Below are positions 1 through 64,000 of a stretch of 64,000 nt of DNA, in pieces. This stretch comes from Candidatus Saccharimonadota bacterium (lineage in GTDB: Bacteria; Patescibacteriota; Saccharimonadia; Saccharimonadales; Saccharimonadaceae). The first letter of the stretch is position 1. Each line of letters opens with the position of its first letter. Where the stretch lies: NCBI GenBank assembly GCA_003246575.1, contig QJZZ01000003.1:124001-188000 (forward strand), given 5' to 3'. Below the pieces are notes generated by a model. It was not told the DNA's origin. It saw only the letters and a program-made list of their open reading frames with translations, and searched no databases. Both the position numbers and the translations under genes were made by a program.

Positions 1-1032
1 CTGCCATCGCGTTATTACTATCATGCTGAAGTTTATCGCGATGATCGTGACCTCCAAGGGCGCCACGAATTGCCGTAAGTGCAACATCGACATTGCCCGT
101 GTTCGTGCTATTGGTACCTCCACTCTCTTCACGAATGATCTTTCCAATCTCATAGGATCGCAAACCGCCCGGATGGTTCACCAAGACATCAAGCACTCGA
201 GCATGGCGTGCATGCAACTGAACTCGACGGTCGCCAATGTAGTACTGTGACCCCGTCCCATCACCAGAATACACAACACTCAAACCCCAATCAGTCAGCA
301 TGTCGGGCTCCAGCTCATGTGTGAGTGGCACCTCAGCAGGGGACTGAGCTTCCGCTGGCTGTGATGGAGCAGCTTCACTCACGACAGTAGCATCGCCTGA
401 CGCTACATCAGCATTCCAGAAATATCGACGACCGTTCGTTTGTCCTTCTGCAACGATTAGTAGTCGCGGATCGGCAACTAGTTCTTTCATCATCATCGAG
501 GCGAATTGCTTGACCGCTCCAGGTGTTGAGTTTGGTCGCGCTGCCGCCACAAGTTGACGAATGTCGGCAGGCGCAAATCTTACGCCAGGCCTGGACCTCA
601 AAAGTTGTATAACCGAATTTTCGAGAGGGCTGCACTCCGAATACTCTTCCGGCCCGGAAGCATCAATAGTATCTACTGGCAGAGCGATGACATCAGGAGT
701 TACCGTAGCTGCCGGAGTGTCATCGACGAGAATATCACCCTGGGCAACATCATGTATATCGTCAGCCAGAGCGTATGCTGCCGCGACTTCAGCAGTATCA
801 CCACGTAACGCCACCGACTGTGGTTGAGTATCGATGACCGCATGGAGCTTGGAGCAAAATGCTGCACCGGCTACCGATGCTTCGCCGATCGCCACCCCAA
901 CATTAAATAGCCTCGCATCATGTTCGAGCGTGGCCATACGGCGCGCCGCTTCTGCTAGTTTGCTCGCGACAGGGCATCCGTCGCAGATTCTTTGTGTTTC
1001 TTGTGTTGCGCTCGTTTGTTCTCCGTGTGTCA
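1..1032 (-). CDS. Hypothetical protein with two winged-helix-like regions (3' end outside window)
   Basis: An open frame runs from ATG at 1032 to the window edge (344 codons), so the C-terminus is missing. An AGAGG Shine-Dalgarno sits just before the ATG. Residues 17-20 are CDGC. Residues about 145-215 look like a winged helix (an Ile/Leu-patterned helix pair, then a wing ending GQTNGRRYFW). From about residue 264 a second one resembles the OmpR/PhoB effector domain (YYIGDRRVQLHARHARVLD, then VDVALTAIRGALGG), which suggests DNA binding. It follows the WhiB gene by 35 bases on the same strand, so the two are probably co-transcribed. No family name is recognised; the regulator role is inference. 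Confidence 0.7.
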
Positions 1033-1067
1033 TAACCTCTACCCCTAAATGTTATTCGACTAGTTTT

Positions 1068-1412
1068 TTATACTGCTCGACGTGTGAGTTTGCGACGCTC
1101 ACGCTCTGACAAACCGCCCCATATTCCGAACCGTTCATCGTGTCTCAGTGCGTAGTCTAGACATTCAGCCTTGACGTCACAACTTGCGCAAACTTTTTTT
1201 GCTTCCCGTGTACTGCGACCTTTTTCTGGAAAGAATGCTTCTGGATCGGTCTGGGAACAAAGTGCTCGATCCTGCCAGTCGAGTTCACCGACTGGATCAT
1301 CTCCATCTAGATGAAATAATTCCGCAAGCTTGTGTGCGGACGCCCCTAGTTCCGCACTAGCAACACGGCTCTGAACAGGTTGTTCGATCCTAGAATGTAA
1401 CCCCTCTGCCAT
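1068..1412 (-). CDS. WhiB-family iron-sulfur transcription regulator
   Basis: A 114-residue protein with the complete WhiB signature: Cys52, Cys75, Cys78 and Cys84 (C-x22-C-x2-C-x5-C) to ligate a [4Fe-4S] cluster, then the turn GIWGG (96-100) and a basic tail (ERERRKLTRR). WhiB proteins bind sigma factor region 4 and respond to redox or nitric oxide; the family is best known from Actinobacteria and their phages. I chose ATG 1412 because the longer upstream extension has no WhiB character and runs back into the divergent promoter region. A downstream gene with winged-helix features lies 35 bases away. No sigma70 housekeeping gene is in the window, though a sigma4-containing protein is (27572-28633). 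Confidence 0.9.
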   Translation of the reverse strand: MAEGLHSRIEQPVQSRVASAELGASAHKLAELFHLDGDDPVGELDWQDRALCSQTDPEAFFPEKGRSTREAKKVCASCDVKAECLDYALRHDERFGIWGGLSERERRKLTRRAV

Positions 1413-1531
1413 ATACGTAACACTACCCCCGTTTAGTTGTATTCGATTATGCGTTTTGCAGTTATCTTGTTTTGTATTGTATACGCCAAGCGCTCTCGTA
1501 AAAAGCATAAGCAATTTGTTATACTAAAATT

Positions 1532-2662
1532 ATGCAAACTCCACCGGATCCGCTACGTGGGATTGATACCGACTCCGGCACAACTAGCCTCCCAAAACTC
1601 CAGCAAACGCGACGAGGCCTTTTGCCGTGGCTCAAGTCACACCGCACGCGCATCATTATCGCTGTCGGTCTCTTGCTTATCGGCGGATGGGCGGTAGCGG
1701 CTTGGTGGTGGTATCAATCGACCGCACCTGTTTTTACTGAAGCACCTGACATCGCCATCGCCGAGCGTCCCGTACATTACTATTCACCACTCACTGGCGT
1801 CGAAGTAACCGATGAAGCTACGACGAAATTACCTGTGACCGCCATCATGATCGAGAACAGTCCCGATGCGCGCCCACACAGTGGCCTCAAGCAAGCAGGC
1901 ATTGTCTATGAAGCCATTGCCGAAGGTGGGATTACTCGTTACGCCGCTATTTACCAGGAGGACAAGCCGACACTTATCGGCCCCGTTCGCAGCCTCAGAC
2001 CGTATTTTCTCGATTGGATTGCCGCCTACGATGCGTCTGTCGTTCACGTCGGTGGCAGCGCCCGCGCATTGACAGAAGTGCGCAACGGAACCTATCGTGA
2101 TCTCGATCAATTTTTCAATGGCAGTTCATTTTGGCGCGCCAACGATCGCTATGCGCCCCACAACGTCTACACTAGCTTCGAAAAACTCGATGCACTCGAA
2201 AAGAGCAAGGGCTACACCTCGTCATCATTCACCGGCTGGGAACGCCAAGACGGCAAAGCTACCGAGACACCAGATGCTACAACAGTGAAAATCAACTTCT
2301 CGAGCGCACTCTACAATACGTATTACACGTACGACGCCACTACCAACACGTACGCGCGTTTCCTTGGCGGCGTGAAACACCTCGACCGCGAAAAAGGCCA
2401 GATCACCCCGAGTGTCATTATCGCAATGATGGTTGATGAAAAAACTGTCCAAGAAGACGGCTCACGCGAAGACATCACGACTACCGGAAACGGCAAAGCG
2501 TACATCTTCCAGAACGGCACCGTTGTAGAAGCGACATGGAGAAAAACTGCCACGAAGTCGCAAATTCAATGGCTCGACAGCGAAGGCAACTCAATCGTGC
2601 TCAATCGCGGACAGACTTGGGTAGCCGCCGTTCCAAACAGGGGAGGGAGCGTCTCATGGTAG
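1532..2662 (+). CDS. DUF3048 (YerB-like) membrane-anchored extracytoplasmic protein
   Basis: 376 residues. A basic N-terminus is followed by one membrane helix (about 38-62, ending WAVAAWWWYQS), with the rest outside. The body has DUF3048-type motifs: AIMIENSPDARPHSGL, then YEAIAEGGITRY, then IGPVRSLRPYF and HVGGSARAL. The family (B. subtilis YerB) has no settled biochemical role and is usually called a lipoprotein; here a plain anchor is seen and no lipobox Cys. A TATACT -10 (1520-1525) ends six bases before ATG 1532, so the mRNA is probably leaderless. The end overlaps the histidine kinase start (ATGGTAG), indicating one operon with the two-component pair. Confidence 0.85.
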   Translation: MQTPPDPLRGIDTDSGTTSLPKLQQTRRGLLPWLKSHRTRIIIAVGLLLIGGWAVAAWWWYQSTAPVFTEAPDIAIAERPVHYYSPLTGVEVTDEATTKLPVTAIMIENSPDARPHSGLKQAGIVYEAIAEGGITRYAAIYQEDKPTLIGPVRSLRPYFLDWIAAYDASVVHVGGSARALTEVRNGTYRDLDQFFNGSSFWRANDRYAPHNVYTSFEKLDALEKSKGYTSSSFTGWERQDGKATETPDATTVKINFSSALYNTYYTYDATTNTYARFLGGVKHLDREKGQITPSVIIAMMVDEKTVQEDGSREDITTTGNGKAYIFQNGTVVEATWRKTATKSQIQWLDSEGNSIVLNRGQTWVAAVPNRGGSVSW

Positions 2663-4203
2663 ATACCTCGCAGCCAAAACAGCACGTTCGTGATTTTTGG
2701 CCAAAAGCACGCCGACGCGGTATCGTGCTAACAATCATCATGGAGCTGCTCGTTGCTGGAATTCTGACCCTGGCGCTATTTTTCTCGGGTATCAATGTCG
2801 ACAACATCGCGTTTGCGATCATCATCATCGCAGGCATCGCATCATCTATTGGCATCAACCTCATACTCGCGCATATGCTCATGACGCCCCTCAAGGACTT
2901 GAGCGCAGCACTAACACATGTCTCTGGGGAGCCGTCGGATATCATTCCACCCAATTCCAGTGCGCCGTCGCGCAAATACGACGGCCTCGAACCGCTCATC
3001 GAGCTCATCTACAAGCTCTCATCTCAAGACACTTCATCCGCTACCCCAGTGGCAGCCACGGAGCCAACCACCGACATCGTATCGCGCGCCCTTGCTCAAA
3101 CCGACGCCGGAGTTATCATCTGCGACGAAGCCGGCAAAGTACTGTATGCCAGCGCCCATGCGCCAATCGGCGAAGCGGCAGATGGGTCGCCTGAGCTCAC
3201 GATGCTTTTCGAGTCGCCCGACACCTTTGAAAACTGGCTAGCAACCGCCCGCGACCAGCAAGTGAAAAGTAGCCATACCTGGCAGCGCGTCGCGGATAAA
3301 ATTGTCGGAGACCCAGATCGTCGCATTTTCGATGTCTTTGCTAACTACGAAAAGGGGAGTACAGCGCCAGTAGTACTCATCACTGTCGATCGAAGTAGCA
3401 CCTACCAGCCAGAAGACGACCAGCTCGATTTCATTTCATTTGCCGCTCATGAGCTACGCGGACCAGTCACCGTCATCCGTGGCTATCTCGACGTCTTCCG
3501 CGAAGAGGTCGAGAGTCCCTCCATGGACGCCGACGAACGCGCCACGCTCCTGAGTCGCCTCGTCGTATCGGCCAACCGTCTCAGCGGCTACATCACCAAC
3601 ATTCTCAACGCCTCGCGCCACGACCGTCAGCACCTCAAGATTAATCTGCGTGAGTACACACTTCCGCAGGTATATGCCGCCATCGCGGACGATATGAGCC
3701 TTCGTGCCAGCACACAAAACCGCCTGCTCAGCGTGCAGATTCCTTCGGATCTCCCGACGATTGCCGCCGACCCATCGAGTCTCACAGAAGTGCTCTCGAA
3801 TCTGATCGATAACGCCATTAAGTATTCGAACGAAGGCGGCACAATCACCGTCAATGCGAGCGTCGATGGTGAATTCGTCCGCGTCAATGTCATTGACCAG
3901 GGTATCGGCATCCCCGCAAACGTCGTCAGTAACCTCTTCCATAAGTTTTATCGCTCACACCGCTCACGCGAGACCGTCGCTGGCACCGGTATCGGCCTCT
4001 ATATTTCCAAAGCGATCGTTGATGGCCATGGCGGTATCATCGAAGTGAAGAGTGAGGAAAACAAGGGTTCCACCTTCAGCTTCACTGTGCCGATCTACGC
4101 AACCGTTGCCGAAAAGCTGACAGCGGCAGCAGGTGCAAATGACGCCATTATCCGTCAAGGCGAAAGCGGCTGGATCAAAAACCACGCGAAGTATCGCGGC
4201 TAA
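2656..4203 (+). CDS. Membrane sensor histidine kinase
   Basis: 515 residues from ATG 2656, preceded by GGAGGGAG and overlapping the upstream stop. Two membrane helices at about 22-43 and 50-72 are separated by a very short outer loop. A HAMP-like stretch and a PAS-like region follow (about 135-250). The kinase core has the H box FAAHELRGPVTVIRG (His about 265), N box DNAIKY, G1 DQGIGIP, F box FHKFYR and G2 GTGIGLYIS, so it should be active. With almost no extracellular domain the signal is probably membrane or cytoplasmic. Its partner is the response regulator at 4223. Confidence 0.93.
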   Translation: MVDTSQPKQHVRDFWPKARRRGIVLTIIMELLVAGILTLALFFSGINVDNIAFAIIIIAGIASSIGINLILAHMLMTPLKDLSAALTHVSGEPSDIIPPNSSAPSRKYDGLEPLIELIYKLSSQDTSSATPVAATEPTTDIVSRALAQTDAGVIICDEAGKVLYASAHAPIGEAADGSPELTMLFESPDTFENWLATARDQQVKSSHTWQRVADKIVGDPDRRIFDVFANYEKGSTAPVVLITVDRSSTYQPEDDQLDFISFAAHELRGPVTVIRGYLDVFREEVESPSMDADERATLLSRLVVSANRLSGYITNILNASRHDRQHLKINLREYTLPQVYAAIADDMSLRASTQNRLLSVQIPSDLPTIAADPSSLTEVLSNLIDNAIKYSNEGGTITVNASVDGEFVRVNVIDQGIGIPANVVSNLFHKFYRSHRSRETVAGTGIGLYISKAIVDGHGGIIEVKSEENKGSTFSFTVPIYATVAEKLTAAAGANDAIIRQGESGWIKNHAKYRG

Positions 4204-4222
4204 AATAGGATATACTAAGAAC

Positions 4223-4615
4223 ATGCCAATCAAGACTGTACTCATCGTAGAAGACGACCGTTTCATCGGTGAAATGTATGTTCGCAGCATGCAAAAAGCC
4301 GGCTACGATGTCGACTGGATGATCGATGGCCACGACGGCCTCGTCGCCGCCCGCAACAAAGTCTACGACCTCTTGATTCTCGACATCATGCTCCCAGAAA
4401 TGCGCGGCAACGAAATCCTTCACGAACTCCGCGGCGGGGAAGGCGACGACATTCCGCAATCCCGCGTCATCGTCATGACCAATTTCGAACAAGATGATGC
4501 CTCGCGCATTGCCATGGAGCACGATGCCGACGCCTATCTTATTAAAGCGGAGATTACGCCCCGCAAACTCCTCGAGACCATCGAACAGCTCGACAAGCTT
4601 CCACCACGCGCCTAA
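4223..4615 (+). CDS. Single-domain (REC-only) response regulator
   Basis: 130 residues, a complete receiver domain with the acidic pair EDD near residue 10, phospho-acceptor Asp in LLILDIMLPEM, the Thr in VIVMTN and Lys in AYLIKA. No DNA-binding output domain is present, so it should signal by protein contact. TATACT (4211-4216) ends six bases before the ATG although the gene lies only 19 bases after the kinase gene. It can therefore be transcribed separately, probably as a leaderless mRNA. Confidence 0.93.
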   Translation: MPIKTVLIVEDDRFIGEMYVRSMQKAGYDVDWMIDGHDGLVAARNKVYDLLILDIMLPEMRGNEILHELRGGEGDDIPQSRVIVMTNFEQDDASRIAMEHDADAYLIKAEITPRKLLETIEQLDKLPPRA

Positions 4616-4685
4616 TACTAGACAATGCGCCCCTGTTTTGGTAGAGTAGTGAAGCGGTTTTTGTAGAGCGCATCTCTCATAATTT

Positions 4686-4760
4686 GGCCTTATCGTCTAA
4701 CGGTTAGGACACAAGGTTCTCATCCTTGCAATCCGGGTTCGATTCCCGGTAAGGTCACCA
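4686..4760 (+). tRNA. tRNA-Glu (anticodon CTC)
   Basis: The cloverleaf is clear: acceptor GGCCTTA/TAAGGTC, D arm with AACGGTTAGG, anticodon stem CAAGG/CCTTG with loop TTCTCAT (anticodon CTC, reads GAG), T arm CCGGG-TTCGATT-CCCGG, discriminator A and an encoded CCA. A terminator hairpin follows within 14 bases. The AT-richer island begins directly downstream. Confidence 0.95.
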
Positions 4761-4773
4761 TATAGGAATCAAG

Positions 4774-4793
4774 AGACGCTTCGGCGTCTTTTT
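4774..4793 (+). terminator. Rho-independent terminator after tRNA-Glu
   Basis: Stem AGACGC/GCGTCT closed by a stable C(TTCG)G tetraloop and followed by TTTT. It lies 14 bases after the tRNA 3' end. Confidence 0.9.
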
Positions 4794-4950
4794 GTGTGTC
4801 TTTCAATCTGTAAAATATGCTCAAACCTTCCGTTCCAAACTTTTCGTTCTTGAGGTCGAATTCGATACCATTCTCTGGAATATGACTTTTGTTTCTGCAT
4901 CAGCATCTTGCCGCATGCGAGCAGGGGCGTTCATGAAGTTACAGACGTAG

Positions 4951-5076
4951 GTAATAGTAGAAATAGATTATGAGTATCCGCTCATCTTACCGGCAATTGC
5001 ACTTATGTTTATGGCATGGCCAATTTATTATTCGTACCGCAAGTTAGCTTTATATATAGCCAAGGCAAATTCGTAG
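4951..5076 (+). pseudogene. Possible remnant of a membrane protein gene
   Basis: The gap 4794-5143 holds no convincing gene. One open frame (41 codons, no start codon until an internal ATG at 5005) encodes a hydrophobic stretch with ILPAIALMFMAWPIYYSY, as if left from a decayed membrane gene. Base composition is AT-rich like the rest of the island. This is weak evidence and it may be chance. Confidence 0.25.
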
Positions 5077-5143
5077 CCTGCTATCCTGATAGTGAAAAAG
5101 ATGGAAGTAAACAAGAAGCTAGAAGAAATGGTAATATTTAATT

Positions 5144-5617
5144 ATGCCTCAAACTGATTGGCTAACAATAATTCTTACGGCCACCACCACTCTTGTTGGG
5201 GGTGTTCTGCTATTAATATTTACCGAGTCTATCCGTCTATTTGTCATTTAGCCGCTAAAAGCATACCGCGACCATGTGGAATTTATACTTGATAGACTGG
5301 ACTTTCATGCAAATTACATGACAAATTTCTTTTCAGAAGAGCCCAAAAAAGAGGAGCGTGAAAAAATTCAAGAAATTCAAAAGGACTTTCGTAGTGCAGC
5401 AACACAGTTAAATGCAAAATACGCTAGCATATCTATGAAATGGCTACTTATTAAATTTGGCTGGGTACCGAGCAAGAAAGATAAAGAAGAAGTACATGGC
5501 AAGCTTATTTTTCTATCAAACAACTTTCCTAGAGCGTCACGAATGCGTGGCACGAATGACCCTATTATGAAAAATGACCAGGCGATTGAAACTATAAAAA
5601 GCAAGCTTATCAAATAA
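5144..5617 (+). pseudogene. Small membrane protein gene split by an in-frame amber codon
   Basis: From ATG 5144 (TAATAT ends six bases upstream) the frame encodes a hydrophobic N-terminus (WLTIILTATTTLVGG, then LLLIFTESIRLFVI). It meets TAG at 5249-5251 and continues in the same frame as PLKAYRDHVEFILDRLDFH to a stop at 5617. The second part alone would have to start at GTG 5276 and would lose the membrane anchor. An N-terminal helix followed by an RP/PL-x-YR linker and a soluble helical domain is, from memory, a recurring family layout, so I read this as one gene of about 157 codons. It is either inactivated or read through. Function unknown. Confidence 0.55.
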
Positions 5618-5666
5618 TTAAGTAGTTCTGACCAAAAATAGATTTATCCCTGTATAATCCAAATAG

Positions 5667-7214
5667 ATGTTGGAGTTTCTATTTAACGCTATGACTAATG
5701 AGAAAGTCGAAGATAGGCTCGATTTTCTTAATACGGCTATAGCCATCAACACATCTATCCTTCTTGCTGTAGTTGGGCTAGTATTTCTGCTCTACCAAAT
5801 AGATAAGTACAGTAAGTTCAAACGAATAAATTATGTGCACCTCTTCTCATATGTCTCACTTGGGCTAGCGGTAGGGCTACTTTACCCAATCACACTTCTA
5901 CATACTACGGGTAGTGAATACACCTATCTAGAGAAGGTCATGTACGCGGTCTCTGTATTATCACCGTTCATAATGATTCTTCTCTCGGTAATGTTTCTTG
6001 CAGTTATTTTGTACACCTCATCAACCCCGTACATCATTAAGGGATTTGCATATCATGACAGAATTTCCTTAACAACCCGTATATCTAGTATTCTGAATGG
6101 TATTAAAGCCTCGCTTAGCACGAAAGACAAGAAGAAACGACGTAATAAAGCATATTCCATAGGTAGAACTATGAATCCCGTCGCTCGACAGAGCCAAGAA
6201 TTATGCCTCAGACATGGGGTAGTGATGCAGGAGCTAGATGCTGTTAGGTACTCAAGCCTGCATGCAAGAGATGACTTGTTGGTGCGAATGGCTCTCACGG
6301 CCATTGAAGAGGACGACTCAAACACCTTACGATTCATAATAAAAAGATACGCAAAATTGCTAAAATCCGCCAGCAACAAGCGTTTTAAAGAATACTCAGA
6401 AGACCTTGAGGCCATAACGGAAAGTCTTGTTCGGTATAAAAAAGATGAAGTCTACAGCTTACTGGTGGATATCCTTAGCGATGAATGGATAAAGGATACT
6501 GGGTCGCTAGAGGCGTTAGACGATAAGCTTGGAAGGGTGTACGTTGGTATTCTTTATCAATACATAGATAAAGGTGAAGATGTCGATACAATACAAAGAA
6601 GCTTAAGTCTACTACTGAACTTTTTCTTCTTGATTTTAGTTTCAGCAAATAGAAAAGATGGCAAAGACTGGTTTTATACAAAAGACTTTTGTCGAATATA
6701 TGCAAGAAAGGCCGTACTACGGGTAGCCGAAAAGAGCTTAGGGTATACTCTCTGGCTGGCGCATGAAAAAGCGCATTTCTTTCTTCATCATGGTGCTGAA
6801 GTTAAGAGGCTGGAGATTACGACCGAGTTTATGAAACTTGATGCCAATATCGGTATTCTCGGTCGAGTACATGAGTTGCACTGTGAATCTGGAGATTGCT
6901 CAAAAACAGTCTATCGTCACGTGCTAGATGCGTTCCAGATGCTTGGAGATTACTCAAAAGATACTTTCAACAAAAAGGCGTCTGAGTCCTTCCTGAGAGA
7001 GTACAAAGAATCTTTCGAGAAGCTCCTTGGTTTTGAAATTGAGCTGGATATGGAAAATCATGAGTACACCGAAGATAAAACTAAACCAAAGATAATGCAT
7101 TCTGTAAAACTCGGCCCCACTCCCGAAACTTCAGATTCCCAAAATATAGACTACAGTCAGCTCGATAAAAAATCTGTAGCGGCACTTATGCGTAGCAGAA
7201 TAGGTGGTTGGTGA
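5667..7214 (+). CDS. Membrane protein of unknown function in accessory island
   Basis: 515 residues. Four or so membrane helices occupy residues about 22-135 (AINTSILLAVVGLVFLLYQ; VSLGLAVGLLYPITLL; the region ending FLAVILYTS). A long basic then largely helical cytoplasmic domain follows. No catalytic motif is recognised. TATAAT (5653-5658) ends eight bases before ATG 5667. Codon use and AT content differ from the flanking two-component and pentose phosphate genes, which suggests transfer. Its stop overlaps the start of the DUF4238 gene (TGATG), so the two proteins probably work together. A sensor/effector pair or defence role is a guess. Confidence 0.75.
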   Translation: MLEFLFNAMTNEKVEDRLDFLNTAIAINTSILLAVVGLVFLLYQIDKYSKFKRINYVHLFSYVSLGLAVGLLYPITLLHTTGSEYTYLEKVMYAVSVLSPFIMILLSVMFLAVILYTSSTPYIIKGFAYHDRISLTTRISSILNGIKASLSTKDKKKRRNKAYSIGRTMNPVARQSQELCLRHGVVMQELDAVRYSSLHARDDLLVRMALTAIEEDDSNTLRFIIKRYAKLLKSASNKRFKEYSEDLEAITESLVRYKKDEVYSLLVDILSDEWIKDTGSLEALDDKLGRVYVGILYQYIDKGEDVDTIQRSLSLLLNFFFLILVSANRKDGKDWFYTKDFCRIYARKAVLRVAEKSLGYTLWLAHEKAHFFLHHGAEVKRLEITTEFMKLDANIGILGRVHELHCESGDCSKTVYRHVLDAFQMLGDYSKDTFNKKASESFLREYKESFEKLLGFEIELDMENHEYTEDKTKPKIMHSVKLGPTPETSDSQNIDYSQLDKKSVAALMRSRIGGW

Positions 7215-8194
7215 TGCCGAAGCGAGAGCCACATAAGAAACAACATACTGTCCCAAAAACATACCTTGAAAACTTTACAGATGATAATGGCTCTCTTTGG
7301 ATGCTTAACCCATCATTCAAAATCTATAAGAACGCACCAAAAAATACTCTAACACAGAAATTTTATTACAATGTTCAATTCCAAGGTAAAGACTCATTAA
7401 TTATTGAGAAGGGTTTCCTCGGAAGTCTTGAGTCTCAGTTTGCGGAAATTTATCGTCAGAAGATATCGCAGCAAATACGATTAGACGATGATGAAAAAGC
7501 AAGATTGGCCTTATTTATAGCCGCACAGCTCAACCGAGTTACCAGTCGTCGTGATGCCATGAGAGACTTCATCGACCGAGTTGAACAAACCGTTAAGCCC
7601 TTCATGAACATGCCAGATGACATGAAAAAGAGGCTTGCAGGCCATAGCGGTCCTTTGATTCCTGGGCATAAAGAAAACTCTATGCCCGTAGAAGAGCTTT
7701 TCAAAATGCGAGATGATTTAAATGCAAGTCACTCTGCAATGCTTCCTAAGTTAAGCCTAGACATTGCGCCTATCATATTTTCAATGCAGTGGGGATTTAT
7801 GGTATACGAAAAGGAAGATAATGTTTTTATAACTTCTGACGACCCTTGTGTCATGGTTAATCCTGACCTTGAAGCCCACTACGGATATGAGCACATGTAT
7901 AGCTCTCCAGGTTTAATACAAAATGGAGTTGAGCTAATAATTCCAATATCTCCACATATTGCTATCCTTTGTGGATGGAAGCTAAAGACCGACAGGGCGT
8001 ACATACCTGTAACAACAGATATGGTAGATAACGTGAATAAGCGTCAGATACGACACAGCGGTCTTCTCATAACTAATAGTGAGCGCCATGCTAATAATTT
8101 AAAGTCACATATCCTCAAAAGGCGACAGCTTCACGGTGCACGCAATGTACTTGCAAAACCTCTAGAGCAAATTCATACCCCAATAATAGATTAA
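7214..8194 (+). CDS. DUF4238 family protein
   Basis: 326 residues from ATG 7214, overlapping the upstream stop. The N-terminus has the DUF4238 signature: KKQHTVPKTYLENF (His-rich), then a short strand region ending KFYYNV. The second conserved block is near residue 215, FITSDDPCVMVNP. No enzymatic activity is firmly established for the family, which is common in accessory regions. A long charged helix fills the middle. Translational coupling to the membrane protein upstream suggests a two-gene module. The composition is AT-rich like its partner. Confidence 0.8.
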   Translation: MPKREPHKKQHTVPKTYLENFTDDNGSLWMLNPSFKIYKNAPKNTLTQKFYYNVQFQGKDSLIIEKGFLGSLESQFAEIYRQKISQQIRLDDDEKARLALFIAAQLNRVTSRRDAMRDFIDRVEQTVKPFMNMPDDMKKRLAGHSGPLIPGHKENSMPVEELFKMRDDLNASHSAMLPKLSLDIAPIIFSMQWGFMVYEKEDNVFITSDDPCVMVNPDLEAHYGYEHMYSSPGLIQNGVELIIPISPHIAILCGWKLKTDRAYIPVTTDMVDNVNKRQIRHSGLLITNSERHANNLKSHILKRRQLHGARNVLAKPLEQIHTPIID

Positions 8195-8329
8195 GTCGTG
8201 AATGTGCCTATGGTTCTAGTCCCTTAACGGATGTTTTACGCCAGAGATAATCCCTTAATAAGATGATAGAGTCGTCTGAATTCCAACAAGATATCGTTCC
8301 AATTCGATTCAACCACGTTCACCAATAAA

Positions 8330-8367
8330 AACGCCTCAGCTATTCATGGCTGGGGCGTTTTTCTTTG
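8330..8367 (+). terminator. Terminator at the island's right edge (bidirectional)
   Basis: Eleven base pairs, AACGCCTCAGC with GCTGGGGCGTT (one T-G pair), with an 8-base loop. TTTTT follows on the plus strand and a run of A precedes it, so it could also stop minus-strand transcription. Just before it, at about 8301-8325, lies TTCGATTC...TCACCA, which resembles a tRNA 3' end. Confidence 0.75.
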
Positions 8368-8394
8368 GGCGAATTCAAATGCTATCATACTCAC

Positions 8395-8907
8395 ATGAAC
8401 ATCCTCCTCCTACCCGGCAATAGCCCTCGTCACAAATCTTGGGCCGAAGATTTCAAATCGAGTCTATTGCCTACGCCCAACATAGGGTCCGTTATCGCAC
8501 AGCATTATGCGCACTGGAGGAACGGAGAAGAATTTGCCGACACCGATCACGAGCTACTCATCGCAACGGCCTCAGCACGGGAGCTCGGCACCTACGCGAT
8601 CATCGCAAAATCTATCGGTACGGCAATCGCACTCGAGGGAATTGCGCAGGGAAAATTGCAGCCAACACAGCTCATCCTGCTCGGCATACCGATCAATGGC
8701 ACCATCGCTTCCGAAACATATCGCAACTGGCTCAAGGGCGTAACGATTCCGACCATCATCATGCAAAACACGAAGGACCCCTACGGATCATTCGCCGAGC
8801 TCCAGGCGCTCATTGAGCCAGGGCAGACAAACATCTCGCTCATCGAAACAGAAGGCGACACGCATGACTATCTTGATTTTGCTACCATCGGAAAGTGTAT
8901 ATCGTGA
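8395..8907 (+). CDS. Small alpha/beta hydrolase-like protein
   Basis: 170 residues, starting MNILLLPGNSPRHKSW as in the RBBP9/YdeN type of small serine hydrolases. A nucleophile elbow AKSIG (in place of GxSxG), an acidic loop with KDPYGS and a late His in GDTHDY give a plausible Ser-Asp-His triad. Substrate unknown. A -10-like TATCAT ends six bases before the ATG. The stop overlaps the GTG start of the next gene, so the two are co-translated. Confidence 0.75.
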   Translation: MNILLLPGNSPRHKSWAEDFKSSLLPTPNIGSVIAQHYAHWRNGEEFADTDHELLIATASARELGTYAIIAKSIGTAIALEGIAQGKLQPTQLILLGIPINGTIASETYRNWLKGVTIPTIIMQNTKDPYGSFAELQALIEPGQTNISLIETEGDTHDYLDFATIGKCIS

Positions 8908-9461
8908 CAAAAGCAAGTCATCTCATTATCCTCTCGGGCCTTCCGGGCTCTGGCAAAACCACACTCCTGAATCGTATTCGCGACCAAATCGAACTACCAA
9001 TTTTCGAGAAAGACGCCATCAAAGAGTCCCTCTACGAAACACTCGGCTGGAGCGACCGCGAATGGTCGAAGCGCCTCGGCACTGCAACACATAGTCTCAT
9101 CGACTACATCATCGAGCAACAACTTCGAGCTGGCGCATCATTTCTGATGGAAGGCAATTTCAAGCCAGAGTTCGACGACGAGAAATTCCGCGCGTGGCAA
9201 CAAACCTACGACTGCACGATCACACAAATCATCTGCAAAACCGATAAGGCGACCCTAGAGCAACGTTTCATTGCGCGCGCAAACGGCGACACGCGACATC
9301 CGGGTCATGCGGACGCCACGGCGCTCGATGAATGGCGCACCTACCTCGCGCACGCGAGTGAAATTCAGCCACTCAACGTTGAGTCACATATCGAAATTAT
9401 CGACACTACGAACACAGACACAATTGACTACAGCGCCATCATCGAACTTATCAACAGTTAG
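8904..9461 (+). CDS. AAA_33-type P-loop kinase
   Basis: 185 residues from GTG 8904 (GTG 8895 is also possible). Walker A is GLPGSGKTT near residue 14. EKDAIKESLYETLG follows, where the Asp is the usual substrate or Mg contact of this class, with FLMEGNF as the strand-3 motif. A later Arg-rich lid reads FIARANGDTRHPGH. The family covers small-molecule and antibiotic kinases and zeta-toxin-like enzymes; the substrate here cannot be read from sequence. It ends in a 4-base convergent overlap with zwf. Confidence 0.75.
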   Translation: MTKASHLIILSGLPGSGKTTLLNRIRDQIELPIFEKDAIKESLYETLGWSDREWSKRLGTATHSLIDYIIEQQLRAGASFLMEGNFKPEFDDEKFRAWQQTYDCTITQIICKTDKATLEQRFIARANGDTRHPGHADATALDEWRTYLAHASEIQPLNVESHIEIIDTTNTDTIDYSAIIELINS

Positions 9462-10774
9462 ATTTCGTTCGGCTTCACGCCCTTCGGGTATGATTTCAAT
9501 CCATCACCACCACGCTCTTGCCAGTGGGCGAGAATTGGGTCCATCAAACGCCAGCTTTCGAGAATCTCATCGCTAGTTGCGAACAGCATATGGTCACCAC
9601 GCATTGCATCCATGAAGACACGCTCGTAGGCCTTGGGAACTTCGGCGCCATCCTGCTTGTAGTCAAACGCAAGCCGACGTTGTTCGGCCGCTTTGTCGTA
9701 GCCAGGGCGCTTTGCCCACATATCGAGTTCGATACCTTCATTCGGCTGGACGCGCATGATCAATTTGTCGGAATCCTCGCGGAAGTCATTGCGATAGGTA
9801 ATGCATATCTCGGTCGTTGTACGATCTAGCGCCTTACCAGCAATGAGACGAATCGGCACATCGCGCCATCGCGGATCGGTGCTACGGAGTTCGATGCGCG
9901 TAAAGGTCTCTACGTTACTGTCTGGATTCTCAACCTCGTCTCGGTAGCCTTGATACTGTCCACGGACTGCAACGGTATCGATGTCATCGTCTACCGTAAG
10001 CTGCCGCAAAGCATCTCGTCGCTCGTCCGGTATCAGCTCAAGACGTCGTAAATCTGGCAGATCCATGAGCGTCAAAGCGGCAAGCTGGAGCATGTGGCTT
10101 TGCACAACATCACGAACCACACCGGTCTGCTCATAGAAGCCGGCACGGCCTTCGATATCCAACGTCTCACTTAGAACAATATCGATACTCTCGATAAAAT
10201 CGCGGTTCCACGTGCGACTGAATAGTGGGTTCGCCGCGCGAAATACCATCAGATTCTGTGTCATTTCCTTGGCGAGAAAGTGGTCGATGCGATAGGTTTG
10301 ATCTTCCGTGAAATGCTCCTTGAGCTGGTCGATCAATTTGACTGCAGAAGCATAATCTGTGCCAAACGGTTTTTCGAGCAACAGCTTCGTCTGCGGCGCA
10401 CTCGCCAGGTTGGATTCACCCAAATGAGAAACGACTGTCGTCGCAGCACTTGGCGGCAGCGATAGATAAAAGAGTCGCTGAGCTGATTCACCAAATTCGC
10501 CCTCGATCTCGTCGATACGTTTCGATAATTCGACATAGTCATCGCCATTAAGCGGATCATGCTGCCGTAACTCCAGGTGATCGCGCAACCACTGGCTTTC
10601 TCCAACAATAGAATCGAAGTCCAATTCGCGACGTGATAGTCCGAGCACACGCGTTTTTTCAGCGAACGCATCACGACGTGAAATCGCTTCTAGGGCAGGC
10701 AAGAGACTACGCTTCGACAAGTCGCCAGAGACACCGAAGATAACAATAATCGTCGGCTGTTCGATACGTTCCAT
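9458..10774 (-). CDS. zwf: Glucose-6-phosphate 1-dehydrogenase
   Basis: 438 residues, somewhat shorter than the usual 480-500. The N-terminal Rossmann motif is FGVSGDLSKR, and the substrate/catalytic motif RIDHFLAKE is intact with its His and Lys. The enzyme oxidises glucose 6-phosphate to 6-phosphogluconolactone, making NAD(P)H. It is the last gene of pgl-gnd-zwf; its ATG overlaps the gnd stop (TAATG). All three steps of the oxidative pentose phosphate branch are therefore encoded together. Confidence 0.95.
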   Translation of the reverse strand: MERIEQPTIIVIFGVSGDLSKRSLLPALEAISRRDAFAEKTRVLGLSRRELDFDSIVGESQWLRDHLELRQHDPLNGDDYVELSKRIDEIEGEFGESAQRLFYLSLPPSAATTVVSHLGESNLASAPQTKLLLEKPFGTDYASAVKLIDQLKEHFTEDQTYRIDHFLAKEMTQNLMVFRAANPLFSRTWNRDFIESIDIVLSETLDIEGRAGFYEQTGVVRDVVQSHMLQLAALTLMDLPDLRRLELIPDERRDALRQLTVDDDIDTVAVRGQYQGYRDEVENPDSNVETFTRIELRSTDPRWRDVPIRLIAGKALDRTTTEICITYRNDFREDSDKLIMRVQPNEGIELDMWAKRPGYDKAAEQRRLAFDYKQDGAEVPKAYERVFMDAMRGDHMLFATSDEILESWRLMDPILAHWQERGGDGLKSYPKGVKPNEI

Positions 10775-11682
10775 TACTGCACTCCGTTGATATCGTGACC
10801 GCCAAATTTGTTGCGCATGGCAGCAAGCAACTTGGTTGCGTAATTGATATCACCATTTTGAGACGCAAGTCGTACATCGAATGATGCCTGAATCGATGGC
10901 ATTGGCACGTCATATTCCTTCGCAGTTTCCAGCGTCCAACGAGCTTCGCCCGATTCGGCAACAACACCTTCAATACCGTCGAGCTCAGGGTTTTCGTGCA
11001 GGGCTTGGCGCGTCAAATCGTTGAGCCATGACGTCACGACGCTGCTTTCTTGCCAGACATCACCAGCCTTGGCGAGATCAAGATTCTTGTACGGACCCTC
11101 CTTGAGAACGCGGTATCCCTCTGCGAGCGACTCCATCATGCCATACTCGATTGCGTTATGGACCATCTTGACGAAGTGGCCGGTACCCGTTTCGCCAAAG
11201 TGTCGATAGCCACCATGCGGCTGAGCAAGTGTAGTCAGGGCAGGCTCAAGTGCCGTGAATGACGCTTCGTCACCACCAACCATCATCGAAAAGCCGTTTG
11301 TCACGCCCCATACGCCACCACTCGTACCTATGTCGAGCAGGTGACTGCCTTTGTTCGCAACGCGCTCAGCACGTGCAGCATCGCCACGATAGTCGCTGTT
11401 ACCGCCATCGATAATCGTGCTGCCTGCAGGCAAGATTTCAAGCCACTCGTCGAGTTCGGCGTCGATAACGTTTGCCGGAATCATAATCCAGAGCGTCACC
11501 GGCTCACCGCCAAATGCAGCAACAACATCCTGCTTTTGGTACGCAGGTCTTGCGCCGTAGGCAGCCGCTTCATCAACTTTGCCGGCGCTGCGGTTGTGGG
11601 CAATCACTTCGTGACCACCTTCGTGTAGTTTCTTGGCAATCTGACCACCCATGCGACCGAGTCCAGAAATAGCAATTTTCAT
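10774..11682 (-). CDS. gnd: 6-phosphogluconate dehydrogenase, short form
   Basis: 302 residues, matching the short (about 300 residue) class, unlike the 470-residue E. coli type; short enzymes often prefer NAD+. The Rossmann motif is GLGRMGGQIA, followed by AHNRS. The substrate motif is LDIGTSGGVWG and the catalytic Lys region is GTGHFVKMVHNAIEYGM. The enzyme makes ribulose 5-phosphate and CO2. The start follows pgl by one base and carries AAGGAG upstream, fitting an internal operon gene. Confidence 0.95.
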   Translation of the reverse strand: MKIAISGLGRMGGQIAKKLHEGGHEVIAHNRSAGKVDEAAAYGARPAYQKQDVVAAFGGEPVTLWIMIPANVIDAELDEWLEILPAGSTIIDGGNSDYRGDAARAERVANKGSHLLDIGTSGGVWGVTNGFSMMVGGDEASFTALEPALTTLAQPHGGYRHFGETGTGHFVKMVHNAIEYGMMESLAEGYRVLKEGPYKNLDLAKAGDVWQESSVVTSWLNDLTRQALHENPELDGIEGVVAESGEARWTLETAKEYDVPMPSIQASFDVRLASQNGDINYATKLLAAMRNKFGGHDINGVQ

Positions 11683-11683
11683 A

Positions 11684-12361
11684 TTAGTTCTCCTTTGTTG
11701 TAGTAGTTTGGTAATCAGTGAATAGCGTGCATTTTGGTATACGCTTCAGCACTTGCGCCGGTTGTTCATCGAGGGAAATATCTTCATGCACGAGCGCGTC
11801 GAGTGTCGGATGCTTTTCGGCACCAACCGCGTAGACAACCGCCTCATCAAGTGTATCGATTGCCACCGCTGTCGCTGTCATACGTGTGAAGTCTTCCCAT
11901 TCGTAGCCAGCAGCCCACGCTGTCGACGACACAGAAGGGGAGTGCGGCTTAATCCCCGCGACATGCCCATCGGGGCCAATCCCGAACATCGCGAGTGCAT
12001 AGTCGGCAGTTGTAAGCCACGTCCTCAAGATGTCAGCATACGCATCAACAGTTGCATCAAGCGAAGCATCGGCCTGCACGACACGATAGGTGTCTGCATC
12101 ACCAAAATTGATTCCGCCATCGAGTAGCTGCTGCCAGTTTTCGTCGGCATGTGCGAGCGCACCGTAGCGTTCGTCGGTCATCGTGATGCGCAGCCTGCTC
12201 AGGTCGACATCTGATTCGCTAAGTGAATTCATTATTTCAGTTGCCGTGCGGATGCCTGATCCACCCGGGATCAGCCAAACGACGCGATCGCCGGCACTCA
12301 GATGATCAGATAGTGTTTGTGTGACGTAGGGAATCATTCCCTCTGGAGATTGGATATTCAT
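11684..12361 (-). CDS. pgl: 6-phosphogluconolactonase
   Basis: 225 residues with the DevB/SugarP-isomerase fold: VVWLIPGGSGIRTA (phosphate-binding loop), ITMTDERYG, and FGIGPDGHVAGIKPHS with the conserved Gly-x-Asp-Gly-His. It hydrolyses the lactone made by Zwf. GAGGAGG lies about 12 bases before ATG 12361, and the gene leads the operon. Its promoter is in the 12362-12440 divergent region. Confidence 0.92.
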   Translation of the reverse strand: MNIQSPEGMIPYVTQTLSDHLSAGDRVVWLIPGGSGIRTATEIMNSLSESDVDLSRLRITMTDERYGALAHADENWQQLLDGGINFGDADTYRVVQADASLDATVDAYADILRTWLTTADYALAMFGIGPDGHVAGIKPHSPSVSSTAWAAGYEWEDFTRMTATAVAIDTLDEAVVYAVGAEKHPTLDALVHEDISLDEQPAQVLKRIPKCTLFTDYQTTTTKEN

Positions 12362-12500
12362 ACCGGCTAGCGCCTCCTCTCTATATATAATAGCTCATCT
12401 ACCACGAAATAGTACTATAAATATTATAGTAAAATCTACTATGCGACTATCTGCGCCTACAAAAGTCAGTGTATACACGCATTTCCCGTATAATATTCCT

Positions 12501-13460
12501 ATGCTACAGGCAGCCAGGCACTCAATCAACAAGCTTTTCGAACGACTCAAGAGGGAATATCATCATGATCGGCTCAAGCTCGCGCTTCGTGCCACAACAG
12601 TACTTCTCCTCATCTATATCCTCGTCGGTCGTCGAACCTTCTGGCAGCCCGACTCGCTTCTCGTTATCGTCCTCTTCGTCGGGATTGTTTTTGGTCGAGC
12701 GCGAGAATTTGTGATCCGCTTTGCGCCGTTCCTCAGTATTCTCATGGTGTATGATGCACTACGGGGACTACTCTACCATATCACCGGTCGCGTTAACTGG
12801 TGGCCGATGATCAATTTTGATCGCTGGCTCGGGGGCGGTCAGCTCATCGGCTCAAAGCTTCAGGCGATTATGTGGCAGGGCCAACTTGAGTGGTATAGCT
12901 TTTACTTCTATTTTCTATATTCGATTCACTTCGTTACGCCGATCATCTTCGGTCTCATACTCTGGAAGTTGCGACCACAATTTTATTGGCCGTTTGTATG
13001 GGCAATTATCGGCGCCAGTTTTTTAGCATTCATTACCTTCATTCTGTTTCCCGCAGCGCCTCCCTGGATGGCCGCTCGTGACGGGTATCTGACTGAACCG
13101 CTCCATTGGGTGAGTGCCGACATCTGGGGCGCCATGGGTATGCAAGGTAGCGTCCGTCTTATCTACGAGCACATATCGGCCGACCCAGTTGCTGCAGTGC
13201 CATCGCTCCATTCCATTTACCCAACGATTGAATCTGCTCTCATTATTGCCGCTTTTGGATTCCGAAAAGTCTGGTGGATCTTACTCTATCCACTCTCAAT
13301 TTTCATTGCCGTCGTCTATCTGGGTGAACACTATGTCTTCGATATCATTGTGTCCGTCATCTACTCACTTATCACGCTTGTTGCCGTCTACCACGGATTC
13401 AAATGGTACCGCATGCGCCGAGAGCAACAGTCCGCCACAAAACGATCAAAGCACGCATAA
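12501..13460 (+). CDS. PAP2 superfamily (PAP2_3/Aur1-like) membrane protein
   Basis: 319 residues with about six membrane helices. PAP2 catalytic motifs are AVPSLHSIYP (first His) and YLGEHYVFDI (second His with Asp), as in PAP2_3 inositolphosphotransferase-like proteins. The N-terminal K...RP motif of classical PAP2 is not visible. Likely roles are lipid phosphate hydrolysis or lipid head-group transfer at the outer membrane face. TATAAT (12489-12494) ends six bases before ATG 12501. An in-frame ATG at 12441 would add 20 residues but lies upstream of that box, so I prefer 12501. Confidence 0.8.
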   Translation: MLQAARHSINKLFERLKREYHHDRLKLALRATTVLLLIYILVGRRTFWQPDSLLVIVLFVGIVFGRAREFVIRFAPFLSILMVYDALRGLLYHITGRVNWWPMINFDRWLGGGQLIGSKLQAIMWQGQLEWYSFYFYFLYSIHFVTPIIFGLILWKLRPQFYWPFVWAIIGASFLAFITFILFPAAPPWMAARDGYLTEPLHWVSADIWGAMGMQGSVRLIYEHISADPVAAVPSLHSIYPTIESALIIAAFGFRKVWWILLYPLSIFIAVVYLGEHYVFDIIVSVIYSLITLVAVYHGFKWYRMRREQQSATKRSKHA

Positions 13461-13529
13461 TACTCCCTTGCGACGACATACCCATCTGTCGTATACTAAT
13501 ACATAAGCACTATCAGGGGGGGGCATTCC

Positions 13530-15656
13530 ATTAAACCAATACCACTGAGCCGTTTTTGGCATCGCCGCGTCACCGAAGCAATTGGGATTGTTAGTCTTTT
13601 GATTATTGGCCTATCTCTATGGGGCTTTTTTGCAATGGGCATAGCACCCAGTGAGATTCAAATTAGTAGCTACATTGCTTTTGGAGCCGCAGTTGTCTCA
13701 TTCATATACTCAATCGCAAGCTACTTTGCGACACCGCGCGAGAAGATTATCCCGATTGCAATTATCGGATACGTTCTCTTGTCTATTACGGTCAGTGCAA
13801 CACTCTACGATACCGGGTTCGCCGGGTCACCCTTTGTCGCACTGTGGGTACTAACTGCGTTTGTTGCGGCACTGTTTGGTGCTTACGGCCTCACTGTCAT
13901 ACTCGCAGCAACGGCCGCCTACATCATTCTTCTTGTAACACACGACACGCTCAGCACATCAGCCGTGATTTCGACAAGCCTGTTAAGTATCGTACCAATT
14001 ATCCTCGGATACTTAACATGGAGGCCAATTGCATCTGGCAGCTCGAGCCAAACGAACGAAGACCGCTCATTCAGTGAGCTCTCAAGTCAACTCGATAATG
14101 TATCAGACCAATCTCAAATCGTCATTGCCGCAATCGCTGATGGTGTGGTGTCGGTCGACAGCAAAGGAGTGATTCAGCTCTTCAATCCTGCCGCGCAACG
14201 TCTTCTTGGATGGGGAAGCGCCGACGCAATCGGACTCGACTATAGATCGGTCCTTAGGCTTCTTGATAGCCACGATGCGCCTCCGATCGAAGCCAATGAC
14301 CCAATCCACCAAGCACTCAATAGCAACTCACAGACAAGCGTCAATAACTTCCGGCTACAAACAATCGATAGCGGCAAAGCTTTTGTCGCTTCTATCACGA
14401 CAACGCCTATTGGCGAATCTGGTTCAGGCGCCATTATCGTATTCCGAGATATTACTCACGAAAACGAAGAAGAGCGTCAGCAGGCCGAATTCATATCAAC
14501 TGCCAGTCACGAAATGCGTACGCCGGTAGCTAGTATCGAAGGATACCTCGGGCTCGTGCTCAATCCAGCAACAGCGACAATTGATGCGCGTGCGCAAGAT
14601 TATATCGGCAAAGCACAGGCTGCCGCAAAACACCTTGGGCGCCTCTTTCAGGACCTCCTCGACGTCACCAAGGCTGATGACGGACGACTTGCAAACAACC
14701 CAACCGTCGTCGAGGTTGTGCCATTCGTGCACGATATCATCCTCGGCCAACTACCAACTGCGCAAGCCAAAGGACTAGACGTACGCTTCCCGCCACAGCC
14801 AGACCTGACCGGCACCCAGCAACGCGAAGACGCACTCAATCGCACACTTAGCCCTGTGTACTATGTCAACCTCGATGCCGACCACCTCCGCGAAGTTGTT
14901 GGCAACCTTGTCGAAAACGCCATCAAATACACGCTACAAGGTACAGTTATTGTCGACATTCAGCCGGATGACGATGCGCTCGTCATTTCAGTTCAAGACT
15001 CGGGTATTGGCATTCCGAAAGAAGACTTGCCCCACTTGTTCCAAAAATTCTACCGCGTCGACAACAGCGACACGCGCGAAATCGGCGGCACAGGACTCGG
15101 CCTCTATCTGTCTCGTAAACTTGCCGAAGCGCTCGGCGGCAAGCTTTGGGTTGAGAGTGTATACAAACAGGGGAGTACGTTCTATCTGAAACTTCCTCGC
15201 ATCGAATCGAGTGAAGCTGAGCAACTAAAAGTCGAGCAGCAGGCCGCTGCGCAGGCACGGGCAGCACAGGAAGCTGCAGCCACTCCACGCCCGACACCAC
15301 CGCCAGCAATGGTTGCAGCCCAGGCACAGATGACAGCCGCGCAAGCACAGGCGGCCATCATGACGCCGACGCCTCAGCAGCCGATCGCAGCGCAACCCCA
15401 ACAGTACCAACAAATGCCCGTTACACAAGCTACGATGCCTCAAGCAGCCGCCGCACCTCAACCGCCAGTCCAGTATCAGCAGCCACAACCAGGCCAGCAA
15501 CCAACACAACCGGTCGCTCCAATACAGTCACCACAGTATCAGCAGGCACAGCCTCAACCGCCGGTCCAATATCAACAGCCTGGAGCACTACAGCCAACCG
15601 TAGCCACGCCTCAAGCAGCACAGCAGGCTCGGCAATATCAACAACCACCTCAATAA
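13530..15656 (+). CDS. Membrane PAS histidine kinase with a Pro/Gln-rich tail; probable ATT start
   Basis: No ATG or GTG lies in the right place. The frame is open above TTG 13599, but that start would cut the first membrane helix. ATT 13530, seven bases after a run of eight G (13516-13523), gives SRFWHRRVTEAIGIVSLLI as a natural N-terminus; ATA 13503 is another option. About six membrane helices are followed by a PAS domain, H box STASHEMRTP (His about 327), N box ENAIKY, DSGIGIP and GTGLGLYLS. The last 140 or so residues are Ala/Pro/Gln-rich with repeated QYQQP blocks. TTGCGA-N18-TATACT (to 13497) is the likely promoter. Partner: the regulator at 15699. Confidence 0.85.
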   Translation: MKPIPLSRFWHRRVTEAIGIVSLLIIGLSLWGFFAMGIAPSEIQISSYIAFGAAVVSFIYSIASYFATPREKIIPIAIIGYVLLSITVSATLYDTGFAGSPFVALWVLTAFVAALFGAYGLTVILAATAAYIILLVTHDTLSTSAVISTSLLSIVPIILGYLTWRPIASGSSSQTNEDRSFSELSSQLDNVSDQSQIVIAAIADGVVSVDSKGVIQLFNPAAQRLLGWGSADAIGLDYRSVLRLLDSHDAPPIEANDPIHQALNSNSQTSVNNFRLQTIDSGKAFVASITTTPIGESGSGAIIVFRDITHENEEERQQAEFISTASHEMRTPVASIEGYLGLVLNPATATIDARAQDYIGKAQAAAKHLGRLFQDLLDVTKADDGRLANNPTVVEVVPFVHDIILGQLPTAQAKGLDVRFPPQPDLTGTQQREDALNRTLSPVYYVNLDADHLREVVGNLVENAIKYTLQGTVIVDIQPDDDALVISVQDSGIGIPKEDLPHLFQKFYRVDNSDTREIGGTGLGLYLSRKLAEALGGKLWVESVYKQGSTFYLKLPRIESSEAEQLKVEQQAAAQARAAQEAAATPRPTPPPAMVAAQAQMTAAQAQAAIMTPTPQQPIAAQPQQYQQMPVTQATMPQAAAAPQPPVQYQQPQPGQQPTQPVAPIQSPQYQQAQPQPPVQYQQPGALQPTVATPQAAQQARQYQQPPQ

Positions 15657-15698
15657 GCACTAGCGCAATCACAGACAATCGAGTAAAATGGAGGCATC

Positions 15699-16745
15699 AT
15701 GACAAAAGTACTACTAGTAGAAGACGACAAAAGCCTGCGCGAGATCTATGGCGTGCGACTTATGGCCGAAGGATACGACATCATTTCTGCTGGTGACGGC
15801 GAGGAAGCACTTGCAATCGCAATCAAAGAACGGCCCGTTCTTGTTGTGAGCGACGTGATGATGCCGAAAATTTCTGGCTTCGACATGCTCGATATTCTTC
15901 GCAGCACAACAGAGACACGCGACATCAAGGTCATCATGATGACCGCACTTTCTAGCGACGATCAACGCAAGCGCGGTGAGTCACTCGGCGCCGATCGCTA
16001 TCTGGTCAAGTCACAGGTTGGTATCGAAGACGTTGTTCGCACCGTACATGAAGTACTCGGTGATGCCGTCGGCGGAGCAACTATGGTGGGCGGCCAAGTC
16101 GCAACACCGGCGCCATCCGCAGCACCAATGCCCATGGCACCCACTCCAGTCGCTCAACCTATGGCAACCCCAGTAATGCCTCAACCTGCCCGTGATCCAA
16201 ACGGAGCAGCGCCTGCGATGAGCGTACCAACACGACCAACAGCACCGACTGCTCCCGCCGCAGTCACTCCACAACCTACGCCTGTGCCTATACCGGTGCC
16301 CGCACCTACGCCAGTCGCAGCACCCCAGCCAGCCCCAACTCCAGTCGCAGCACCCCAGCCAGTACCCGCTCCGGTCCCCGTGCCGTTACCGACGCCCCAG
16401 AGTCCACTTCCGCAGCCAACAGCACCATTCTCTACTCAGCGACCAAACAGCTTCGGTAGTCGCGTTATCCATCCAACGACTCCAGACGTAACCCCCGGTA
16501 GTAGTCCCTCGTTTGCAGACCAGATGAGCCAAGCGCTTAGCATGCCAAGCGCACCGACTCCAGCTGTACCGCAGCCAATGGCTGTACCGGTAGCTCCAGC
16601 CACTCCGCAGCCAGTACCTCCAGCACCTCAGCCTGTCGCGCCGCAACCGGTCACTATGCCAGTTCCAGCACCAGCACCATCGGGTATGGACTTCGAGGAA
16701 ACGCCATACATACCTACTCAGCCGCCTCAGACACCACAAGCATAG
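15699..16745 (+). CDS. Response regulator with a long Pro/Ala-rich tail
   Basis: 348 residues. Residues 1-125 are a full receiver domain (VEDDKSL; phospho-Asp in LVVSDVMMPK; MMTALSS; Lys in YLVKSQ). The remaining 220 residues are low-complexity Pro/Ala/Gln/Val without a DNA-binding domain, ending FEETPYIPTQPPQ. GGAGG precedes the ATG, as expected for a second operon gene. Its kinase has a similar tail, so the tails may bring the pair together or anchor them in the wall. That idea is inference. Confidence 0.9.
   Translation: MTKVLLVEDDKSLREIYGVRLMAEGYDIISAGDGEEALAIAIKERPVLVVSDVMMPKISGFDMLDILRSTTETRDIKVIMMTALSSDDQRKRGESLGADRYLVKSQVGIEDVVRTVHEVLGDAVGGATMVGGQVATPAPSAAPMPMAPTPVAQPMATPVMPQPARDPNGAAPAMSVPTRPTAPTAPAAVTPQPTPVPIPVPAPTPVAAPQPAPTPVAAPQPVPAPVPVPLPTPQSPLPQPTAPFSTQRPNSFGSRVIHPTTPDVTPGSSPSFADQMSQALSMPSAPTPAVPQPMAVPVAPATPQPVPPAPQPVAPQPVTMPVPAPAPSGMDFEETPYIPTQPPQTPQA
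16308..16369 (+). repeat. 30-bp tandem repeat coding for TPVAAPQP
   Basis: The 22-base string beginning CCAGTCGCAGCACCCC occurs exactly at 16311-16332 and 16341-16362, a 30-base period. It encodes TPVAAPQPAP then TPVAAPQPVP within the regulator tail. Recent duplication is likely, and length may vary between strains. Confidence 0.85.
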
Positions 16746-16770
16746 TCGGGTAGTGTATACTAGTCAGACG

Positions 16771-17463
16771 ATGACAGAGGAAACCCGCATTCGCCTCAAT
16801 AAACTTATCGCTCGCCATACAGGCGTTTCTCGTCGTGAGGCTGATGAAATGATCGAGAAGGGAAGCGTTTCCGTCAACGGAGCGGTCGCAACCCTTGGCG
16901 CGCAAGTCGTCGCCAGTGATACAATCACAGTCGACGGCAAACAGATCGATGTGACCACCGGTGCCATCTTGCTCCTCCTCAACAAGCCACGTGGCTACGT
17001 AAGTTCACGCAAGCAGCAGGGTGAGTCGCCAACCCTGTATGACCTACTGCCGAGCAGCTACCACAGCCTCAAGACAGTCGGTCGTCTCGATCGCGATAGT
17101 TCAGGACTGATTCTTCTTACTAATGACGGAGATCTGTCTCATCAGATGACACACCCGAGCTTTCACAAGATGAAAATATACGAAGCCTCACTCGACAAAC
17201 CACTTGCGCCACTTCATCGTCAAATGATTGCTGATTTTGGCGTCATGCTCGAGGACGGAAAGAGTCAGTTCGGCCTCGACCGTCTCGTGGAAGGCGACGA
17301 AACTCAGTGGCGCGTCTCTATGATAGAAGGACGCAATCGTCAAATTCGCCGCACCTTCGCCGCACTCGGCTACACAGTTGTCACGCTCCATCGCACATCG
17401 TTTGGAAAATATAACCTGGGTGATATATCCGAGGGAAACTTCGAAGCTGTCGATATATCATAG
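16771..17463 (+). CDS. RsuA/RluB-family pseudouridine synthase
   Basis: 230 residues. An N-terminal S4 RNA-binding domain (IRLNKLIARHTGVSRREAD, then GSVSVNG) is followed by the synthase core with the catalytic Asp in GRLDRDSSGLILLTNDG and a late RNRQIRR motif. It isomerises a uridine in rRNA; whether 16S or 23S cannot be told. TATACT (16756-16761) ends nine bases before ATG 16771, so the leader is at most a few bases. A GTG at 16753 is in frame but overlaps that box. Confidence 0.9.
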   Translation: MTEETRIRLNKLIARHTGVSRREADEMIEKGSVSVNGAVATLGAQVVASDTITVDGKQIDVTTGAILLLLNKPRGYVSSRKQQGESPTLYDLLPSSYHSLKTVGRLDRDSSGLILLTNDGDLSHQMTHPSFHKMKIYEASLDKPLAPLHRQMIADFGVMLEDGKSQFGLDRLVEGDETQWRVSMIEGRNRQIRRTFAALGYTVVTLHRTSFGKYNLGDISEGNFEAVDIS

Positions 17464-17472
17464 TTGATATAT

Positions 17473-19062
17473 CTATGGGGCAATATTCGAGCTTGTCTCG
17501 ATGGTGCCATCGAGTCGATGTATCGACAAGTCGATACGTTCAACTTCACAAACAGTATTGTCTGCCATGCCGTCACCATTGGCGCCAGCATCGTCGCACG
17601 GTACGTCCACCAGAACTGTCGTTACATCCCCGGCAGCGTCAGTAAATGGTATGTGCACCGTCAGAGCTACGTACTCAGGTAGATCCATATGGAATGGATT
17701 ATGTGTCGTGTCATCCTTATCTGGGCAATAGCCGAACTCAGGACGCGTCACCGACAATACCAGTAGAGGAATCAAGAGTGGGACAACCTTTCCGCCAATT
17801 CGACGAGCACGAGATGGCTTAAACACCCATCTTTCCATTCCCGTGCGTGGACGGACTGCTCGTGGAGCACGCGCCACGGACGAACGAAGCGTAGCCCGTG
17901 TCAGCTCCGATGGAGTTATCTGGGCGTCGTCGCCACTTCTCACAGTTACACCGTTGCGCTCTTCATCTACAGAATCGCTCTCGGCACTATCGGCTTCCGA
18001 CCCAGGTACATCCGCTGCGTCAGCCTCTACGTCTGGCGTGGTTGCTTCTTGTGGCGTGACGGGGGCGATTTGTCCGGATTCATCATCACCTTGGTCCATA
18101 TCATTCTTATCAGTACGACGGCGACGCAACAGCGGTATAGGGACAGGGAGGATAGTGACGATACCGCCTTGAACATTGCGCGATTGTTCAAAGTAGACAT
18201 CGTGTCGCACACATACCTCATCTTTGTCAGTGTAGGTTGTCGTCTCACCAGGCCGTTCAAACATAATCGTTACACGCGCACCGCGGTTTTGATCGAACTG
18301 ATACTGCATCAGTGCCAAGTCTTGGCCGCTCAGCGCAACCTTGCCCATAGCATAGTCATACACAAAAGCCTCAGTTGATTCATATCCATGCGCAAGACTT
18401 ATCTCTTTGATTCGCAGTGCAATATCCCCGGAAACAACCTTTTCTTCTCCGGAAAGTTGGACGTCTCCAAGTGACACGCCGTCGAGCTCATGCTTCAGTG
18501 CCTCAAGCATAAATTCGGCGCGACCTTGTGCAAGCTCGATATTCTCAATATTCGCTTGGCCAACACCGCCATCAGTGGCAGCAATACCAATCGCTTCGTC
18601 CGAGGCGTATCCAACAATCTGAACTGACGCGATTTCATATCCATCATCAAGAAGTGACTGCAAATGATCTGCGTACTCTGGTAGCCCATTCTCACCCAGA
18701 AAACGCTGTGCCTCCGGGTCATTCGCAAGATTAAAGCTCGTCGAAAATGGCATCACATTTACCGCAAAGTTCGTTTCCTCGATCGACGGTCGACTCACAG
18801 TGCTTACGTAACTCTGAACTTCGGTGTGAGGCAGCCCTTCGGAACCTGTCAGATACGTGTACTCCCGATCGTTCTCATGTATCGTCCACGGGAGTTCAAC
18901 GCCGCCAACAGAGAGGGCGGTACTAGCCACAATCGAAGCACCAAAAGACATAACTGCACTTCCAGTCTTCAAAACCTCCCATTTGCGGATAGGTTGCTTA
19001 CGATCGGAATTAGAGGTGGCGAGCGGCACCACCGCAGGTGTATGTTCAGTAGATTTACTCAT
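17473..19062 (-). CDS. Large surface protein with an OmpA-like segment
   Basis: 529 residues. A hydrophobic segment at about 33-55 (GSAVMSFGASIVASTALS) anchors or exports it. Residues about 145-190 match the OmpA/MotB peptidoglycan-binding pattern: VQIVGYASDEA, then NIELAQGRAEFMLEAL. A basic patch PLLRRRRT and an acidic linker rich in Asp/Glu/Ser come next, then a second hydrophobic stretch (VVPLLIPLLVLSV). The C-terminus holds paired Cys (YCPDKDD; VPCDD; TVCEVERI). TTGATA-N17-TATAAT (19098-19070) ends seven bases before ATG 19062, predicting a leaderless mRNA. Role unknown; wall attachment is inference. Confidence 0.7.
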   Translation of the reverse strand: MSKSTEHTPAVVPLATSNSDRKQPIRKWEVLKTGSAVMSFGASIVASTALSVGGVELPWTIHENDREYTYLTGSEGLPHTEVQSYVSTVSRPSIEETNFAVNVMPFSTSFNLANDPEAQRFLGENGLPEYADHLQSLLDDGYEIASVQIVGYASDEAIGIAATDGGVGQANIENIELAQGRAEFMLEALKHELDGVSLGDVQLSGEEKVVSGDIALRIKEISLAHGYESTEAFVYDYAMGKVALSGQDLALMQYQFDQNRGARVTIMFERPGETTTYTDKDEVCVRHDVYFEQSRNVQGGIVTILPVPIPLLRRRRTDKNDMDQGDDESGQIAPVTPQEATTPDVEADAADVPGSEADSAESDSVDEERNGVTVRSGDDAQITPSELTRATLRSSVARAPRAVRPRTGMERWVFKPSRARRIGGKVVPLLIPLLVLSVTRPEFGYCPDKDDTTHNPFHMDLPEYVALTVHIPFTDAAGDVTTVLVDVPCDDAGANGDGMADNTVCEVERIDLSIHRLDGTIETSSNIAP

Positions 19063-19137
19063 TTATACTATTATAAAACTTTTTGGTTTTTATATCAATA
19101 TTATTTTTTTAAATATTCTGGTATAATGGAGAGCACT

Positions 19138-20547
19138 ATGGCTTCAAAACTTCCAACAGTCGCTATCATCGGACGCGCAAACGCGGGCAAGAGCTCGCTT
19201 TTTAATCGTATCGTGCGCTCACAACAGGCGATTGTCGCTCGTGAGGCCGGTACCACTCGTGATAATGTCACCAGCAAAGTAGACTATGACGACCACCAGT
19301 TCTGGTTGGTCGACACTGCCGGTCTCAAAGACCCAAATGATGAATTCGAGGCAGGCATCCAGGACCAGATCGCCGATGCAGCCGAAGCCGCTGACGTTAT
19401 CCTCGTCGTTGTCGACAGCACCGAATTTCCCGGTGACGACGAGCGCGCCGTCGCCAAAAAAGCACTCCGCTCACAAAAGCCAGTTATCTTGGTCACCAAC
19501 AAAGCCGATCTCAAAGGCGCACTTCACGATGATGAATTTCGTCGCCTCGGTATCAAGACGATTATCCGCACCAGCGCCGAGCACAACTCAGGCGTCAAGG
19601 ACCTTCTCGACACGATTGTTGCCGAGATTCCAGCCGTCACCCAGACCGAACCCGACGATGTCCTTCGCATCGCTTTGATCGGCCGCCCAAACGTCGGCAA
19701 GAGTAATCTTTTCAACCGTCTCGCCGGCAAGCAGCAAGCACTTGTTGCCAATGTTGCCGGTACCACTCGTGATCTCAACCGCGTCCAGGTCAACTACCAC
19801 CAGCAGACGATCGAACTGATCGACACCGCTGGCATTCGCCGCAGCGGCAAGCAGGAGACAGGTATCGAGAAGTTCTCTGTGCTCCGTACACTCCAGGCCA
19901 TCGAAGAAGCTGACGTATGCTATCTCCTCATGGACGTCAACGAACTCAGTACTGCACTTGACCAAAAACTCGCCGGCATGATCAGCGAAGCAGGCAAGGG
20001 CCTCGTCCTCGTTGTCAGCAAATGGGACTCTGTCGAAGGCAAGGACGCCTTCACGCGTGACGCCCTGGCACCGCGCATCGCCAACAACTTCGACTTCGTC
20101 CCATGGGCACCGCTCATTTTCACCAGTTCAGTCACTGGTCAAAACGTCGCCAAGCTCTACGACCTCGCACTCGAGATTCGTGATCGTCGCATGCAAGAGC
20201 CGAAGACGCGCAAGCTGAACGACCTACTACAGCGCGCCACTCAGGCACATCCACCAGCCGGTCTCAAAAATACCCATCCACGGCTTCGCTATATGGTACA
20301 CACAGACACAACACCGCCATGGTTCGTGATCTATGGCAGCAATCTAAAATTCGTTCACTGGAGCTACAAGCGTTATCTCGAACGTCTTATCCGCGAAGAA
20401 TTCGATTACGTCGGCACACCGATCAAGTTCAGCTTCCGCGATGAAAAGCAGATCAAAGCCAACAAAGAGCGCATCGCTCAGGGCCTCGAGCCAGTCACTA
20501 AGGCCTCAAAACAGGCAAAATCAGCAGAGCGAGACGCCCGCTCATGA
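19138..20547 (+). CDS. der: Ribosome biogenesis GTPase Der (EngA)
   Basis: 469 residues with tandem GTPase domains: first P-loop GRANAGKSSLFNR (the usual GRPNVGKS varied), DTAGL and NKADL; second GRPNVGKSNLFNRLAG, DTAGIR and SKWD. A C-terminal KH-like domain has PPWFVIYGSNLKFVHWSY. It acts in 50S subunit assembly. The extended -10 TGGTATAAT (to 19127) and a GGAG between it and ATG 19138 set the start; the ATG at 19126 overlaps the box. pth overlaps its stop (ATGA). Confidence 0.96.
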   Translation: MASKLPTVAIIGRANAGKSSLFNRIVRSQQAIVAREAGTTRDNVTSKVDYDDHQFWLVDTAGLKDPNDEFEAGIQDQIADAAEAADVILVVVDSTEFPGDDERAVAKKALRSQKPVILVTNKADLKGALHDDEFRRLGIKTIIRTSAEHNSGVKDLLDTIVAEIPAVTQTEPDDVLRIALIGRPNVGKSNLFNRLAGKQQALVANVAGTTRDLNRVQVNYHQQTIELIDTAGIRRSGKQETGIEKFSVLRTLQAIEEADVCYLLMDVNELSTALDQKLAGMISEAGKGLVLVVSKWDSVEGKDAFTRDALAPRIANNFDFVPWAPLIFTSSVTGQNVAKLYDLALEIRDRRMQEPKTRKLNDLLQRATQAHPPAGLKNTHPRLRYMVHTDTTPPWFVIYGSNLKFVHWSYKRYLERLIREEFDYVGTPIKFSFRDEKQIKANKERIAQGLEPVTKASKQAKSAERDARS

Positions 20548-21098
20548 AGCTCATTTTTGCGCAGGGAAATCCAGGCGCAGAATATGCTCTGACGCGTCAT
20601 AATATCGGCTTCCGCTCACTCCAATCTTTTGCGGATGCACGTAGCGCCTCGTTTACCGCAAAGCCAAAGTTCCTCGCGCATGTAGCAGACCTCACGATCG
20701 ATGGCGAAAAAATCCTTCTCGCACTGCCTACGACGTTTTATAACGAGACCGGCCAGAGCGCACGAGCGATCGCTGATTTTTACAAGCTAGACCCTAGCAC
20801 CGACATTCTCGTGCTTCACGACGACCTCGCACTGCCATTTGGCTCAGTCCGTACTCGCGCACGGGGAAGTGACGCCGGCAATAACGGCATCAAATCACTG
20901 AATGCTCATCTTGGCGAAGCGTATCACCGCGTACGTATCGGTATCGACACGACAGCACTCCATCGAGCACCAGACCGCGATTTCGTACTCTCACGCTTCA
21001 GCTCCGAAGAAGACGCCGCACTACCTGATGTATTCAAAAAAGTCACCGACCATATCGATGACTTTATTCACGATTCATTCTCGCTGACAACAAACTAG
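20544..21098 (+). CDS. pth: Peptidyl-tRNA hydrolase
   Basis: 184 residues, the normal length. Catalytic His lies in LTRHNIGF and catalytic Asp in VLHDDLALPFG. Substrate Asn residues lie in TFYNETGQS and in GSDAGNNGIKS, where the usual GHNG reads GNNG. It releases peptides from stalled peptidyl-tRNA. Coupled to der by a 4-base overlap, and it ends in a 4-base CTAG overlap with the convergent ZIP gene. Confidence 0.95.
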   Translation: MKLIFAQGNPGAEYALTRHNIGFRSLQSFADARSASFTAKPKFLAHVADLTIDGEKILLALPTTFYNETGQSARAIADFYKLDPSTDILVLHDDLALPFGSVRTRARGSDAGNNGIKSLNAHLGEAYHRVRIGIDTTALHRAPDRDFVLSRFSSEEDAALPDVFKKVTDHIDDFIHDSFSLTTN

Positions 21099-21844
21099 AC
21101 ACCGAGTAGCGATACCACTGTTGCCACCAGCAACAGGCCAGCTACGAGCACCGCCGCCTGCAAGCCACCGACATTTCGAGGCTGCTCGTGAATATCAGGG
21201 ATAATATCACTCGCCGCAACGTAGATGAAAAAACCGCTCGTCAGTGCCAGTAGCTGCGCTTCGGGCAGATGGACCGCGTGCCCCAACAGATAGGTGACGC
21301 TAGCGGCAACTACCGTGCCAAATGCAGTGGCAAGATTTGCCAAGATGACTTTTTTGTCCTTCCAGCCACGCGATAGCAAGATACCAAATGTTCCGAGCTC
21401 TTTCGGTATTTCGTGCGCGCTTACCGCCACGGTCGCCACAAAGCCACTGACTGGATTGACGAGAAATGCCGAGGCGATCGCAACGCCGTCAATCATATTG
21501 TGCGTCAAGTCACCAATCATCACCATCATGTTTTGTGATTCATTTTTGCGGCCAAGCTTATGGTCGTGATGGTGATGGAAGGTACTGTAGCGCTCGAGCA
21601 AAAAGAATGCCAAGAATCCGCCCAATGTCCAAATCAGCAACTCACGCGGATCGCCAATTTCAAATGACTCAGGCAGCAGGTCGAAAAACGCCGCCGCCAG
21701 CAGCGCTCCCGCGCCAAATGGCAATGCCATCATGATTGCTTTGTCTCGGCGCTTGCCCGAAAGGAAAATGCCAGCTCCGCCGGCGAGAGAAATCGCGCTT
21801 CCCAGTACGATTGCGAGTAACATCAGCCAAAATACTGTGTCCAT
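21095..21844 (-). CDS. ZIP-family metal transporter (ZupT-like)
   Basis: 249 residues with eight likely membrane helices. The family metal motifs are HNMIDGVAIASAF in helix 4 and AHEIPKELG in helix 5. A His-rich cytoplasmic loop (FHHHHDHKLG) is typical. It should import Zn or Fe. AAGGAG lies six bases before the ATG. The stop shares CTAG with the pth stop. Confidence 0.9.
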   Translation of the reverse strand: MDTVFWLMLLAIVLGSAISLAGGAGIFLSGKRRDKAIMMALPFGAGALLAAAFFDLLPESFEIGDPRELLIWTLGGFLAFFLLERYSTFHHHHDHKLGRKNESQNMMVMIGDLTHNMIDGVAIASAFLVNPVSGFVATVAVSAHEIPKELGTFGILLSRGWKDKKVILANLATAFGTVVAASVTYLLGHAVHLPEAQLLALTSGFFIYVAASDIIPDIHEQPRNVGGLQAAVLVAGLLLVATVVSLLGV

Positions 21845-21938
21845 AGTGCTCCTTGTTGTGTTTGTCTATCAGATAGCTCAATAGTAAGGCTACGCGGTCG
21901 ATGGAGAAGTGTAGCGCTATGTATAGCATAGCATATAT

Positions 21939-21967
21939 GAAAAATCCCGCCCCATCGTGAGGGCGGG
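21939..21967 (-). terminator. Terminator of the tRNA-like transcript
   Basis: On the minus strand CCCGCCC pairs with GGGCGGG around an 8-base loop and ATTTTTC follows. It closes the unit that starts near 22200. Confidence 0.85.
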
Positions 21968-21969
21968 GT

Positions 21970-22009
21970 GGCTGGAGACGGCGCACTAGCAGGCGCGCCG
22001 TCTCCAGCC
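21970..22009 (-). repeat. 15-bp perfect inverted repeat in the tail of the tRNA-like transcript
   Basis: Arms GGCTGGAGACGGCGC (21970-21984) and its exact complement (21995-22009) flank a 10-base loop, two bases from the terminator hairpin. Such a stem would be very stable in RNA and may protect the 3' end or be a processing site. Confidence 0.85.
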
Positions 22010-22112
22010 GTACGCAAGATCAGTGCGAGCCAAGCTCAGAAGCACGATCTCGGTACCACAGGCGAGGGTTGTCGGTCGTGCCGAAGGCGCAATCGAGTGC
22101 CGCATGAAATCG

Positions 22113-22184
22113 TCGGGTCGGGCGGATTCGAACCACCACCACCGGGAATCTCCCGGCATTCTACCTAGTTTAAACTACGTCCCG
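22113..22184 (-). ncRNA. tRNA-like element with a non-canonical anticodon arm (tRNA-Gly-like)
   Basis: Reading the minus strand from 22184: acceptor CGGGACG against CGACCCG with one A-A mismatch, TA, a D arm GTTT...GAAT with GG in the loop (GTAGTTTAA...GGTAGAAT as in many tRNA-Gly), then CCGGGAGATTCCCGG, and a standard T arm GGTGG-TTCGAAT-CCGCC and discriminator A. The anticodon hairpin lacks U33 and folds best as six pairs with a 3-base loop; if the loop is seven bases the triplet would be GAT. CCA is not encoded. TTGAAA-N16-TAAGGT lies just upstream (about 22219-22192). A decayed tRNA, a non-translating tRNA or the head of a longer RNA are all possible. Confidence 0.45.
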
Positions 22185-22225
22185 TACGGTCATGTAACCT
22201 TATCCCAGTGTATCAGTATTTCAAG

Positions 22226-22267
22226 CAAATAAAAAAGCGCTAGGTAAGGGTGGGCATCACCTAGCGC
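22226..22267 (-). terminator. Terminator of the structured ncRNA
   Basis: On the minus strand GCGCTAGGT pairs perfectly with ACCTAGCGC over a 13-base loop, followed by TTTTTTATTTG. Strong intrinsic terminator. Confidence 0.92.
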
Positions 22268-22569
22268 CATTTTACCCTTCAACCCACACCAGAGAAGCGC
22301 ACGAACCAAACTCCACGATGGCGACGCCTGACAAGTCACTACTGAATAGTCTCTTTGAAACGGTATCCTCGAAGCTTCGAAAAGCAACGGGGGTTAAAGG
22401 GATTAGTATGCATGCAATGAGTGACCTCAAGGGTAAGCCTAGAAAGTGGAGGGTAGATACTCACTAAGCACATTGCATACAACCTAACATAGTCGAGTTC
22501 TTCCGAAGAAAAACTCTGTTAGAATAGGGGGTATAAGGTGCTTGATCACTCTCGCAAGTTGATCAATCG
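22228..22569 (-). ncRNA. Unidentified structured RNA, about 340 nt
   Basis: The unit has a consensus promoter (TTGACA-N17-TACAAT, 22604-22576) and a strong terminator but no plausible protein. Predicted helices in order: TTGATCA/TGATCAA near the 5' end; CTAACA/TGTTAG enclosing GAGTTTTTC and GAAGAACTC with a C(TTCG)G tetraloop; and TATGCAATG paired with CATTGCATGCATA. Length would suit RNase P RNA or tmRNA. However, I do not see the RNase P GAGGAAAGTCC or ACAGAA cores, a tmRNA tRNA-like end, or the SRP GGAAGNAGCA-type loop. I leave it unnamed. Confidence 0.65.
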
Positions 22570-22575
22570 CTTTGC

Positions 22576-22604
22576 ATTGTAGCAGATATTTGACAGTATG
22601 TCAA
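22576..22604 (-). promoter_or_regulatory. Consensus promoter of the structured ncRNA
   Basis: TTGACA at 22604-22599, 17-base spacer, TACAAT at 22581-22576, all on the minus strand. It overlaps the first possible dprA start codon (22598), so RNA and dprA transcription may interfere. Confidence 0.9.
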
Positions 22605-23488
22605 CAGTTTTCGACACAATTATGTCTAAAATCAATGAAATACGACCTCTGACGCATGCATATCTACAGATACTGGAGTGTATTGATAGTTTGCCCGATA
22701 CATTATATTACACCGGAAAGCTACCCTCCGAGCGCCTGCCGACTGTCGCGATCGTCGGAACGCGCAAACCAACCGCCTACGGCAGGGAAGTGACCCAGCA
22801 GCTCGCCGGAGAGCTCGCCCAGAGAGGTGTTGTCATCGTCAGTGGCCTCGCACTCGGTATCGACGCGCTCGCGCATCAAGCGGCACTCGACGTCGGCGGA
22901 CGAACGATCGCCGTTCAGGCAAACGGCCTTCATCGGATCTATCCGAACACCAATCGTCGACTCGCCGAAGCAATTCTCGCGCGCGACGGCGCTATTCTCA
23001 GCCAATACGAACCTGGATTAGAACCAATGCAGTATCGTTTTCTGGAGCGCAACCGCATCGTGAGCGGTCTCGCCGATGCGGTGATCGTTATCGAGGCAGG
23101 GCTGCGAAGCGGCACGCTTTCGACCGCGGCACATGCGCTCGCTCAGGGCAAAGATGTCTTCGCGGTACCGGGCAATATCACGAGCCCGATGAGCGCCGGA
23201 TGTAATCAACTCCTGCGCCAAGGTGCGATGCCGGTAACATCAGTTGATGACATCCTCGAATGTCTCAGTATTTCCAGCGGCACACACCCAGTACAGCAAG
23301 TCCTGCCACTCGGAACAACACCACTCGAACAAGCGATCATCGATGCACTAGCCCGAGGCGTGCGCGACGGCGACGCTATTCTCGCCACGCTACACGTCCC
23401 ACCGGACGAATTCAATACCGCACTGACGATGCTCGAAATCAACGGTGCCATCACCGCCCTCGGGGCAAACCAGTGGACTCTTCGATGA
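22598..23488 (+). CDS. dprA: DNA processing protein DprA/Smf
   Basis: 296 residues. The Rossmann-like core is intact: VAIVGTRKPTAYG, then VIVSGLALGIDALAHQAAL, ERNRIVSGLADAVIVIEAGLRSG (split conserved block) and FAVPGNI. A C-terminal winged-helix-like region follows. DprA loads RecA on incoming single-stranded DNA during natural transformation. ATG 22598 and ATG 22622 are both possible; neither has a clear Shine-Dalgarno. Its presence beside a pilin gene elsewhere in the window fits DNA uptake ability. Confidence 0.92.
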   Translation: MSTVFDTIMSKINEIRPLTHAYLQILECIDSLPDTLYYTGKLPSERLPTVAIVGTRKPTAYGREVTQQLAGELAQRGVVIVSGLALGIDALAHQAALDVGGRTIAVQANGLHRIYPNTNRRLAEAILARDGAILSQYEPGLEPMQYRFLERNRIVSGLADAVIVIEAGLRSGTLSTAAHALAQGKDVFAVPGNITSPMSAGCNQLLRQGAMPVTSVDDILECLSISSGTHPVQQVLPLGTTPLEQAIIDALARGVRDGDAILATLHVPPDEFNTALTMLEINGAITALGANQWTLR

Positions 23489-23502
23489 TTTTATGATATA
23501 AT
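23474..23502 (+). promoter_or_regulatory. Promoter of the HIT gene, inside the dprA end
   Basis: TGGACT-N17-TATAAT, with the spacer crossing the dprA stop. A small hairpin TACGGA-ggt-TCCGTA (23516-23530) lies in the leader. Confidence 0.65.
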
Positions 23503-23556
23503 TATACTTAGCCTGATACGGAGGTTCCGTAATCTGGAGATCGTTTGGAGCTACTC

Positions 23557-23949
23557 ATGTGGGCAAGTGGTTGTGTGTTTTGCAATATCATCAACAATGA
23601 CCCACGCAATGAGGTCATTGTTTCGTCACTCTGGCACGACTGTGTCCTCGCCATCGATGCCGGCAGCCCCATAGCGGGCGACTACCTGGTGCTCTCTCCG
23701 TGGCACCGTGCCGAATTCAGCTGGTTCTCCATGTTGGCACTTAGGCGCATCAAGCGCAAGCTGGCCGCCCGTGGTGTGGTAATCGACAATACGTCGATTA
23801 ACCACACCGCCGACGGTGGCGTGCGTATCGACGGCCACGCCCACGCACACCTCGTGTGCCGCAAGGAGGTCGCTGCCGCCCACCCGGGTGTGCCGAACCT
23901 CGGGCTAGTCGGGCTTATGCGTCACATCAGTGACGCAGCCCACCACTGA
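23557..23949 (+). CDS. HIT-domain nucleotide hydrolase/transferase
   Basis: 130 residues. The N-terminal GCVFCNIINN has the Cys pair common in HIT proteins, and the catalytic triad region is HAHAHLV (HxHxH). Family members act on AMP conjugates or dinucleoside polyphosphates. GGAG lies six bases before ATG 23557. The GC-richer sequence differs slightly from its neighbours. A 12-bp bulged hairpin follows the stop (AGCCCTC...GAGGGCT, about 23963-23990) without a good T run. Confidence 0.85.
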   Translation: MWASGCVFCNIINNDPRNEVIVSSLWHDCVLAIDAGSPIAGDYLVLSPWHRAEFSWFSMLALRRIKRKLAARGVVIDNTSINHTADGGVRIDGHAHAHLVCRKEVAAAHPGVPNLGLVGLMRHISDAAHH

Positions 23950-24108
23950 CGTATCAGGCGAAGCCCTCCGCATCCATGCGTGAGGGCTATTCGCTTATTT
24001 ATGGTGTAAATTTTTCATATTTTTCACAAAACAGTTGCAATTCGCGGGAGGGCTGGGTAGTATAGGCAGTTGCTATGCGCCAAAGATTACGTATAGTAGA
24101 GAATAAGC

Positions 24109-26439
24109 ATGAGCAAGAATTTAGTCATCGTCGAGTCACCAGCCAAGGCTAAAACGATCGAGAAATACCTCGGTCGTGATTTTACTGTACTCTCAAGTAT
24201 TGGCCATATTCGCTCTATCCCGAAGAAAACCAAGGACGGTCGTCCACCAATTGATATCCAAAATGGCTTCGATACACAGTACGAAGTCGACAGCGAAAAA
24301 AAGAAAGTTGCTACTGAACTCAAAAAAGTCGTCAAACAAGTCGGCAAAGAGAATGTCTGGCTCGCAACCGATGAAGACCGCGAAGGAGAGGCGATTGCCT
24401 GGCATCTTTGTGAGGTGCTTGGCCTTGATCCTACAAACACCAAGCGTATCGTCTTTCACGAAATCACCAAGCCGGCCATCGAAGCTGCCGTCAAGTCACC
24501 ACGCACCGTCGACATGCAGCTCGTTCGCGCCCAGCAGGCTCGTCAAATCCTCGACCGCATCGTCGGCTTCGAGCTGAGTCCTGTCGTATGGCAAAAAGTT
24601 CCTGGCGGCAAATCTGCCGGCCGCGTCCAAAGTCCCGCAGTGCGCCTGCTCGTCGAGCGTGAACGCGAGATCACTGCGTTCGAAGGCAAGAATGAATTCA
24701 AGGTCACCGCACTCTTTTATCACGATAATCAGGAATTCAAGGCCGACCTGAATCAACGTTTTGGCTCAGAAGATGAAGCCCGCACGTTCCTCGAAAGTCT
24801 TGCCGGTGCCAATTTCACCGTCAGCGACATCACCAAATCACCTGGTACACGCAATCCATCGGCGCCATTCACAACCAGTACATTGCAACAGGAAGCGAAC
24901 GCTCGACTTGGCTTCGGTAGCAAGGCCACCATGGCCAGCGCCCAGAAGCTCTACCAAGACGGTAAGATCACCTACATGCGTACCGACAGCGTCAACCTAT
25001 CAGGGCAGGCGATTGCTGCAGCAACCGAATTTATCAAGCGCCTCTATGGACCGGAATATTCGACCGTTCGCAAGTTCAAGACCAAAGCCGCCGGTGCCCA
25101 GGAAGCTCACGAAGCAATCCGCCCAACCGATATGTCCCTCGAAACGGCGAGCAATAATGAGTACGACCAAAAGCTCTACGATTTGATTCGCCGCCGCACG
25201 CTTGCCAGCCAAATGTCACCAGCAAAGCTCGAGAAGACGACTATTACGATCAGCGTCAGCTCGATGTCGTCTGAGAAAACGGCATCGAGCAACCGCGTGC
25301 TTGCCTTTGAAGCCAAGGGCGAAGTCATCACCTTCGATGGTTTCATGCGCGTCTATGGCACCCGCAAAGATGATCTTCTCCCAGCCGTCAGTACCGGCGA
25401 TGAACTCCACGCCAATCAAATCGAAGCGCGTCAGCTGTTCGCCAAACCACCAGCTCGCTACACCGAAGGTAGCCTCGTCAAGAAACTTGAAGACCTCGGC
25501 ATTGGCCGCCCAAGCACCTACGCAACCATCATCGACACTGTGCAGACACGCGGCTATGTTGAGCGTGGCGAAGGGGAAGGTGAGCCCCGTGACGTCATCG
25601 TCCTCCAGCTCATCGATGGCTCGGTTGAACGTGAAATTGTCCAGGAAAAAACCGGCGCCACAAAAGGCAAACTCGTGCCAACTCCAGCTGGTGAGTTGAT
25701 CGCCGACTTTCTCTCAAGCCACTTCGAACAAGTGATTGATTACGACTTTACCGCCAAGGTGGAAGAGCAGTTCGACGACATCGCCGAAGGTGAACTCGAA
25801 CGCAACACAATGCTCGGTGACTTTTACGGTCCATTTCACAAACTCATCGAAGGCTCAGGCGCGATCGACCGCAGCAAGGTAGGAAACTCACGCGAAGTCG
25901 GCATCGATCCAAAGAGCGGCAAACCGATCACTGCACGCTTCGGTCGTTTCGGACCAATGCTCCAACTCGGTAGCACCGAATCAGAGGAGAAACCACAATT
26001 CGCCCCAATGCCTCGCGGCGCCAAAATCGAAACCGTGACCCTCGAACAAGCACTTCAGGCGTTCGTCCTGCCACGCGTCGTCGGTACCACCGAAGACGGG
26101 CAAGAGATCAAAGCAAACGTTGGCCGCTTTGGCCCCTACATCCAGGTCGGAAAACTCTATGTCAGCCTCAAAGAAGATGACCCGCACGATGTCACTGAAG
26201 AAAAAGCACGTCTATTGTATGCCGAGAAGCTCAAGGTTGAAGCAGAGAAGACGATTGCTGACTTTGGCGCCGTCAAGGTTCTTAACGGTCGCTACGGTCC
26301 CTACATCACCAACGGCAAGAAAAACGCCAAGATTCCGAAAGACACAGACCCAAAGAGTCTCACTGAAGCTGACGCCAAGAAACTCCTCGAAGAAGCTCCG
26401 ACCAAAAAAGCTCCTCGTCGGCGCACTACCAAAAAATAA
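24109..26439 (+). CDS. topA: DNA topoisomerase I
   Basis: 776 residues. Toprim domain begins LVIVESPAKAKTIEKYLG with the acidic DEDREGEAIAWH; active-site Tyr289 lies in ITYMRTDSVNLS. The C-terminus has repeated TopoC modules (ARFGRFGP; VGRFGPYIQVG; LNGRYGPYITNG) in place of Cys4 zinc fingers, then a Lys/Arg tail, as in Actinobacteria and many Patescibacteria. It relaxes negative supercoils. TATAGT (24092-24097) lies 11 bases before the ATG, giving a leader of only a few bases. Confidence 0.97.
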   Translation: MSKNLVIVESPAKAKTIEKYLGRDFTVLSSIGHIRSIPKKTKDGRPPIDIQNGFDTQYEVDSEKKKVATELKKVVKQVGKENVWLATDEDREGEAIAWHLCEVLGLDPTNTKRIVFHEITKPAIEAAVKSPRTVDMQLVRAQQARQILDRIVGFELSPVVWQKVPGGKSAGRVQSPAVRLLVEREREITAFEGKNEFKVTALFYHDNQEFKADLNQRFGSEDEARTFLESLAGANFTVSDITKSPGTRNPSAPFTTSTLQQEANARLGFGSKATMASAQKLYQDGKITYMRTDSVNLSGQAIAAATEFIKRLYGPEYSTVRKFKTKAAGAQEAHEAIRPTDMSLETASNNEYDQKLYDLIRRRTLASQMSPAKLEKTTITISVSSMSSEKTASSNRVLAFEAKGEVITFDGFMRVYGTRKDDLLPAVSTGDELHANQIEARQLFAKPPARYTEGSLVKKLEDLGIGRPSTYATIIDTVQTRGYVERGEGEGEPRDVIVLQLIDGSVEREIVQEKTGATKGKLVPTPAGELIADFLSSHFEQVIDYDFTAKVEEQFDDIAEGELERNTMLGDFYGPFHKLIEGSGAIDRSKVGNSREVGIDPKSGKPITARFGRFGPMLQLGSTESEEKPQFAPMPRGAKIETVTLEQALQAFVLPRVVGTTEDGQEIKANVGRFGPYIQVGKLYVSLKEDDPHDVTEEKARLLYAEKLKVEAEKTIADFGAVKVLNGRYGPYITNGKKNAKIPKDTDPKSLTEADAKKLLEEAPTKKAPRRRTTKK

Positions 26440-26499
26440 CCTCCCTCAACAGAAGTTATCATTATTGCTATTCTTACAATAACGCTGTATTGTACCTTC

Positions 26500-27333
26500 A
26501 TGGAGCAGCACCGGGCACCACAGGCGCTTCCAGGCGAACATAACCTTCGTCGCCTTGACCATGAACTATTAACCCTGACCGAACTCGACCGCAATGGTCG
26601 TTTTTTGATGGAATACTTCTGCGAAGCCGCGGAGGAGACCAATTGGCCGGATCAGAACAAATGGCACGTCTATGCAGCACTTGAGCTCATGTACGATGCT
26701 CATGGCGAGCAGGGCAGGGGCAATGGCGATGCCTACATTACTCATCCGCTCCGGGTGGCAATAGATCTTTGTCTACAAGGAGCGCCTCCAGAGCTTGTCG
26801 CAGCAGGCCTACTCCATGATACCGTTGAGGATACACCAGAGGCCGTCATCAAAGAACTGGCTACGAGCACGCCCGAGACGCATCTCGACGCCGATGCGAC
26901 CATCGAGCACGCGCTAAAGCTCCTCCACGCACCCGGGCCATACCAATCGGCGGCGCCGCTCGTAGACGGTGTTACGAATCGCGCATACCCGCCCGAAGTA
27001 CGCGAGCTGACAGGTGACGCACTCATAAAGGGCAAACACGAGTTTCGAGCAAATCAGATCAACGAGCATGTCGAACGGAGCGAGCTCGAAGCATGGCTCA
27101 AATTCGCCGACACCTACGACAATATCCGCACTCTTGTGCGTCACGAAGCACTCAACGGCACGCCAGAACAATCCCAAAATCTCGCGAATCTCATCGCCAA
27201 ATACAGGCTCATGATTGAACGCTGGCAGTCGTTAGTATATGAACGCCCACCCGTGATTGACGAGTGTCGGATCGACATTTGCCACGAGCGACTAGAGGCA
27301 GCCAAAGTCAGCCTCAACGCGGTTCCTTCCTGA
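26500..27333 (+). CDS. Stand-alone HD-domain (p)ppGpp hydrolase-like protein
   Basis: 277 residues resembling the N-terminal HD half of RelA/SpoT: DAYITHPLRVA, then AAGLLHDTVEDTPE with the HD metal pair, DGVTN, and WLKFADTYDNIRTL (classically KxADRxxNxRTL). The synthetase domain is absent, so a small alarmone hydrolase is likely, although other HD phosphohydrolases remain possible. TTGCTA-N17-TATTGT (26465-26493) ends six bases before ATG 26500, predicting a leaderless mRNA. Confidence 0.75.
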   Translation: MEQHRAPQALPGEHNLRRLDHELLTLTELDRNGRFLMEYFCEAAEETNWPDQNKWHVYAALELMYDAHGEQGRGNGDAYITHPLRVAIDLCLQGAPPELVAAGLLHDTVEDTPEAVIKELATSTPETHLDADATIEHALKLLHAPGPYQSAAPLVDGVTNRAYPPEVRELTGDALIKGKHEFRANQINEHVERSELEAWLKFADTYDNIRTLVRHEALNGTPEQSQNLANLIAKYRLMIERWQSLVYERPPVIDECRIDICHERLEAAKVSLNAVPS

Positions 27334-27477
27334 TAACAGAGGTGGCGTAGACAAAATACTTGACTTTATACAAATATATATTTAGTTTGCACACGATTTT
27401 ATACGAAATAAAGTCCGAAAATACTATTTACCATAACCGTCTATTCTGTGCTATAATATTTTTAGAGCAAAAAGTAT

Positions 27478-27506
27478 TTGACTTTTCTCAAAACATATTC
27501 TATAAT
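27478..27506 (+). promoter_or_regulatory. Promoter upstream of the sigma4-HARE gene
   Basis: TTGACT-N17-TATAAT. A second candidate, extended -10 TGCTATAAT (27449-27457), lies just upstream, so the 27334-27571 gap looks like a tandem-promoter region with a leader of about 60 bases. Confidence 0.85.
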
Positions 27507-27571
27507 CAGAATAAACATAGCGATATAAGTACTAATTCCTGAGGTGAGGCAGAGAGGACGACGCGTCAGAT

Positions 27572-28633
27572 ATGGACGAAACAACACAAAATACTACAGT
27601 CGGTGCAATCACTACCGCTATTAACGACTCTCTTTCTGCAATCGACCAAGAACGTGAACGCGAAATTATCTCACGTCGTTTTGGATTGTTCGACCGTAAA
27701 GAAACCCTCGAGCAGATCGGCGAAATGCTCGGCATCACCCGTGAACGCGTCCGCCAGCTCGAAAAAGCTATCTTGATTCGCCTCAAAATCGCTACCGAAG
27801 ATGGTCGCATCGCCGGCATCGCTGATGTTGAACGCGCCATGATCCGTGACCTCGCCGAAAATGGCCGTATCGGTCGCGTTCATGACGTCACCGAACGTCT
27901 CGTTGGCAAAGCAAAGGCAGCGGAGCACAAAGCGCACGTCGCATTCCTCGCAGAGCTTTCGCCAAAACTAACTGTCGTCAACGAAAATGACACCTATCAT
28001 CACGCTGTTGGTATCGCCGAAAATGGCAATGAAAAAGACATCAAGAAAAAAGTTGATGCAATCGCAAAGACGATCAAGCAGCATGGCGAGCCTATCCACA
28101 TCGACCAACTACACGCCAAGACAGACTACGAGCACCCATCACACGTCAGCGGCCTCGCGAGTGTCTCAAAATCACTTGCAACCCTGAACGATCACTGGGG
28201 TCTCGTCAAATGGCCAACCGTCAACCCAAAGAATATTCGTGACAAGATCTATGTCATCCTGTCCGAAAACGGCAAGCCTATGCACTTTTCAGAAATCGCA
28301 AATGCTATCAAAGACAGCGATTTCAAACGTAAAAATGTCACCACTCAGGCAATTCACAACGAGCTCATCAAAGATGGCCGCTTCGTTCTTATTGGTCGCG
28401 GCATCTACGCACTCGACAGCTGGGGCTACAGCAAGGGAACCGTTAGTGACATCATCGCCGACGTCCTCAAAGAGGCAGGGGAGCCACTTCACCGTGACGA
28501 TATCGTTCGCCGCGTCCTCAAGAAGCGACAAGTCAAAGAGACGACGATTCTCCTCAACCTTCAGTCAAAACCAGAGTTCAAACGCGTCGCCAAAGCGACC
28601 TACGCACTCGCCGAAGTGCCTGCCACAAAATAG
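27572..28633 (+). CDS. Sigma-70 region 4 fused to HARE-type winged helices
   Basis: 353 residues. Residues about 28-70 are a good sigma-70 region 4: EREREIISRRFGLF, LEQIGEMLGITRERVRQLEK. Two winged-helix regions of HARE-HTH type (as in the RpoE delta subunit) follow, around 205-265 (RDKIYVILSENGKPMHFSEI, then GRFVLIGRGIYAL) and 275-340. Region 2, needed to melt promoters, is absent, so it cannot be an ordinary sigma factor. It may bind the -35 element or RNA polymerase as a regulator; that is inference. Confidence 0.8.
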   Translation: MDETTQNTTVGAITTAINDSLSAIDQEREREIISRRFGLFDRKETLEQIGEMLGITRERVRQLEKAILIRLKIATEDGRIAGIADVERAMIRDLAENGRIGRVHDVTERLVGKAKAAEHKAHVAFLAELSPKLTVVNENDTYHHAVGIAENGNEKDIKKKVDAIAKTIKQHGEPIHIDQLHAKTDYEHPSHVSGLASVSKSLATLNDHWGLVKWPTVNPKNIRDKIYVILSENGKPMHFSEIANAIKDSDFKRKNVTTQAIHNELIKDGRFVLIGRGIYALDSWGYSKGTVSDIIADVLKEAGEPLHRDDIVRRVLKKRQVKETTILLNLQSKPEFKRVAKATYALAEVPATK

Positions 28634-28690
28634 GCATCTCGCTCACGCTTAAGCTTGATTTTTACCCCTGTTTGTGATATACTCAAACAG

Positions 28691-31384
28691 ATGAATGTGA
28701 TTTCCTGGTTAATCGGCACTATTACTCAATGGTATGTCTGGGTGCCCCTAACCACTCTTCTGTTGCTCCTTGCGTGGCGCAATACTCGACAGCCCAAAAC
28801 CACCAATCCTGTCGAAAGCACACTACTTATTCTCGAGATTCCGCGCGCCAATGACAAATCAGAGCTCGCCGCAGAGCAACTCTTTGCCAGCCTTCACGGT
28901 ATCCTTCGCGACAGCAAAGAATTGAAGCTCAACCACGGCATCCAGGAGCACCTCAGTTTCGAGATCGCCTCTGTTGGTGGCCGCATCCGTTTTTATGCAT
29001 GGGTACCAAAGTCCCTTCAGAGTTTCGTAGAAGGTCAGATCTATGCTCAATATCCAACCGTGCAGATTCATGCCGCCGATGAGGATTATGTCAGCCACGA
29101 ACGACAGCACAGCACGGTCTATACCTCTGAACTCGTCCTGGCGGATCAAGAGTTCCTGCCAATCAAAACCTTCCAGAGTTTTGAAGTCGACCCGCTCGCT
29201 GGCATTACCGGTACGCTAGCCAAGCTTGAGGATAGTCGTGATGAAATCTGGATCCAAATCCTGACTCGACCACTCGCAGACGACTGGCACAAAGCCTCTG
29301 ACCGCTGGATCCACAGCCTGCGCTCGGGTAGTCCATTTTCATTCCTCTCAGATGGCGGCTTTGATATCCGTTGGCTCGGTGGTCTTCTCGAGGCGCTGTG
29401 GCGACCGCCAGAGCAGGGGAGCGGCTCCAAGGAAGGTACCGTCAAGGAACTTTCAGACCGTGACAAGACGCGTATTGCCGAGGCAGAGAAGAAGGCGACC
29501 AAACTTGGCTATCAGACCAAAATCCGCATCGCCGTACTCTCTGGAGACCAAACAACCGCCAAGCTGCGCATGCAGGCAATCGCTGGTACCTTCAAGCAGT
29601 TCAATAGCACCAACCTCAACGGCTTCAAGACAGCCAACGAGAGTTTCAAGAAAGAAGATCTCGCCAAATACAAATCACGCCTCTTTGTCGACAAGGGTTT
29701 CATCCTCAACATCGAAGAGGTTGCTTCGGTGTTCCACCTCCCACACACCAACGTCGAGACACCGAACATCGTTTGGGCGAGCAACAAGACAGCTGAACCG
29801 CCAGCCAGCTTGCCGGTCCTGACGGGCAATCCGGCAATCGACGAAAATATTTCAGCATTTGGCATGACAAACTTCCGCGGCATCGGTCACCAATTCGGCA
29901 TGCTGAGAGGGGACCGCTCGCGACATATCTATATTATCGGCCAGACCGGAGCAGGTAAGTCAGGTACGCTCGAGCTCTTTGCACTCTCTGACATCTTCCA
30001 CAACCAAGGCTATGCCATTATCGACCCGCACGGCGACTTTGCAATCAACAACCTCAAATTCATTCCTGCATCACGCCTCGATGACGTCGTCTACTTCAAC
30101 CCGGCCGACACTGGACACCCCCTCGGCTTTAACCCTCTCGAAGTTACCGACCCATCGATGAAGACTAACATTTCTTCAGAGGTTATCGGGGTTCTCAAGC
30201 GTATGTTTGGCGAAAGTTGGGGTCCGCGATTGGAGTACATCCTTCGCTACACTATCCTCGCGCTCCTTGATCGCCCAGACACGACTATGCTCGATATTAC
30301 GCGCATGCTTACCGACAAGAAGTTCCGCAAAGAGACGCTCTCGTACTGTACCGACACGGTCGTGCTGCAGTTCTGGAACATCGAGTTCGCGAGTTGGAAC
30401 GATAAGTTCCAGGCCGAAGCCGTCGCGCCAGTCCTGAACAAGGTAGGGGCGTTCACTGCCAACCCTATTATTCGTAACATCATCGGTCAGCCGAAAAGTA
30501 CCTTCAATATCCGCCAGATCATGGATGAAGGCAAGATTCTGATCGTCAACCTCTCTAAGGGACTCATTGGTGAAGACAACGCCGGCATCCTTGGCGCCTT
30601 CCTGGTGACAAAAATTCAGCTCGCCGCCATGAGCCGAAGTGATATCGCCGACATCGAAGATCGTCGTCCGTTCTACCTCTATGTCGACGAATTCCAGAAC
30701 TTCGCTACTGATAGTTTCGCCACGATTCTATCCGAAGCGCGTAAATATGGACTTAACCTCACTGTCGCCAACCAGTACATCTCTCAGATGTCAGATACCG
30801 TACGCAACGCGGTGTTTGGTAACGTTGGTACGATGATTAGCTTCCGTGTCTCTGCGGATGACTCGCCAATCCTATCAAAGCAATACGAACCGCAGTTTGA
30901 ACCAAACGACCTCCTCCAGATGCACAACCGTAACTTCATCATCAACATGGTCATCAATGGCGAGAAGCAGCCAGCTTTCAGCGCCCGTACATTGAATCTG
31001 CCTCCGCCACAAACCAATCTGCTCTCTGAGATCATCCAGCGCACACGAGAACGCTATGGTCGTGAACGTGTCGAAGTTGAGGCCATGATCCAGAATGCCG
31101 TCGTCGTCAGTGCGCCCAACGCACCACAGGCACAGCCGCAAGCCCAGCCAGCTCCAAAGCCACAACAGCAGCCAGCAACAGCAACCAGCAGCCCTAGCGC
31201 TACACCAGGCCCAGAGACAGACCCTGCAGCTGCACCAAAGCGCAAACGCACCCGTTCGCGTCGCAAAAAAGCCGATACACCAACAGAGCAGGTGAGTGCA
31301 GCAACTCCGAGCGAGCCAAAGGCCCCTACTCCATCCAAAGAGCAATCAGAATCGCCAGACGAGACAGTACTTCGCATTCGCTAA
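28691..31384 (+). CDS. VirD4/TraD-like T4SS coupling ATPase
   Basis: 897 residues from ATG 28691; TTGATT-N17-TATACT (28655-28683) ends seven bases before it, so the mRNA is probably leaderless. An N-terminal membrane helix precedes a 350-residue cytoplasmic region. The motor has Walker A IIGQTGAGKSGT (about 417), DPHGDFA, and Walker B FYLYVDEFQNF (about 661). A TraG/TraD-like end is followed by a Pro/Gln tail with the basic block KRKRTRSRRKK. Such proteins pump DNA or protein substrates at type IV secretion channels. No other T4SS gene is in the window. Confidence 0.85.
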   Translation: MNVISWLIGTITQWYVWVPLTTLLLLLAWRNTRQPKTTNPVESTLLILEIPRANDKSELAAEQLFASLHGILRDSKELKLNHGIQEHLSFEIASVGGRIRFYAWVPKSLQSFVEGQIYAQYPTVQIHAADEDYVSHERQHSTVYTSELVLADQEFLPIKTFQSFEVDPLAGITGTLAKLEDSRDEIWIQILTRPLADDWHKASDRWIHSLRSGSPFSFLSDGGFDIRWLGGLLEALWRPPEQGSGSKEGTVKELSDRDKTRIAEAEKKATKLGYQTKIRIAVLSGDQTTAKLRMQAIAGTFKQFNSTNLNGFKTANESFKKEDLAKYKSRLFVDKGFILNIEEVASVFHLPHTNVETPNIVWASNKTAEPPASLPVLTGNPAIDENISAFGMTNFRGIGHQFGMLRGDRSRHIYIIGQTGAGKSGTLELFALSDIFHNQGYAIIDPHGDFAINNLKFIPASRLDDVVYFNPADTGHPLGFNPLEVTDPSMKTNISSEVIGVLKRMFGESWGPRLEYILRYTILALLDRPDTTMLDITRMLTDKKFRKETLSYCTDTVVLQFWNIEFASWNDKFQAEAVAPVLNKVGAFTANPIIRNIIGQPKSTFNIRQIMDEGKILIVNLSKGLIGEDNAGILGAFLVTKIQLAAMSRSDIADIEDRRPFYLYVDEFQNFATDSFATILSEARKYGLNLTVANQYISQMSDTVRNAVFGNVGTMISFRVSADDSPILSKQYEPQFEPNDLLQMHNRNFIINMVINGEKQPAFSARTLNLPPPQTNLLSEIIQRTRERYGRERVEVEAMIQNAVVVSAPNAPQAQPQAQPAPKPQQQPATATSSPSATPGPETDPAAAPKRKRTRSRRKKADTPTEQVSAATPSEPKAPTPSKEQSESPDETVLRIR

Positions 31385-32159
31385 AGCCCAGGCGCATCGA
31401 CCCTGTTTTGCCGCAGCGTTTCAGCGTGGGCAGAATATAGAACATAATTAGAACTTATTAAGTCAGCCTGAATCGACGGGCGAGCCTTGCTGCAAGTACA
31501 GCCGGCGACCATCAATTATGACGATCCAGGCCGCCACACATCAATGCGCCTAGGCACACAAAATCATGGCACAGACCATGAATGGCAGGGAGCTTCGCAA
31601 TAATACCAAACAAAAGAGGACGCATACACGAATCTACGTGCATGCAGGTGAGTATGCACATATCATTTTTGTTCCATGACTTAACGTCGCACAATATAGC
31701 TTTTACGTCATTAAATATACCGTTCAAAGATGAACACACATACCACCCATATTTGGAGCTTTTTATCGTATATACCCCTAGTAGGGTACTCTCACTCATT
31801 TCGTTGAAGTACTTTTATTTTTTTATAGTACATGTACGTACTTGCATTCGCATACATTGACTGCCAAGTATGCCAGCCTAGAGTCCTACGGATCAAACCT
31901 GCGTCACGGCCATGCTGTCGATTTGTCCACAGGCCCACGGCTGATACGTCGTTATTTGTTGTGCGGTTTGCCCATGACGACGTGCCATTTGACTTTTAGT
32001 CAGTTTCATCCCCTGCCCATCTTTTTCCTACCCTATTTGCTTTTTTACGTTTTTTATATATTAATATATATTTTCATACACACGCACAATTAGAACATTT
32101 TTAGAACTTAGCCCACTAGTGCAGTAGTGCCCTTTCGATTGCTCCGATCAGCTACCCTA
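31385..32159. other. Gene-free AT-rich block flanked by a 20-bp near-repeat
   Basis: No convincing coding frame: the longest (31512-31799, minus) has no start signal or recognisable protein. The string TAGAACATAATTAGAACTTA at 31438-31457 recurs as TAGAACATTTTTAGAACTTA at 32091-32110 (18/20). Internal palindromes AAGTACTT and GTACATGTAC lie near 31808-31840. The block could be an RNA gene, a degraded insertion or a chromosomal site. I recognise none. Confidence 0.5.
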
Positions 32160-33167
32160 CTAGCTATAGTACGCTCGCCCGCTCACCCGCACATCGATGT
32201 ACGGTGTCACGACATCCTGCCCAGCCAGGTAGGTGTATGCGCGCATAGCATCTTCTATCTGCTCCCCTGCCGAGCGATCAACTGACAGTTTAATGCGCGT
32301 GCCTTCCTCGTCGCTCAAAGCGAATTGAACCTGCCTAGTTGTATCTGCTGGTATAATGACGCTCTGCACGGAGAGCCCATCATTTTTTGCCATCGCCACA
32401 CCTCGACCTATGAACTGAAGGAACCGACTACTCGCAACAGTTTTGATGTCATCAGACGCCGTAACGCCACTCTCATCGATCACTGTTACTTCAGGTATTG
32501 AATAGTGGTTGTAGGTGAATATATACCCGTCTTTGTCTACATATTGTTTATTGCTGCCAATTGTCCAGGTCACCACAGGTTCGCGCATTTTGACAACAAT
32601 CTGAGCCCCGCCTAGCTCTGCAGCCGCAACGGTAGTGACTTCTCGCACTTCCGGGTCACCGTTGTCCTGTAGAAATGCCGCCAGATTCTCGAGATTCAAA
32701 AATGGACGCAATCGCTCAATAGGACGCTGATTGAGATAGGTCTGGATATCGGATTCATACTGCTGAAGTTTCTCTGTGTCCGATCCAGCAGTTGCAATCT
32801 GACCATAATACGACACGTGAACGACCGCGATGAACTGGTAGAGTATTAGCATCGAGATACCTGCGAGCACCACCACGCCAAGAAGCCGCATACCAAGCCG
32901 GCGCTGGGCACGGCGGAGGTGGTGCGCAGCAGCGCGTGGTGATTGCATCATTGCGTCATTTTCGACAGCGCTTACGATCTGAGAAGACGTGCTACCAGTG
33001 AATGTCTGATTCCTGCGAAACCGATGTCGTGCAGAGGCATAGGCACTCGTGTCGCTCGAACTAGGCGAGTCACTTGCCTGCCTCATTTCACTTGGGGCAT
33101 AGTCAGAAAGGCGACGACGTGGAACCGCTATGTTTTTCTGCTTTTTTTTGAATAATTTCATGCCCAT
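32160..33167 (-). CDS. ftsQ: Cell division protein FtsQ/DivIB
   Basis: 335 residues. A long basic, Ser-rich cytoplasmic N-terminus precedes one membrane helix at about 112-132 (LGVVVLAGISMLILYQF). A POTRA-like and FtsQ-type domain follows, with LAAFLQDNGDPEVREV and the KMREPVVTW strand. It links FtsL/FtsI to septal wall synthesis. TAAAAT (33180-33175) ends seven bases before ATG 33167; ATG 33161 is an alternative. It is the last gene of the dcw run, so it may also be read from murG. Confidence 0.85.
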   Translation of the reverse strand: MGMKLFKKKQKNIAVPRRRLSDYAPSEMRQASDSPSSSDTSAYASARHRFRRNQTFTGSTSSQIVSAVENDAMMQSPRAAAHHLRRAQRRLGMRLLGVVVLAGISMLILYQFIAVVHVSYYGQIATAGSDTEKLQQYESDIQTYLNQRPIERLRPFLNLENLAAFLQDNGDPEVREVTTVAAAELGGAQIVVKMREPVVTWTIGSNKQYVDKDGYIFTYNHYSIPEVTVIDESGVTASDDIKTVASSRFLQFIGRGVAMAKNDGLSVQSVIIPADTTRQVQFALSDEEGTRIKLSVDRSAGEQIEDAMRAYTYLAGQDVVTPYIDVRVSGRAYYS

Positions 33168-33189
33168 TGTGTTTATTTTAGCAAAAATA

Positions 33190-34338
33190 CTAGTTCTTTT
33201 TTGCCAACTCCCCTATCAGCTGAGCGACGTCACGAGCAGCCTCAGGTCGAGCGAATTCGTGCAACCGGTGCGCCAACGCGCTTCGTGTCTCACTATCCGC
33301 TACGAGCCGTTGCAATTCGGTCGTCAGCGCCCCTGCTTCAAGTGCGTCGTCATCGAGAACAATAGCGGCATTGGCCTTCTCGTAAAGAGCAGCGTTGCGA
33401 TGTTGATCAGTTAGCTGTCGTGCCGGTACGGCAACGATTGCCTTTGCAAGCCCCGCCAGCTCTTGTAATGATGTCGCACTCGCCCGCGTAACGATAATGT
33501 CGGCCGCAGAGAGTAGCTCAATCATACCTTCTGCAACAAATTCAAGAACCTCAACATGACTGTAGCTGCGAGCCGCTTCAAGCGTCTCAGTGTACTGCTT
33601 AACGCCGGCAATGATGACAATTTTGACGTGTTTTCCTTCGAACACACCCGCTGCCTCGACGAGTGCCGCATTGATCGCGCGCGAGCCAAGTCCGCCACCA
33701 ACACCAACGATGAGCAAATCTGATGCATCCACTGAGAAAGCCTCTTTGGCTTTCTGCTGACGCTGTGGCGAAACAACCTCGCAACCCGCACGAATCGGCA
33801 CGCCCGTATAGGTACTCCTGGCTTTGTCATAGGGGTAGTTTTCGAGTGGATAGCCCGTGGCGATCGAGGTTGCAAATGGTGCCAACAAGCGATTCGTCAG
33901 TCCAGGTCGCGCATCGGAGTCATGAATAACGAGAGGTACACGGGTGATGCGCGCAGCCCAGCCGACAGGCAGGCACACGAAGCCGCCCTTCGCAAACACA
34001 ACATCAGGGCGAAAACGCAGAATGTGCCAGAATGCCTCGAAAAAACCGGCACCAAATTTGACGACATCTACCATATTCTTGAGCGTCACACTCGGCGTTC
34101 GCACATAGCTCATGAAACTAAAGTGCTTGTAGCGACGAAATTTACCGGCGCTAATCGTGACCACCTGCACTGGCACCGTTGCACCAGCCATAATTGATCG
34201 TGCCTGAGGCGCAAATCCCCTATCGCACACAAAACGTACGTCAATTTCCTCGGAAGATTGTTTTTTTAGCTCATCGAGCACCGCGACGACTGGTGTCACG
34301 TGTCCGCCTGAGCCTCCGCCCGCGCATAGAACCCGCAT
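33190..34338 (-). CDS. murG: UDP-GlcNAc:lipid I N-acetylglucosaminyltransferase MurG
   Basis: 382 residues. GGGSGGHVTPVVAV is the N-terminal G-loop, IHDSDARPGLTNR corresponds to the usual HEQN...G.N segment, and the GT28 donor site includes VGVGGGLGSRAINA, TRASATSLQEL and ARQLTDQHRNA. It makes lipid II at the inner membrane face. The first 68 bases overlap the end of ftsW. Confidence 0.95.
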   Translation of the reverse strand: MRVLCAGGGSGGHVTPVVAVLDELKKQSSEEIDVRFVCDRGFAPQARSIMAGATVPVQVVTISAGKFRRYKHFSFMSYVRTPSVTLKNMVDVVKFGAGFFEAFWHILRFRPDVVFAKGGFVCLPVGWAARITRVPLVIHDSDARPGLTNRLLAPFATSIATGYPLENYPYDKARSTYTGVPIRAGCEVVSPQRQQKAKEAFSVDASDLLIVGVGGGLGSRAINAALVEAAGVFEGKHVKIVIIAGVKQYTETLEAARSYSHVEVLEFVAEGMIELLSAADIIVTRASATSLQELAGLAKAIVAVPARQLTDQHRNAALYEKANAAIVLDDDALEAGALTTELQRLVADSETRSALAHRLHEFARPEAARDVAQLIGELAKKN

Positions 34339-35548
34339 GTTCCGCCTCCTTCTTTTCTACTACTTCGTGTGCCGTATATCGACTCATACCGAAAACAATT
34401 CCAACGGCCGCAGCCACGAACACCATACTCGTACCACCAAAGCTGAGTAGCGGCAATGTGATACCGGTGAGCGGAAACACTCCGAGCATTGAAGCGATAT
34501 TAAGCACGATATGCGACGCCAGCCAGCCAAATACACCCGCCGCAACGAGCTGCATCCACGGCTCACGCAGGCGATCAGCTACATGCAGTATGCGGAATAG
34601 CGTCAGCGTGAACAAGAGAAGCACCCCAAACAGACCAACAAACCCGAAGATTTCTCCGAGAATCGCGAATACCGAGTCATTTATCGCCTCTGGCAAGTAT
34701 CCAGTGGACTGCACACTATTACCAATGCCCAGGCCGAACCAGCTTCCCGAGCCGATCGCGATTTTTGCCTGCAGGATATGATACGACGCACCCGACGCAT
34801 CGGTCAGTGATGCAGATTCACTACCGCCAAAGAACGTCATCACACGAGCGATACGGTGCGGCGCAACGATAATCGAGAGAATGCCCGCCCCAAGTGCGAT
34901 CCCAGCTAGTTTCAGCCCTACCGATTTCGACACGCCCGCAACCATCAACATCGTCGCCACAATCGCCGATAGCGTAATACCGGTCCCAAGGTCCTTTTGA
35001 AAAATAACGATAAATCCAAGTGCCGTTGCTGTCACGAGCAGGATCGGAATGATGGATTCCTCCCAATCATTCAATTTTCCTTTTGCCATCTTGTCCGCAA
35101 TCATGCGCGCCAAGAACAGCAGCATGCCAAACTTGAGCAGCTCCGCCGGCTGGAAACTCCCGAGTGGCCCTAGTTCGAACCAGCGACACGCGCCGAGTGT
35201 ACAGTGCGCGATCTGATCAATATGCAGTATATTGCCCGTTAGGAGTAGCAGTGCGCTTGCGCCAAGTCCTGCGATCAGCAACCAGCCTGCATATTGCTTG
35301 ATCAAGCGAAACGGCACCAATGCCATGATAAAGAATGCCCCCAGTGCAATCGCCAAGCTTGTCGCCTGCTTGATAACAAAATACGTTCCCGTATAACTAT
35401 CGACGCCATAGGCGCTGTTAAGCACCTGGGCACGCTGCGGGCCAATCGCATACATTGTCACCAGACCAAGCAGCATCAAGAGACCAACATACAAAACAAT
35501 CTGGTAATCGGGTCGGTGTGCGCGCTGGCGAAGGGTTTCCATATTCAT
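34271..35548 (-). CDS. ftsW: Septal peptidoglycan polymerase FtsW
   Basis: 425 residues, ten membrane helices of the SEDS family. Conserved loops: GACRWFELGPLGSFQPAELLKF, FQKDLGTGIT, and late GITLPLLSFGGTSM. It polymerises lipid II with its partner FtsI, encoded just upstream. A basic tail follows the last helix. ATG 35548 or 35542 may be used. Confidence 0.95.
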   Translation of the reverse strand: MNMETLRQRAHRPDYQIVLYVGLLMLLGLVTMYAIGPQRAQVLNSAYGVDSYTGTYFVIKQATSLAIALGAFFIMALVPFRLIKQYAGWLLIAGLGASALLLLTGNILHIDQIAHCTLGACRWFELGPLGSFQPAELLKFGMLLFLARMIADKMAKGKLNDWEESIIPILLVTATALGFIVIFQKDLGTGITLSAIVATMLMVAGVSKSVGLKLAGIALGAGILSIIVAPHRIARVMTFFGGSESASLTDASGASYHILQAKIAIGSGSWFGLGIGNSVQSTGYLPEAINDSVFAILGEIFGFVGLFGVLLLFTLTLFRILHVADRLREPWMQLVAAGVFGWLASHIVLNIASMLGVFPLTGITLPLLSFGGTSMVFVAAAVGIVFGMSRYTAHEVVEKKEAEHAGSMRGRRLRRTRDTSRRGAR

Positions 35549-35555
35549 CTATTAT

Positions 35556-37313
35556 CTATCCTTTTGGTGCCAGTTTCAAATAATCAATCATCCAGTTCGA
35601 CATCGGGTCGAAAATTGTCTTGGCATCGAAGCCACCGAGCTGAGTGTCTTTCATGAAAACATGCGTCACGATCACATACGCAGGAGAGCTGCTCGAGCTA
35701 CCGCCAAAGCCCGCATACGTACCGGTTTGCTGCTTGAAGGTGTATTCGCCGTTTTCGATCGTCTGTGCCGTACCGGTTTTACCTCCGATATAGTACCCCT
35801 CCGGGTCAGTGTTGTTGTACCCGAACTGCTGACGGGCGGTGTGGATCATCTCGCGCATTTTGTCAGACGTCGATGAACTCAGTGCTTGATTCGTCTGCTT
35901 TGGCTCGGCAGCGACAAACGTGCCAACGTCATCGATCGTGCCCGCTACAACTGTCGGCGGACGATAGACACCGCCATTGACAATGGCTGAGAACGCTGCC
36001 GCCGTCTGTAGGCTCGTAACGTTGAGCCCCTGGCCGAATGTCATATTCGCATAGCGTACCGCGTTTCCCTGCACATCTGTTGGCGCCACAACTGTTCCCT
36101 TCGCTTCACCCTGCAGCTCGATGCCCGTTCGTTCCCCAAGATGAAGTCGGTCGTGATAATACTGATACAAAATATTACGCGCCTGGCTATCGACTGTCGT
36201 CTTATCCAAACTAAGCTGCTCCGCCGCCGTCACAGCCCCGGTATTGAACGACCAGTTGAGTGCCGTTTGCATAGTAATTTCGCCCATGAGTGCCGCAGGC
36301 TTACTCGCATTATTTATAATGCGGTCTTCGACCTGAATCCATCCCTTGTTTTGATAGGTTGTATCCGGTTCGATCACGCCTTGATCGATCGCTGCCGAGA
36401 ACGCAACCGTCTTCAATACAGAGGCTGGCTCATACGGATCCGTAATCGTCTGGTTATTTAAGGCAGCCAGATCAGTGACCTTATTGATCTCTTCGGGACT
36501 ATAGGTCGGATAACTGGCCATCGCGAGCACCTTGCCCGTGTTCGGATCCATGACAATCATGCTGCCCGTCGCCGTATCGCCAATCTGCTTTAGTTGTGTC
36601 TGCAAAACCTCCTCGGCCTTGTTCTGGATACTACGATCGATGCTCAAAACAACATTCGTACCATCCCGTGCCGGAACATTTACATTACTACTCCCTATCG
36701 TCAGCGGCACATCACGAATATCTACCACCGTCTTCAGAAGTCCATCCGTGCCCTTCAGCTCATCATCAAGCGCCCCCTCGACACCGTACTGGCCAATACC
36801 GTCAGCGTTCACGAAGCCGAGCACCTGGCTCGCAAGCTGCCCCTCGGGGTAGACGCGCTTTATACCAGCCGTGAATCCAACGCCATACAAATGCTCATCT
36901 TTGATTTTATTCGCCTCCGCTGAGGTAACTTCGCGGGCGAGTACTTTATAGCGGGATTCTGTATCAGACAGCAACTCAGCAACATTGGAAACAGCCTTGT
37001 CGCCCACAGCGCTCGTGACGGCCGCCGTGACCGCATTGGCGTCGATAAGAACATGCGGGTCGGCCCAGACGGTATACACCGTCTCGTTCAGTACAACTTT
37101 TATCGGCGCATCCCCGCTCATCATATAGATTTCACCACGCTTCGCAGGCAAATCAAGCTGGCGAACCTGCTCACTATTGGCGAGACTGGAGTAGTAGTCG
37201 TGTTGGAGAATCTGCAAATCAAACAATCGCACTACAAAGACTGCCATCAGCAGGATAACGCCGACGGCAAGTATATGTGTGCGATTGGATCGCGAAAACT
37301 TCAACAGTTTCAT
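35556..37313 (-). CDS. ftsI: Class B penicillin-binding protein (FtsI/PBP2)
   Basis: 585 residues. One membrane helix (about 14-35), a dimerisation domain, then a transpeptidase with Ser298 in EPASVLKT, the SxN motif WSFNTG and KTGT at about 512 (GGKTGTAQ). The SxxK and SxN surroundings differ mildly from the usual EPGSTFK and SSN. It cross-links septal wall. It lies between ftsL-like and ftsW as in standard dcw clusters. Confidence 0.95.
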   Translation of the reverse strand: MKLLKFSRSNRTHILAVGVILLMAVFVVRLFDLQILQHDYYSSLANSEQVRQLDLPAKRGEIYMMSGDAPIKVVLNETVYTVWADPHVLIDANAVTAAVTSAVGDKAVSNVAELLSDTESRYKVLAREVTSAEANKIKDEHLYGVGFTAGIKRVYPEGQLASQVLGFVNADGIGQYGVEGALDDELKGTDGLLKTVVDIRDVPLTIGSSNVNVPARDGTNVVLSIDRSIQNKAEEVLQTQLKQIGDTATGSMIVMDPNTGKVLAMASYPTYSPEEINKVTDLAALNNQTITDPYEPASVLKTVAFSAAIDQGVIEPDTTYQNKGWIQVEDRIINNASKPAALMGEITMQTALNWSFNTGAVTAAEQLSLDKTTVDSQARNILYQYYHDRLHLGERTGIELQGEAKGTVVAPTDVQGNAVRYANMTFGQGLNVTSLQTAAAFSAIVNGGVYRPPTVVAGTIDDVGTFVAAEPKQTNQALSSSTSDKMREMIHTARQQFGYNNTDPEGYYIGGKTGTAQTIENGEYTFKQQTGTYAGFGGSSSSSPAYVIVTHVFMKDTQLGGFDAKTIFDPMSNWMIDYLKLAPKG

Positions 37314-37322
37314 ATGTAAGGG

Positions 37323-37673
37323 TTATTGGTTGACGTATGTCGTATCGCTCGGCGACGTCATAGCAGCGGCCACAGTGCTTTGCTTGATCGTCTGCAGAGC
37401 CGTGAGTCGGGCATTTTCGACTTCTAGGTCACCTTTTTGGGTGGTCATCTCAGCAATTTTGCCGTCAACAGCAGATGCCGCATAATCATAGCTCGTCGCC
37501 TTAGTGGCCTGAGTCAAGTATATCAAACCCAGTACCGTAATCATAAGCGCGACAAGCACTGTATGCGTAATGGGACCAAGTTTGACGCTCGATACGTAAC
37601 TGACCGAATTGTAATTGCGATTCATCTGCGTGTGGCGACGCGATGAGTAGTATGAGGTGCGACGGTTAGGCAT
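37323..37673 (-). CDS. FtsL-like septum protein
   Basis: 116 residues: basic N-terminus, one membrane helix (about 34-55, THTVLVALMITVLGLIYL), then a coiled coil (VDGKIAEMTTQKGDLEVENA). Size, topology and position directly before ftsI mark it as FtsL, although the family has little sequence conservation. Confidence 0.75.
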   Translation of the reverse strand: MPNRRTSYYSSRRHTQMNRNYNSVSYVSSVKLGPITHTVLVALMITVLGLIYLTQATKATSYDYAASAVDGKIAEMTTQKGDLEVENARLTALQTIKQSTVAAAMTSPSDTTYVNQ

Positions 37674-37767
37674 AATGTGGTGGTTTGTTTAATTTCTTTG
37701 TTTGTTTTGATACCCGGGCCCGGGGGTGGCAGCGACTTGTGGTGGCAACCACCCCATAAGGCAAGGG
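37674..37767 (-). promoter_or_regulatory. Competing hairpins between mini-ORF and ftsL
   Basis: On the minus strand GGTGG-ttg-CCACC can form, or a longer GGGGTGG...CCACCCC that excludes it, followed by the palindrome CCCGGGCCCGGG. No T run follows, so it may act as an mRNA stabiliser or translation attenuator, not as a terminator. Confidence 0.45.
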
Positions 37768-37839
37768 TTATTGTTTGACCAAGCGTACGTCGATAACTGA
37801 CGCGTCGTCTTGGAACTGTACTGGAATGTGAACAGGCAT
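37768..37839 (-). CDS. 23-residue mini-ORF in the dcw cluster
   Basis: ATG 37839 follows GGGATG by about eight bases and encodes MPVHIPVQFQDDASVIDVRL plus three residues before TAA. It lies between rsmH and ftsL, directly ahead of the hairpins. It could be a leader peptide or a real small protein; there is no homology knowledge. Confidence 0.4.
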   Translation of the reverse strand: MPVHIPVQFQDDASVIDVRLVKQ

Positions 37840-37862
37840 TGCTACATCCCTTTCTTTTGTGT

Positions 37863-38750
37863 TTATTTTTTTACAGCGGCGCGCAGTTTTGCGCTGCGTG
37901 CACGCGGGTTGTAAACATCTTCGGTGCCGTATCGCGGTTGTTTCGTCAGAATGTCGAGTTCGGCTTCATAGCCAGAACGGTCTTGTTCTTGGAAGTACCT
38001 CTTCACCAATCGATCCTCTAGGCTGTGGAAGCTGATGATACCGACTCGCCCGCCCTTCTTGAGAAGCTTTGGGAGTAGCGGCAGCAGTTGTTGAATCAAC
38101 TGCAGCTCTTGGTTGATTTCGATACGGATTGCTTGAAAAGTGCGTGTAGCGGGGTGGGTTTTTTGCCACTTCCCTACATGTGCGTTTTCGATGATTTCCT
38201 TCAGTGCATCCGTTGATTCGACTGGTCGACTCGAGACGATTGCGTGTGCGTATCTCTTTGCGACCGAGCGCGGTTCTTCGCCGTACTCTTGAATGATTCG
38301 TGCTAGTTCAGATTCGCGTACCGTAGCGAGGTACTGACGCGCGTCATGCTCTTGGCGACGATCCATTCTCATGTCGAGTGGACCAGGATGTGTAAAGGAA
38401 AATCCTCGCTCGAATGTATCGAGCTGTGGCGACGACACCCCCAGATCAGCCAAGATTATGTCAAAGGTTTTCCCTGATGCGACGAGCTGCTCGGCGGCCG
38501 AGACAAAGTCGTTGTGTATCAGTTGTACGCCTTCGTTCGCGAGCGGTTCGAGCGCTGCAATTGCAGTGTCGTCACGGTCAACGAGACAAGACTCGGTAAA
38601 GTTTTTGGTACGTTCGAGGAAAGCTGAGGCATGTCCTCCGAGACCGGCCGTTAGATCGAGATAATTCTCGCCTAATTTCGGTTGGAGCACGTCTAGACTT
38701 GCGTCGAGCAGCACCGGAACATGAAGTGGTGGATGTTCTTTAATACTCAT
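37863..38750 (-). CDS. rsmH: 16S rRNA m4C1402 methyltransferase RsmH (MraW)
   Basis: 295 residues from ATG 38750. SAM site YLDLTAGLGGHASAFLE; then DIILADLGVSSPQLD, RGFSFTHPGPLDMRMD and late IISFHSLEDRLVKRYF. It methylates C1402 of 16S rRNA. TATACT (38763-38758) ends seven bases before this ATG, so I reject the 23-residue N-terminal extension. The gene can therefore be transcribed independently of mraZ. Confidence 0.95.
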   Translation of the reverse strand: MSIKEHPPLHVPVLLDASLDVLQPKLGENYLDLTAGLGGHASAFLERTKNFTESCLVDRDDTAIAALEPLANEGVQLIHNDFVSAAEQLVASGKTFDIILADLGVSSPQLDTFERGFSFTHPGPLDMRMDRRQEHDARQYLATVRESELARIIQEYGEEPRSVAKRYAHAIVSSRPVESTDALKEIIENAHVGKWQKTHPATRTFQAIRIEINQELQLIQQLLPLLPKLLKKGGRVGIISFHSLEDRLVKRYFQEQDRSGYEAELDILTKQPRYGTEDVYNPRARSAKLRAAVKK

Positions 38751-39097
38751 TTCGGATAGTATACCATTTTTTCGATGGTTTGTATCCGACTCGAGATCAC
38801 CCAACTGATAGCGGAACATGTTTGTTTTCGCATTTGTAGTGTTTGTTTTTGATAAGCTGCTTCGAAAGAGCCGACGGGGGTTTCTGTGAAACTCATGTGT
38901 CCGATTTTTCCTTCTTGTTGAAGCAATTGAGAGACTTATGTGTGAGGTGGAGTTTTTTGGGAGGTGTTTGAGGAAGGTGCGGACGACATTTTTTAGTGAC
39001 TCGTCAGTATCACTTGCTCCACTATCAGATGGTTAATCTCGAGGATATCGATTACGTAGTTTGATTGTTAAAGTGCCCTATCAAAACGGATGATAAA
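38751..39097 (-). other. Gap between mraZ and rsmH
   Basis: No recognised gene. A 49-codon frame (38896 to 38747) starting MSFTETPVGSFEAAYQ ends in TGA overlapping the rsmH ATG, which is the arrangement of coupled genes. It has only a distant AAGGA and no recognisable domain. I leave it unannotated as a gene. Confidence 0.4.
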
Positions 39098-39463
39098 CTA
39101 AGCTAATTTGTCCGGCGCACCAAGTCGCCAGTACGCACCTACCCTGACAGCAACAACGTCGCGAGCAATTCCAGCGTAGTCGAGCAGATGCTGCTCTACT
39201 GTCACTCGACCTTGTTTTTGGTCAAGCGCCTGGTTCGTTTTGCCACGTCGGAAACGGACGTTCAGGTCTGCGAGCTCTTCATCGAAGATGTTATTGCCAG
39301 CAAGTGCTGGTTCAACTTCCCTATCCCAGACTTGCTGAGGATAGATGTGAAGATACTCACCGAAACCGCGTGATATCACAACTCCGCTGGCGAATTCAGC
39401 ACGAAGTTCCGTCGGTATTGTTAACCGGCGTTTGTCGTCGAGCTTTCGTTCGAAGTAGTCCAT
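39098..39463 (-). CDS. mraZ: Transcriptional regulator MraZ
   Basis: 121 residues from ATG 39463, slightly short for the family (140-150). The SpoVT/AbrB-like MraZ motif is intact: DYFERKLDDKRRLTIPTELR and VISRGFGEYLHIYP; the second copy is degenerate. MraZ represses its own dcw operon. TACACT (39475-39470) ends six bases before the ATG, and a second promoter with operator lies at 39567-39596. Confidence 0.9.
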   Translation of the reverse strand: MDYFERKLDDKRRLTIPTELRAEFASGVVISRGFGEYLHIYPQQVWDREVEPALAGNNIFDEELADLNVRFRRGKTNQALDQKQGRVTVEQHLLDYAGIARDVVAVRVGAYWRLGAPDKLA

Positions 39464-39566
39464 AGGGAGAGTGTACTTTGCGTTCTCTTGTGGTACGTTA
39501 GTGTTAATTTTGTTTTTGCGGTGGTTTTTTGTTTTTGTGGAGTGTTCCACGTTTGCCACTGCAGTT

Positions 39567-39596
39567 ACTATACAACCCACAGCTACCCACTTGCAA
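39567..39596 (-). promoter_or_regulatory. dcw promoter with two MraZ boxes in the spacer
   Basis: TTGCAA (39596-39591), 18-base spacer, TATAGT (39572-39567) on the minus strand. The spacer contains GTGGG at 39590-39586 and 39580-39576, exactly ten bases apart. MraZ is known in E. coli to bind TGGGN direct repeats of this period, so autorepression by promoter occlusion is likely. Confidence 0.7.
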
Positions 39597-39631
39597 GCCT
39601 TTTTTTGAAGATTTTTGCTAGTTTTTTCCAC

Positions 39632-39640
39632 TTATCCACA
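39632..39640 (+). other. Single DnaA-box match
   Basis: TTATCCACA, a perfect DnaA box, stands alone upstream of the dcw promoter. One copy is not an origin; it could let DnaA influence dcw expression. Confidence 0.35.
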
Positions 39641-39645
39641 CCCAA

Positions 39646-39674
39646 CAAAAATAGTCCCCCTGTTAGGAGGACTA
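39646..39674 (-). terminator. Terminator of the small membrane protein gene
   Basis: TAGTCCTCC pairs with GGGGGACTA (one T-G) over loop TAACA, then TTTTTG on the minus strand. Confidence 0.9.
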
Positions 39675-39698
39675 CTCGGCCTGTTCGCGTCGTCGATA

Positions 39699-39839
39699 TT
39701 ACGCAGCAACAACCATCAAGGTAAGCCACGAAACAAAGATTGTAAGATTCGCGACGAGAGATACGACGACGATCGCACGACGAAAATCTTGAGCAACGGT
39801 ATCGACATACTGTTCAAGTTGTTTGTTTTGCTGTTTCAT
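39699..39839 (-). CDS. 46-residue membrane protein
   Basis: ATG 39839 encodes MKQQNKQLEQYVDTVAQDFR followed by one membrane helix (IVVVSLVANLTIFVSWLTLMV). TTGACA-N17-TATGAT (39874-39846) ends six bases before the ATG and a strong terminator lies 25 bases after the stop. It is therefore a complete monocistronic, leaderless transcription unit. Unknown role; its place beside the dcw operon may hint at envelope function. Confidence 0.75.
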   Translation of the reverse strand: MKQQNKQLEQYVDTVAQDFRRAIVVVSLVANLTIFVSWLTLMVVAA

Positions 39840-39883
39840 ACTTCAATCATAGCATAAGCGTGATGATTTGTCAATTTCATGAG

Positions 39884-40678
39884 CTAGGAGCTTGTTTCGA
39901 GCCTGGCGATCAGATCAGCGAGTGTCAGCCCTTCGCCTTCGCCGTCTTCGAGGCGACGAGCACACACTGTTTCTATCTTGTCTGCCGCTTCAAATTCAGA
40001 AACGATACGCAAATTCTCCGGCTTATCATCGACAATTCGCAGTCGGCTTGCGGCTACCGCTTCGTCTTCAACCAGCGCCAGAGGTATCGTGAACATACCG
40101 TAGCTGGCACTAAAATCATTATCCTCGTACCACAAGGTCAGCACTTGGTCGGTCTTCTTGTCCGATTGTACAATGAGCGCGCCTGGAGCACGCATATTCC
40201 TATCCTCGAAAATTGCCCGAACTATGGCGAGCTTCATACTCTGGGCATCGCGACCGCCCTTGGTCACTATACCCCACCCGCCCTCATCATCGAGAAGCGT
40301 TGCAAGCTTAAATATATCGACATCAAGTACATCCTCAATGAAGCTATCCTTGATTCGGCCGTCGTCGGTTGTGTTCGCCGCCAGTATCTGCCTTGTAATT
40401 TCGATGGCATCCGGTGCCAAAAGTCCACGACCTTGCATCTCAGAGGTGAGTACCTGAAGAAAATCAAATGACTGTCCGCGCGAGTCTTGCTCGTGCTGAG
40501 CGAGTTTATCAATGATTGGCGCTACAATCTTTTGCGTCGGACCATCGTAGTACGCAAGGAGATGCGGATGCAGATAGCTATTCGTAAATGCGGTTGTCTT
40601 GAAAATCGTTCGATCGAGATCCATGACCGTAAATACCGGCAGAACATTTGGACCCGTTTCGCGTTCGTGTTTTGACAT
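39884..40678 (-). CDS. HAD-superfamily hydrolase-like protein
   Basis: 264 residues from ATG 40678, with GGAAG eight bases upstream. HAD motif I is VMDLDRTIFKT, motif III Lys probably VTKGGRDAQSMK, and motif IV VDDKPENL. A helical cap lies between. Substrate unknown. It follows yvcK by four bases in the bglA-yvcK operon. Confidence 0.75.
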   Translation of the reverse strand: MSKHERETGPNVLPVFTVMDLDRTIFKTTAFTNSYLHPHLLAYYDGPTQKIVAPIIDKLAQHEQDSRGQSFDFLQVLTSEMQGRGLLAPDAIEITRQILAANTTDDGRIKDSFIEDVLDVDIFKLATLLDDEGGWGIVTKGGRDAQSMKLAIVRAIFEDRNMRAPGALIVQSDKKTDQVLTLWYEDNDFSASYGMFTIPLALVEDEAVAASRLRIVDDKPENLRIVSEFEAADKIETVCARRLEDGEGEGLTLADLIARLETSS

Positions 40679-40682
40679 CGTT

Positions 40683-41699
40683 TCACTTCCTGCCATGGGC
40701 GTAGTATTCCAAAATAACATCGGCGACCGCGACTGCATCGTGACGAATCAACGTGCGCGAAGCAGCGATTGGATCTGATTTGTTCTTGTTTTGCCAGATC
40801 GTCCCAGAGAGCAGTGCCGCGCCCACAACATCGTACGGTGCAGCGAGTGCCTTGGCTTCGTCATATTCGACCGCGAGCTCACCATCGGCAGCGTACTTCT
40901 TGAGGAGCGCATCCGACGGCTTCTCGGTGTTATAGACAACTGCGTCAAGGAACTTCTCACCCGCCAGACGCTCGATTTCATCCGCAAAATCAGTCACGCT
41001 GTAACCATCAGTTTGGCCGGGCTTTGTGACCAAGTTACAGACATACAACTTCAGGGCACGCGAGCGTTTGAGCGCCTCACCCACTCCGTCAACCAATAGC
41101 GCTGGCGCCAAGCTGCCGTACAAGTTACCTGGAGCGATCACGACAATATCCGCTCGCTCGATCGCCTTGAGGGCGTGTGGATTAGCTTCGGCATGAGGAT
41201 TGAGCCAAAACTTTAGTTCGCGACCGGCAAAATCTTTTTGCGCGATTGCAAACTCACCTTCGACGATCGTCCCGTCATCTTCTTGCATACAGAGCGTCGT
41301 ATTGGTCATCGTCATCGGCTCGACGACACCGGTGATATTGAGCACTTCACTCGCAAGCTCGACGCCGCGACCAAAATCCCCTGTCATCTTCTCGAGTGCA
41401 CTGATGAAAATATTACCAAACGCATGCCCCTTGAAGGTGCCTTCATCAAAGCGATAATTGAACAAATCTCGCAGCTCAGGTGAGTCACTCAGGGCAACCA
41501 AACACTGACGAATGTCGCCTGGAGGTAAGGCACCGAGTTCGTCACGAAGCACACCCGTCGAACCGCCATCGTCGGCCATATTCACAAGTGCTGCAATCGC
41601 GTCGGTGCGATTCTTGAGCTCAGAGAGGAGCGTGAAGCTTCCCGTCCCTCCACCAATCACGGCTATTTTGACATCGTCTGCAAAAAAGGCTTTTTTCAC
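40683..41699 (-). CDS. yvcK: YvcK/CofD-like UDP-sugar-binding protein
   Basis: 338 residues. IAVIGGGTGSFTLLSELK and NMADDGGSTGVLRDELG followed by PPGDIRQCL are diagnostic, with GHAFGNIFI later. YvcK homologues bind UDP-GlcNAc and govern carbon flow and cell shape on gluconeogenic substrates. Its ATG overlaps the beta-glucosidase stop, tying sugar breakdown to wall precursor control. Confidence 0.9.
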   Translation of the reverse strand: MKKAFFADDVKIAVIGGGTGSFTLLSELKNRTDAIAALVNMADDGGSTGVLRDELGALPPGDIRQCLVALSDSPELRDLFNYRFDEGTFKGHAFGNIFISALEKMTGDFGRGVELASEVLNITGVVEPMTMTNTTLCMQEDDGTIVEGEFAIAQKDFAGRELKFWLNPHAEANPHALKAIERADIVVIAPGNLYGSLAPALLVDGVGEALKRSRALKLYVCNLVTKPGQTDGYSVTDFADEIERLAGEKFLDAVVYNTEKPSDALLKKYAADGELAVEYDEAKALAAPYDVVGAALLSGTIWQNKNKSDPIAASRTLIRHDAVAVADVILEYYAHGRK

Positions 41700-42955
41700 T
41701 TTTCCTCCTGTAGTTTTTTGATCAATCGCGCATATAATCCGGCGCTCGCACGCGGCGTCCGCTTCAGGGTAGAATAATCAACCTTGATAAGCCCAAAACG
41801 TGGCCAGTGCCCCTTGTCCCACTCGAAATTATCGAGCAAGCTCCAGTGCAAATACCCGATTAGATGCGTGCCCTTCTTGATAGAAACGAGCATCGCCTGG
41901 ACAGTTTGCGTCAGCCACCATTGACGATCTTTGTCGCTCGCATCAGCCAGTCCATTTTCGGTGATCATAATCGGCATATCATAGCGCTCAGTCAAATCCT
42001 CGAGCACGTGCATCAGATTCGCCGGCTGCAAATCCCAGCCTATGTCGCTGACGCGCTTGTCATCATGATGAATCCGATAGCCATATACTTTATCAGTGAA
42101 GTAATAGTTCAAGCCGATAAAATCATTCACTTTCATCGTACGTCGCAGGACATAGTGGTTGCTTACAAAATCAATCACCGCCGTGCTGAGCTGCGTCAGC
42201 CACGCGTCGTCACCAGGATAGGTATAGCTCATGTTGTAGGCCATCGACACTTTGTATCGCGGCCCCGAATCATGAATGAGTGTCGCAGCTCTCTTGTGCG
42301 CCGTGATCAAATTCTCGATTACCCAAAGCGTCCTGGCCCTGCTCATCTTGTTTGGCGGCCACACACCTTCGTTATAGCTCTGAAATGCGTACACACCTGG
42401 CTCGTTGATAGTGATAATCCATTTCAGGTCGCCGCCGAACTCATCGATGACTTTTTCGACGAACCATTCAAAGTATTTGATGTTGCTACGTTTTGCGAAC
42501 CCGCCTTTTTGGGCGAACCACAATGGTAATGTGAAGTGAAATAATGTCACGACAGGCTCGATATTTCGGGCTTTGAGCGCAGCAAAATATTTTCGATAAT
42601 GCTCGATTGCTTCAGCATTCCACTCACCCTCTTCCGGCTCGATACGTGACCACTCGATGCTGAAGCGAAACGAATTACAGTTCATCTTCTCAAGGAGGTC
42701 GAAGTCCTCTTCGTAGCGCGTATAATGCCCCGTCGCACGACGAGAGACATAGTTGGCAGGATTCGTCGCAATACGCTCTATATCAGGCCACACATCAAGG
42801 TCTTCGTACTGATACGACGCCTGCGCAGCGAGCGCCTTGGCATTCTCGAGTTCCCAGACAGACCACTGGTTGTGATTGCCGCCCTCGACTTGATGGGCGC
42901 TCGTACTGACACCCCACAGAAAATTCTTCGGAAATTTCGCGTGCTTCTTCGTCAT
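41696..42955 (-). CDS. Glycoside hydrolase family 1 beta-glucosidase
   Basis: 419 residues. N-terminal FPKNFLWGVSTSAHQVEGG, acid/base Glu in TINEPGVYAF, nucleophile Glu in ITENGLAD, and HWSLLDNFEW near the end. It should hydrolyse beta-glucosides in the cytoplasm. TATAAT lies 11 bases before the ATG, a near-leaderless start. Confidence 0.93.
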   Translation of the reverse strand: MTKKHAKFPKNFLWGVSTSAHQVEGGNHNQWSVWELENAKALAAQASYQYEDLDVWPDIERIATNPANYVSRRATGHYTRYEEDFDLLEKMNCNSFRFSIEWSRIEPEEGEWNAEAIEHYRKYFAALKARNIEPVVTLFHFTLPLWFAQKGGFAKRSNIKYFEWFVEKVIDEFGGDLKWIITINEPGVYAFQSYNEGVWPPNKMSRARTLWVIENLITAHKRAATLIHDSGPRYKVSMAYNMSYTYPGDDAWLTQLSTAVIDFVSNHYVLRRTMKVNDFIGLNYYFTDKVYGYRIHHDDKRVSDIGWDLQPANLMHVLEDLTERYDMPIMITENGLADASDKDRQWWLTQTVQAMLVSIKKGTHLIGYLHWSLLDNFEWDKGHWPRFGLIKVDYSTLKRTPRASAGLYARLIKKLQEEK

Positions 42956-43007
42956 AAACAGTAGCTATTATACCACTCTTACGAACCCGAGAGGCGCTCA
43001 CCACCTC

Positions 43008-44021
43008 TTATCGTTCAGCGAGTTTCGCAAGAGGGTCGTCGCTTGATGGCTCGTCGTGAAGTGGTTTCTTGCTGCGAGCCAAGTACTTGATACCCGTCAT
43101 TTCGCTCGTCAGATAATCATCACTCAGCAGGTCGACAAACTTAGTTGCATCCTTGTAATCCATAATGATGATTTCTTCAGTCGCTTCATCCATCATGAGC
43201 TCGAGCTCCATTGTTTCAGACTGCTCAATCAGCTTCTCTTGTGTAGTCATCATCGGGTCAACTTTTTGTAGCTTATTGATGAGTGGCTTGTTTTCACGAG
43301 CCAAATCACTCAACGTCAAACCATCTGGGAGTTTAATTTTGAAGTTTGCTTCGATTTCACGAATTTTCTCTTCTGCCACAGCGTATTTTTTGGCCGAGTA
43401 GCCGAAGAGTCGTTCAAACTTGGCTTCACTAAATACAAAGATATCCCCGTTAGCGATCAATACCTGGTTGTCAGGCGTCACCTTTAGGCCAGCTTCTGCT
43501 TCAAATTGACCAAAGCTGTCACCACGGAAGAGCCACGCGCTCGAGCCAAGCATCACCTGCGAGGCACCGAGGAGTTTGACGACGAAGAACGGCTTCTGCT
43601 CCTCGCCTTCTTTGGCAGGTGGTGTGAAGCGAGCAATCATACCCTTCACCTTGCGGATCTCGTGATCACCTTCGTTGAAGACTTCGAGGGTTTCTTCACC
43701 GTAGACAATCTGCTCGACGACTTCCTGGGCGTGCTCGACTTTTTCGAGGCTGGCACGGAGCAATACATCATCAGCACGGTCGATATTGTCGATATCGCGG
43801 ACTGCGAGGCCTGTGGCTGCACCAGTTTGTACACCGGCAATCATGTCATAGAGGAAAAGCACCTTGAGCTGCTGCTTGAGTGAATCATCGTAGCGCGTTG
43901 CGTATACAGTGAAGCCTTTAGTGAAAAGAAAAAGGTCGATTTCAAGTTTGTCTTTGTCGCGATCAGCCGCGTTCGCCCACTGGAAAATATCTGTTGGTTC
44001 GGTGTTGGAGTTTTCTGTCAT
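43008..44021 (-). CDS. DUF4868/KwaB-like protein
   Basis: 337 residues. An N-terminal alpha/beta half (LFLFTKGFTVYATRY...) is followed by the segment I associate with DUF4868, the domain of the Kiwa defence protein KwaB: NGDIFVFSEAKFERLFGYS, then a helical stretch ending NKPLINKLQKV. TACACT (44033-44028) ends six bases before ATG 44021. A membrane protein gene lies 30 bases upstream on the same strand, as kwaA does before kwaB. The homology is from memory and needs a profile search. Confidence 0.5.
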   Translation of the reverse strand: MTENSNTEPTDIFQWANAADRDKDKLEIDLFLFTKGFTVYATRYDDSLKQQLKVLFLYDMIAGVQTGAATGLAVRDIDNIDRADDVLLRASLEKVEHAQEVVEQIVYGEETLEVFNEGDHEIRKVKGMIARFTPPAKEGEEQKPFFVVKLLGASQVMLGSSAWLFRGDSFGQFEAEAGLKVTPDNQVLIANGDIFVFSEAKFERLFGYSAKKYAVAEEKIREIEANFKIKLPDGLTLSDLARENKPLINKLQKVDPMMTTQEKLIEQSETMELELMMDEATEEIIIMDYKDATKFVDLLSDDYLTSEMTGIKYLARSKKPLHDEPSSDDPLAKLAER

Positions 44022-44051
44022 TGTTCCAGTGTACTATAGCGCGGCACACTT

Positions 44052-45086
44052 TTATAGGCTTGATGCATCGAGTAGAAAGTGAATGATTTCGAAAATTGCA
44101 TACGCGATACCAAACACTATTGCTATCCACGAGATACCCCGCCTGAGCCGACGGCCACCAGTGGCAACTTCATTGATTGCACGATTTCCGACACGCTCAT
44201 CGGCATAGTAGTCGGTCTGATTGATCAATTTTGTACCGACCACATTTTTTATCTGTAGAAATCTTGTCCAGACATTTGGGTTGTACAAATTCGCCCAGCC
44301 ATCGCCATACACAAAAAGCATATCGTCGATAATCTCCGCGTCGTACTGCGAGGTATTGTCCATGAATAGTGCCATTAGATCCGGCGTAAAAACATAGAGA
44401 GCATCCCGCTCGTACTCTTTCGGCGCATACAGAGTGAAGTACGAGTTGAAATCTCCTTCAAGCGAAAGAACCTGATCTTTATTGAAGGTGGCCGGAAGAT
44501 TTGACATCAACTCACGACCAAATACCTTCAGATTGTTTTTTGTTCCATCCAACACCATGTTTGGCAATTTACGAGGTAGTTTGAGCATCAGAAAATGTTT
44601 GTTGATTTGTCGCCTTTCTCTACTCGTGCGACTGCCGATAAAATATGAATAGTTGCCAACAACATAACTACCGTCTGACGCACTGACCCACTGCGAAAGT
44701 GACTGCTGTTCACCCACCTGAAAAATCAATCCAGGATAGCCAGCATTACCTGGAACATTGAGATAAACAACGAGATTATTGCGCATGCCGAATTTCAGGA
44801 GACGAATACCCTGTACGACGCGCTGACGAATATAGGCACGCACAACTAGTATTGCTGCACTCGGGCATCCAATCACAAATATCGTCGCCAGTATTGGCCC
44901 TGCAGCACCGATGCTTTCGGTCATACCAATGAATACTCCCATCAGTATTATTCCGAGTAACGCGCCCCCGGTGACCATAAAAGCGAACATTGATTTGTTC
45001 GTCTGCTTCATATTCAGGTATGGGCTATCCTTGTACTCAGCAATTTCTGCTTGCGTAACCGGTTCATTAAATGCGCTAAAATCCAT
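44052..45086 (-). CDS. Membrane protein, possible partner of KwaB-like protein
   Basis: 344 residues. Two helices near the N-terminus (about 33-78), a long cytoplasmic domain with LPRKLPNMVLDGTKNNLK, and a C-terminal helix (SWIAIVFGIAYAIFEIIHF). Same plan as the protein at 49246-50313. The gene begins four bases after the helicase stop, so it may be part of folC-rnhA-pif1. No family recognised. Confidence 0.7.
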   Translation of the reverse strand: MDFSAFNEPVTQAEIAEYKDSPYLNMKQTNKSMFAFMVTGGALLGIILMGVFIGMTESIGAAGPILATIFVIGCPSAAILVVRAYIRQRVVQGIRLLKFGMRNNLVVYLNVPGNAGYPGLIFQVGEQQSLSQWVSASDGSYVVGNYSYFIGSRTSRERRQINKHFLMLKLPRKLPNMVLDGTKNNLKVFGRELMSNLPATFNKDQVLSLEGDFNSYFTLYAPKEYERDALYVFTPDLMALFMDNTSQYDAEIIDDMLFVYGDGWANLYNPNVWTRFLQIKNVVGTKLINQTDYYADERVGNRAINEVATGGRRLRRGISWIAIVFGIAYAIFEIIHFLLDASSL

Positions 45087-45090
45087 ATGC

Positions 45091-46620
45091 CTAGCTTATC
45101 ATATCTCCACCAAAGTGCTTCTCGAGACGCATTTTGATACTTCCCTCATGTCGCCCGAGCCGTTCAGACAGCTCAGCTATCGTCGCCCCCTGTAAGAATC
45201 CTTGTTTGAGGTCAGCGTCATCTTGTGTTGTCCACGGTCTGTAGGCATTCGGGTGTGTTTCACGCATTTTCTCAATCTTTTCAGCCCAGCCCGTTGAACC
45301 ACTACTAACCTTCTTTTTGACCGGGTTCAGATCACGTTTTTCGGCTTGAATTTCTAGGTGTGCGAATTTTTTGGCGTCGGCTGCACTACGCGCACGCAGT
45401 TGCTCATCGATATTCGCCGCGACTTCACTGACGCTAAGTGCCATACGGTTGATGCCGTGCAAAAACAATGTGTCGAGGCTACGCACACGACTGAGCGCGA
45501 CATACCCCATGCCCTCGACGAACGCTTTCCGTAGATCGATACGGGCAGCATCGAGCGTCATGCCTTGTGATTTGTGTACCGTTATCGCCCAAGCGAGACG
45601 TAGCGGAATCTGCGATATGGACGCACGCTTTTTGTCTCCATCGCGCAGCTCCCAGGTCTCGGGCGCCATCGTCACTTCGCGGCCATTACGAAAGACGACC
45701 ACTGGATATTCTGTCCCCGGTTCAAAGTCGACAACTTGCCCGATAGAACCATTGGCATACCGTTTCGCCTGATCATTACGAACCGCCATGACCAGCGCGC
45801 CCTCTTTGAGCTCGAGTGTTTCAGGCGCCAAGACACTGCGCGCCAAGTTATCGACATAGTTGGCCGCACCTGTATGCGTCGCTGTATACACCAGTGTGTC
45901 GCCAGGCAACTTAGCCAGCCGCTCCGCGTTGATACGATCGACATCGACGTTCATAGTGTGAAGCTCGGTCAGATTGTCGGGATCATTCGGCACCATATCG
46001 ACGCGCTCAAGCAACTTTTCGGCATGATGGCGACGCAAGTCACCTGTTCGCAAACTATTGAGAATATCGACAAGCACTTCATCATCTTGTCGATGCTGTT
46101 CGCCGAGATAGAGTACGGCTGGATCGAGTTCATGCCATGCGCGCGAACTCGTCACAAAGCTGCCTTCCCTGCCAGAGTCGCGCCGATTGATTGGTGGCAA
46201 CTGGAAAAAGTCACCACTCATGATGACCTGGATGCCGCCGAACGGTACATCTGGCTGTTTGCGCACCAGTCGGCAGACTTCGTCTACCATATCGAGACGA
46301 TAATCATGCAGCATACTGATCTCATCGATGATCAATACGTCGGTCGACTCGATGATTTCGCGTCGCCCTTTCGCGATATGTTCAACGAAACTATCCGATA
46401 TATAGTCGAGTACGCCGATACCGCTCCAGGCGTGAATTGTCGTTCCGCCAAGGTGTGTTGCAGCCAGTCCTGTCGTTGCCGTCACCGAAACATGCTTGCC
46501 GTCATGTTTGGCGAGCTTGATGAATTGGTTCAACACATAGGTCTTGCCCGACCCAGCCGGACCAGTAATCAGTGCGCTTTCGCCGCTCAACAATATTTCT
46601 AATGCGAGTTTCTGGTTCAC
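45091..46620 (-). CDS. Pif1-family DNA helicase
   Basis: 509 residues. Walker A ITGPAGSGKTYVLN, SVTATTGLAATHLGG, LIIDEISML, IMSGDFFQLPP and late LAWAITVHKSQGMTLD with YVALSRVRSL are the superfamily 1B helicase motifs. The last 60 residues add an HTH-like module (TIAELSERLGRHEGSIKMRL). It overlaps rnhA, which suggests joint handling of RNA-DNA or G-quadruplex structures. Confidence 0.9.
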   Translation of the reverse strand: MNQKLALEILLSGESALITGPAGSGKTYVLNQFIKLAKHDGKHVSVTATTGLAATHLGGTTIHAWSGIGVLDYISDSFVEHIAKGRREIIESTDVLIIDEISMLHDYRLDMVDEVCRLVRKQPDVPFGGIQVIMSGDFFQLPPINRRDSGREGSFVTSSRAWHELDPAVLYLGEQHRQDDEVLVDILNSLRTGDLRRHHAEKLLERVDMVPNDPDNLTELHTMNVDVDRINAERLAKLPGDTLVYTATHTGAANYVDNLARSVLAPETLELKEGALVMAVRNDQAKRYANGSIGQVVDFEPGTEYPVVVFRNGREVTMAPETWELRDGDKKRASISQIPLRLAWAITVHKSQGMTLDAARIDLRKAFVEGMGYVALSRVRSLDTLFLHGINRMALSVSEVAANIDEQLRARSAADAKKFAHLEIQAEKRDLNPVKKKVSSGSTGWAEKIEKMRETHPNAYRPWTTQDDADLKQGFLQGATIAELSERLGRHEGSIKMRLEKHFGGDMIS

Positions 46621-47036
46621 AAGCGCTCGCCTTCACGAGCCTTGTTAGCCCACTGATCGGCGAGCTCGTTATTTTCGTCACCATTGTGGCCGCGCACCCA
46701 GATAAGTTCAGGACGAACCTCTAGATACAGACCGTACGCTTCCTGGACGAGATCAAGGTTTTTGATTTCTCCACCTTTTTTCTTCCAACCTTTTGCGTTC
46801 CAGCCCGGTGCCCATTTCGTCAGGACATTGATCCAAAATTCGCTATCGGTATAGATCTGACTTTCGAACTCTCGCGACAGCTTCATGGCAGCGATCAGTG
46901 CGCGACCTTCCATGCGAATATTGGTGGTGTCGCCGTCTTCAGAGCCAAGTGCTACAGGTGCGCCATTTTCGATAACCGCATAGCCACCTGGGCCTGGGTT
47001 CGGACTTGCGCTTCCATCGGTGTGAAAAATTCTCAT
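46617..47036 (-). CDS. rnhA: Ribonuclease HI
   Basis: 139 residues. Catalytic acids visible: FHTDGSASPNPGPGG, IRMEGRALIAA, QIYTDSEFWI and ENNELADQWA, plus WVRGHNGD. It removes RNA from RNA-DNA hybrids. TATAGT (47048-47043) ends six bases before ATG 47036, inside the end of folC, so it has its own leaderless promoter. Confidence 0.95.
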   Translation of the reverse strand: MRIFHTDGSASPNPGPGGYAVIENGAPVALGSEDGDTTNIRMEGRALIAAMKLSREFESQIYTDSEFWINVLTKWAPGWNAKGWKKKGGEIKNLDLVQEAYGLYLEVRPELIWVRGHNGDENNELADQWANKAREGERL

Positions 47037-48283
47037 GCTTCTACTATACCCTGTTTTTGGTCGAGGAGCCATGCGCGCGCCTCGGCAACGGCGTATAACG
47101 AACCAGTCACGAGGACCATCGCGTCAGCTCGATCGAGTGCAAGCTGGAGCGCATCACTGAGTACCGGGATCGTCGTCACGTCATCACCAGCGAAGAGTGC
47201 CGCCAACTCATCGACGGGCGTCGAAGCAATCGGCATGTCTTGTCCCTGCTGGTATGCGGTTGCTGTGATATGCTCGGCATGATCACGAATCAAAGTTGCT
47301 ACATCACTAATGTCCTTGTCGTGCTTGAGCGCGAGGGCAATAGGCCATTTTTTGCCTGGATACAGCCTATCGAGCGTCGCAAAAAGTGTTCGCATTTTTT
47401 GTTCATTGTGTGCACCGTCGAGCACAAAAGTAGTATCACCTACCCTGATCTTCTCGAGGCGACCTGGTACCTGCGTGTGTCGCACCCGCTCTAGCTGCGC
47501 CTCATCGAGCAGACCCAGGCCATCGCGCTCGACGAGTACCGCATACGCGTGCCGTGCGAGCCCAAAATTGCGCTCGTAGTACGTTCCATCGCTACTTTGG
47601 TACGTATGAAGGACCGCCTTGAAGTGCTCAGCCACATCACGCACCGGACTCATCACCTCGCCCGATTGCTCATACATACAAACATGATTGCCGTTCGCGA
47701 TAATTCCCGCTTTCTGCTCGGAGATCAGTGCGAGTGTATTGCCAAGAATGTGCGTATGATCGAATCCAATGTCAGTGATGATACAGAGCTTATCTTCGCG
47801 TCGGCAGACGTTGCTCGTATCGTACATACCCCCCAGTCCCGTCTCGACGACCGCATAGTCGACGCCTACCTTATCAAATACCCATAAGGCAAAAATCATC
47901 ATAAGTTCGAAGTATGATGGCCGCTTCGACATCCCCTGTTCGACGAGTTCGCTATATTCACGAAACAGCCCGATGAACGTTTCATCGTCGAGTACCTCAC
48001 CATCGATCTGTACGCGCTCTTTGATACTCGAAATATGAGGAGAGACCGTGAGACCGACCTTCTTGCCTGATTCGCGCAGAAGTGCCGCCATCATATATGA
48101 GGTCGACGTCTTGCCGCTCGTGCCAGCGACGTGCACTACCTTCAGCCGCTCCTGAGGATTTCCGACGCAGCGCGCCAGTTCAAATGTATCTTCGAGCGCA
48201 TAATTCGTTCCCAGTTTTGGCGGGCCACTCAAACTATAGTAGTCTCTGAGATATTCGTTCACATCGGCCAGCGTCTTCAACAT
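47033..48283 (-). CDS. folC: Folylpolyglutamate synthase/Mur-ligase-type enzyme
   Basis: 416 residues from ATG 48283. ATP site VAGTSGKTSTSYM, then VETGLGGMYDTSNV, ITDIGFDHTHILG and FVLDGAHNEQKM are FolC signatures. It adds glutamates to folate. TACACT (48295-48290) ends six bases before the chosen ATG, so the 13-residue extension is rejected. Confidence 0.92.
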   Translation of the reverse strand: MLKTLADVNEYLRDYYSLSGPPKLGTNYALEDTFELARCVGNPQERLKVVHVAGTSGKTSTSYMMAALLRESGKKVGLTVSPHISSIKERVQIDGEVLDDETFIGLFREYSELVEQGMSKRPSYFELMMIFALWVFDKVGVDYAVVETGLGGMYDTSNVCRREDKLCIITDIGFDHTHILGNTLALISEQKAGIIANGNHVCMYEQSGEVMSPVRDVAEHFKAVLHTYQSSDGTYYERNFGLARHAYAVLVERDGLGLLDEAQLERVRHTQVPGRLEKIRVGDTTFVLDGAHNEQKMRTLFATLDRLYPGKKWPIALALKHDKDISDVATLIRDHAEHITATAYQQGQDMPIASTPVDELAALFAGDDVTTIPVLSDALQLALDRADAMVLVTGSLYAVAEARAWLLDQKQGIVEA

Positions 48284-48339
48284 CACATCAGTGTAGCAGT
48301 TTTTGTATAATTCATCTAGCACTTTACCTCTGTTGGATA

Positions 48340-48368
48340 TTGACTTTTTGCAATTTTTGAGTTAAAAT
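48340..48368 (+). promoter_or_regulatory. Promoter of the 48394 gene
   Basis: TTGACT-N17-TAAAAT, leaving a leader of about 18-20 bases without an obvious Shine-Dalgarno. Confidence 0.8.
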
Positions 48369-48393
48369 ATATTAATACACCATTCATACAAAT

Positions 48394-48825
48394 ATGACCG
48401 ATTCATTTGACGACATACTGCATCCACCGGATCACAACAAACAGCCTACAAAATCAACTGCGAGCGTGGCTGCAGCTATCGCGCGTCTGTCAACGCTAGA
48501 TTCGATGTTTCAACGCGGCAACTACAATATGACTCAGTATGCACTGACGCAGGACGCCGTGAACACTATTGAGCTTCCGCCTTATGACCAGTTCTACCAT
48601 GAAGTCATCAGGGGCACAGATACAATTGCCGATCCGCACAACTCTGGATACAACCTTCTCGCTCCTAGTACTGCCGCCTCTCGAGCAACGATATACGACC
48701 GCTATTCGGGCATTGAAAAATCCGTTGAAACAACAGAAGAAATCAGTGCGACTCGCTTCATGACAAGCCATCAAAAGCAACTGAATTCAGCGCTTACAGA
48801 CAAAACAGCACACGACGGCGTCTAG
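48394..48825 (+). CDS. Hypothetical protein
   Basis: 143 residues, hydrophilic, no membrane helix or known motif. A helical stretch (ASVAAAIARLSTLDSMFQRG) precedes a mixed region. It has a good promoter and ends in a CTAG overlap with the convergent FKBP gene, which supports a real gene. Confidence 0.6.
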   Translation: MTDSFDDILHPPDHNKQPTKSTASVAAAIARLSTLDSMFQRGNYNMTQYALTQDAVNTIELPPYDQFYHEVIRGTDTIADPHNSGYNLLAPSTAASRATIYDRYSGIEKSVETTEEISATRFMTSHQKQLNSALTDKTAHDGV

Positions 48826-49205
48826 CTGTTTCGTGGAATAGCCACGAGATCAATATCGAACACGAGATCGCTACCAGCCGGAATGTTCGGTGCAGGACTG
48901 CGGTCGCCATATGCCATGGCAGCCGGAATGACGAGACGACGCGTGCCGCCGATTTTCATACCAGGAACACCCTGCGTCCAGCCAGCGATAACCTGATCGA
49001 GGCCGAATGTGATTGCTTTACCGAAGTCGAAGCTACTCTGAAAAATAATACCGTTCTTGACGAGCGCGCCCGTGTAGTGCGCCGTGATAGTTGCACCTGC
49101 TCGCACTTCTTCACCGGTGCCGACTTCGACATCAGAGATTTCAAGCTCGGCAACTGCGTCGGTGCGTGACTCAAAGTTTGGCAGTTTCGTTCCTTCGTAT
49201 TTCAT
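48822..49205 (-). CDS. FKBP-type peptidyl-prolyl isomerase
   Basis: 127 residues, no signal peptide. FKBP core: GATITAHYTGALVKNG, FQSSFDFGKAITFGLDQVI, GWTQGVPGMKIGGTRRL, IPAAMAYGDRS and GSDLVFDIDLV. Cytoplasmic folding helper. AGGAGG precedes the ATG. Confidence 0.93.
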   Translation of the reverse strand: MKYEGTKLPNFESRTDAVAELEISDVEVGTGEEVRAGATITAHYTGALVKNGIIFQSSFDFGKAITFGLDQVIAGWTQGVPGMKIGGTRRLVIPAAMAYGDRSPAPNIPAGSDLVFDIDLVAIPRNS

Positions 49206-49245
49206 ATATCCTCCTAGATTTCCTTCTATGATACCGTGTTTTCGG

Positions 49246-50313
49246 CTACAGGGATATCATCCGTAGGATAATCGACCCCGTCAGATAGGTCACGAGTGCG
49301 CCAAATGCCGCCACGAGCAAGATAACGAGCGTGATGATCACCGTGATGCGCTGCGAGTACAATACACCCTTCAACTTCGAGCGTGCACGCACTGACAAGC
49401 GAGCAGATGGCGAAACAATCACTGGCTCATGCTCCGAGCGACGATAGCCCGCTGCGTCAATGAGAAGTGCTGGTACGATTTCATTCACCATTCGTTCGAT
49501 GAGTGCGATGCGTTCTTCGCTCAAGATGAAACGTTCGCGTACATAAAAGTAAACGTACTGCCCTTTTATCTCAACATCGAATTGTCCGCCGAGTTTTTGG
49601 ATCTGCTGGATGGTCTCTGTCGACAATATGCGATTGACATCAACGCCGCCGTCATTCGGCGTGTACGCCACGAGATGCGGATTGCCCGTGACTCGTACAG
49701 CCAGCGTATCCGCCGCTTCGTACAGGGGTTCGAAGGTACGTATGCGGTCGTCGGTCAGTACGATATTCGGCACCACCGTTCCGAGATCGACCGCGACATA
49801 CCACATCGATGGCAAGTCGCGCTGCGCGTTGATGACGTCGCTATAGGTATAGTCATAGCACCCCACTTCCACTAACCGCTCATTCACGTTACGACTCAAA
49901 CTAAAGGTCGCCTTCGTATAGCCCCCGACGCGAAACAGTGTGCCGATACGATAATTCGTCACAAGACCAAGGTCATTTTCGGTGAAAGCCATCTCATTGT
50001 TTTCGGCAAATGTTCGCGCCTGGTAGCGCTCTAGCGCGAGTCGTCGACGAATCGGAATACGCGCGATGCGGACAATAGCGATATAAAACGCCAGCTCAAA
50101 CGCCACCGTCATCGGAATCACGATGAAAAGCAGCAATACATCGCTCGACTGTCGGATCAAATAGAGCGAGAATACCGCACCGAGAAGCATCAGCAGCACG
50201 AACAGCCACGCCTCCCCTGCTGGACCGAGAATCGAATGACGCGTCGTGATATGTTCTTTGGCGGTGTCGTATTTCATCGGTGCTGTCAGAGCAGCGCGGT
50301 CAAAGGTAATCAT
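49246..50313 (-). CDS. Membrane protein, same plan as 44052-45086
   Basis: 355 residues from ATG 50313; TACAAT (50325-50320) ends six bases before it, so the ATG at 50319 is rejected. Two N-terminal helices (about 32-80), a long cytoplasmic domain with VVPNIVLTDDRIRTFEPLYE, and a C-terminal helix (ITVIITLVILLVAAFG). It shares topology and the PN(M/I)VL motif with the protein beside the KwaB-like gene. Function unknown. Confidence 0.75.
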   Translation of the reverse strand: MITFDRAALTAPMKYDTAKEHITTRHSILGPAGEAWLFVLLMLLGAVFSLYLIRQSSDVLLLFIVIPMTVAFELAFYIAIVRIARIPIRRRLALERYQARTFAENNEMAFTENDLGLVTNYRIGTLFRVGGYTKATFSLSRNVNERLVEVGCYDYTYSDVINAQRDLPSMWYVAVDLGTVVPNIVLTDDRIRTFEPLYEAADTLAVRVTGNPHLVAYTPNDGGVDVNRILSTETIQQIQKLGGQFDVEIKGQYVYFYVRERFILSEERIALIERMVNEIVPALLIDAAGYRRSEHEPVIVSPSARLSVRARSKLKGVLYSQRITVIITLVILLVAAFGALVTYLTGSIILRMISL

Positions 50314-50341
50314 AGCCATATTGTAGCATCTCTAGAGCGCC

Positions 50342-51661
50342 CTAGCGCTCGTGACCACCGAGTCGCGTCACCATTGGCGTGTCACCACGTTTGACAGCCC
50401 GCTCGATGTGTTTGTGGTGATGACGAGTATGAAGGACGTGACGGAATGCGTAAAAAACGAGTCCGACAGCAATCGCAGCGAGCCCCCAGACGATGTAGCG
50501 CGGCGCAATCATGAAGAGCTGTAGACCGACGGTGATGAATGCGAGCGATGCGATCACGATCCATTTCGCATCTCGTGTCTTGGCGGCAAGTTTGAGCGCA
50601 GCCAGGTCGATAACCGCCAGTCCGATGATAGCCGTCACATTGGCAATATCGATCACCGCGCCGACGTTGCTCCAAATGAGCAGCGCGATGGTGATTGCCG
50701 CAACACCGACGAGACTGATGACCGGATGACCGCGGAATTGCCGCGCCAGAAAGGTCGGCACGTACTTGCGCGCTGCTAGGCGAATCATCAATTCACTCGA
50801 ACCGAGGAGACTCGCATTTGCCGCCGACAAGGTCGCGACGAGCGCACCGAGCACCACGAGTGTGCCGCCCGCTGGCCCCATCAGAACTTGTGCAGCTGCC
50901 CCGACGCTGGCTTCGTCGTAACTCGACAGCCCCGCCGCAAGCATGGCGACACAGACGCCAACATAGACGACAGTCACGACCAACATACTCAGCAAGGTAG
51001 CGCGCGGGACGTTCTTTTTGGGATTGTCGACCGCCGCCGAGATGCTGGTGATCGTACTGAACCCAAGAAACGCGATGAATAGCGTCGCACTGGCACTGAC
51101 CGTCACATCTGCACCTTGGCTGAAGAACGGCATGAAATCACTTGGCTGGATTGCTGTGATACCAAACGCAATGAAGAGCACCAGGACGAGCAGCTTGATC
51201 GCAACCAAGACGTTTTCGACATGTCCAACGACACGCGTCGAGATGGCATTGATGACCAGCAGCGCCACGAGTGCAACGATGGCCAGCATGACGACGTTGA
51301 GTTGCGGCGCGATAAACTCTTGCACATACAGACCGAACGAATGCAGCACGAACGCCACACCAACCGCCGAGCTGATATAAAAACTCCATGACACGATCAG
51401 CGTCATGACTGGCGAGAAGATATCCCCTACTGCATCATAGCCACTTTTGCCGCGACCGGCCGACTGCACGACACGGACGAGGCTGAGTGCCGATAGGAGC
51501 ACCGTGATTCCCGCGATGATAAACGACAGCACCGCACTTGGCCCCGCCTCAGCAACTGCGCGTCCGCTCAGTACGAAAACACCCGCCCCGATCATCGCCC
51601 CGATGGCGAAGCCCGCAGCCGAAAGTACCCCGATTTTTTTCTTTTTGTGTCTGAAGAACAT
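50342..51661 (-). CDS. APC-superfamily amino acid permease
   Basis: 439 residues, about 12 membrane helices. Helix 1 reads AAGFAIGAMIGAGVFVLSG, the substrate-binding APC signature; FIAFLGFSTITSISAAVDNPKKNVPRA is cut across helix 6. A His-rich tail (HTRHHHKH) follows. TATACT (51675-51670) ends eight bases before the ATG. Confidence 0.9.
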   Translation of the reverse strand: MFFRHKKKKIGVLSAAGFAIGAMIGAGVFVLSGRAVAEAGPSAVLSFIIAGITVLLSALSLVRVVQSAGRGKSGYDAVGDIFSPVMTLIVSWSFYISSAVGVAFVLHSFGLYVQEFIAPQLNVVMLAIVALVALLVINAISTRVVGHVENVLVAIKLLVLVLFIAFGITAIQPSDFMPFFSQGADVTVSASATLFIAFLGFSTITSISAAVDNPKKNVPRATLLSMLVVTVVYVGVCVAMLAAGLSSYDEASVGAAAQVLMGPAGGTLVVLGALVATLSAANASLLGSSELMIRLAARKYVPTFLARQFRGHPVISLVGVAAITIALLIWSNVGAVIDIANVTAIIGLAVIDLAALKLAAKTRDAKWIVIASLAFITVGLQLFMIAPRYIVWGLAAIAVGLVFYAFRHVLHTRHHHKHIERAVKRGDTPMVTRLGGHER

Positions 51662-51682
51662 TTGGTTTTAGTATACTACAGC

Positions 51683-52264
51683 TCATTGAGCTTCGACATA
51701 CCCTAAGAGTGTCGATACGTCCTGAACAAACGATCCCATGACAATACCGCCAATCGCCTCACCCCTTCTTGCATCAAGTACATGACAATCATCCGTTGCA
51801 AGCGTCTCACTCGCATAGATCTGATTCATCATTTCTTCTAGAGCACCGTTTTGCAACTCCAGCACATGAGGCTGTAGGTCTGGATACAGTTCGGTGATGA
51901 CACTGACTCGTTCTTTGTCCATCGCCTGTGCGACATGAGCAATTTCTATCGCAGCTTCTTCATCGGAGACGTGTCGTTCACGTAGCCTTCGTGGCATAAA
52001 CCAAATCGCCTCTTGCAGCCCTGATACGTTCATTGCAAACGCAGCCCCTATGGAATCTTCACATCGTAACATTTCAGCAAGCCGTTCTTTTAGAGCAGCA
52101 GATCGAAGGTCATCGTGACATTTTTTTGCTGCATCTCGAAAATCTACGAGAACATCGAGATGTGGCCTATCAAGCAATGCAGCAAAACTGACCAAATCAT
52201 CTAAAGTAAATTCAAGCGGCTCAAATCGACTATCTTCACTGGGTTCGGGAATTTCCGCTGACAC
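51683..52264 (-). CDS. Hypothetical acidic helical protein
   Basis: 193 residues from GTG 52264 with AGAGGCGAG upstream. No membrane helix and no recognised domain; acidic and mostly helical, with RPHLDVLVDFRDAAKKCHDD. Confidence 0.6.
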   Translation of the reverse strand: MSAEIPEPSEDSRFEPLEFTLDDLVSFAALLDRPHLDVLVDFRDAAKKCHDDLRSAALKERLAEMLRCEDSIGAAFAMNVSGLQEAIWFMPRRLRERHVSDEEAAIEIAHVAQAMDKERVSVITELYPDLQPHVLELQNGALEEMMNQIYASETLATDDCHVLDARRGEAIGGIVMGSFVQDVSTLLGYVEAQ

Positions 52265-52341
52265 ATCTCGCCTCTCTGCCCACCAGATTGAATCAATTGT
52301 ATTTCAGACTATTGTACTACGCTTGCGATGAAACTGCGCGA

Positions 52342-52644
52342 CTATTCGCTGATCTCTATGCCGCTCCAAAATGCCACATAGTTGGCGAAGTCTTTACCCA
52401 CACGCTCGATCGAGCCGTCTTTTGGCTGCGGGTAGTACCACGCGCCGAACGAATTGGTTTCGCCGTCCACCACTACATCGTAGTAGCTAGCTTCGCCCTT
52501 CCAAAAACACGTCGTGTGATGATCGCTTGGCGCATAGAACTCTTCTTTTTTCGCACTCGGAGGAAAATACCAATTCCCCTCGATGCGAATCAGGTCGTCT
52601 TTCGGTGCTTCGGCAATGACTTGCCCATTCCAGATTGCTTTCAT
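52342..52644 (-). CDS. DUF427 family protein
   Basis: 100 residues, almost the whole DUF427 domain: MKAIWNGQVIAEA, GNWYFPP, TTCFWKGEASYYDV, then AWYYPQP and DYVAFW-like end (NYVAFWSGIEI). Small beta-tent fold proteins of unknown role. Confidence 0.88.
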   Translation of the reverse strand: MKAIWNGQVIAEAPKDDLIRIEGNWYFPPSAKKEEFYAPSDHHTTCFWKGEASYYDVVVDGETNSFGAWYYPQPKDGSIERVGKDFANYVAFWSGIEISE

Positions 52645-52710
52645 ACTTTCAGTAGCTCCTTTAGTGTTTCAAATTCACGATACGCCTATACTTACTTCGC
52701 GCAATAAAGA

Positions 52711-53292
52711 CTACTTTGGCTTGTTCGCCTGAGCCTGCTTTATGACAATTTCACCACTCTTGTCCTCCACAGCTTCAACTTCAGCCCCTCCATTGTTCGC
52801 GCTAACTTGCGTAATATTCGAAGGTGGAAGACCACGATATATATCATCAATCGCCGAAACTAGCTCCTCACAATCATCTGCAAGTTGACGAATTGATTCA
52901 TCTATCGCTTGCAACTCGCTAGCCGGCGTTCTCAGTATATTGTGCATAATCTTATTACGATTTTTTGCTATCCTCTCCAGGAGAGGAATTATGACTTCCT
53001 TACTAGGAAAACCGAATTTTTTAAGCTGTTTTGCAATCTGACCAATAGTTTCCTTTTCAGCTAAGTTGCGCGAGTCCAAGTAAACAGAGCCATTCCAGAA
53101 AGTTTTACTTCCGGTAAATATGATCTGCCGAAGACTTTCTATGAGATGATATGCTAAGTATTCTGCCATATTCGCATACAACATCGCAGATGCTAGCTCC
53201 TTTTCGATTTCGTTAGATGTTCGAAATTCTCTAGCAAGATTTAAGAATTTTACTTTAACTTCTATTTCTTCGTGAAAAAAGGGCGTTTTCAC
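52711..53292 (-). CDS. HEPN-like protein coupled to glycyl-tRNA synthetase
   Basis: 193 residues, mostly helical. LLERIAKNRNKIMHNILRT has the R-x4-H motif of HEPN ribonucleases, placed in a late helix as expected. Two N-terminal helices (SAMLYANMAEYLAYHLIES) fit the fold. The ATG overlaps the synthetase stop (ATGA), so it is co-translated. Sequence is AT-richer than neighbours, suggesting acquisition. A tRNA-cutting or RNA-binding role is inference; without a partner toxin or antitoxin it may be inactive. Confidence 0.5.
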   Translation of the reverse strand: MKTPFFHEEIEVKVKFLNLAREFRTSNEIEKELASAMLYANMAEYLAYHLIESLRQIIFTGSKTFWNGSVYLDSRNLAEKETIGQIAKQLKKFGFPSKEVIIPLLERIAKNRNKIMHNILRTPASELQAIDESIRQLADDCEELVSAIDDIYRGLPPSNITQVSANNGGAEVEAVEDKSGEIVIKQAQANKPK

Positions 53293-54629
53293 AAACTTTT
53301 CCCGTCTACGCGCTTTTGTTCCGTCGTATCCCGATCACGAATCGTCACCGTGTCATCTTCGAGTGTCTGGAAGTCGATCACGACGCAGTGCGGCGTGCCG
53401 ATTTCGTCTTGGCGACGGTAACGCTTGCCGATGTTGCCGTTGTCGTCCCACATGACGTTGCCGTACTTTGCCTTGAGGGCCTTGTATACTTCGCGAGCTT
53501 TTTCGACGAGCTCTGGCTTGTTCTTTAGCAGTGGCGATACAGCGTAGCGAACAGGTGCCAGATGTTCTGGCAGCGCCAGGTAGGTTCGCTTTTCGCCGTT
53601 GACTTCGTCTTCGCGGTAGGCAGTGGAGAGCACAGCCATGAGCGCACGTTCGACACCAAATGACGGCTCGATGACGTGTGGCACGAACTTGTCGTTGGTG
53701 CCCTTGATGGTGTATTCCATGCTTTTGCCGCTGACGCGCTGGATATTGCCGAGGTCGAAGTCGGTGCGGTATGCGATACCGAGCAATTCTTCTTTGCCAA
53801 TCGGGAAATCGAATTCGATATCGATAGTTTTCTTGCTGTAGTGTGCACGGTCTTCGGCAGGCACGTCGAGCTCGTGGACTTTTTCGTCAGGCAAGCCGAG
53901 CTTGCGGAGGAAGTCGTGTGTGCTTGCGAGGAGCTCATCGAACGCCTCTTGCCAGTGTTCTGGATTGACGAAGTATTCGATTTCCATCTGCTCGAATTCG
54001 CGGCTACGGAAGACGAAGTCGCGTGGGCTAATTTCGTTGCGAAATGCCTTACCCTGCTGCGCGATACCAAATGGCAAGTCTGGATAGAAGGTGTCGACAA
54101 CGTTCTTGAAGTTCGTGAAGATACCCTGTGCCGTTTCTGGGCGGAGGTAACTGATGGAGTTTTCGTCGAAGGTTGCACCGACATTAGTCTTGAACATCAT
54201 ATTGAACGTGCGTGACTCGCTGAGTGGGTTGCCGTCTGGACTCTTGATGCCGTTCTCAGCAATCGCAGCGTCCATTTGCTCCATCGTCATGCCATCTGGG
54301 CTGATACCTTTGTCCTTGAGGATGTGGTCGGTACGGTAGCGACGGTGATTGACGGTATCTTCACAGAGTGGATCGACGAAGGTATCGACGTGACCACTTG
54401 CCTGCCAAACTTTCTGGTTCATCAGGATTGCCGCGTCGACGGCGTACATATCTTCACGGTCGTCAACGAAGTGCTTCCACCACAAGTTCATGATGTTGCG
54501 CTTGAGCTGAACACCGAGTGGACCGTAGTCCCAGGTTCCACTCAAACCACCATATACGTCTGAGCCTTGATAGATAAACCCTCGGCGCTTGGCGAGAGAT
54601 ACAATGTCGTCTAATTTCACTTCTGTCAT
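53289..54629 (-). CDS. glyS: Glycyl-tRNA synthetase, alpha2 type
   Basis: 446 residues, the dimeric (eukaryote/Actinobacteria) form. Motif 1 region GLSGTWDYGPLGVQLK, class II motif 2 GIAQQGKAFRNEISPRDFVFR, and motif 3 EPSFGVERALMAVL. It charges tRNA-Gly. Extended -10 TGGTATAAT (to 54638) ends eight bases before the ATG. Confidence 0.96.
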   Translation of the reverse strand: MTEVKLDDIVSLAKRRGFIYQGSDVYGGLSGTWDYGPLGVQLKRNIMNLWWKHFVDDREDMYAVDAAILMNQKVWQASGHVDTFVDPLCEDTVNHRRYRTDHILKDKGISPDGMTMEQMDAAIAENGIKSPDGNPLSESRTFNMMFKTNVGATFDENSISYLRPETAQGIFTNFKNVVDTFYPDLPFGIAQQGKAFRNEISPRDFVFRSREFEQMEIEYFVNPEHWQEAFDELLASTHDFLRKLGLPDEKVHELDVPAEDRAHYSKKTIDIEFDFPIGKEELLGIAYRTDFDLGNIQRVSGKSMEYTIKGTNDKFVPHVIEPSFGVERALMAVLSTAYREDEVNGEKRTYLALPEHLAPVRYAVSPLLKNKPELVEKAREVYKALKAKYGNVMWDDNGNIGKRYRRQDEIGTPHCVVIDFQTLEDDTVTIRDRDTTEQKRVDGKSL

Positions 54630-54669
54630 ATAGAGGTATTATACCACCTCTTCCACCCCTTGAGAGTAT

Positions 54670-54698
54670 TTGACTTTTAAACGCTTTAGGTGTATAAT
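54670..54698 (+). promoter_or_regulatory. Promoter of the 54746 gene
   Basis: TTGACT-N17-TATAAT, near-consensus. The leader carries TTGGAGGTGA for ribosome binding. Confidence 0.9.
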
Positions 54699-54745
54699 AT
54701 ATACATCCATTCTCTGTCAAAACTACACCTTGGAGGTGAATTGGG

Positions 54746-55465
54746 ATGGAAGACAATATCACGTTTAAAAACCAGATGAAGGTGGGAAACCGCCTCCGCG
54801 TTGCTGGCCAAGAACGCGAAGCGATCGATCTGTACAAGAAGACCGCTGAACTCGCCGACCTGACCGGCTCAGAACGAGCACAGGCACTCCACATGTGGGG
54901 TGTTTGCGCTACGAACCTCGGCGAGCTCGATGACGCAAGCGAACTGCTCGCTCGCGCTTTCAACTACGCCGAACAGGATGCTCGACAGCGCGCTCACATC
55001 GAGCGCGACATGTCTCGGGTTTCGTACCTGAATGGTCACCTCGACATGGCGAACATCGAGGCTCGGCAGTCCGCAGGAGATTTCCGCAACCTCGCCTACG
55101 GCCCTGAAGTCACGTCGCTTGCACAGCGGCAGGAGCTGCTTGACGAGATGCGTGCGTCTCAGAGCTTCTACGCGGAAATTCTGTGGCACAGCGGCCACAA
55201 GGCCGATGCACGACAACTGCTCGCAGCGGTCGTCGACCAGCTCGGGCGACGCGGTGGCAACCGCCACTACTACTTGAATGCCGCGATGCGGCTATTCAAG
55301 TACTCCCCCGCCGATCGCTATCTGGCGTGGGGCACGTGGTGGAAGGCGCTGCTCATCGCACGAGCCGACGGCAATCGCCGTCGCATGATCGAGCTGGTGG
55401 CGATCCTCTTCGGCCTCCGCGCGTACAACCGCGCCGAGACGTGGTACCGGGCCAGGAGGCAGTAA
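54746..55465 (+). CDS. TPR-like helical repeat protein
   Basis: 239 residues. N-terminal helical pairs follow the TPR pattern (VGNRLRVAGQEREAIDLYKK, then ALHMWGVCATNLGELDDASE). The C-terminus is Arg/Trp-rich. GC-richer than neighbours. Strong promoter, Shine-Dalgarno and terminator make it a clean single-gene unit. Function unknown; protein scaffolding is the usual TPR role. Confidence 0.75.
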   Translation: MEDNITFKNQMKVGNRLRVAGQEREAIDLYKKTAELADLTGSERAQALHMWGVCATNLGELDDASELLARAFNYAEQDARQRAHIERDMSRVSYLNGHLDMANIEARQSAGDFRNLAYGPEVTSLAQRQELLDEMRASQSFYAEILWHSGHKADARQLLAAVVDQLGRRGGNRHYYLNAAMRLFKYSPADRYLAWGTWWKALLIARADGNRRRMIELVAILFGLRAYNRAETWYRARRQ

Positions 55466-55515
55466 TGCCTCGACCCGAAGACTCACCCTGGACAAAGACA
55501 GATTCCAGAGTGAGT

Positions 55516-55542
55516 GCCCCCTTTCGAGGGGGCTGTTTTAAT
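55516..55542 (+). terminator. Terminator after the TPR-like gene
   Basis: GCCCCC-tttcga-GGGGGC followed by TGTTTTAATT. Confidence 0.85.
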
Positions 55543-55551
55543 TGCAAGAAC

Positions 55552-56226
55552 CTAAAGCGCTGCAGCCTGCCGCGCCAACAGCCAACAATCCGGCAGTACG
55601 TTTTCGACACCACCGATTTGCGCCACTGTCATAAGCGGCTTGACCGCGATCAATCGCAAATACTTGATATGATTAGCTGTGATATCACCTTGCTCACTCG
55701 GGCGTAACCCCTTTTCGCTAACATCGTACATGTAGGATTTCTCGGCGCTGAGCTTGTTGCCCGCAACGTCGCGCTCCAGACTCAAGCCATACCCTGTCAT
55801 CTCTGCATAGCGCAAATAAAACCACGCCTGTACCAGCTGCAGCGGCACCTTCGACTCATTCAAACCTTGATACACCTGCTCGAGCATATCGAACCACCCT
55901 GGTTCATTGATCATGTCGCTGGCTTTGGTCACAGCATTGATACATTCATAGCCAAACTGCAATCTGTCGTAATCTTCCAATATGTGTTCAAAAAATGTTT
56001 CCAGGCGGGCGCTCGTCAAAACGCCGAGGTCACCCTTGCCGGAGTGGACCGTGATGTCGCTCACACCGAACAATTCGATGCCCCCGGCGAGCTTACTCTT
56101 CTCGCGACGCACCGCACGGGCCATAACCGACACCTGTCCGTCGGGAGTGAGTAATTTTAGTATACGGTCTGCCTCGCCGTAATTGGTTCGTCTCAGGACG
56201 ATTGCGCGTGTTCGTTCGATCGCCAT
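55552..56226 (-). CDS. recO: DNA repair protein RecO
   Basis: 224 residues. The N-terminal OB fold begins RTRAIVLRRTNYGEADRILK with VSVMARAVRREKSKL and a later EYGY-like helical region. The zinc Cys cluster of some RecO proteins is not seen. It loads RecA with RecR. ATG 56226 sits just after the response regulator stop (TAGGATG). Confidence 0.9.
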   Translation of the reverse strand: MAIERTRAIVLRRTNYGEADRILKLLTPDGQVSVMARAVRREKSKLAGGIELFGVSDITVHSGKGDLGVLTSARLETFFEHILEDYDRLQFGYECINAVTKASDMINEPGWFDMLEQVYQGLNESKVPLQLVQAWFYLRYAEMTGYGLSLERDVAGNKLSAEKSYMYDVSEKGLRPSEQGDITANHIKYLRLIAVKPLMTVAQIGGVENVLPDCWLLARQAAAL

Positions 56227-56227
56227 C

Positions 56228-56590
56228 CTAGACCACCTTCCGCACGGCCGCAACAATATCCTCGGGCTGCACCGTCGATTTGTCGAGGACTACTCGTACG
56301 CCGTATGGTTCGAGCTCTGCGAGCGACAAATCACTTCGCGTTGACATGACGATAACCGGAATTGCTGCCAAATCCGCATGCGACTGAAGTTCATGTAGGA
56401 GCGTCAGACCGTTGACACCAGGAAGCATCATATCGAGCACGATCACATCAGGGCGAAACGTATCGACTTGATCGATCGCCTCGAGCGCGTGCGCCGATTC
56501 ACCTACGACAAACTCATGTTTGGTGAGGAGCTGGGCGACATGTTCACGCTGCCACGCATCATCTTCGACGATCAGCACTCGAGTGCCCAC
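56228..56590 (-). CDS. REC-only response regulator
   Basis: 120 residues from GTG 56590 with GGAGGGG upstream. VLIVEDDAWQ, phospho-Asp in VIVLDMMLPG, VIVMSTRS and Lys in VVLDKSTV. No output domain. Between its kinase and recO in one operon. Confidence 0.92.
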   Translation of the reverse strand: MGTRVLIVEDDAWQREHVAQLLTKHEFVVGESAHALEAIDQVDTFRPDVIVLDMMLPGVNGLTLLHELQSHADLAAIPVIVMSTRSDLSLAELEPYGVRVVLDKSTVQPEDIVAAVRKVV

Positions 56591-56599
56591 AGTCCCCTC

Positions 56600-57316
56600 C
56601 TACAGCCAGCTCAACTGAGTTGAGCCGTTTAATTCGATATAAAACGAAGCGCCGTCACGATGTCGCGTGACGCCAACATGCCCATTCATGGCCTCTGCAA
56701 ACTGCGAAGCAACATACAGGCCAAGTCCGCTACTCGCTGGGCGTCGCGATGGACGCTGTAGTGCTGGCGTGCTGCCGAGTGAACGCTGCAAACGTGCACT
56801 GACGCCTGGTCCGCGATCTCGCACACTGATACGAATCTTGTCGCCTACGAGATGTGTCTCGAGCGTCACTGGTTGATCATCGAAGGCATAATGCAGTGCA
56901 TTGTCGGCAAAACTCATGATGACGCGACGGAGCAATGAGCGATTCGCGACCACGAGTGGTGGCTTGCGACGGCGAACGGTACGAATCGTACGACTGTGCG
57001 CAGCGTAGAGCGGCGAAATCTCGTTCGCCACCTCATCGCAGAGGGCAATCGGGTTGATCGGCTCGAGCTCGAAGAGGCCATCTTCGAGTCGTTGCGCCTG
57101 CGTGACGTCATCAACCAGACGCAAAGCGCGTTCGCTCGTCAGCTCGATACGGAGTGCTAGTTTTTTGACCTCTTCGGGCGACAGATCGCCATCAAGTGTC
57201 AGCGCGAGTTGGCGAACTAGCGCCAGCGGACTTTTGAGTTCATGGGTCGCGGCGATAACAGACGGCGCATCAAACGCCGACACGTCAGATCCACCCGCAG
57301 ACCGTTTCCCATTCAT
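56600..57316 (-). CDS. Short cytoplasmic histidine kinase
   Basis: 238 residues: H box AATHELKSPLALVRQ, N box ADNALHYAF, DRGPGVS and SSGLGLYVASQ. No membrane helix or sensor domain. TACACT (57328-57323) ends six bases before ATG 57316. Operon with the REC protein and recO suggests a link to DNA repair; that is inference. Confidence 0.9.
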   Translation of the reverse strand: MNGKRSAGGSDVSAFDAPSVIAATHELKSPLALVRQLALTLDGDLSPEEVKKLALRIELTSERALRLVDDVTQAQRLEDGLFELEPINPIALCDEVANEISPLYAAHSRTIRTVRRRKPPLVVANRSLLRRVIMSFADNALHYAFDDQPVTLETHLVGDKIRISVRDRGPGVSARLQRSLGSTPALQRPSRRPASSGLGLYVASQFAEAMNGHVGVTRHRDGASFYIELNGSTQLSWL

Positions 57317-57346
57317 ACTACTAGTGTAGCATGCAGATAGGCGAAA

Positions 57347-58003
57347 TTATTTGTTGAATTCGATAGTCTTGATGATTTCGTCGAAGTACGGCTTGAAGGT
57401 GTCCGCATCAGTCTGAATCGTCAATGTCTTGTCACGAATCTTGAGCACGATCGCCGCGCCGCGGATCTCATCTTTGAAGGTTCCGTCGAGACGAATACCG
57501 GTCTGGCTATCGACGCTAAAGCTCTTCGAGCTCAGCTCACCTTTTTCGACGAGCTTCTGATAGTCTGCCACGACTTCATCATATTGCTTGTCACTGATTG
57601 TGACGCGCAGTGCAAAACGGTTTTCCTTGTCGTCGACCGGTGGAACGTAGACGGGGTTCAGATATGCCTCATAATTTTTGCTTCCGTTACTGACGCTGTT
57701 CGCTTCGTACACACTCCAGTTTCGTGGGTAGTCAAACGTCACACGGCCATAGTCATCTGGACCGACAAATTGCGAGAATGGCTCTTCTTTGGCAGCCTGG
57801 ATCTTCACCTCGTCTTCTTTGGCCTGCTCATTCTTGGCATCAGCCACGGCACTCGAAATCTGTCCATCAACATCAGTTTTCTTGTCTTGATACTGCATAA
57901 ATGCCCAGATACCGAACGAACCAGCACCAATGAATAGTACTGTCATAACAACGATCATAATTGTGCTTGGGTGAATTTCACCAGGTTGGTAGCGTAACTT
58001 CAT
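57347..58003 (-). CDS. Membrane-anchored hypothetical protein (PsbP-like fold possible)
   Basis: 218 residues. One N-terminal helix (STIMIVVMTVLFIGAGSFG), a Lys/Glu/Ala coiled linker, then an outer domain starting VTFDYPRNWSVYEAN, the pattern of PsbP-like domains, ending FKPYFDEIIKTIEF. TATACT (58015-58010) ends six bases before the ATG. Confidence 0.7.
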   Translation of the reverse strand: MKLRYQPGEIHPSTIMIVVMTVLFIGAGSFGIWAFMQYQDKKTDVDGQISSAVADAKNEQAKEDEVKIQAAKEEPFSQFVGPDDYGRVTFDYPRNWSVYEANSVSNGSKNYEAYLNPVYVPPVDDKENRFALRVTISDKQYDEVVADYQKLVEKGELSSKSFSVDSQTGIRLDGTFKDEIRGAAIVLKIRDKTLTIQTDADTFKPYFDEIIKTIEFNK

Positions 58004-58017
58004 GCGTCCAGTATAGC

Positions 58018-58542
58018 TTATGGTTTACTCTGTTGTAAAGATGGCTGAATCTCGTAGAGAAAATATGAGGCATTACGCGTGACCAGTGTTCTATCACTGA
58101 TTCCAAACGCATAACTCAGGAAATAAATCGGCTTCTGAAGTCGCGTCGCCTGTGTTTGGACCCAGTCCGCCATCCGCTGAATATCCCGCCCATCGCCGAA
58201 AGTATAGACGATAGTAGTCTCCCGCGGTAATTCGGTATGCCAAAAGTCAGCCAGGCGAAATGTCACCCGTGGCTGTCGACGCGCACGCCAACGTGACAAT
58301 AGCACGAGCATGGGATTGATTTCGAAGCCAATCGCCCGAGCGCCACGCCTGGCCGCGGCCAAACATACCTTGCCATCACCTGAGCCGATATCGACGAGCA
58401 TATCGGAATCTTGTAGTCGATAGAGGTCGTCAAAGGCTTTTTCGATGTCCTGGCTGCGCGACGGCACGTATGGCGCGCCCCTCAGTACGGTGAGCGCAAA
58501 AATCGCCAAGATACTACCAACAATCCAGAGGGCTACGATCAT
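58018..58542 (-). CDS. Class I SAM-dependent methyltransferase
   Basis: 174 residues. An N-terminal hydrophobic helix, then MLVDIGSGDGKVCLAAARRG (SAM motif I) and ADFWHTEL. Layout resembles the FAM173-like protein lysine methyltransferases. Overlaps xseB by four bases. Confidence 0.75.
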   Translation of the reverse strand: MIVALWIVGSILAIFALTVLRGAPYVPSRSQDIEKAFDDLYRLQDSDMLVDIGSGDGKVCLAAARRGARAIGFEINPMLVLLSRWRARRQPRVTFRLADFWHTELPRETTIVYTFGDGRDIQRMADWVQTQATRLQKPIYFLSYAFGISDRTLVTRNASYFLYEIQPSLQQSKP

Positions 58543-58751
58543 TCACCCGTCCCATCGAACCGTTGCTTGAGCTCGGTGATGGTATTCTTTGCTGCCGTCA
58601 ATTCGTGTTCAATTGCTGCCGCAAGCTTTTCGGCTTCGGTGAATTTTTCGACTGCTTGCTCGACCGTGAATTCATCCGACTCAAACCACGCGAGCAACTC
58701 GCCCAGTTCGCTGCGCATTTCCGCTATCGTTTTGCTACTTTTTGCTGACAT
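58539..58751 (-). CDS. xseB: Exodeoxyribonuclease VII small subunit
   Basis: 70 residues, helical: MRSELGELLAWFESDEFTVE, then ATEKLAAAI-like helix (FTEAEKLAAAIEHEL). Start lies within the xseA end, the usual arrangement. Confidence 0.92.
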   Translation of the reverse strand: MSAKSSKTIAEMRSELGELLAWFESDEFTVEQAVEKFTEAEKLAAAIEHELTAAKNTITELKQRFDGTGE

Positions 58752-59826
58752 GTGTCACCTCCGCTGTAATTAGTGCTGTATTGGTCTCAATCTCAAGTGG
58801 ACCGCCGATAGTCACCTCTCCGCGCACCAGTGCGTACCCACGACGCAACACGGCTCGCGGATCATACGCGCGCAGCGCCTGAAGCTGCCGCCGGTTCGCC
58901 TCTTGCATACGCTCGATACGTTCCGACGTCAGGGCGAGTGCGTCACCGAGCCAATCACGCGTCTCGGCGAGCACCATCGTGATCGAACGCTCGGCCACTG
59001 AAGCCATCGTGCGCACGCGCTCACGCGCCGACGCGATGATCTCACGCTTATCCGGCACGAGCAGCTGCGCAGCATTGCTCGGTGTCGCTGCACGCACATC
59101 TGCCACCATATCGGCAAGGCTCGTATCGACTTCGTGCCCTACGCCGACAAGTGTCGGTATGCGGCTGGCTGCGATTTCACGCACCAGCTTTTCGTCGTTA
59201 TATCCAGCCAAGTCATCGGCACTGCCGCCACCACGTATCAATACAATCACATCGACAGGCTCAGCCTGTTCATTGAAGTACCTCAGTGCACGGATCATCT
59301 GATCGGGCGCCGCGTCACCTTGCACCTGCGTGTGTGCGACTTGCACATCGAGGCCTCCCCAGCGGCTATTGAGAATCTTGACGAAGTCAGCATACCCTGC
59401 CGCCTGTGTGCTCGTGATGACACCGACTCGGCGCGGTAGCTCCGGCAGCATTCGCTTGCGCTCCGGCGCAAACAAACCTTCTTTGTCGAGTTTCGCCTTG
59501 AGAAGTTCGAAGCCTTTTTTGATACTCCCCTCTCCGCTCAGACGAATCTGCTGCACTGTCAGGCTGAATTTGCCCCATGCCGTTACTTTCGGATTAGCAG
59601 CAACAACCACACGCATGCCATCTTCGAGTGGAACGCGCAGCTGATAGACTGACATGAAGCAGTTCACCGTGCCGCTCTCATCTTTGAGGTCGAAGAACAC
59701 CCATTTGCCCTGATTCACTTTGAACCCAGAAACTTCGCCCTCGACATAGACAACAGGAAATGCCATCTCGAATGTCTGGTTGAGGACACCGAGAAAATCA
59801 CTAACGCTAAAGATTTGGTCGGTCAC
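58735..59826 (-). CDS. xseA: Exodeoxyribonuclease VII large subunit
   Basis: 363 residues from GTG 59826, which has GGAG five bases upstream; ATG 59874 is a longer option. OB fold with YVEGEVSGFKVNQGKWVFFDLKD cut in two by length rules: EVSGFKVNQGKWVFF and LKDESGTVN. Catalytic region: VGVITSTQAAGYADF, VIVLIRGGGSADDL, VGVGHEVDTSLAD. The C-terminus is shorter than E. coli XseA. Confidence 0.94.
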   Translation of the reverse strand: MTDQIFSVSDFLGVLNQTFEMAFPVVYVEGEVSGFKVNQGKWVFFDLKDESGTVNCFMSVYQLRVPLEDGMRVVVAANPKVTAWGKFSLTVQQIRLSGEGSIKKGFELLKAKLDKEGLFAPERKRMLPELPRRVGVITSTQAAGYADFVKILNSRWGGLDVQVAHTQVQGDAAPDQMIRALRYFNEQAEPVDVIVLIRGGGSADDLAGYNDEKLVREIAASRIPTLVGVGHEVDTSLADMVADVRAATPSNAAQLLVPDKREIIASARERVRTMASVAERSITMVLAETRDWLGDALALTSERIERMQEANRRQLQALRAYDPRAVLRRGYALVRGEVTIGGPLEIETNTALITAEVTHVSKK

Positions 59827-60853
59827 TACTACTCCATCCTGCGAGCGCTCGTTGATAAAATACATAGCCAACAACCAGAATCGTGAGCAAAATAATCACA
59901 CGCGCCAGTACGACGCCGGCAATTGCGTCTGCATTACTCAGCCCTGCTATAGCGAGAACGCCAACCATAAGTGCCTCGTATGCCCCGCTACCTCCAGGGG
60001 TAACAACCGCGAACCCAGCCACCATCGCCACGCCATAGGCGATCAGAATAGGGGCAGGATTTACCACCGTACCGAGTGCCCAAAACGCCACAAAGAACAT
60101 CGCTATATCGGTAATCGTGAATACAACCGCCCACAAAAATGGCTTCACGAGCAACACTTTATCATGCTTGAGCTCGAGGTAATCATTGTGCATTTCTTCG
60201 AGAAATAGTGTCAGCTGCTCTTCGGTTACGACCTGCAAACGTCGGCCGAACGTCACGCGACGCACTGTCGCATTGATCGCGCGAGCCAGACCAGAGCTAA
60301 TGCGACGTATTCGCCTGAGGTCACTCAACAGGTATGCTCCACCGACGGTGACTCCGATCATAACCGTCACCAACATTGAGCTTAGCAAGATAATGATACG
60401 GTTGACGCCGCTATCGATCGTTACCGACACGACCGCCAAGACGAGTAGCGCCGTAAAAGCCGCAAATCCGACGACGAATCGTACCGCTTGCGCCATCGTT
60501 GCCCGACCATGAGCAACACCCAAATTACCAAGCCGCCACGTGAGATATGACACGCCACTTGCCCCGCCACTCGGCAATACGTGGTTCACAAAGTTGACTT
60601 CGAGTGACATACGCATAAGCGTAAATGGCGAAACGTTTGTGAGCTTGCCCTTGCGCTTGAGGTACGAAAAAATCATTTCACCCGTAGAAAAATAGTTGAG
60701 CAACAAAATCGGAATAAACAGCGACAAGATCCACCAGTTGACGTTGCGCATCAGATGCCAGGCATGTACAAGTTCGTGTCGCGAAAGAACCAAAATCACC
60801 ACTATCAGGACAGCTGTGCCGATACTCAGCCATGTTCGAAACGACATCTTCAT
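59807..60853 (-). CDS. YbhN/UPF0104-type membrane protein (flippase-like domain)
   Basis: 348 residues, seven or eight helices. Family motifs: EVNFVNHVLPSGGASGVSYL region (HVLPSGGASG) and VVTPGGSGAYEAL. Related to the membrane half of lysyl-phosphatidylglycerol synthases. TATACT on the minus strand (60866-60861) ends seven bases before ATG 60853, within a palindrome shared with the divergent gene. Confidence 0.88.
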   Translation of the reverse strand: MKMSFRTWLSIGTAVLIVVILVLSRHELVHAWHLMRNVNWWILSLFIPILLLNYFSTGEMIFSYLKRKGKLTNVSPFTLMRMSLEVNFVNHVLPSGGASGVSYLTWRLGNLGVAHGRATMAQAVRFVVGFAAFTALLVLAVVSVTIDSGVNRIIILLSSMLVTVMIGVTVGGAYLLSDLRRIRRISSGLARAINATVRRVTFGRRLQVVTEEQLTLFLEEMHNDYLELKHDKVLLVKPFLWAVVFTITDIAMFFVAFWALGTVVNPAPILIAYGVAMVAGFAVVTPGGSGAYEALMVGVLAIAGLSNADAIAGVVLARVIILLTILVVGYVFYQRALAGWSSSDRPNL

Positions 60854-60855
60854 TC

Positions 60856-60875
60856 CTTCTAGTATATACTAGAAG
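60856..60875. promoter_or_regulatory. Palindromic bidirectional -10 element
   Basis: CTTCTAGTATATACTAGAAG is a perfect 20-bp palindrome. Read on either strand it gives TATACT ending six (plus) or seven (minus) bases before an ATG, so it supplies the -10 box of two divergent leaderless genes. Confidence 0.8.
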
Positions 60876-60876
60876 A

Positions 60877-62148
60877 ATGCACATCGCGATACTTGGAAGA
60901 CTTGCCAAACTGTCTATGGCTGAACTCGAACGCCTCTATGGGGCTGACGCTGTTCAGTGGTTCGGAGACAGCACTGCACTCATCGATTCACCTGCCTTCG
61001 ATTTTGAACGACTCGGTGGCACCCAGAAAGCCGGTCGTGTTTCACTCGAACTGAACGTACGTTCATGGAACGACGTCAGCCGCGCCATCGTCGACGCCTA
61101 TTACGAGAAATGGAATTCGCTCGATCACAAGGTCACGCTCGGCATCAGCGTCTATGGCTGGAATGTCCAGCCGCGTGACGTCCAGAAAGCCGGCATCATT
61201 CTCAAGAAAAAGCTTCGCGAAACCAATGTCAGCCTTCGGCTCATCCCGAACGACCAAGCTAAGCTCTCGACAGCAACCTCACACCACAACAAACTCGGTC
61301 TGTCGCCAAGCAAAGTCGAACTCATCGTCGTACGCCACGGCAACCGCGTCATCGTGGCTGAAAGTATTGGCACCCAAAACATCACTGCCCTCGCCGCTCG
61401 TGACCAAGCTCGCCCGAAGACCGACGCCTTCGTCGGCATGCTGCCGCCGAAACTGGCGCGCATGATGGTGAATATAGCAGCAGGCAGCGTATTGCCGCTA
61501 TCGACCGCCAAGGGCTCTGCCTTTCCGGCAGAGCGCGAGCAAGATGATAGTAACTTGCGCTCGCGCGGGCCTGCGGCGAGCGATGGCGGCAAGACGAATA
61601 GCCTACCGATTATCCTCGATCCCTTCTGCGGCACCGGTGTCGTCCTTCAAGAAGCACTCCTCCTCGGTTTTGACGCCTCAGGCACCGACCTCTCCGAAAA
61701 AATGGTCAACTACACCGGCCAAAACCTCGAATGGCTGAGCAACAAATGGCATGTCGACGGCACCTATTCGGTTGAACATGGCGACGCCATGACGCACCAA
61801 TGGCTTCCACCGATTGACGCTATTGCCTCAGAAGCCTACCTCGGCCAACCGTTTTCTGCGCCACCTTCACCCGCAAAGCTGCGCGAAGTCCGCGGCAACT
61901 GCGATCACATCATCAGTTCCTTCCTCGAGAATATTGGTCGCCAAGTGGCTTCCGGCACGACATTTTGCCTCGCTGTTCCTGCCTGGAACGACGGCCACGA
62001 CCGGTTCACCCACCTGCCACTGACGAACAAACTCGATAGTTTCGGCTTCACCCGCATCGAACTCTCTCACGCAAGCGCTCGCGACCTCCTCTACTATCGT
62101 CCTGGTCAAGTTGTCGCCCGCGAGCTTTTGGTTATGAAACGCACATAG
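60877..62148 (+). CDS. THUMP/Trm-type RNA guanine methyltransferase-like protein
   Basis: 423 residues. An N-terminal half of THUMP character (ILKKKLRETNVSLRLIPND) is followed by a Rossmann methyltransferase with ILDPFCGTGVVLQEALLLG and catalytic-loop motif EAYLGQP (related to the N/DPPY and EPYLG motifs of TrmG10 enzymes). A Gly/Ser/Arg linker between the halves contains strong DNA hairpins. A tRNA guanosine substrate is likely. Confidence 0.82.
   Translation: MHIAILGRLAKLSMAELERLYGADAVQWFGDSTALIDSPAFDFERLGGTQKAGRVSLELNVRSWNDVSRAIVDAYYEKWNSLDHKVTLGISVYGWNVQPRDVQKAGIILKKKLRETNVSLRLIPNDQAKLSTATSHHNKLGLSPSKVELIVVRHGNRVIVAESIGTQNITALAARDQARPKTDAFVGMLPPKLARMMVNIAAGSVLPLSTAKGSAFPAEREQDDSNLRSRGPAASDGGKTNSLPIILDPFCGTGVVLQEALLLGFDASGTDLSEKMVNYTGQNLEWLSNKWHVDGTYSVEHGDAMTHQWLPPIDAIASEAYLGQPFSAPPSPAKLREVRGNCDHIISSFLENIGRQVASGTTFCLAVPAWNDGHDRFTHLPLTNKLDSFGFTRIELSHASARDLLYYRPGQVVARELLVMKRT
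61514..61566. repeat. In-frame palindromic element inside the methyltransferase linker
   Basis: GCTCTGCC-tttcc-GGCAGAGC (61514-61534) is directly followed by GCGCGAGC...GCTCGCGC (61533-61540 and 61559-61566). Both lie in the codons for the inter-domain linker, without breaking the frame. Confidence 0.6.
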
Positions 62149-62233
62149 CGCACCCCTTAAATACGATAGCTCTCGCCTACGAGCTAGACTACTGTTCTGC
62201 CACCGTATCAATATTGTGCTTATGCTACTGGAC

Positions 62234-63298
62234 ATGTATCCTGTAATTATGAGAACCACAGGGATTAAGCTTTCAAAAAATAGTCTGCGAAATGGCACTA
62301 CCACCATAGGCTTTACGTTGGTTGAATTATTAGTTGTCATTGTTGTCATAGCCATCCTAGCGGCACTTTCAGTGGCTGCCTATAATGGCATACAATCCCG
62401 TGCACATATCGTATCCCGCGACGCAACACTCTCACAATGGCGAACAACCGCAGCGCTCTATCGTACAGATAAAAATATCGACAGCTGTCCCGGAGGGTAT
62501 TCATTCGTTTACGGCAATGCCGAGTTCGACACTAGCGACTTCTGCGTAATGAAGTACGAGGCGAAGATACAAGGTAATGATGACGGAGCGGCGAGCTACA
62601 CAACCAGCACCGTACCCGAATCTCGCGCATCGGGCACACCCTGGGTAAACATCGCTCAAACGGACGCCTCTACAGTTGCCGCTAACGCGAACGGACATCT
62701 AATTACAGAGGCGGAATGGATGACGATCGCCGCAGATGTGCTATCAGTTAGCTACAACTGGAGCGGTGGCTCCAGCGGATTGGGAATCGTCTATCAGGGG
62801 CACGTCAACGGCAATCCATCGCTAGCGCTAAGTGCTTCAGATGATGACCACGACGATTTGAACGGCTACACAGGGGGTACGGGGGCAAATTCCGGCAGTA
62901 ACAGCTCTCGCGTGCTTTATTTATCAAGTGGGGACTCTATCTGGGACTTTAGCGGCAACGTGTGGGAATGGACTGCACAAGCACAGAACATGAGTCAAGT
63001 AGGTGTAGTTGGCGAAAATAGCTGGAGCTGGAAAGAATGGAATCTTGGTACATTGAGCCTAGGGAATCTCCCCGCCGCTAGTAGACCATCAATGATACAG
63101 AACCTACCGGTCGGTTCATGGGGCTCAGCTCAAGGTGTCGGCCAAATATCATCCAACTATATAGACACCGGCACCCGTTCGTTCCTTCGTAGTGGCGACT
63201 GGGCTGATTCGCCTGGCGTAGCCGGCGTACTGGTTCTGAATCTTACTTCTACACCAACAGCAACTAGTACGCATGTCGGTTTTCGTGTCACACGTTAG
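62234..63298 (+). CDS. Type IV pilin-like protein with FGE/C-type-lectin-like C-terminal domain
   Basis: 354 residues from ATG 62234 (TATGCT ends seven bases upstream; ATG 62249 is an option). The prepilin signature GFTLVELLVVIVVIAIL has the cleavage Gly and Glu5. The C-terminal half is FGE-sulfatase/CLec-like: LITEAEWMTIA, FSGNVWEWTAQ, RSFLRSGDWAD and final HVGFRVTR. This fold forms the variable tip of many diversity-generating-retroelement targets. No reverse transcriptase or template repeat is in the window. A surface adhesin for host contact fits a Saccharibacterium; inference. Confidence 0.82.
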   Translation: MYPVIMRTTGIKLSKNSLRNGTTTIGFTLVELLVVIVVIAILAALSVAAYNGIQSRAHIVSRDATLSQWRTTAALYRTDKNIDSCPGGYSFVYGNAEFDTSDFCVMKYEAKIQGNDDGAASYTTSTVPESRASGTPWVNIAQTDASTVAANANGHLITEAEWMTIAADVLSVSYNWSGGSSGLGIVYQGHVNGNPSLALSASDDDHDDLNGYTGGTGANSGSNSSRVLYLSSGDSIWDFSGNVWEWTAQAQNMSQVGVVGENSWSWKEWNLGTLSLGNLPAASRPSMIQNLPVGSWGSAQGVGQISSNYIDTGTRSFLRSGDWADSPGVAGVLVLNLTSTPTATSTHVGFRVTR

Positions 63299-63335
63299 TT
63301 GTCCATTAAACCATCCGGGATAGTTAGCAAAAGGC

Positions 63336-63364
63336 TTGACTCTAGCCCTGTTTTCCCGTACAAT
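63336..63364 (+). promoter_or_regulatory. rpmA promoter
   Basis: TTGACT-N17-TACAAT, with a leader of about 30 bases carrying AAGGAG. Confidence 0.9.
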
Positions 63365-63401
63365 GTAACGGATTATTCAGTACAAACCCTAAGGAGTTGA
63401 T

Positions 63402-63683
63402 ATGTCACACGTCAAAGCTGGTGGTTCATCAAAGAACGTCCACAACAATGCCGGTGCGCGCCTCGGCGTCAAGCGCTTTGGTGGCCAAAAAGTCTCTGCA
63501 GGCGAAGTTCTCGTCCGCCAGACTGGTAGCACCAAAACTGCAGGTCCTGGCACCTACATTAGCAAAAACTACACTATCCACGCTGCAGTCGATGGTGTCG
63601 TGAGCTTCAAAAAGGTCAAGAAAGGTTCTTTCACTGGCCGCACTCACCCACGCACACAAGTGTGTGTTGACCAACCTGCGTAG
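63402..63683 (+). CDS. rpmA: 50S ribosomal protein L27
   Basis: 93 residues. VKAGGSSKNVHNNAGARLGV, then FGGQKVSAGEVLVRQTG and THPRTQVCV are typical L27. AAGGAG stands six bases before the ATG. The N-terminus is not extended by a cleavable leader. rplU is not adjacent. Confidence 0.95.
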   Translation: MSHVKAGGSSKNVHNNAGARLGVKRFGGQKVSAGEVLVRQTGSTKTAGPGTYISKNYTIHAAVDGVVSFKKVKKGSFTGRTHPRTQVCVDQPA

Positions 63684-63702
63684 TCTTTCTACGCGGGCAT
63701 CT

Positions 63703-63730
63703 AAAATACGGCGCAGATGCGCCGTATTTT
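63703..63730. terminator. Bidirectional terminator between rpmA and the minus-strand gene
   Basis: AAAATACGGCGC and its exact complement (12 bp) flank a 4-base loop, so a T run follows the stem in both directions. Confidence 0.92.
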
Positions 63731-63757
63731 GATTAACCATACCGTGTATACTTATAG

Positions 63758-64000
63758 CTAAAATGCCACTTTGCCGTCATGGACCAAACCGGCATATTGG
63801 CGTGCAATGTTTTTTGCAGCCTGAGACATGGATTTGAAGTAATGCCCCGTGCCCTCGGTAGCTGACCGCGACAATCCTTCGTAATATCGTCGCTCGTCCT
63901 CATTCTGGGCTGCACCGGCATTGATTTGTGCATTACGTTTATCGGACGCCTCGTCAGCAAAATTCCTTAATGCATTCAAATCTGATTCGCTAAGACCTGC
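63758..64000 (-). CDS. Hypothetical protein, C-terminal part only
   Basis: The frame is open to the window edge; 80 residues are visible, ending at TAG. It is hydrophilic and helical (DLNALRNFADEASDKRNAQ; SQAAKNIARQYAGLVHDG). The convergent position after a shared terminator supports a real gene. No family recognised. Confidence 0.6.
   Translation of the reverse strand, partial: AGLSESDLNALRNFADEASDKRNAQINAGAAQNEDERRYYEGLSRSATEGTGHYFKSMSQAAKNIARQYAGLVHDGKVAF

Follow-up and report, generated by a model that had tools for sequence, protein, structure and literature searches.

Several described systems frame the RNA presented here: GOLLD and ROOL are orphan structured bacterial RNAs that occur in phages too, raiA and OLE are lineage-restricted structured RNAs, and RsaE and RoxS are C-rich trans-acting small RNAs (sRNAs), C-rich sRNAs of Gram-positive bacteria being known to bind to G-rich ribosome-binding sites. 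Saccharibacteria are episymbionts, reduced and with few core genes, and their hosts belong to the phylum of the actinobacteria. For Saccharibacteria and Patescibacteria, no description of a non-coding RNA, a structured RNA or a 6S RNA was found in the literature covered, outside of which most subscription journals and preprints lie. The PGAP annotation of a complete oral strain contains two ncRNAs only (PMC8830319).

The window, that is, the whole stretch of 64,000 nucleotides analysed here, carries a gene for a structured RNA that is conserved, has its own promoter and terminator, and occurs in single copy at a fixed site; it almost certainly represents a real family of structured RNAs that had not been catalogued before. 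An earlier note on this DNA had described it as an unidentified, highly structured RNA other than RNase P, SRP or tmRNA, and the fold, the strong covariation and the Rfam searches support this description. Specifically, in the window region Rfam 15 gives no family at gathering score and no convincing match even at E up to 10, except for the neighbouring tRNA-like gene, and six further loci bearing the RNA or its mini form give nothing at E up to 0.5, so that the scan proposed as a check returned no confident match to a known RNA. None of the models of the three excluded RNAs matches the locus; those of RNase P RNA (RF00010) and tmRNA (RF00023) find the genome's own genes elsewhere, at C3:40021-40370 (258 bits) and C3:43142-43547 (71.6 bits), respectively.

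Gene boundaries, fold and covariation

The promoter that the earlier note had pointed out agrees with the consensus at 11 of 12 bases and has a TG before the second hexamer, and the pattern TTGAC...T(G/A)nTAnnnT stands at the corresponding position in 142 of the 143 homologous loci whose 3' end is complete. Since a site of such quality is expected by chance about once per 900 bases, the promoter claim rests on this conservation. At the opposite end, the 9-bp terminator stem with six T that had been proposed is present at 22267-22231 of the reverse strand (GCGCTAGGT/ACCTAGCGC, 13-base loop); it is absent from the terminator-scan list because loops longer than 8 bases fall outside the scan. The 345-nt transcript region folds with a minimum free energy of -112.1 kcal/mol (z -4.46), a value equalled by none of 100 shuffles, and no conserved protein frame is seen, in agreement with the earlier reading. 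The overlap with dprA stands only in part: the -35 region alone would overlap, and only if dprA starts at 22598, whereas the conserved dprA start (MSKIN) is at 22623.

Table 1. Features of the RNA gene and their positions in the window
Feature	Position	Strand	Remarks
RNA gene	22231..22575	-	starts directly downstream of the -10 box, ends with the T run
Promoter TTGACA-N17-TACAAT, TG preceding the -10 box	22576..22604	-	conserved at 142/143 homologous loci
Helix P1, 5' hairpin (TTGATCA/TGATCAA)	22542..22566	-	6/7 pairs changed on both sides
Motif 1, GCACCTTATACCCCCTATT, single-stranded	22523..22541	-	nearly invariant, phage copies included
Helix P2, CTAAC/GTTAG	22484..22522	-	sequence invariant, with variable C(UUCG)G extension
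Helix P3	22409..22481	-	5' strand 22481-22471, 3' strand 22419-22409; 10/11 pairs changed on both sides
P4 apical loop, 11 nt, ATCTACCCTCC	22448..22458	-	invariant core TACCCTCC
3' domain closed by P5	22275..22401	-	P5: CCCTTTAAC 22401-22393 with GTTGAAGGG 22283-22275
Terminator hairpin P7	stem 22267-22259 with 22245-22237; loop 22258-22246; T run 22236-22231	-	loop GATGCCCACCCTT

From 5' to 3', the RNA consists of P1, the single-stranded invariant GCACCUUAUACCCCCUAUU, P2, P3 around P4, P5, P6 and the terminator hairpin. P4, within the covarying P3, bears the invariant CUACCCUCC loop, the C(UUCG)G hairpin pointed out earlier is indeed there as the variable extension of P2, and the interior of the 3' domain varies between compact forms of about 250 nt and long forms of about 340 nt and more. 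Compensatory changes, the second check that had been proposed for the helices, are strong: among 28 compact full-length homologues both sides have changed in 38 of 61 pairs (0/500 shuffles), and 93.2% of the cells pair against 32-47% in slid versions, while in 24 diverse cores all five measures of covariation exceed 500 of 500 shuffles. All 9 bp of P5 form in 100 of 101 copies, with compensatory changes as well, a single position showing A-U, G-U, C-G and G-C. P1 and P3 covary freely, whereas the P2 stem CUAAC/GUUAG is almost invariant despite being paired.

Moreover, the terminator loop CCCACC is complementary to an upstream GGTGGG (in the window copy GGTGTGGG, 5 bp with GTGGG). A GGUGGG partner is present in 92 of the 101 copies and in 6.6% of shuffles; the CCCACC loop is invariant, and the pairing therefore draws no support from covariation. 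The partner may be relocated, given that the copies of the A3 alignment that lack one beside P5 have one in P6, and vice versa. The GUUAG of P2 can pair with the upstream CUAAC or with a downstream CUAAY that precedes P5 (22402-22406); switching between these two partners is possible in the host form only, the phage form being unable to do so. In several other families of the order (L029, L076, L084) P3 reads GUUUUAGAGC...GCUCUAAAAC or nearly so, letters with which a known type II-A CRISPR repeat also begins; the likeness is probably a coincidence.

Distribution, chromosomal site and phage-borne forms

R1, a covariance model of the core with 156 positions, finds exactly one copy per genome in 218 of the 295 genomes of the order, whose named records are Saccharibacteria, in 126 of 143 genera. 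The 24 genomes that it matches in a phylum-wide sample of Patescibacteria all belong to the same order, with no match in the other orders sampled. Homologues are retrieved by blastn throughout the family and beyond. Many of the listed genomes that R1 leaves unmatched fall in the genera g2, g11 and g12, and in g2 and g12 blastn recovers diverged copies (L025, L019) with the same terminator loop, P6, P5 and CCUCCAC loop. A scan of 84,980 species genomes for exact 22-mers gives 82 matches, and those with a lineage in their name are Saccharibacteria or Patescibacteria, with the exception of Antrihabitans sp. YC2-6, the others being titled just bacteria. A model R2 has one match in each of 229 host genomes, in which no prophage copy of the mini form is seen.

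The site of the RNA on the chromosome is fixed, with topA/dprA on one side and pth on the other. Among 111 unique copies, dprA lies divergently upstream in 92, topA upstream in 63, and pth convergently downstream in 70; a gene for a ZIP transporter follows on the same strand in 20, including the window locus, where the tRNA-like gene lies between. The downstream genes differ between loci while the RNA persists, and in at least a dozen loci where dprA was not found the RNA and its promoter are kept, usually beside topA. The RNA is thus an independent gene at a fixed site, because it persists together with its promoter where dprA was not found. Just downstream of it on the same strand lies a gene called as tRNA-Ile(GAT) (22112-22184), whose position 33 has A in place of U and whose acceptor stem contains an A-A mismatch; it is possibly degenerate, and a canonical tRNA with a GAT anticodon loop is located at L297:4238-4311. 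Two strong hairpins (21946-22010, reverse strand), the second followed by a T-rich tail, lie downstream of the tRNA-like gene.

Pattern scans of IMG/VR and of genomes revealed a version of about 100 nt that comprises the P1-P4 core, carried by four phage contigs (L195, L230, L279 and L281; records of 36-41 kb) and by one prophage in an actinobacterium (L116); R2 finds one copy in each of these five records. The mini forms have a hairpin or a weak stem at the 5' end and continue with motif 1, P2 and P3 around a P4 with the UACCCUCC loop, and P3, which leads straight into a T-rich tail, is at the same time the terminator stem. The P3 sequences of the five are unrelated, yet they share one common fold (z -2.0 to -4.9). 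The phage copies suggest a minimal functional domain of about 100 nt. In four of six viral elements a RecT- or Erf-like single-stranded DNA annealing protein is encoded within about 2 kb of the RNA; the distance is about 3 kb for an exonuclease of L301 and about 4.5 kb for an Erf-like gene of the L116 prophage. That prophage, of about 45 kb, has terminase, portal, head, tape measure and integrase genes, adjoins a tRNA-Leu and has a G+C content of about 53% in an actinobacterial genome of about 64%, in which R2 finds no full-length copy. L199, the end of a viral contig, bears the long form, including the 5' strand of P5.

The low-G+C prophage with a Saccharibacteria-type mini RNA on contig 1 of the actinobacterium Antrihabitans sp. 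YC2-6 (about 992000-1040700; L293-L295) would reflect either phage exchange between the epibiont and the phylum of its host or an assembly artefact. Four of six loose viral pattern matches (L196, L197, L198 and L200) have no further part of the core and were set aside as chance matches. BLAST searches of phage records with the window RNA or with two mini forms gave no match, nor did one of plasmid records with a mini form.

Proposed function and alternatives

The RNA is predicted to be a strongly transcribed, stand-alone, trans-acting non-coding RNA that would belong to the core genome of Saccharibacteria. The functional core would be its 5' domain (P1, motif 1, P2 and P3/P4), in which two C-rich single-stranded stretches, both invariant, stand next to a hairpin of invariant sequence. 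A conserved partner, most probably a protein, may recognise this face, the RNA being either a component of a ribonucleoprotein (RNP) or a regulator of that protein. Recognition by a partner is inferred because P2 is paired and yet invariant, more than a purely structural role would account for, and exactly the 5' domain is retained in the five viral copies. The knotted P5-P7 3' domain may stabilise and end the RNA and perhaps adds a host-specific function, while the phages, which carry the 5' domain alone, might employ it to engage or titrate the same partner. We tentatively put a trans-acting RNA whose 5' domain binds a putative conserved partner, probably a protein and also engaged by phages, at a little under an even chance. 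In a bolder version, which is possible and on balance rather unlikely, the RNA would be the RNA of an undescribed housekeeping RNP present across the order, the core of which has been pirated by several phages, including the prophage of an actinobacterium, as a minimal decoy or substitute.

A protein partner is favoured over mRNA pairing, an unlikely alternative, because the antisense tests are weakly supportive at best. The latter would make the RNA a base-pairing sRNA, in which the C-rich motif 1 and the P4 loop bind in trans to the G-rich ribosome-binding sites of mRNAs, and the phage copies would reprogram the translation of phage or host. The C-rich single-stranded loops are a feature of base-pairing sRNAs too and, together with a few AUAGGGGG elements at ribosome-binding positions, count against the protein reading; both stretches are invariant, and they are unpaired, as such seeds would be. 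Of the 8 occurrences of ATAGGGGG, the complement of motif 1, 5 have the spacing of a ribosome-binding site, compared with 21 of 118 for sister octamers; with about 17 octamers inspected, this difference is not significant. The sites include a pilin gene and other genes for exported proteins, and in phage L300 AATAGGGGGTTAAGTATG belongs to the gene that follows the mini RNA. Against such pairing, start-proximal complementarity overall does not exceed that of shuffled controls, the candidate targets are conserved neither between two genomes, nor between paralogues, nor in orthologues, and a seed would not require the paired P2 and the UUAUA of motif 1 to be invariant. The tests for mRNA targets gave no overall enrichment and one weak octamer lead that is not conserved.

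No long complement of the invariant segments occurs in the rRNA stretch, which comprises 16S and most of 23S, in the window or in 400 kb more, about half of the genome. Antisense pairing to rRNA was discarded, as the duplexes of motif 1, the P4 loop and L7 are not beyond shuffled controls; segment J, which is largely paired, has a 13-bp match to 23S just above controls. A trans-acting anti-Shine-Dalgarno sequence, with the CCCUCC of the P4 loop serving a 16S rRNA devoid of ACCTCC, was rejected too, the Shine-Dalgarno-like signals being AAGGAG/AAAGGA and not GGAGGG or GTGGAG.

As regards the translation signals themselves, the 16S rRNA gene (L297:2327-3801, corresponding to C3:56826-58300 of the window's own genome) ends with ...GGAAGGTGCGGCTGACTCAGAAATG, and no ACCTCC occurs before the 23S gene. 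In this assembly the 16S is therefore devoid of the anti-Shine-Dalgarno sequence, though Shine-Dalgarno sequences of the AAGGAG type are enriched in the order; an assembly error, an insertion or a real loss may each account for it. In the window and the Saccharibacteria loci, a -10 box (TATAAT, TATACT) dominates among the signals that precede start codons, at a distance of about 20 bases or less, and leaderless mRNAs therefore appear prevalent, AAGGAG being a minority signal (16/524 against 0 in the control stretch).

It is very unlikely that the RNA stands in for a general bacterial RNA apparently missing from the order, namely SRP RNA or 6S RNA. SRP RNA goes undetected in 80 genomes of the order by RF00169 and in the whole of this genome, the locus included, by RF00169 and RF01854, 6S RNA (RF00013) has nothing above cut-off in the order's genomes searched, and a single locus holds one universal unassigned RNA. 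These absences are limited by the sensitivity of the searches, since RF00013 is positive in only 5 of 14 control genomes and B. subtilis is not among the controls positive for RF00169. Neither model scores the region, which lacks the helix 8 features of SRP RNA (a GGAA-capped stem with an AGCA/ACC loop) and any mimic of the open promoter as in 6S RNA, and SRP RNA is not usually needed by phages. A link between the RNA and the absence of SRP RNA in the order is hypothetical. Matches to 6S RNA below the threshold, at 26-40 bits, occur in six genomes of the order (L049-L052 for four of them).

A cis-acting leader (riboswitch or attenuator) whose terminator controls the gene that follows is highly improbable: the terminator is conserved, its loop pairs with an upstream segment and the ZIP gene follows in a minority of loci, but the downstream gene is variable and often convergent, the loop is sequestered by GGUGGG with no alternative antiterminator shown, and a different stem ends the phage copies; a metal riboswitch for the ZIP gene is ruled out by synteny. 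Control of dprA through divergent, overlapping promoters, suggested by the frequent divergent neighbour, is more improbable still and is dismissed along with the leader because the RNA remains where dprA is missing, as it does in the phage copies.

Recognition by a conserved, probably proteinaceous partner is thus the preferred reading. Nearly every Saccharibacteria genome examined carries one copy and phages carry copies of the core, which points to an important cellular job exploited by viruses. An RNA that an order maintains as one copy at one locus is probably important to it, and current annotation misses it. The phage core of about 100 nt could be made and used as bait, and, with SRP RNA undetected in the order, the question arises of which general RNA-dependent process differs in this branch.

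Comparison with described RNAs

With 6S RNA (RF00013) and SRP RNA (RF00169, RF01854) the new RNA shares universal single-copy status; it differs from them in that no model matches it, its consensus fold is multi-helix and not a rod with a central bubble, and the helix 8 motif is missing. RsaE and RoxS resemble it in their C-rich unpaired stretches, own promoter and intrinsic terminator, whereas the new RNA has a far larger invariant core, an invariant paired stem and a knotted 3' domain, and no target enrichment was found for it. Like raiA and OLE, it is single-copy, highly conserved and outside the classical housekeeping set, but its architecture is different and it belongs to no Rfam family even at permissive thresholds. 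The likeness to GOLLD and ROOL consists in a complex conserved structure, the lack of a known partner and occurrence in phages; unlike these, the new RNA is much shorter, has no Rfam match in sequence or structure, is universal and vertically inherited within one order, and has a minimal form in phages that is reduced to the 5' domain. The RNA belongs, therefore, among the orphan structured RNAs, from which it is set apart by its order-wide universality and its minimal phage-borne form.
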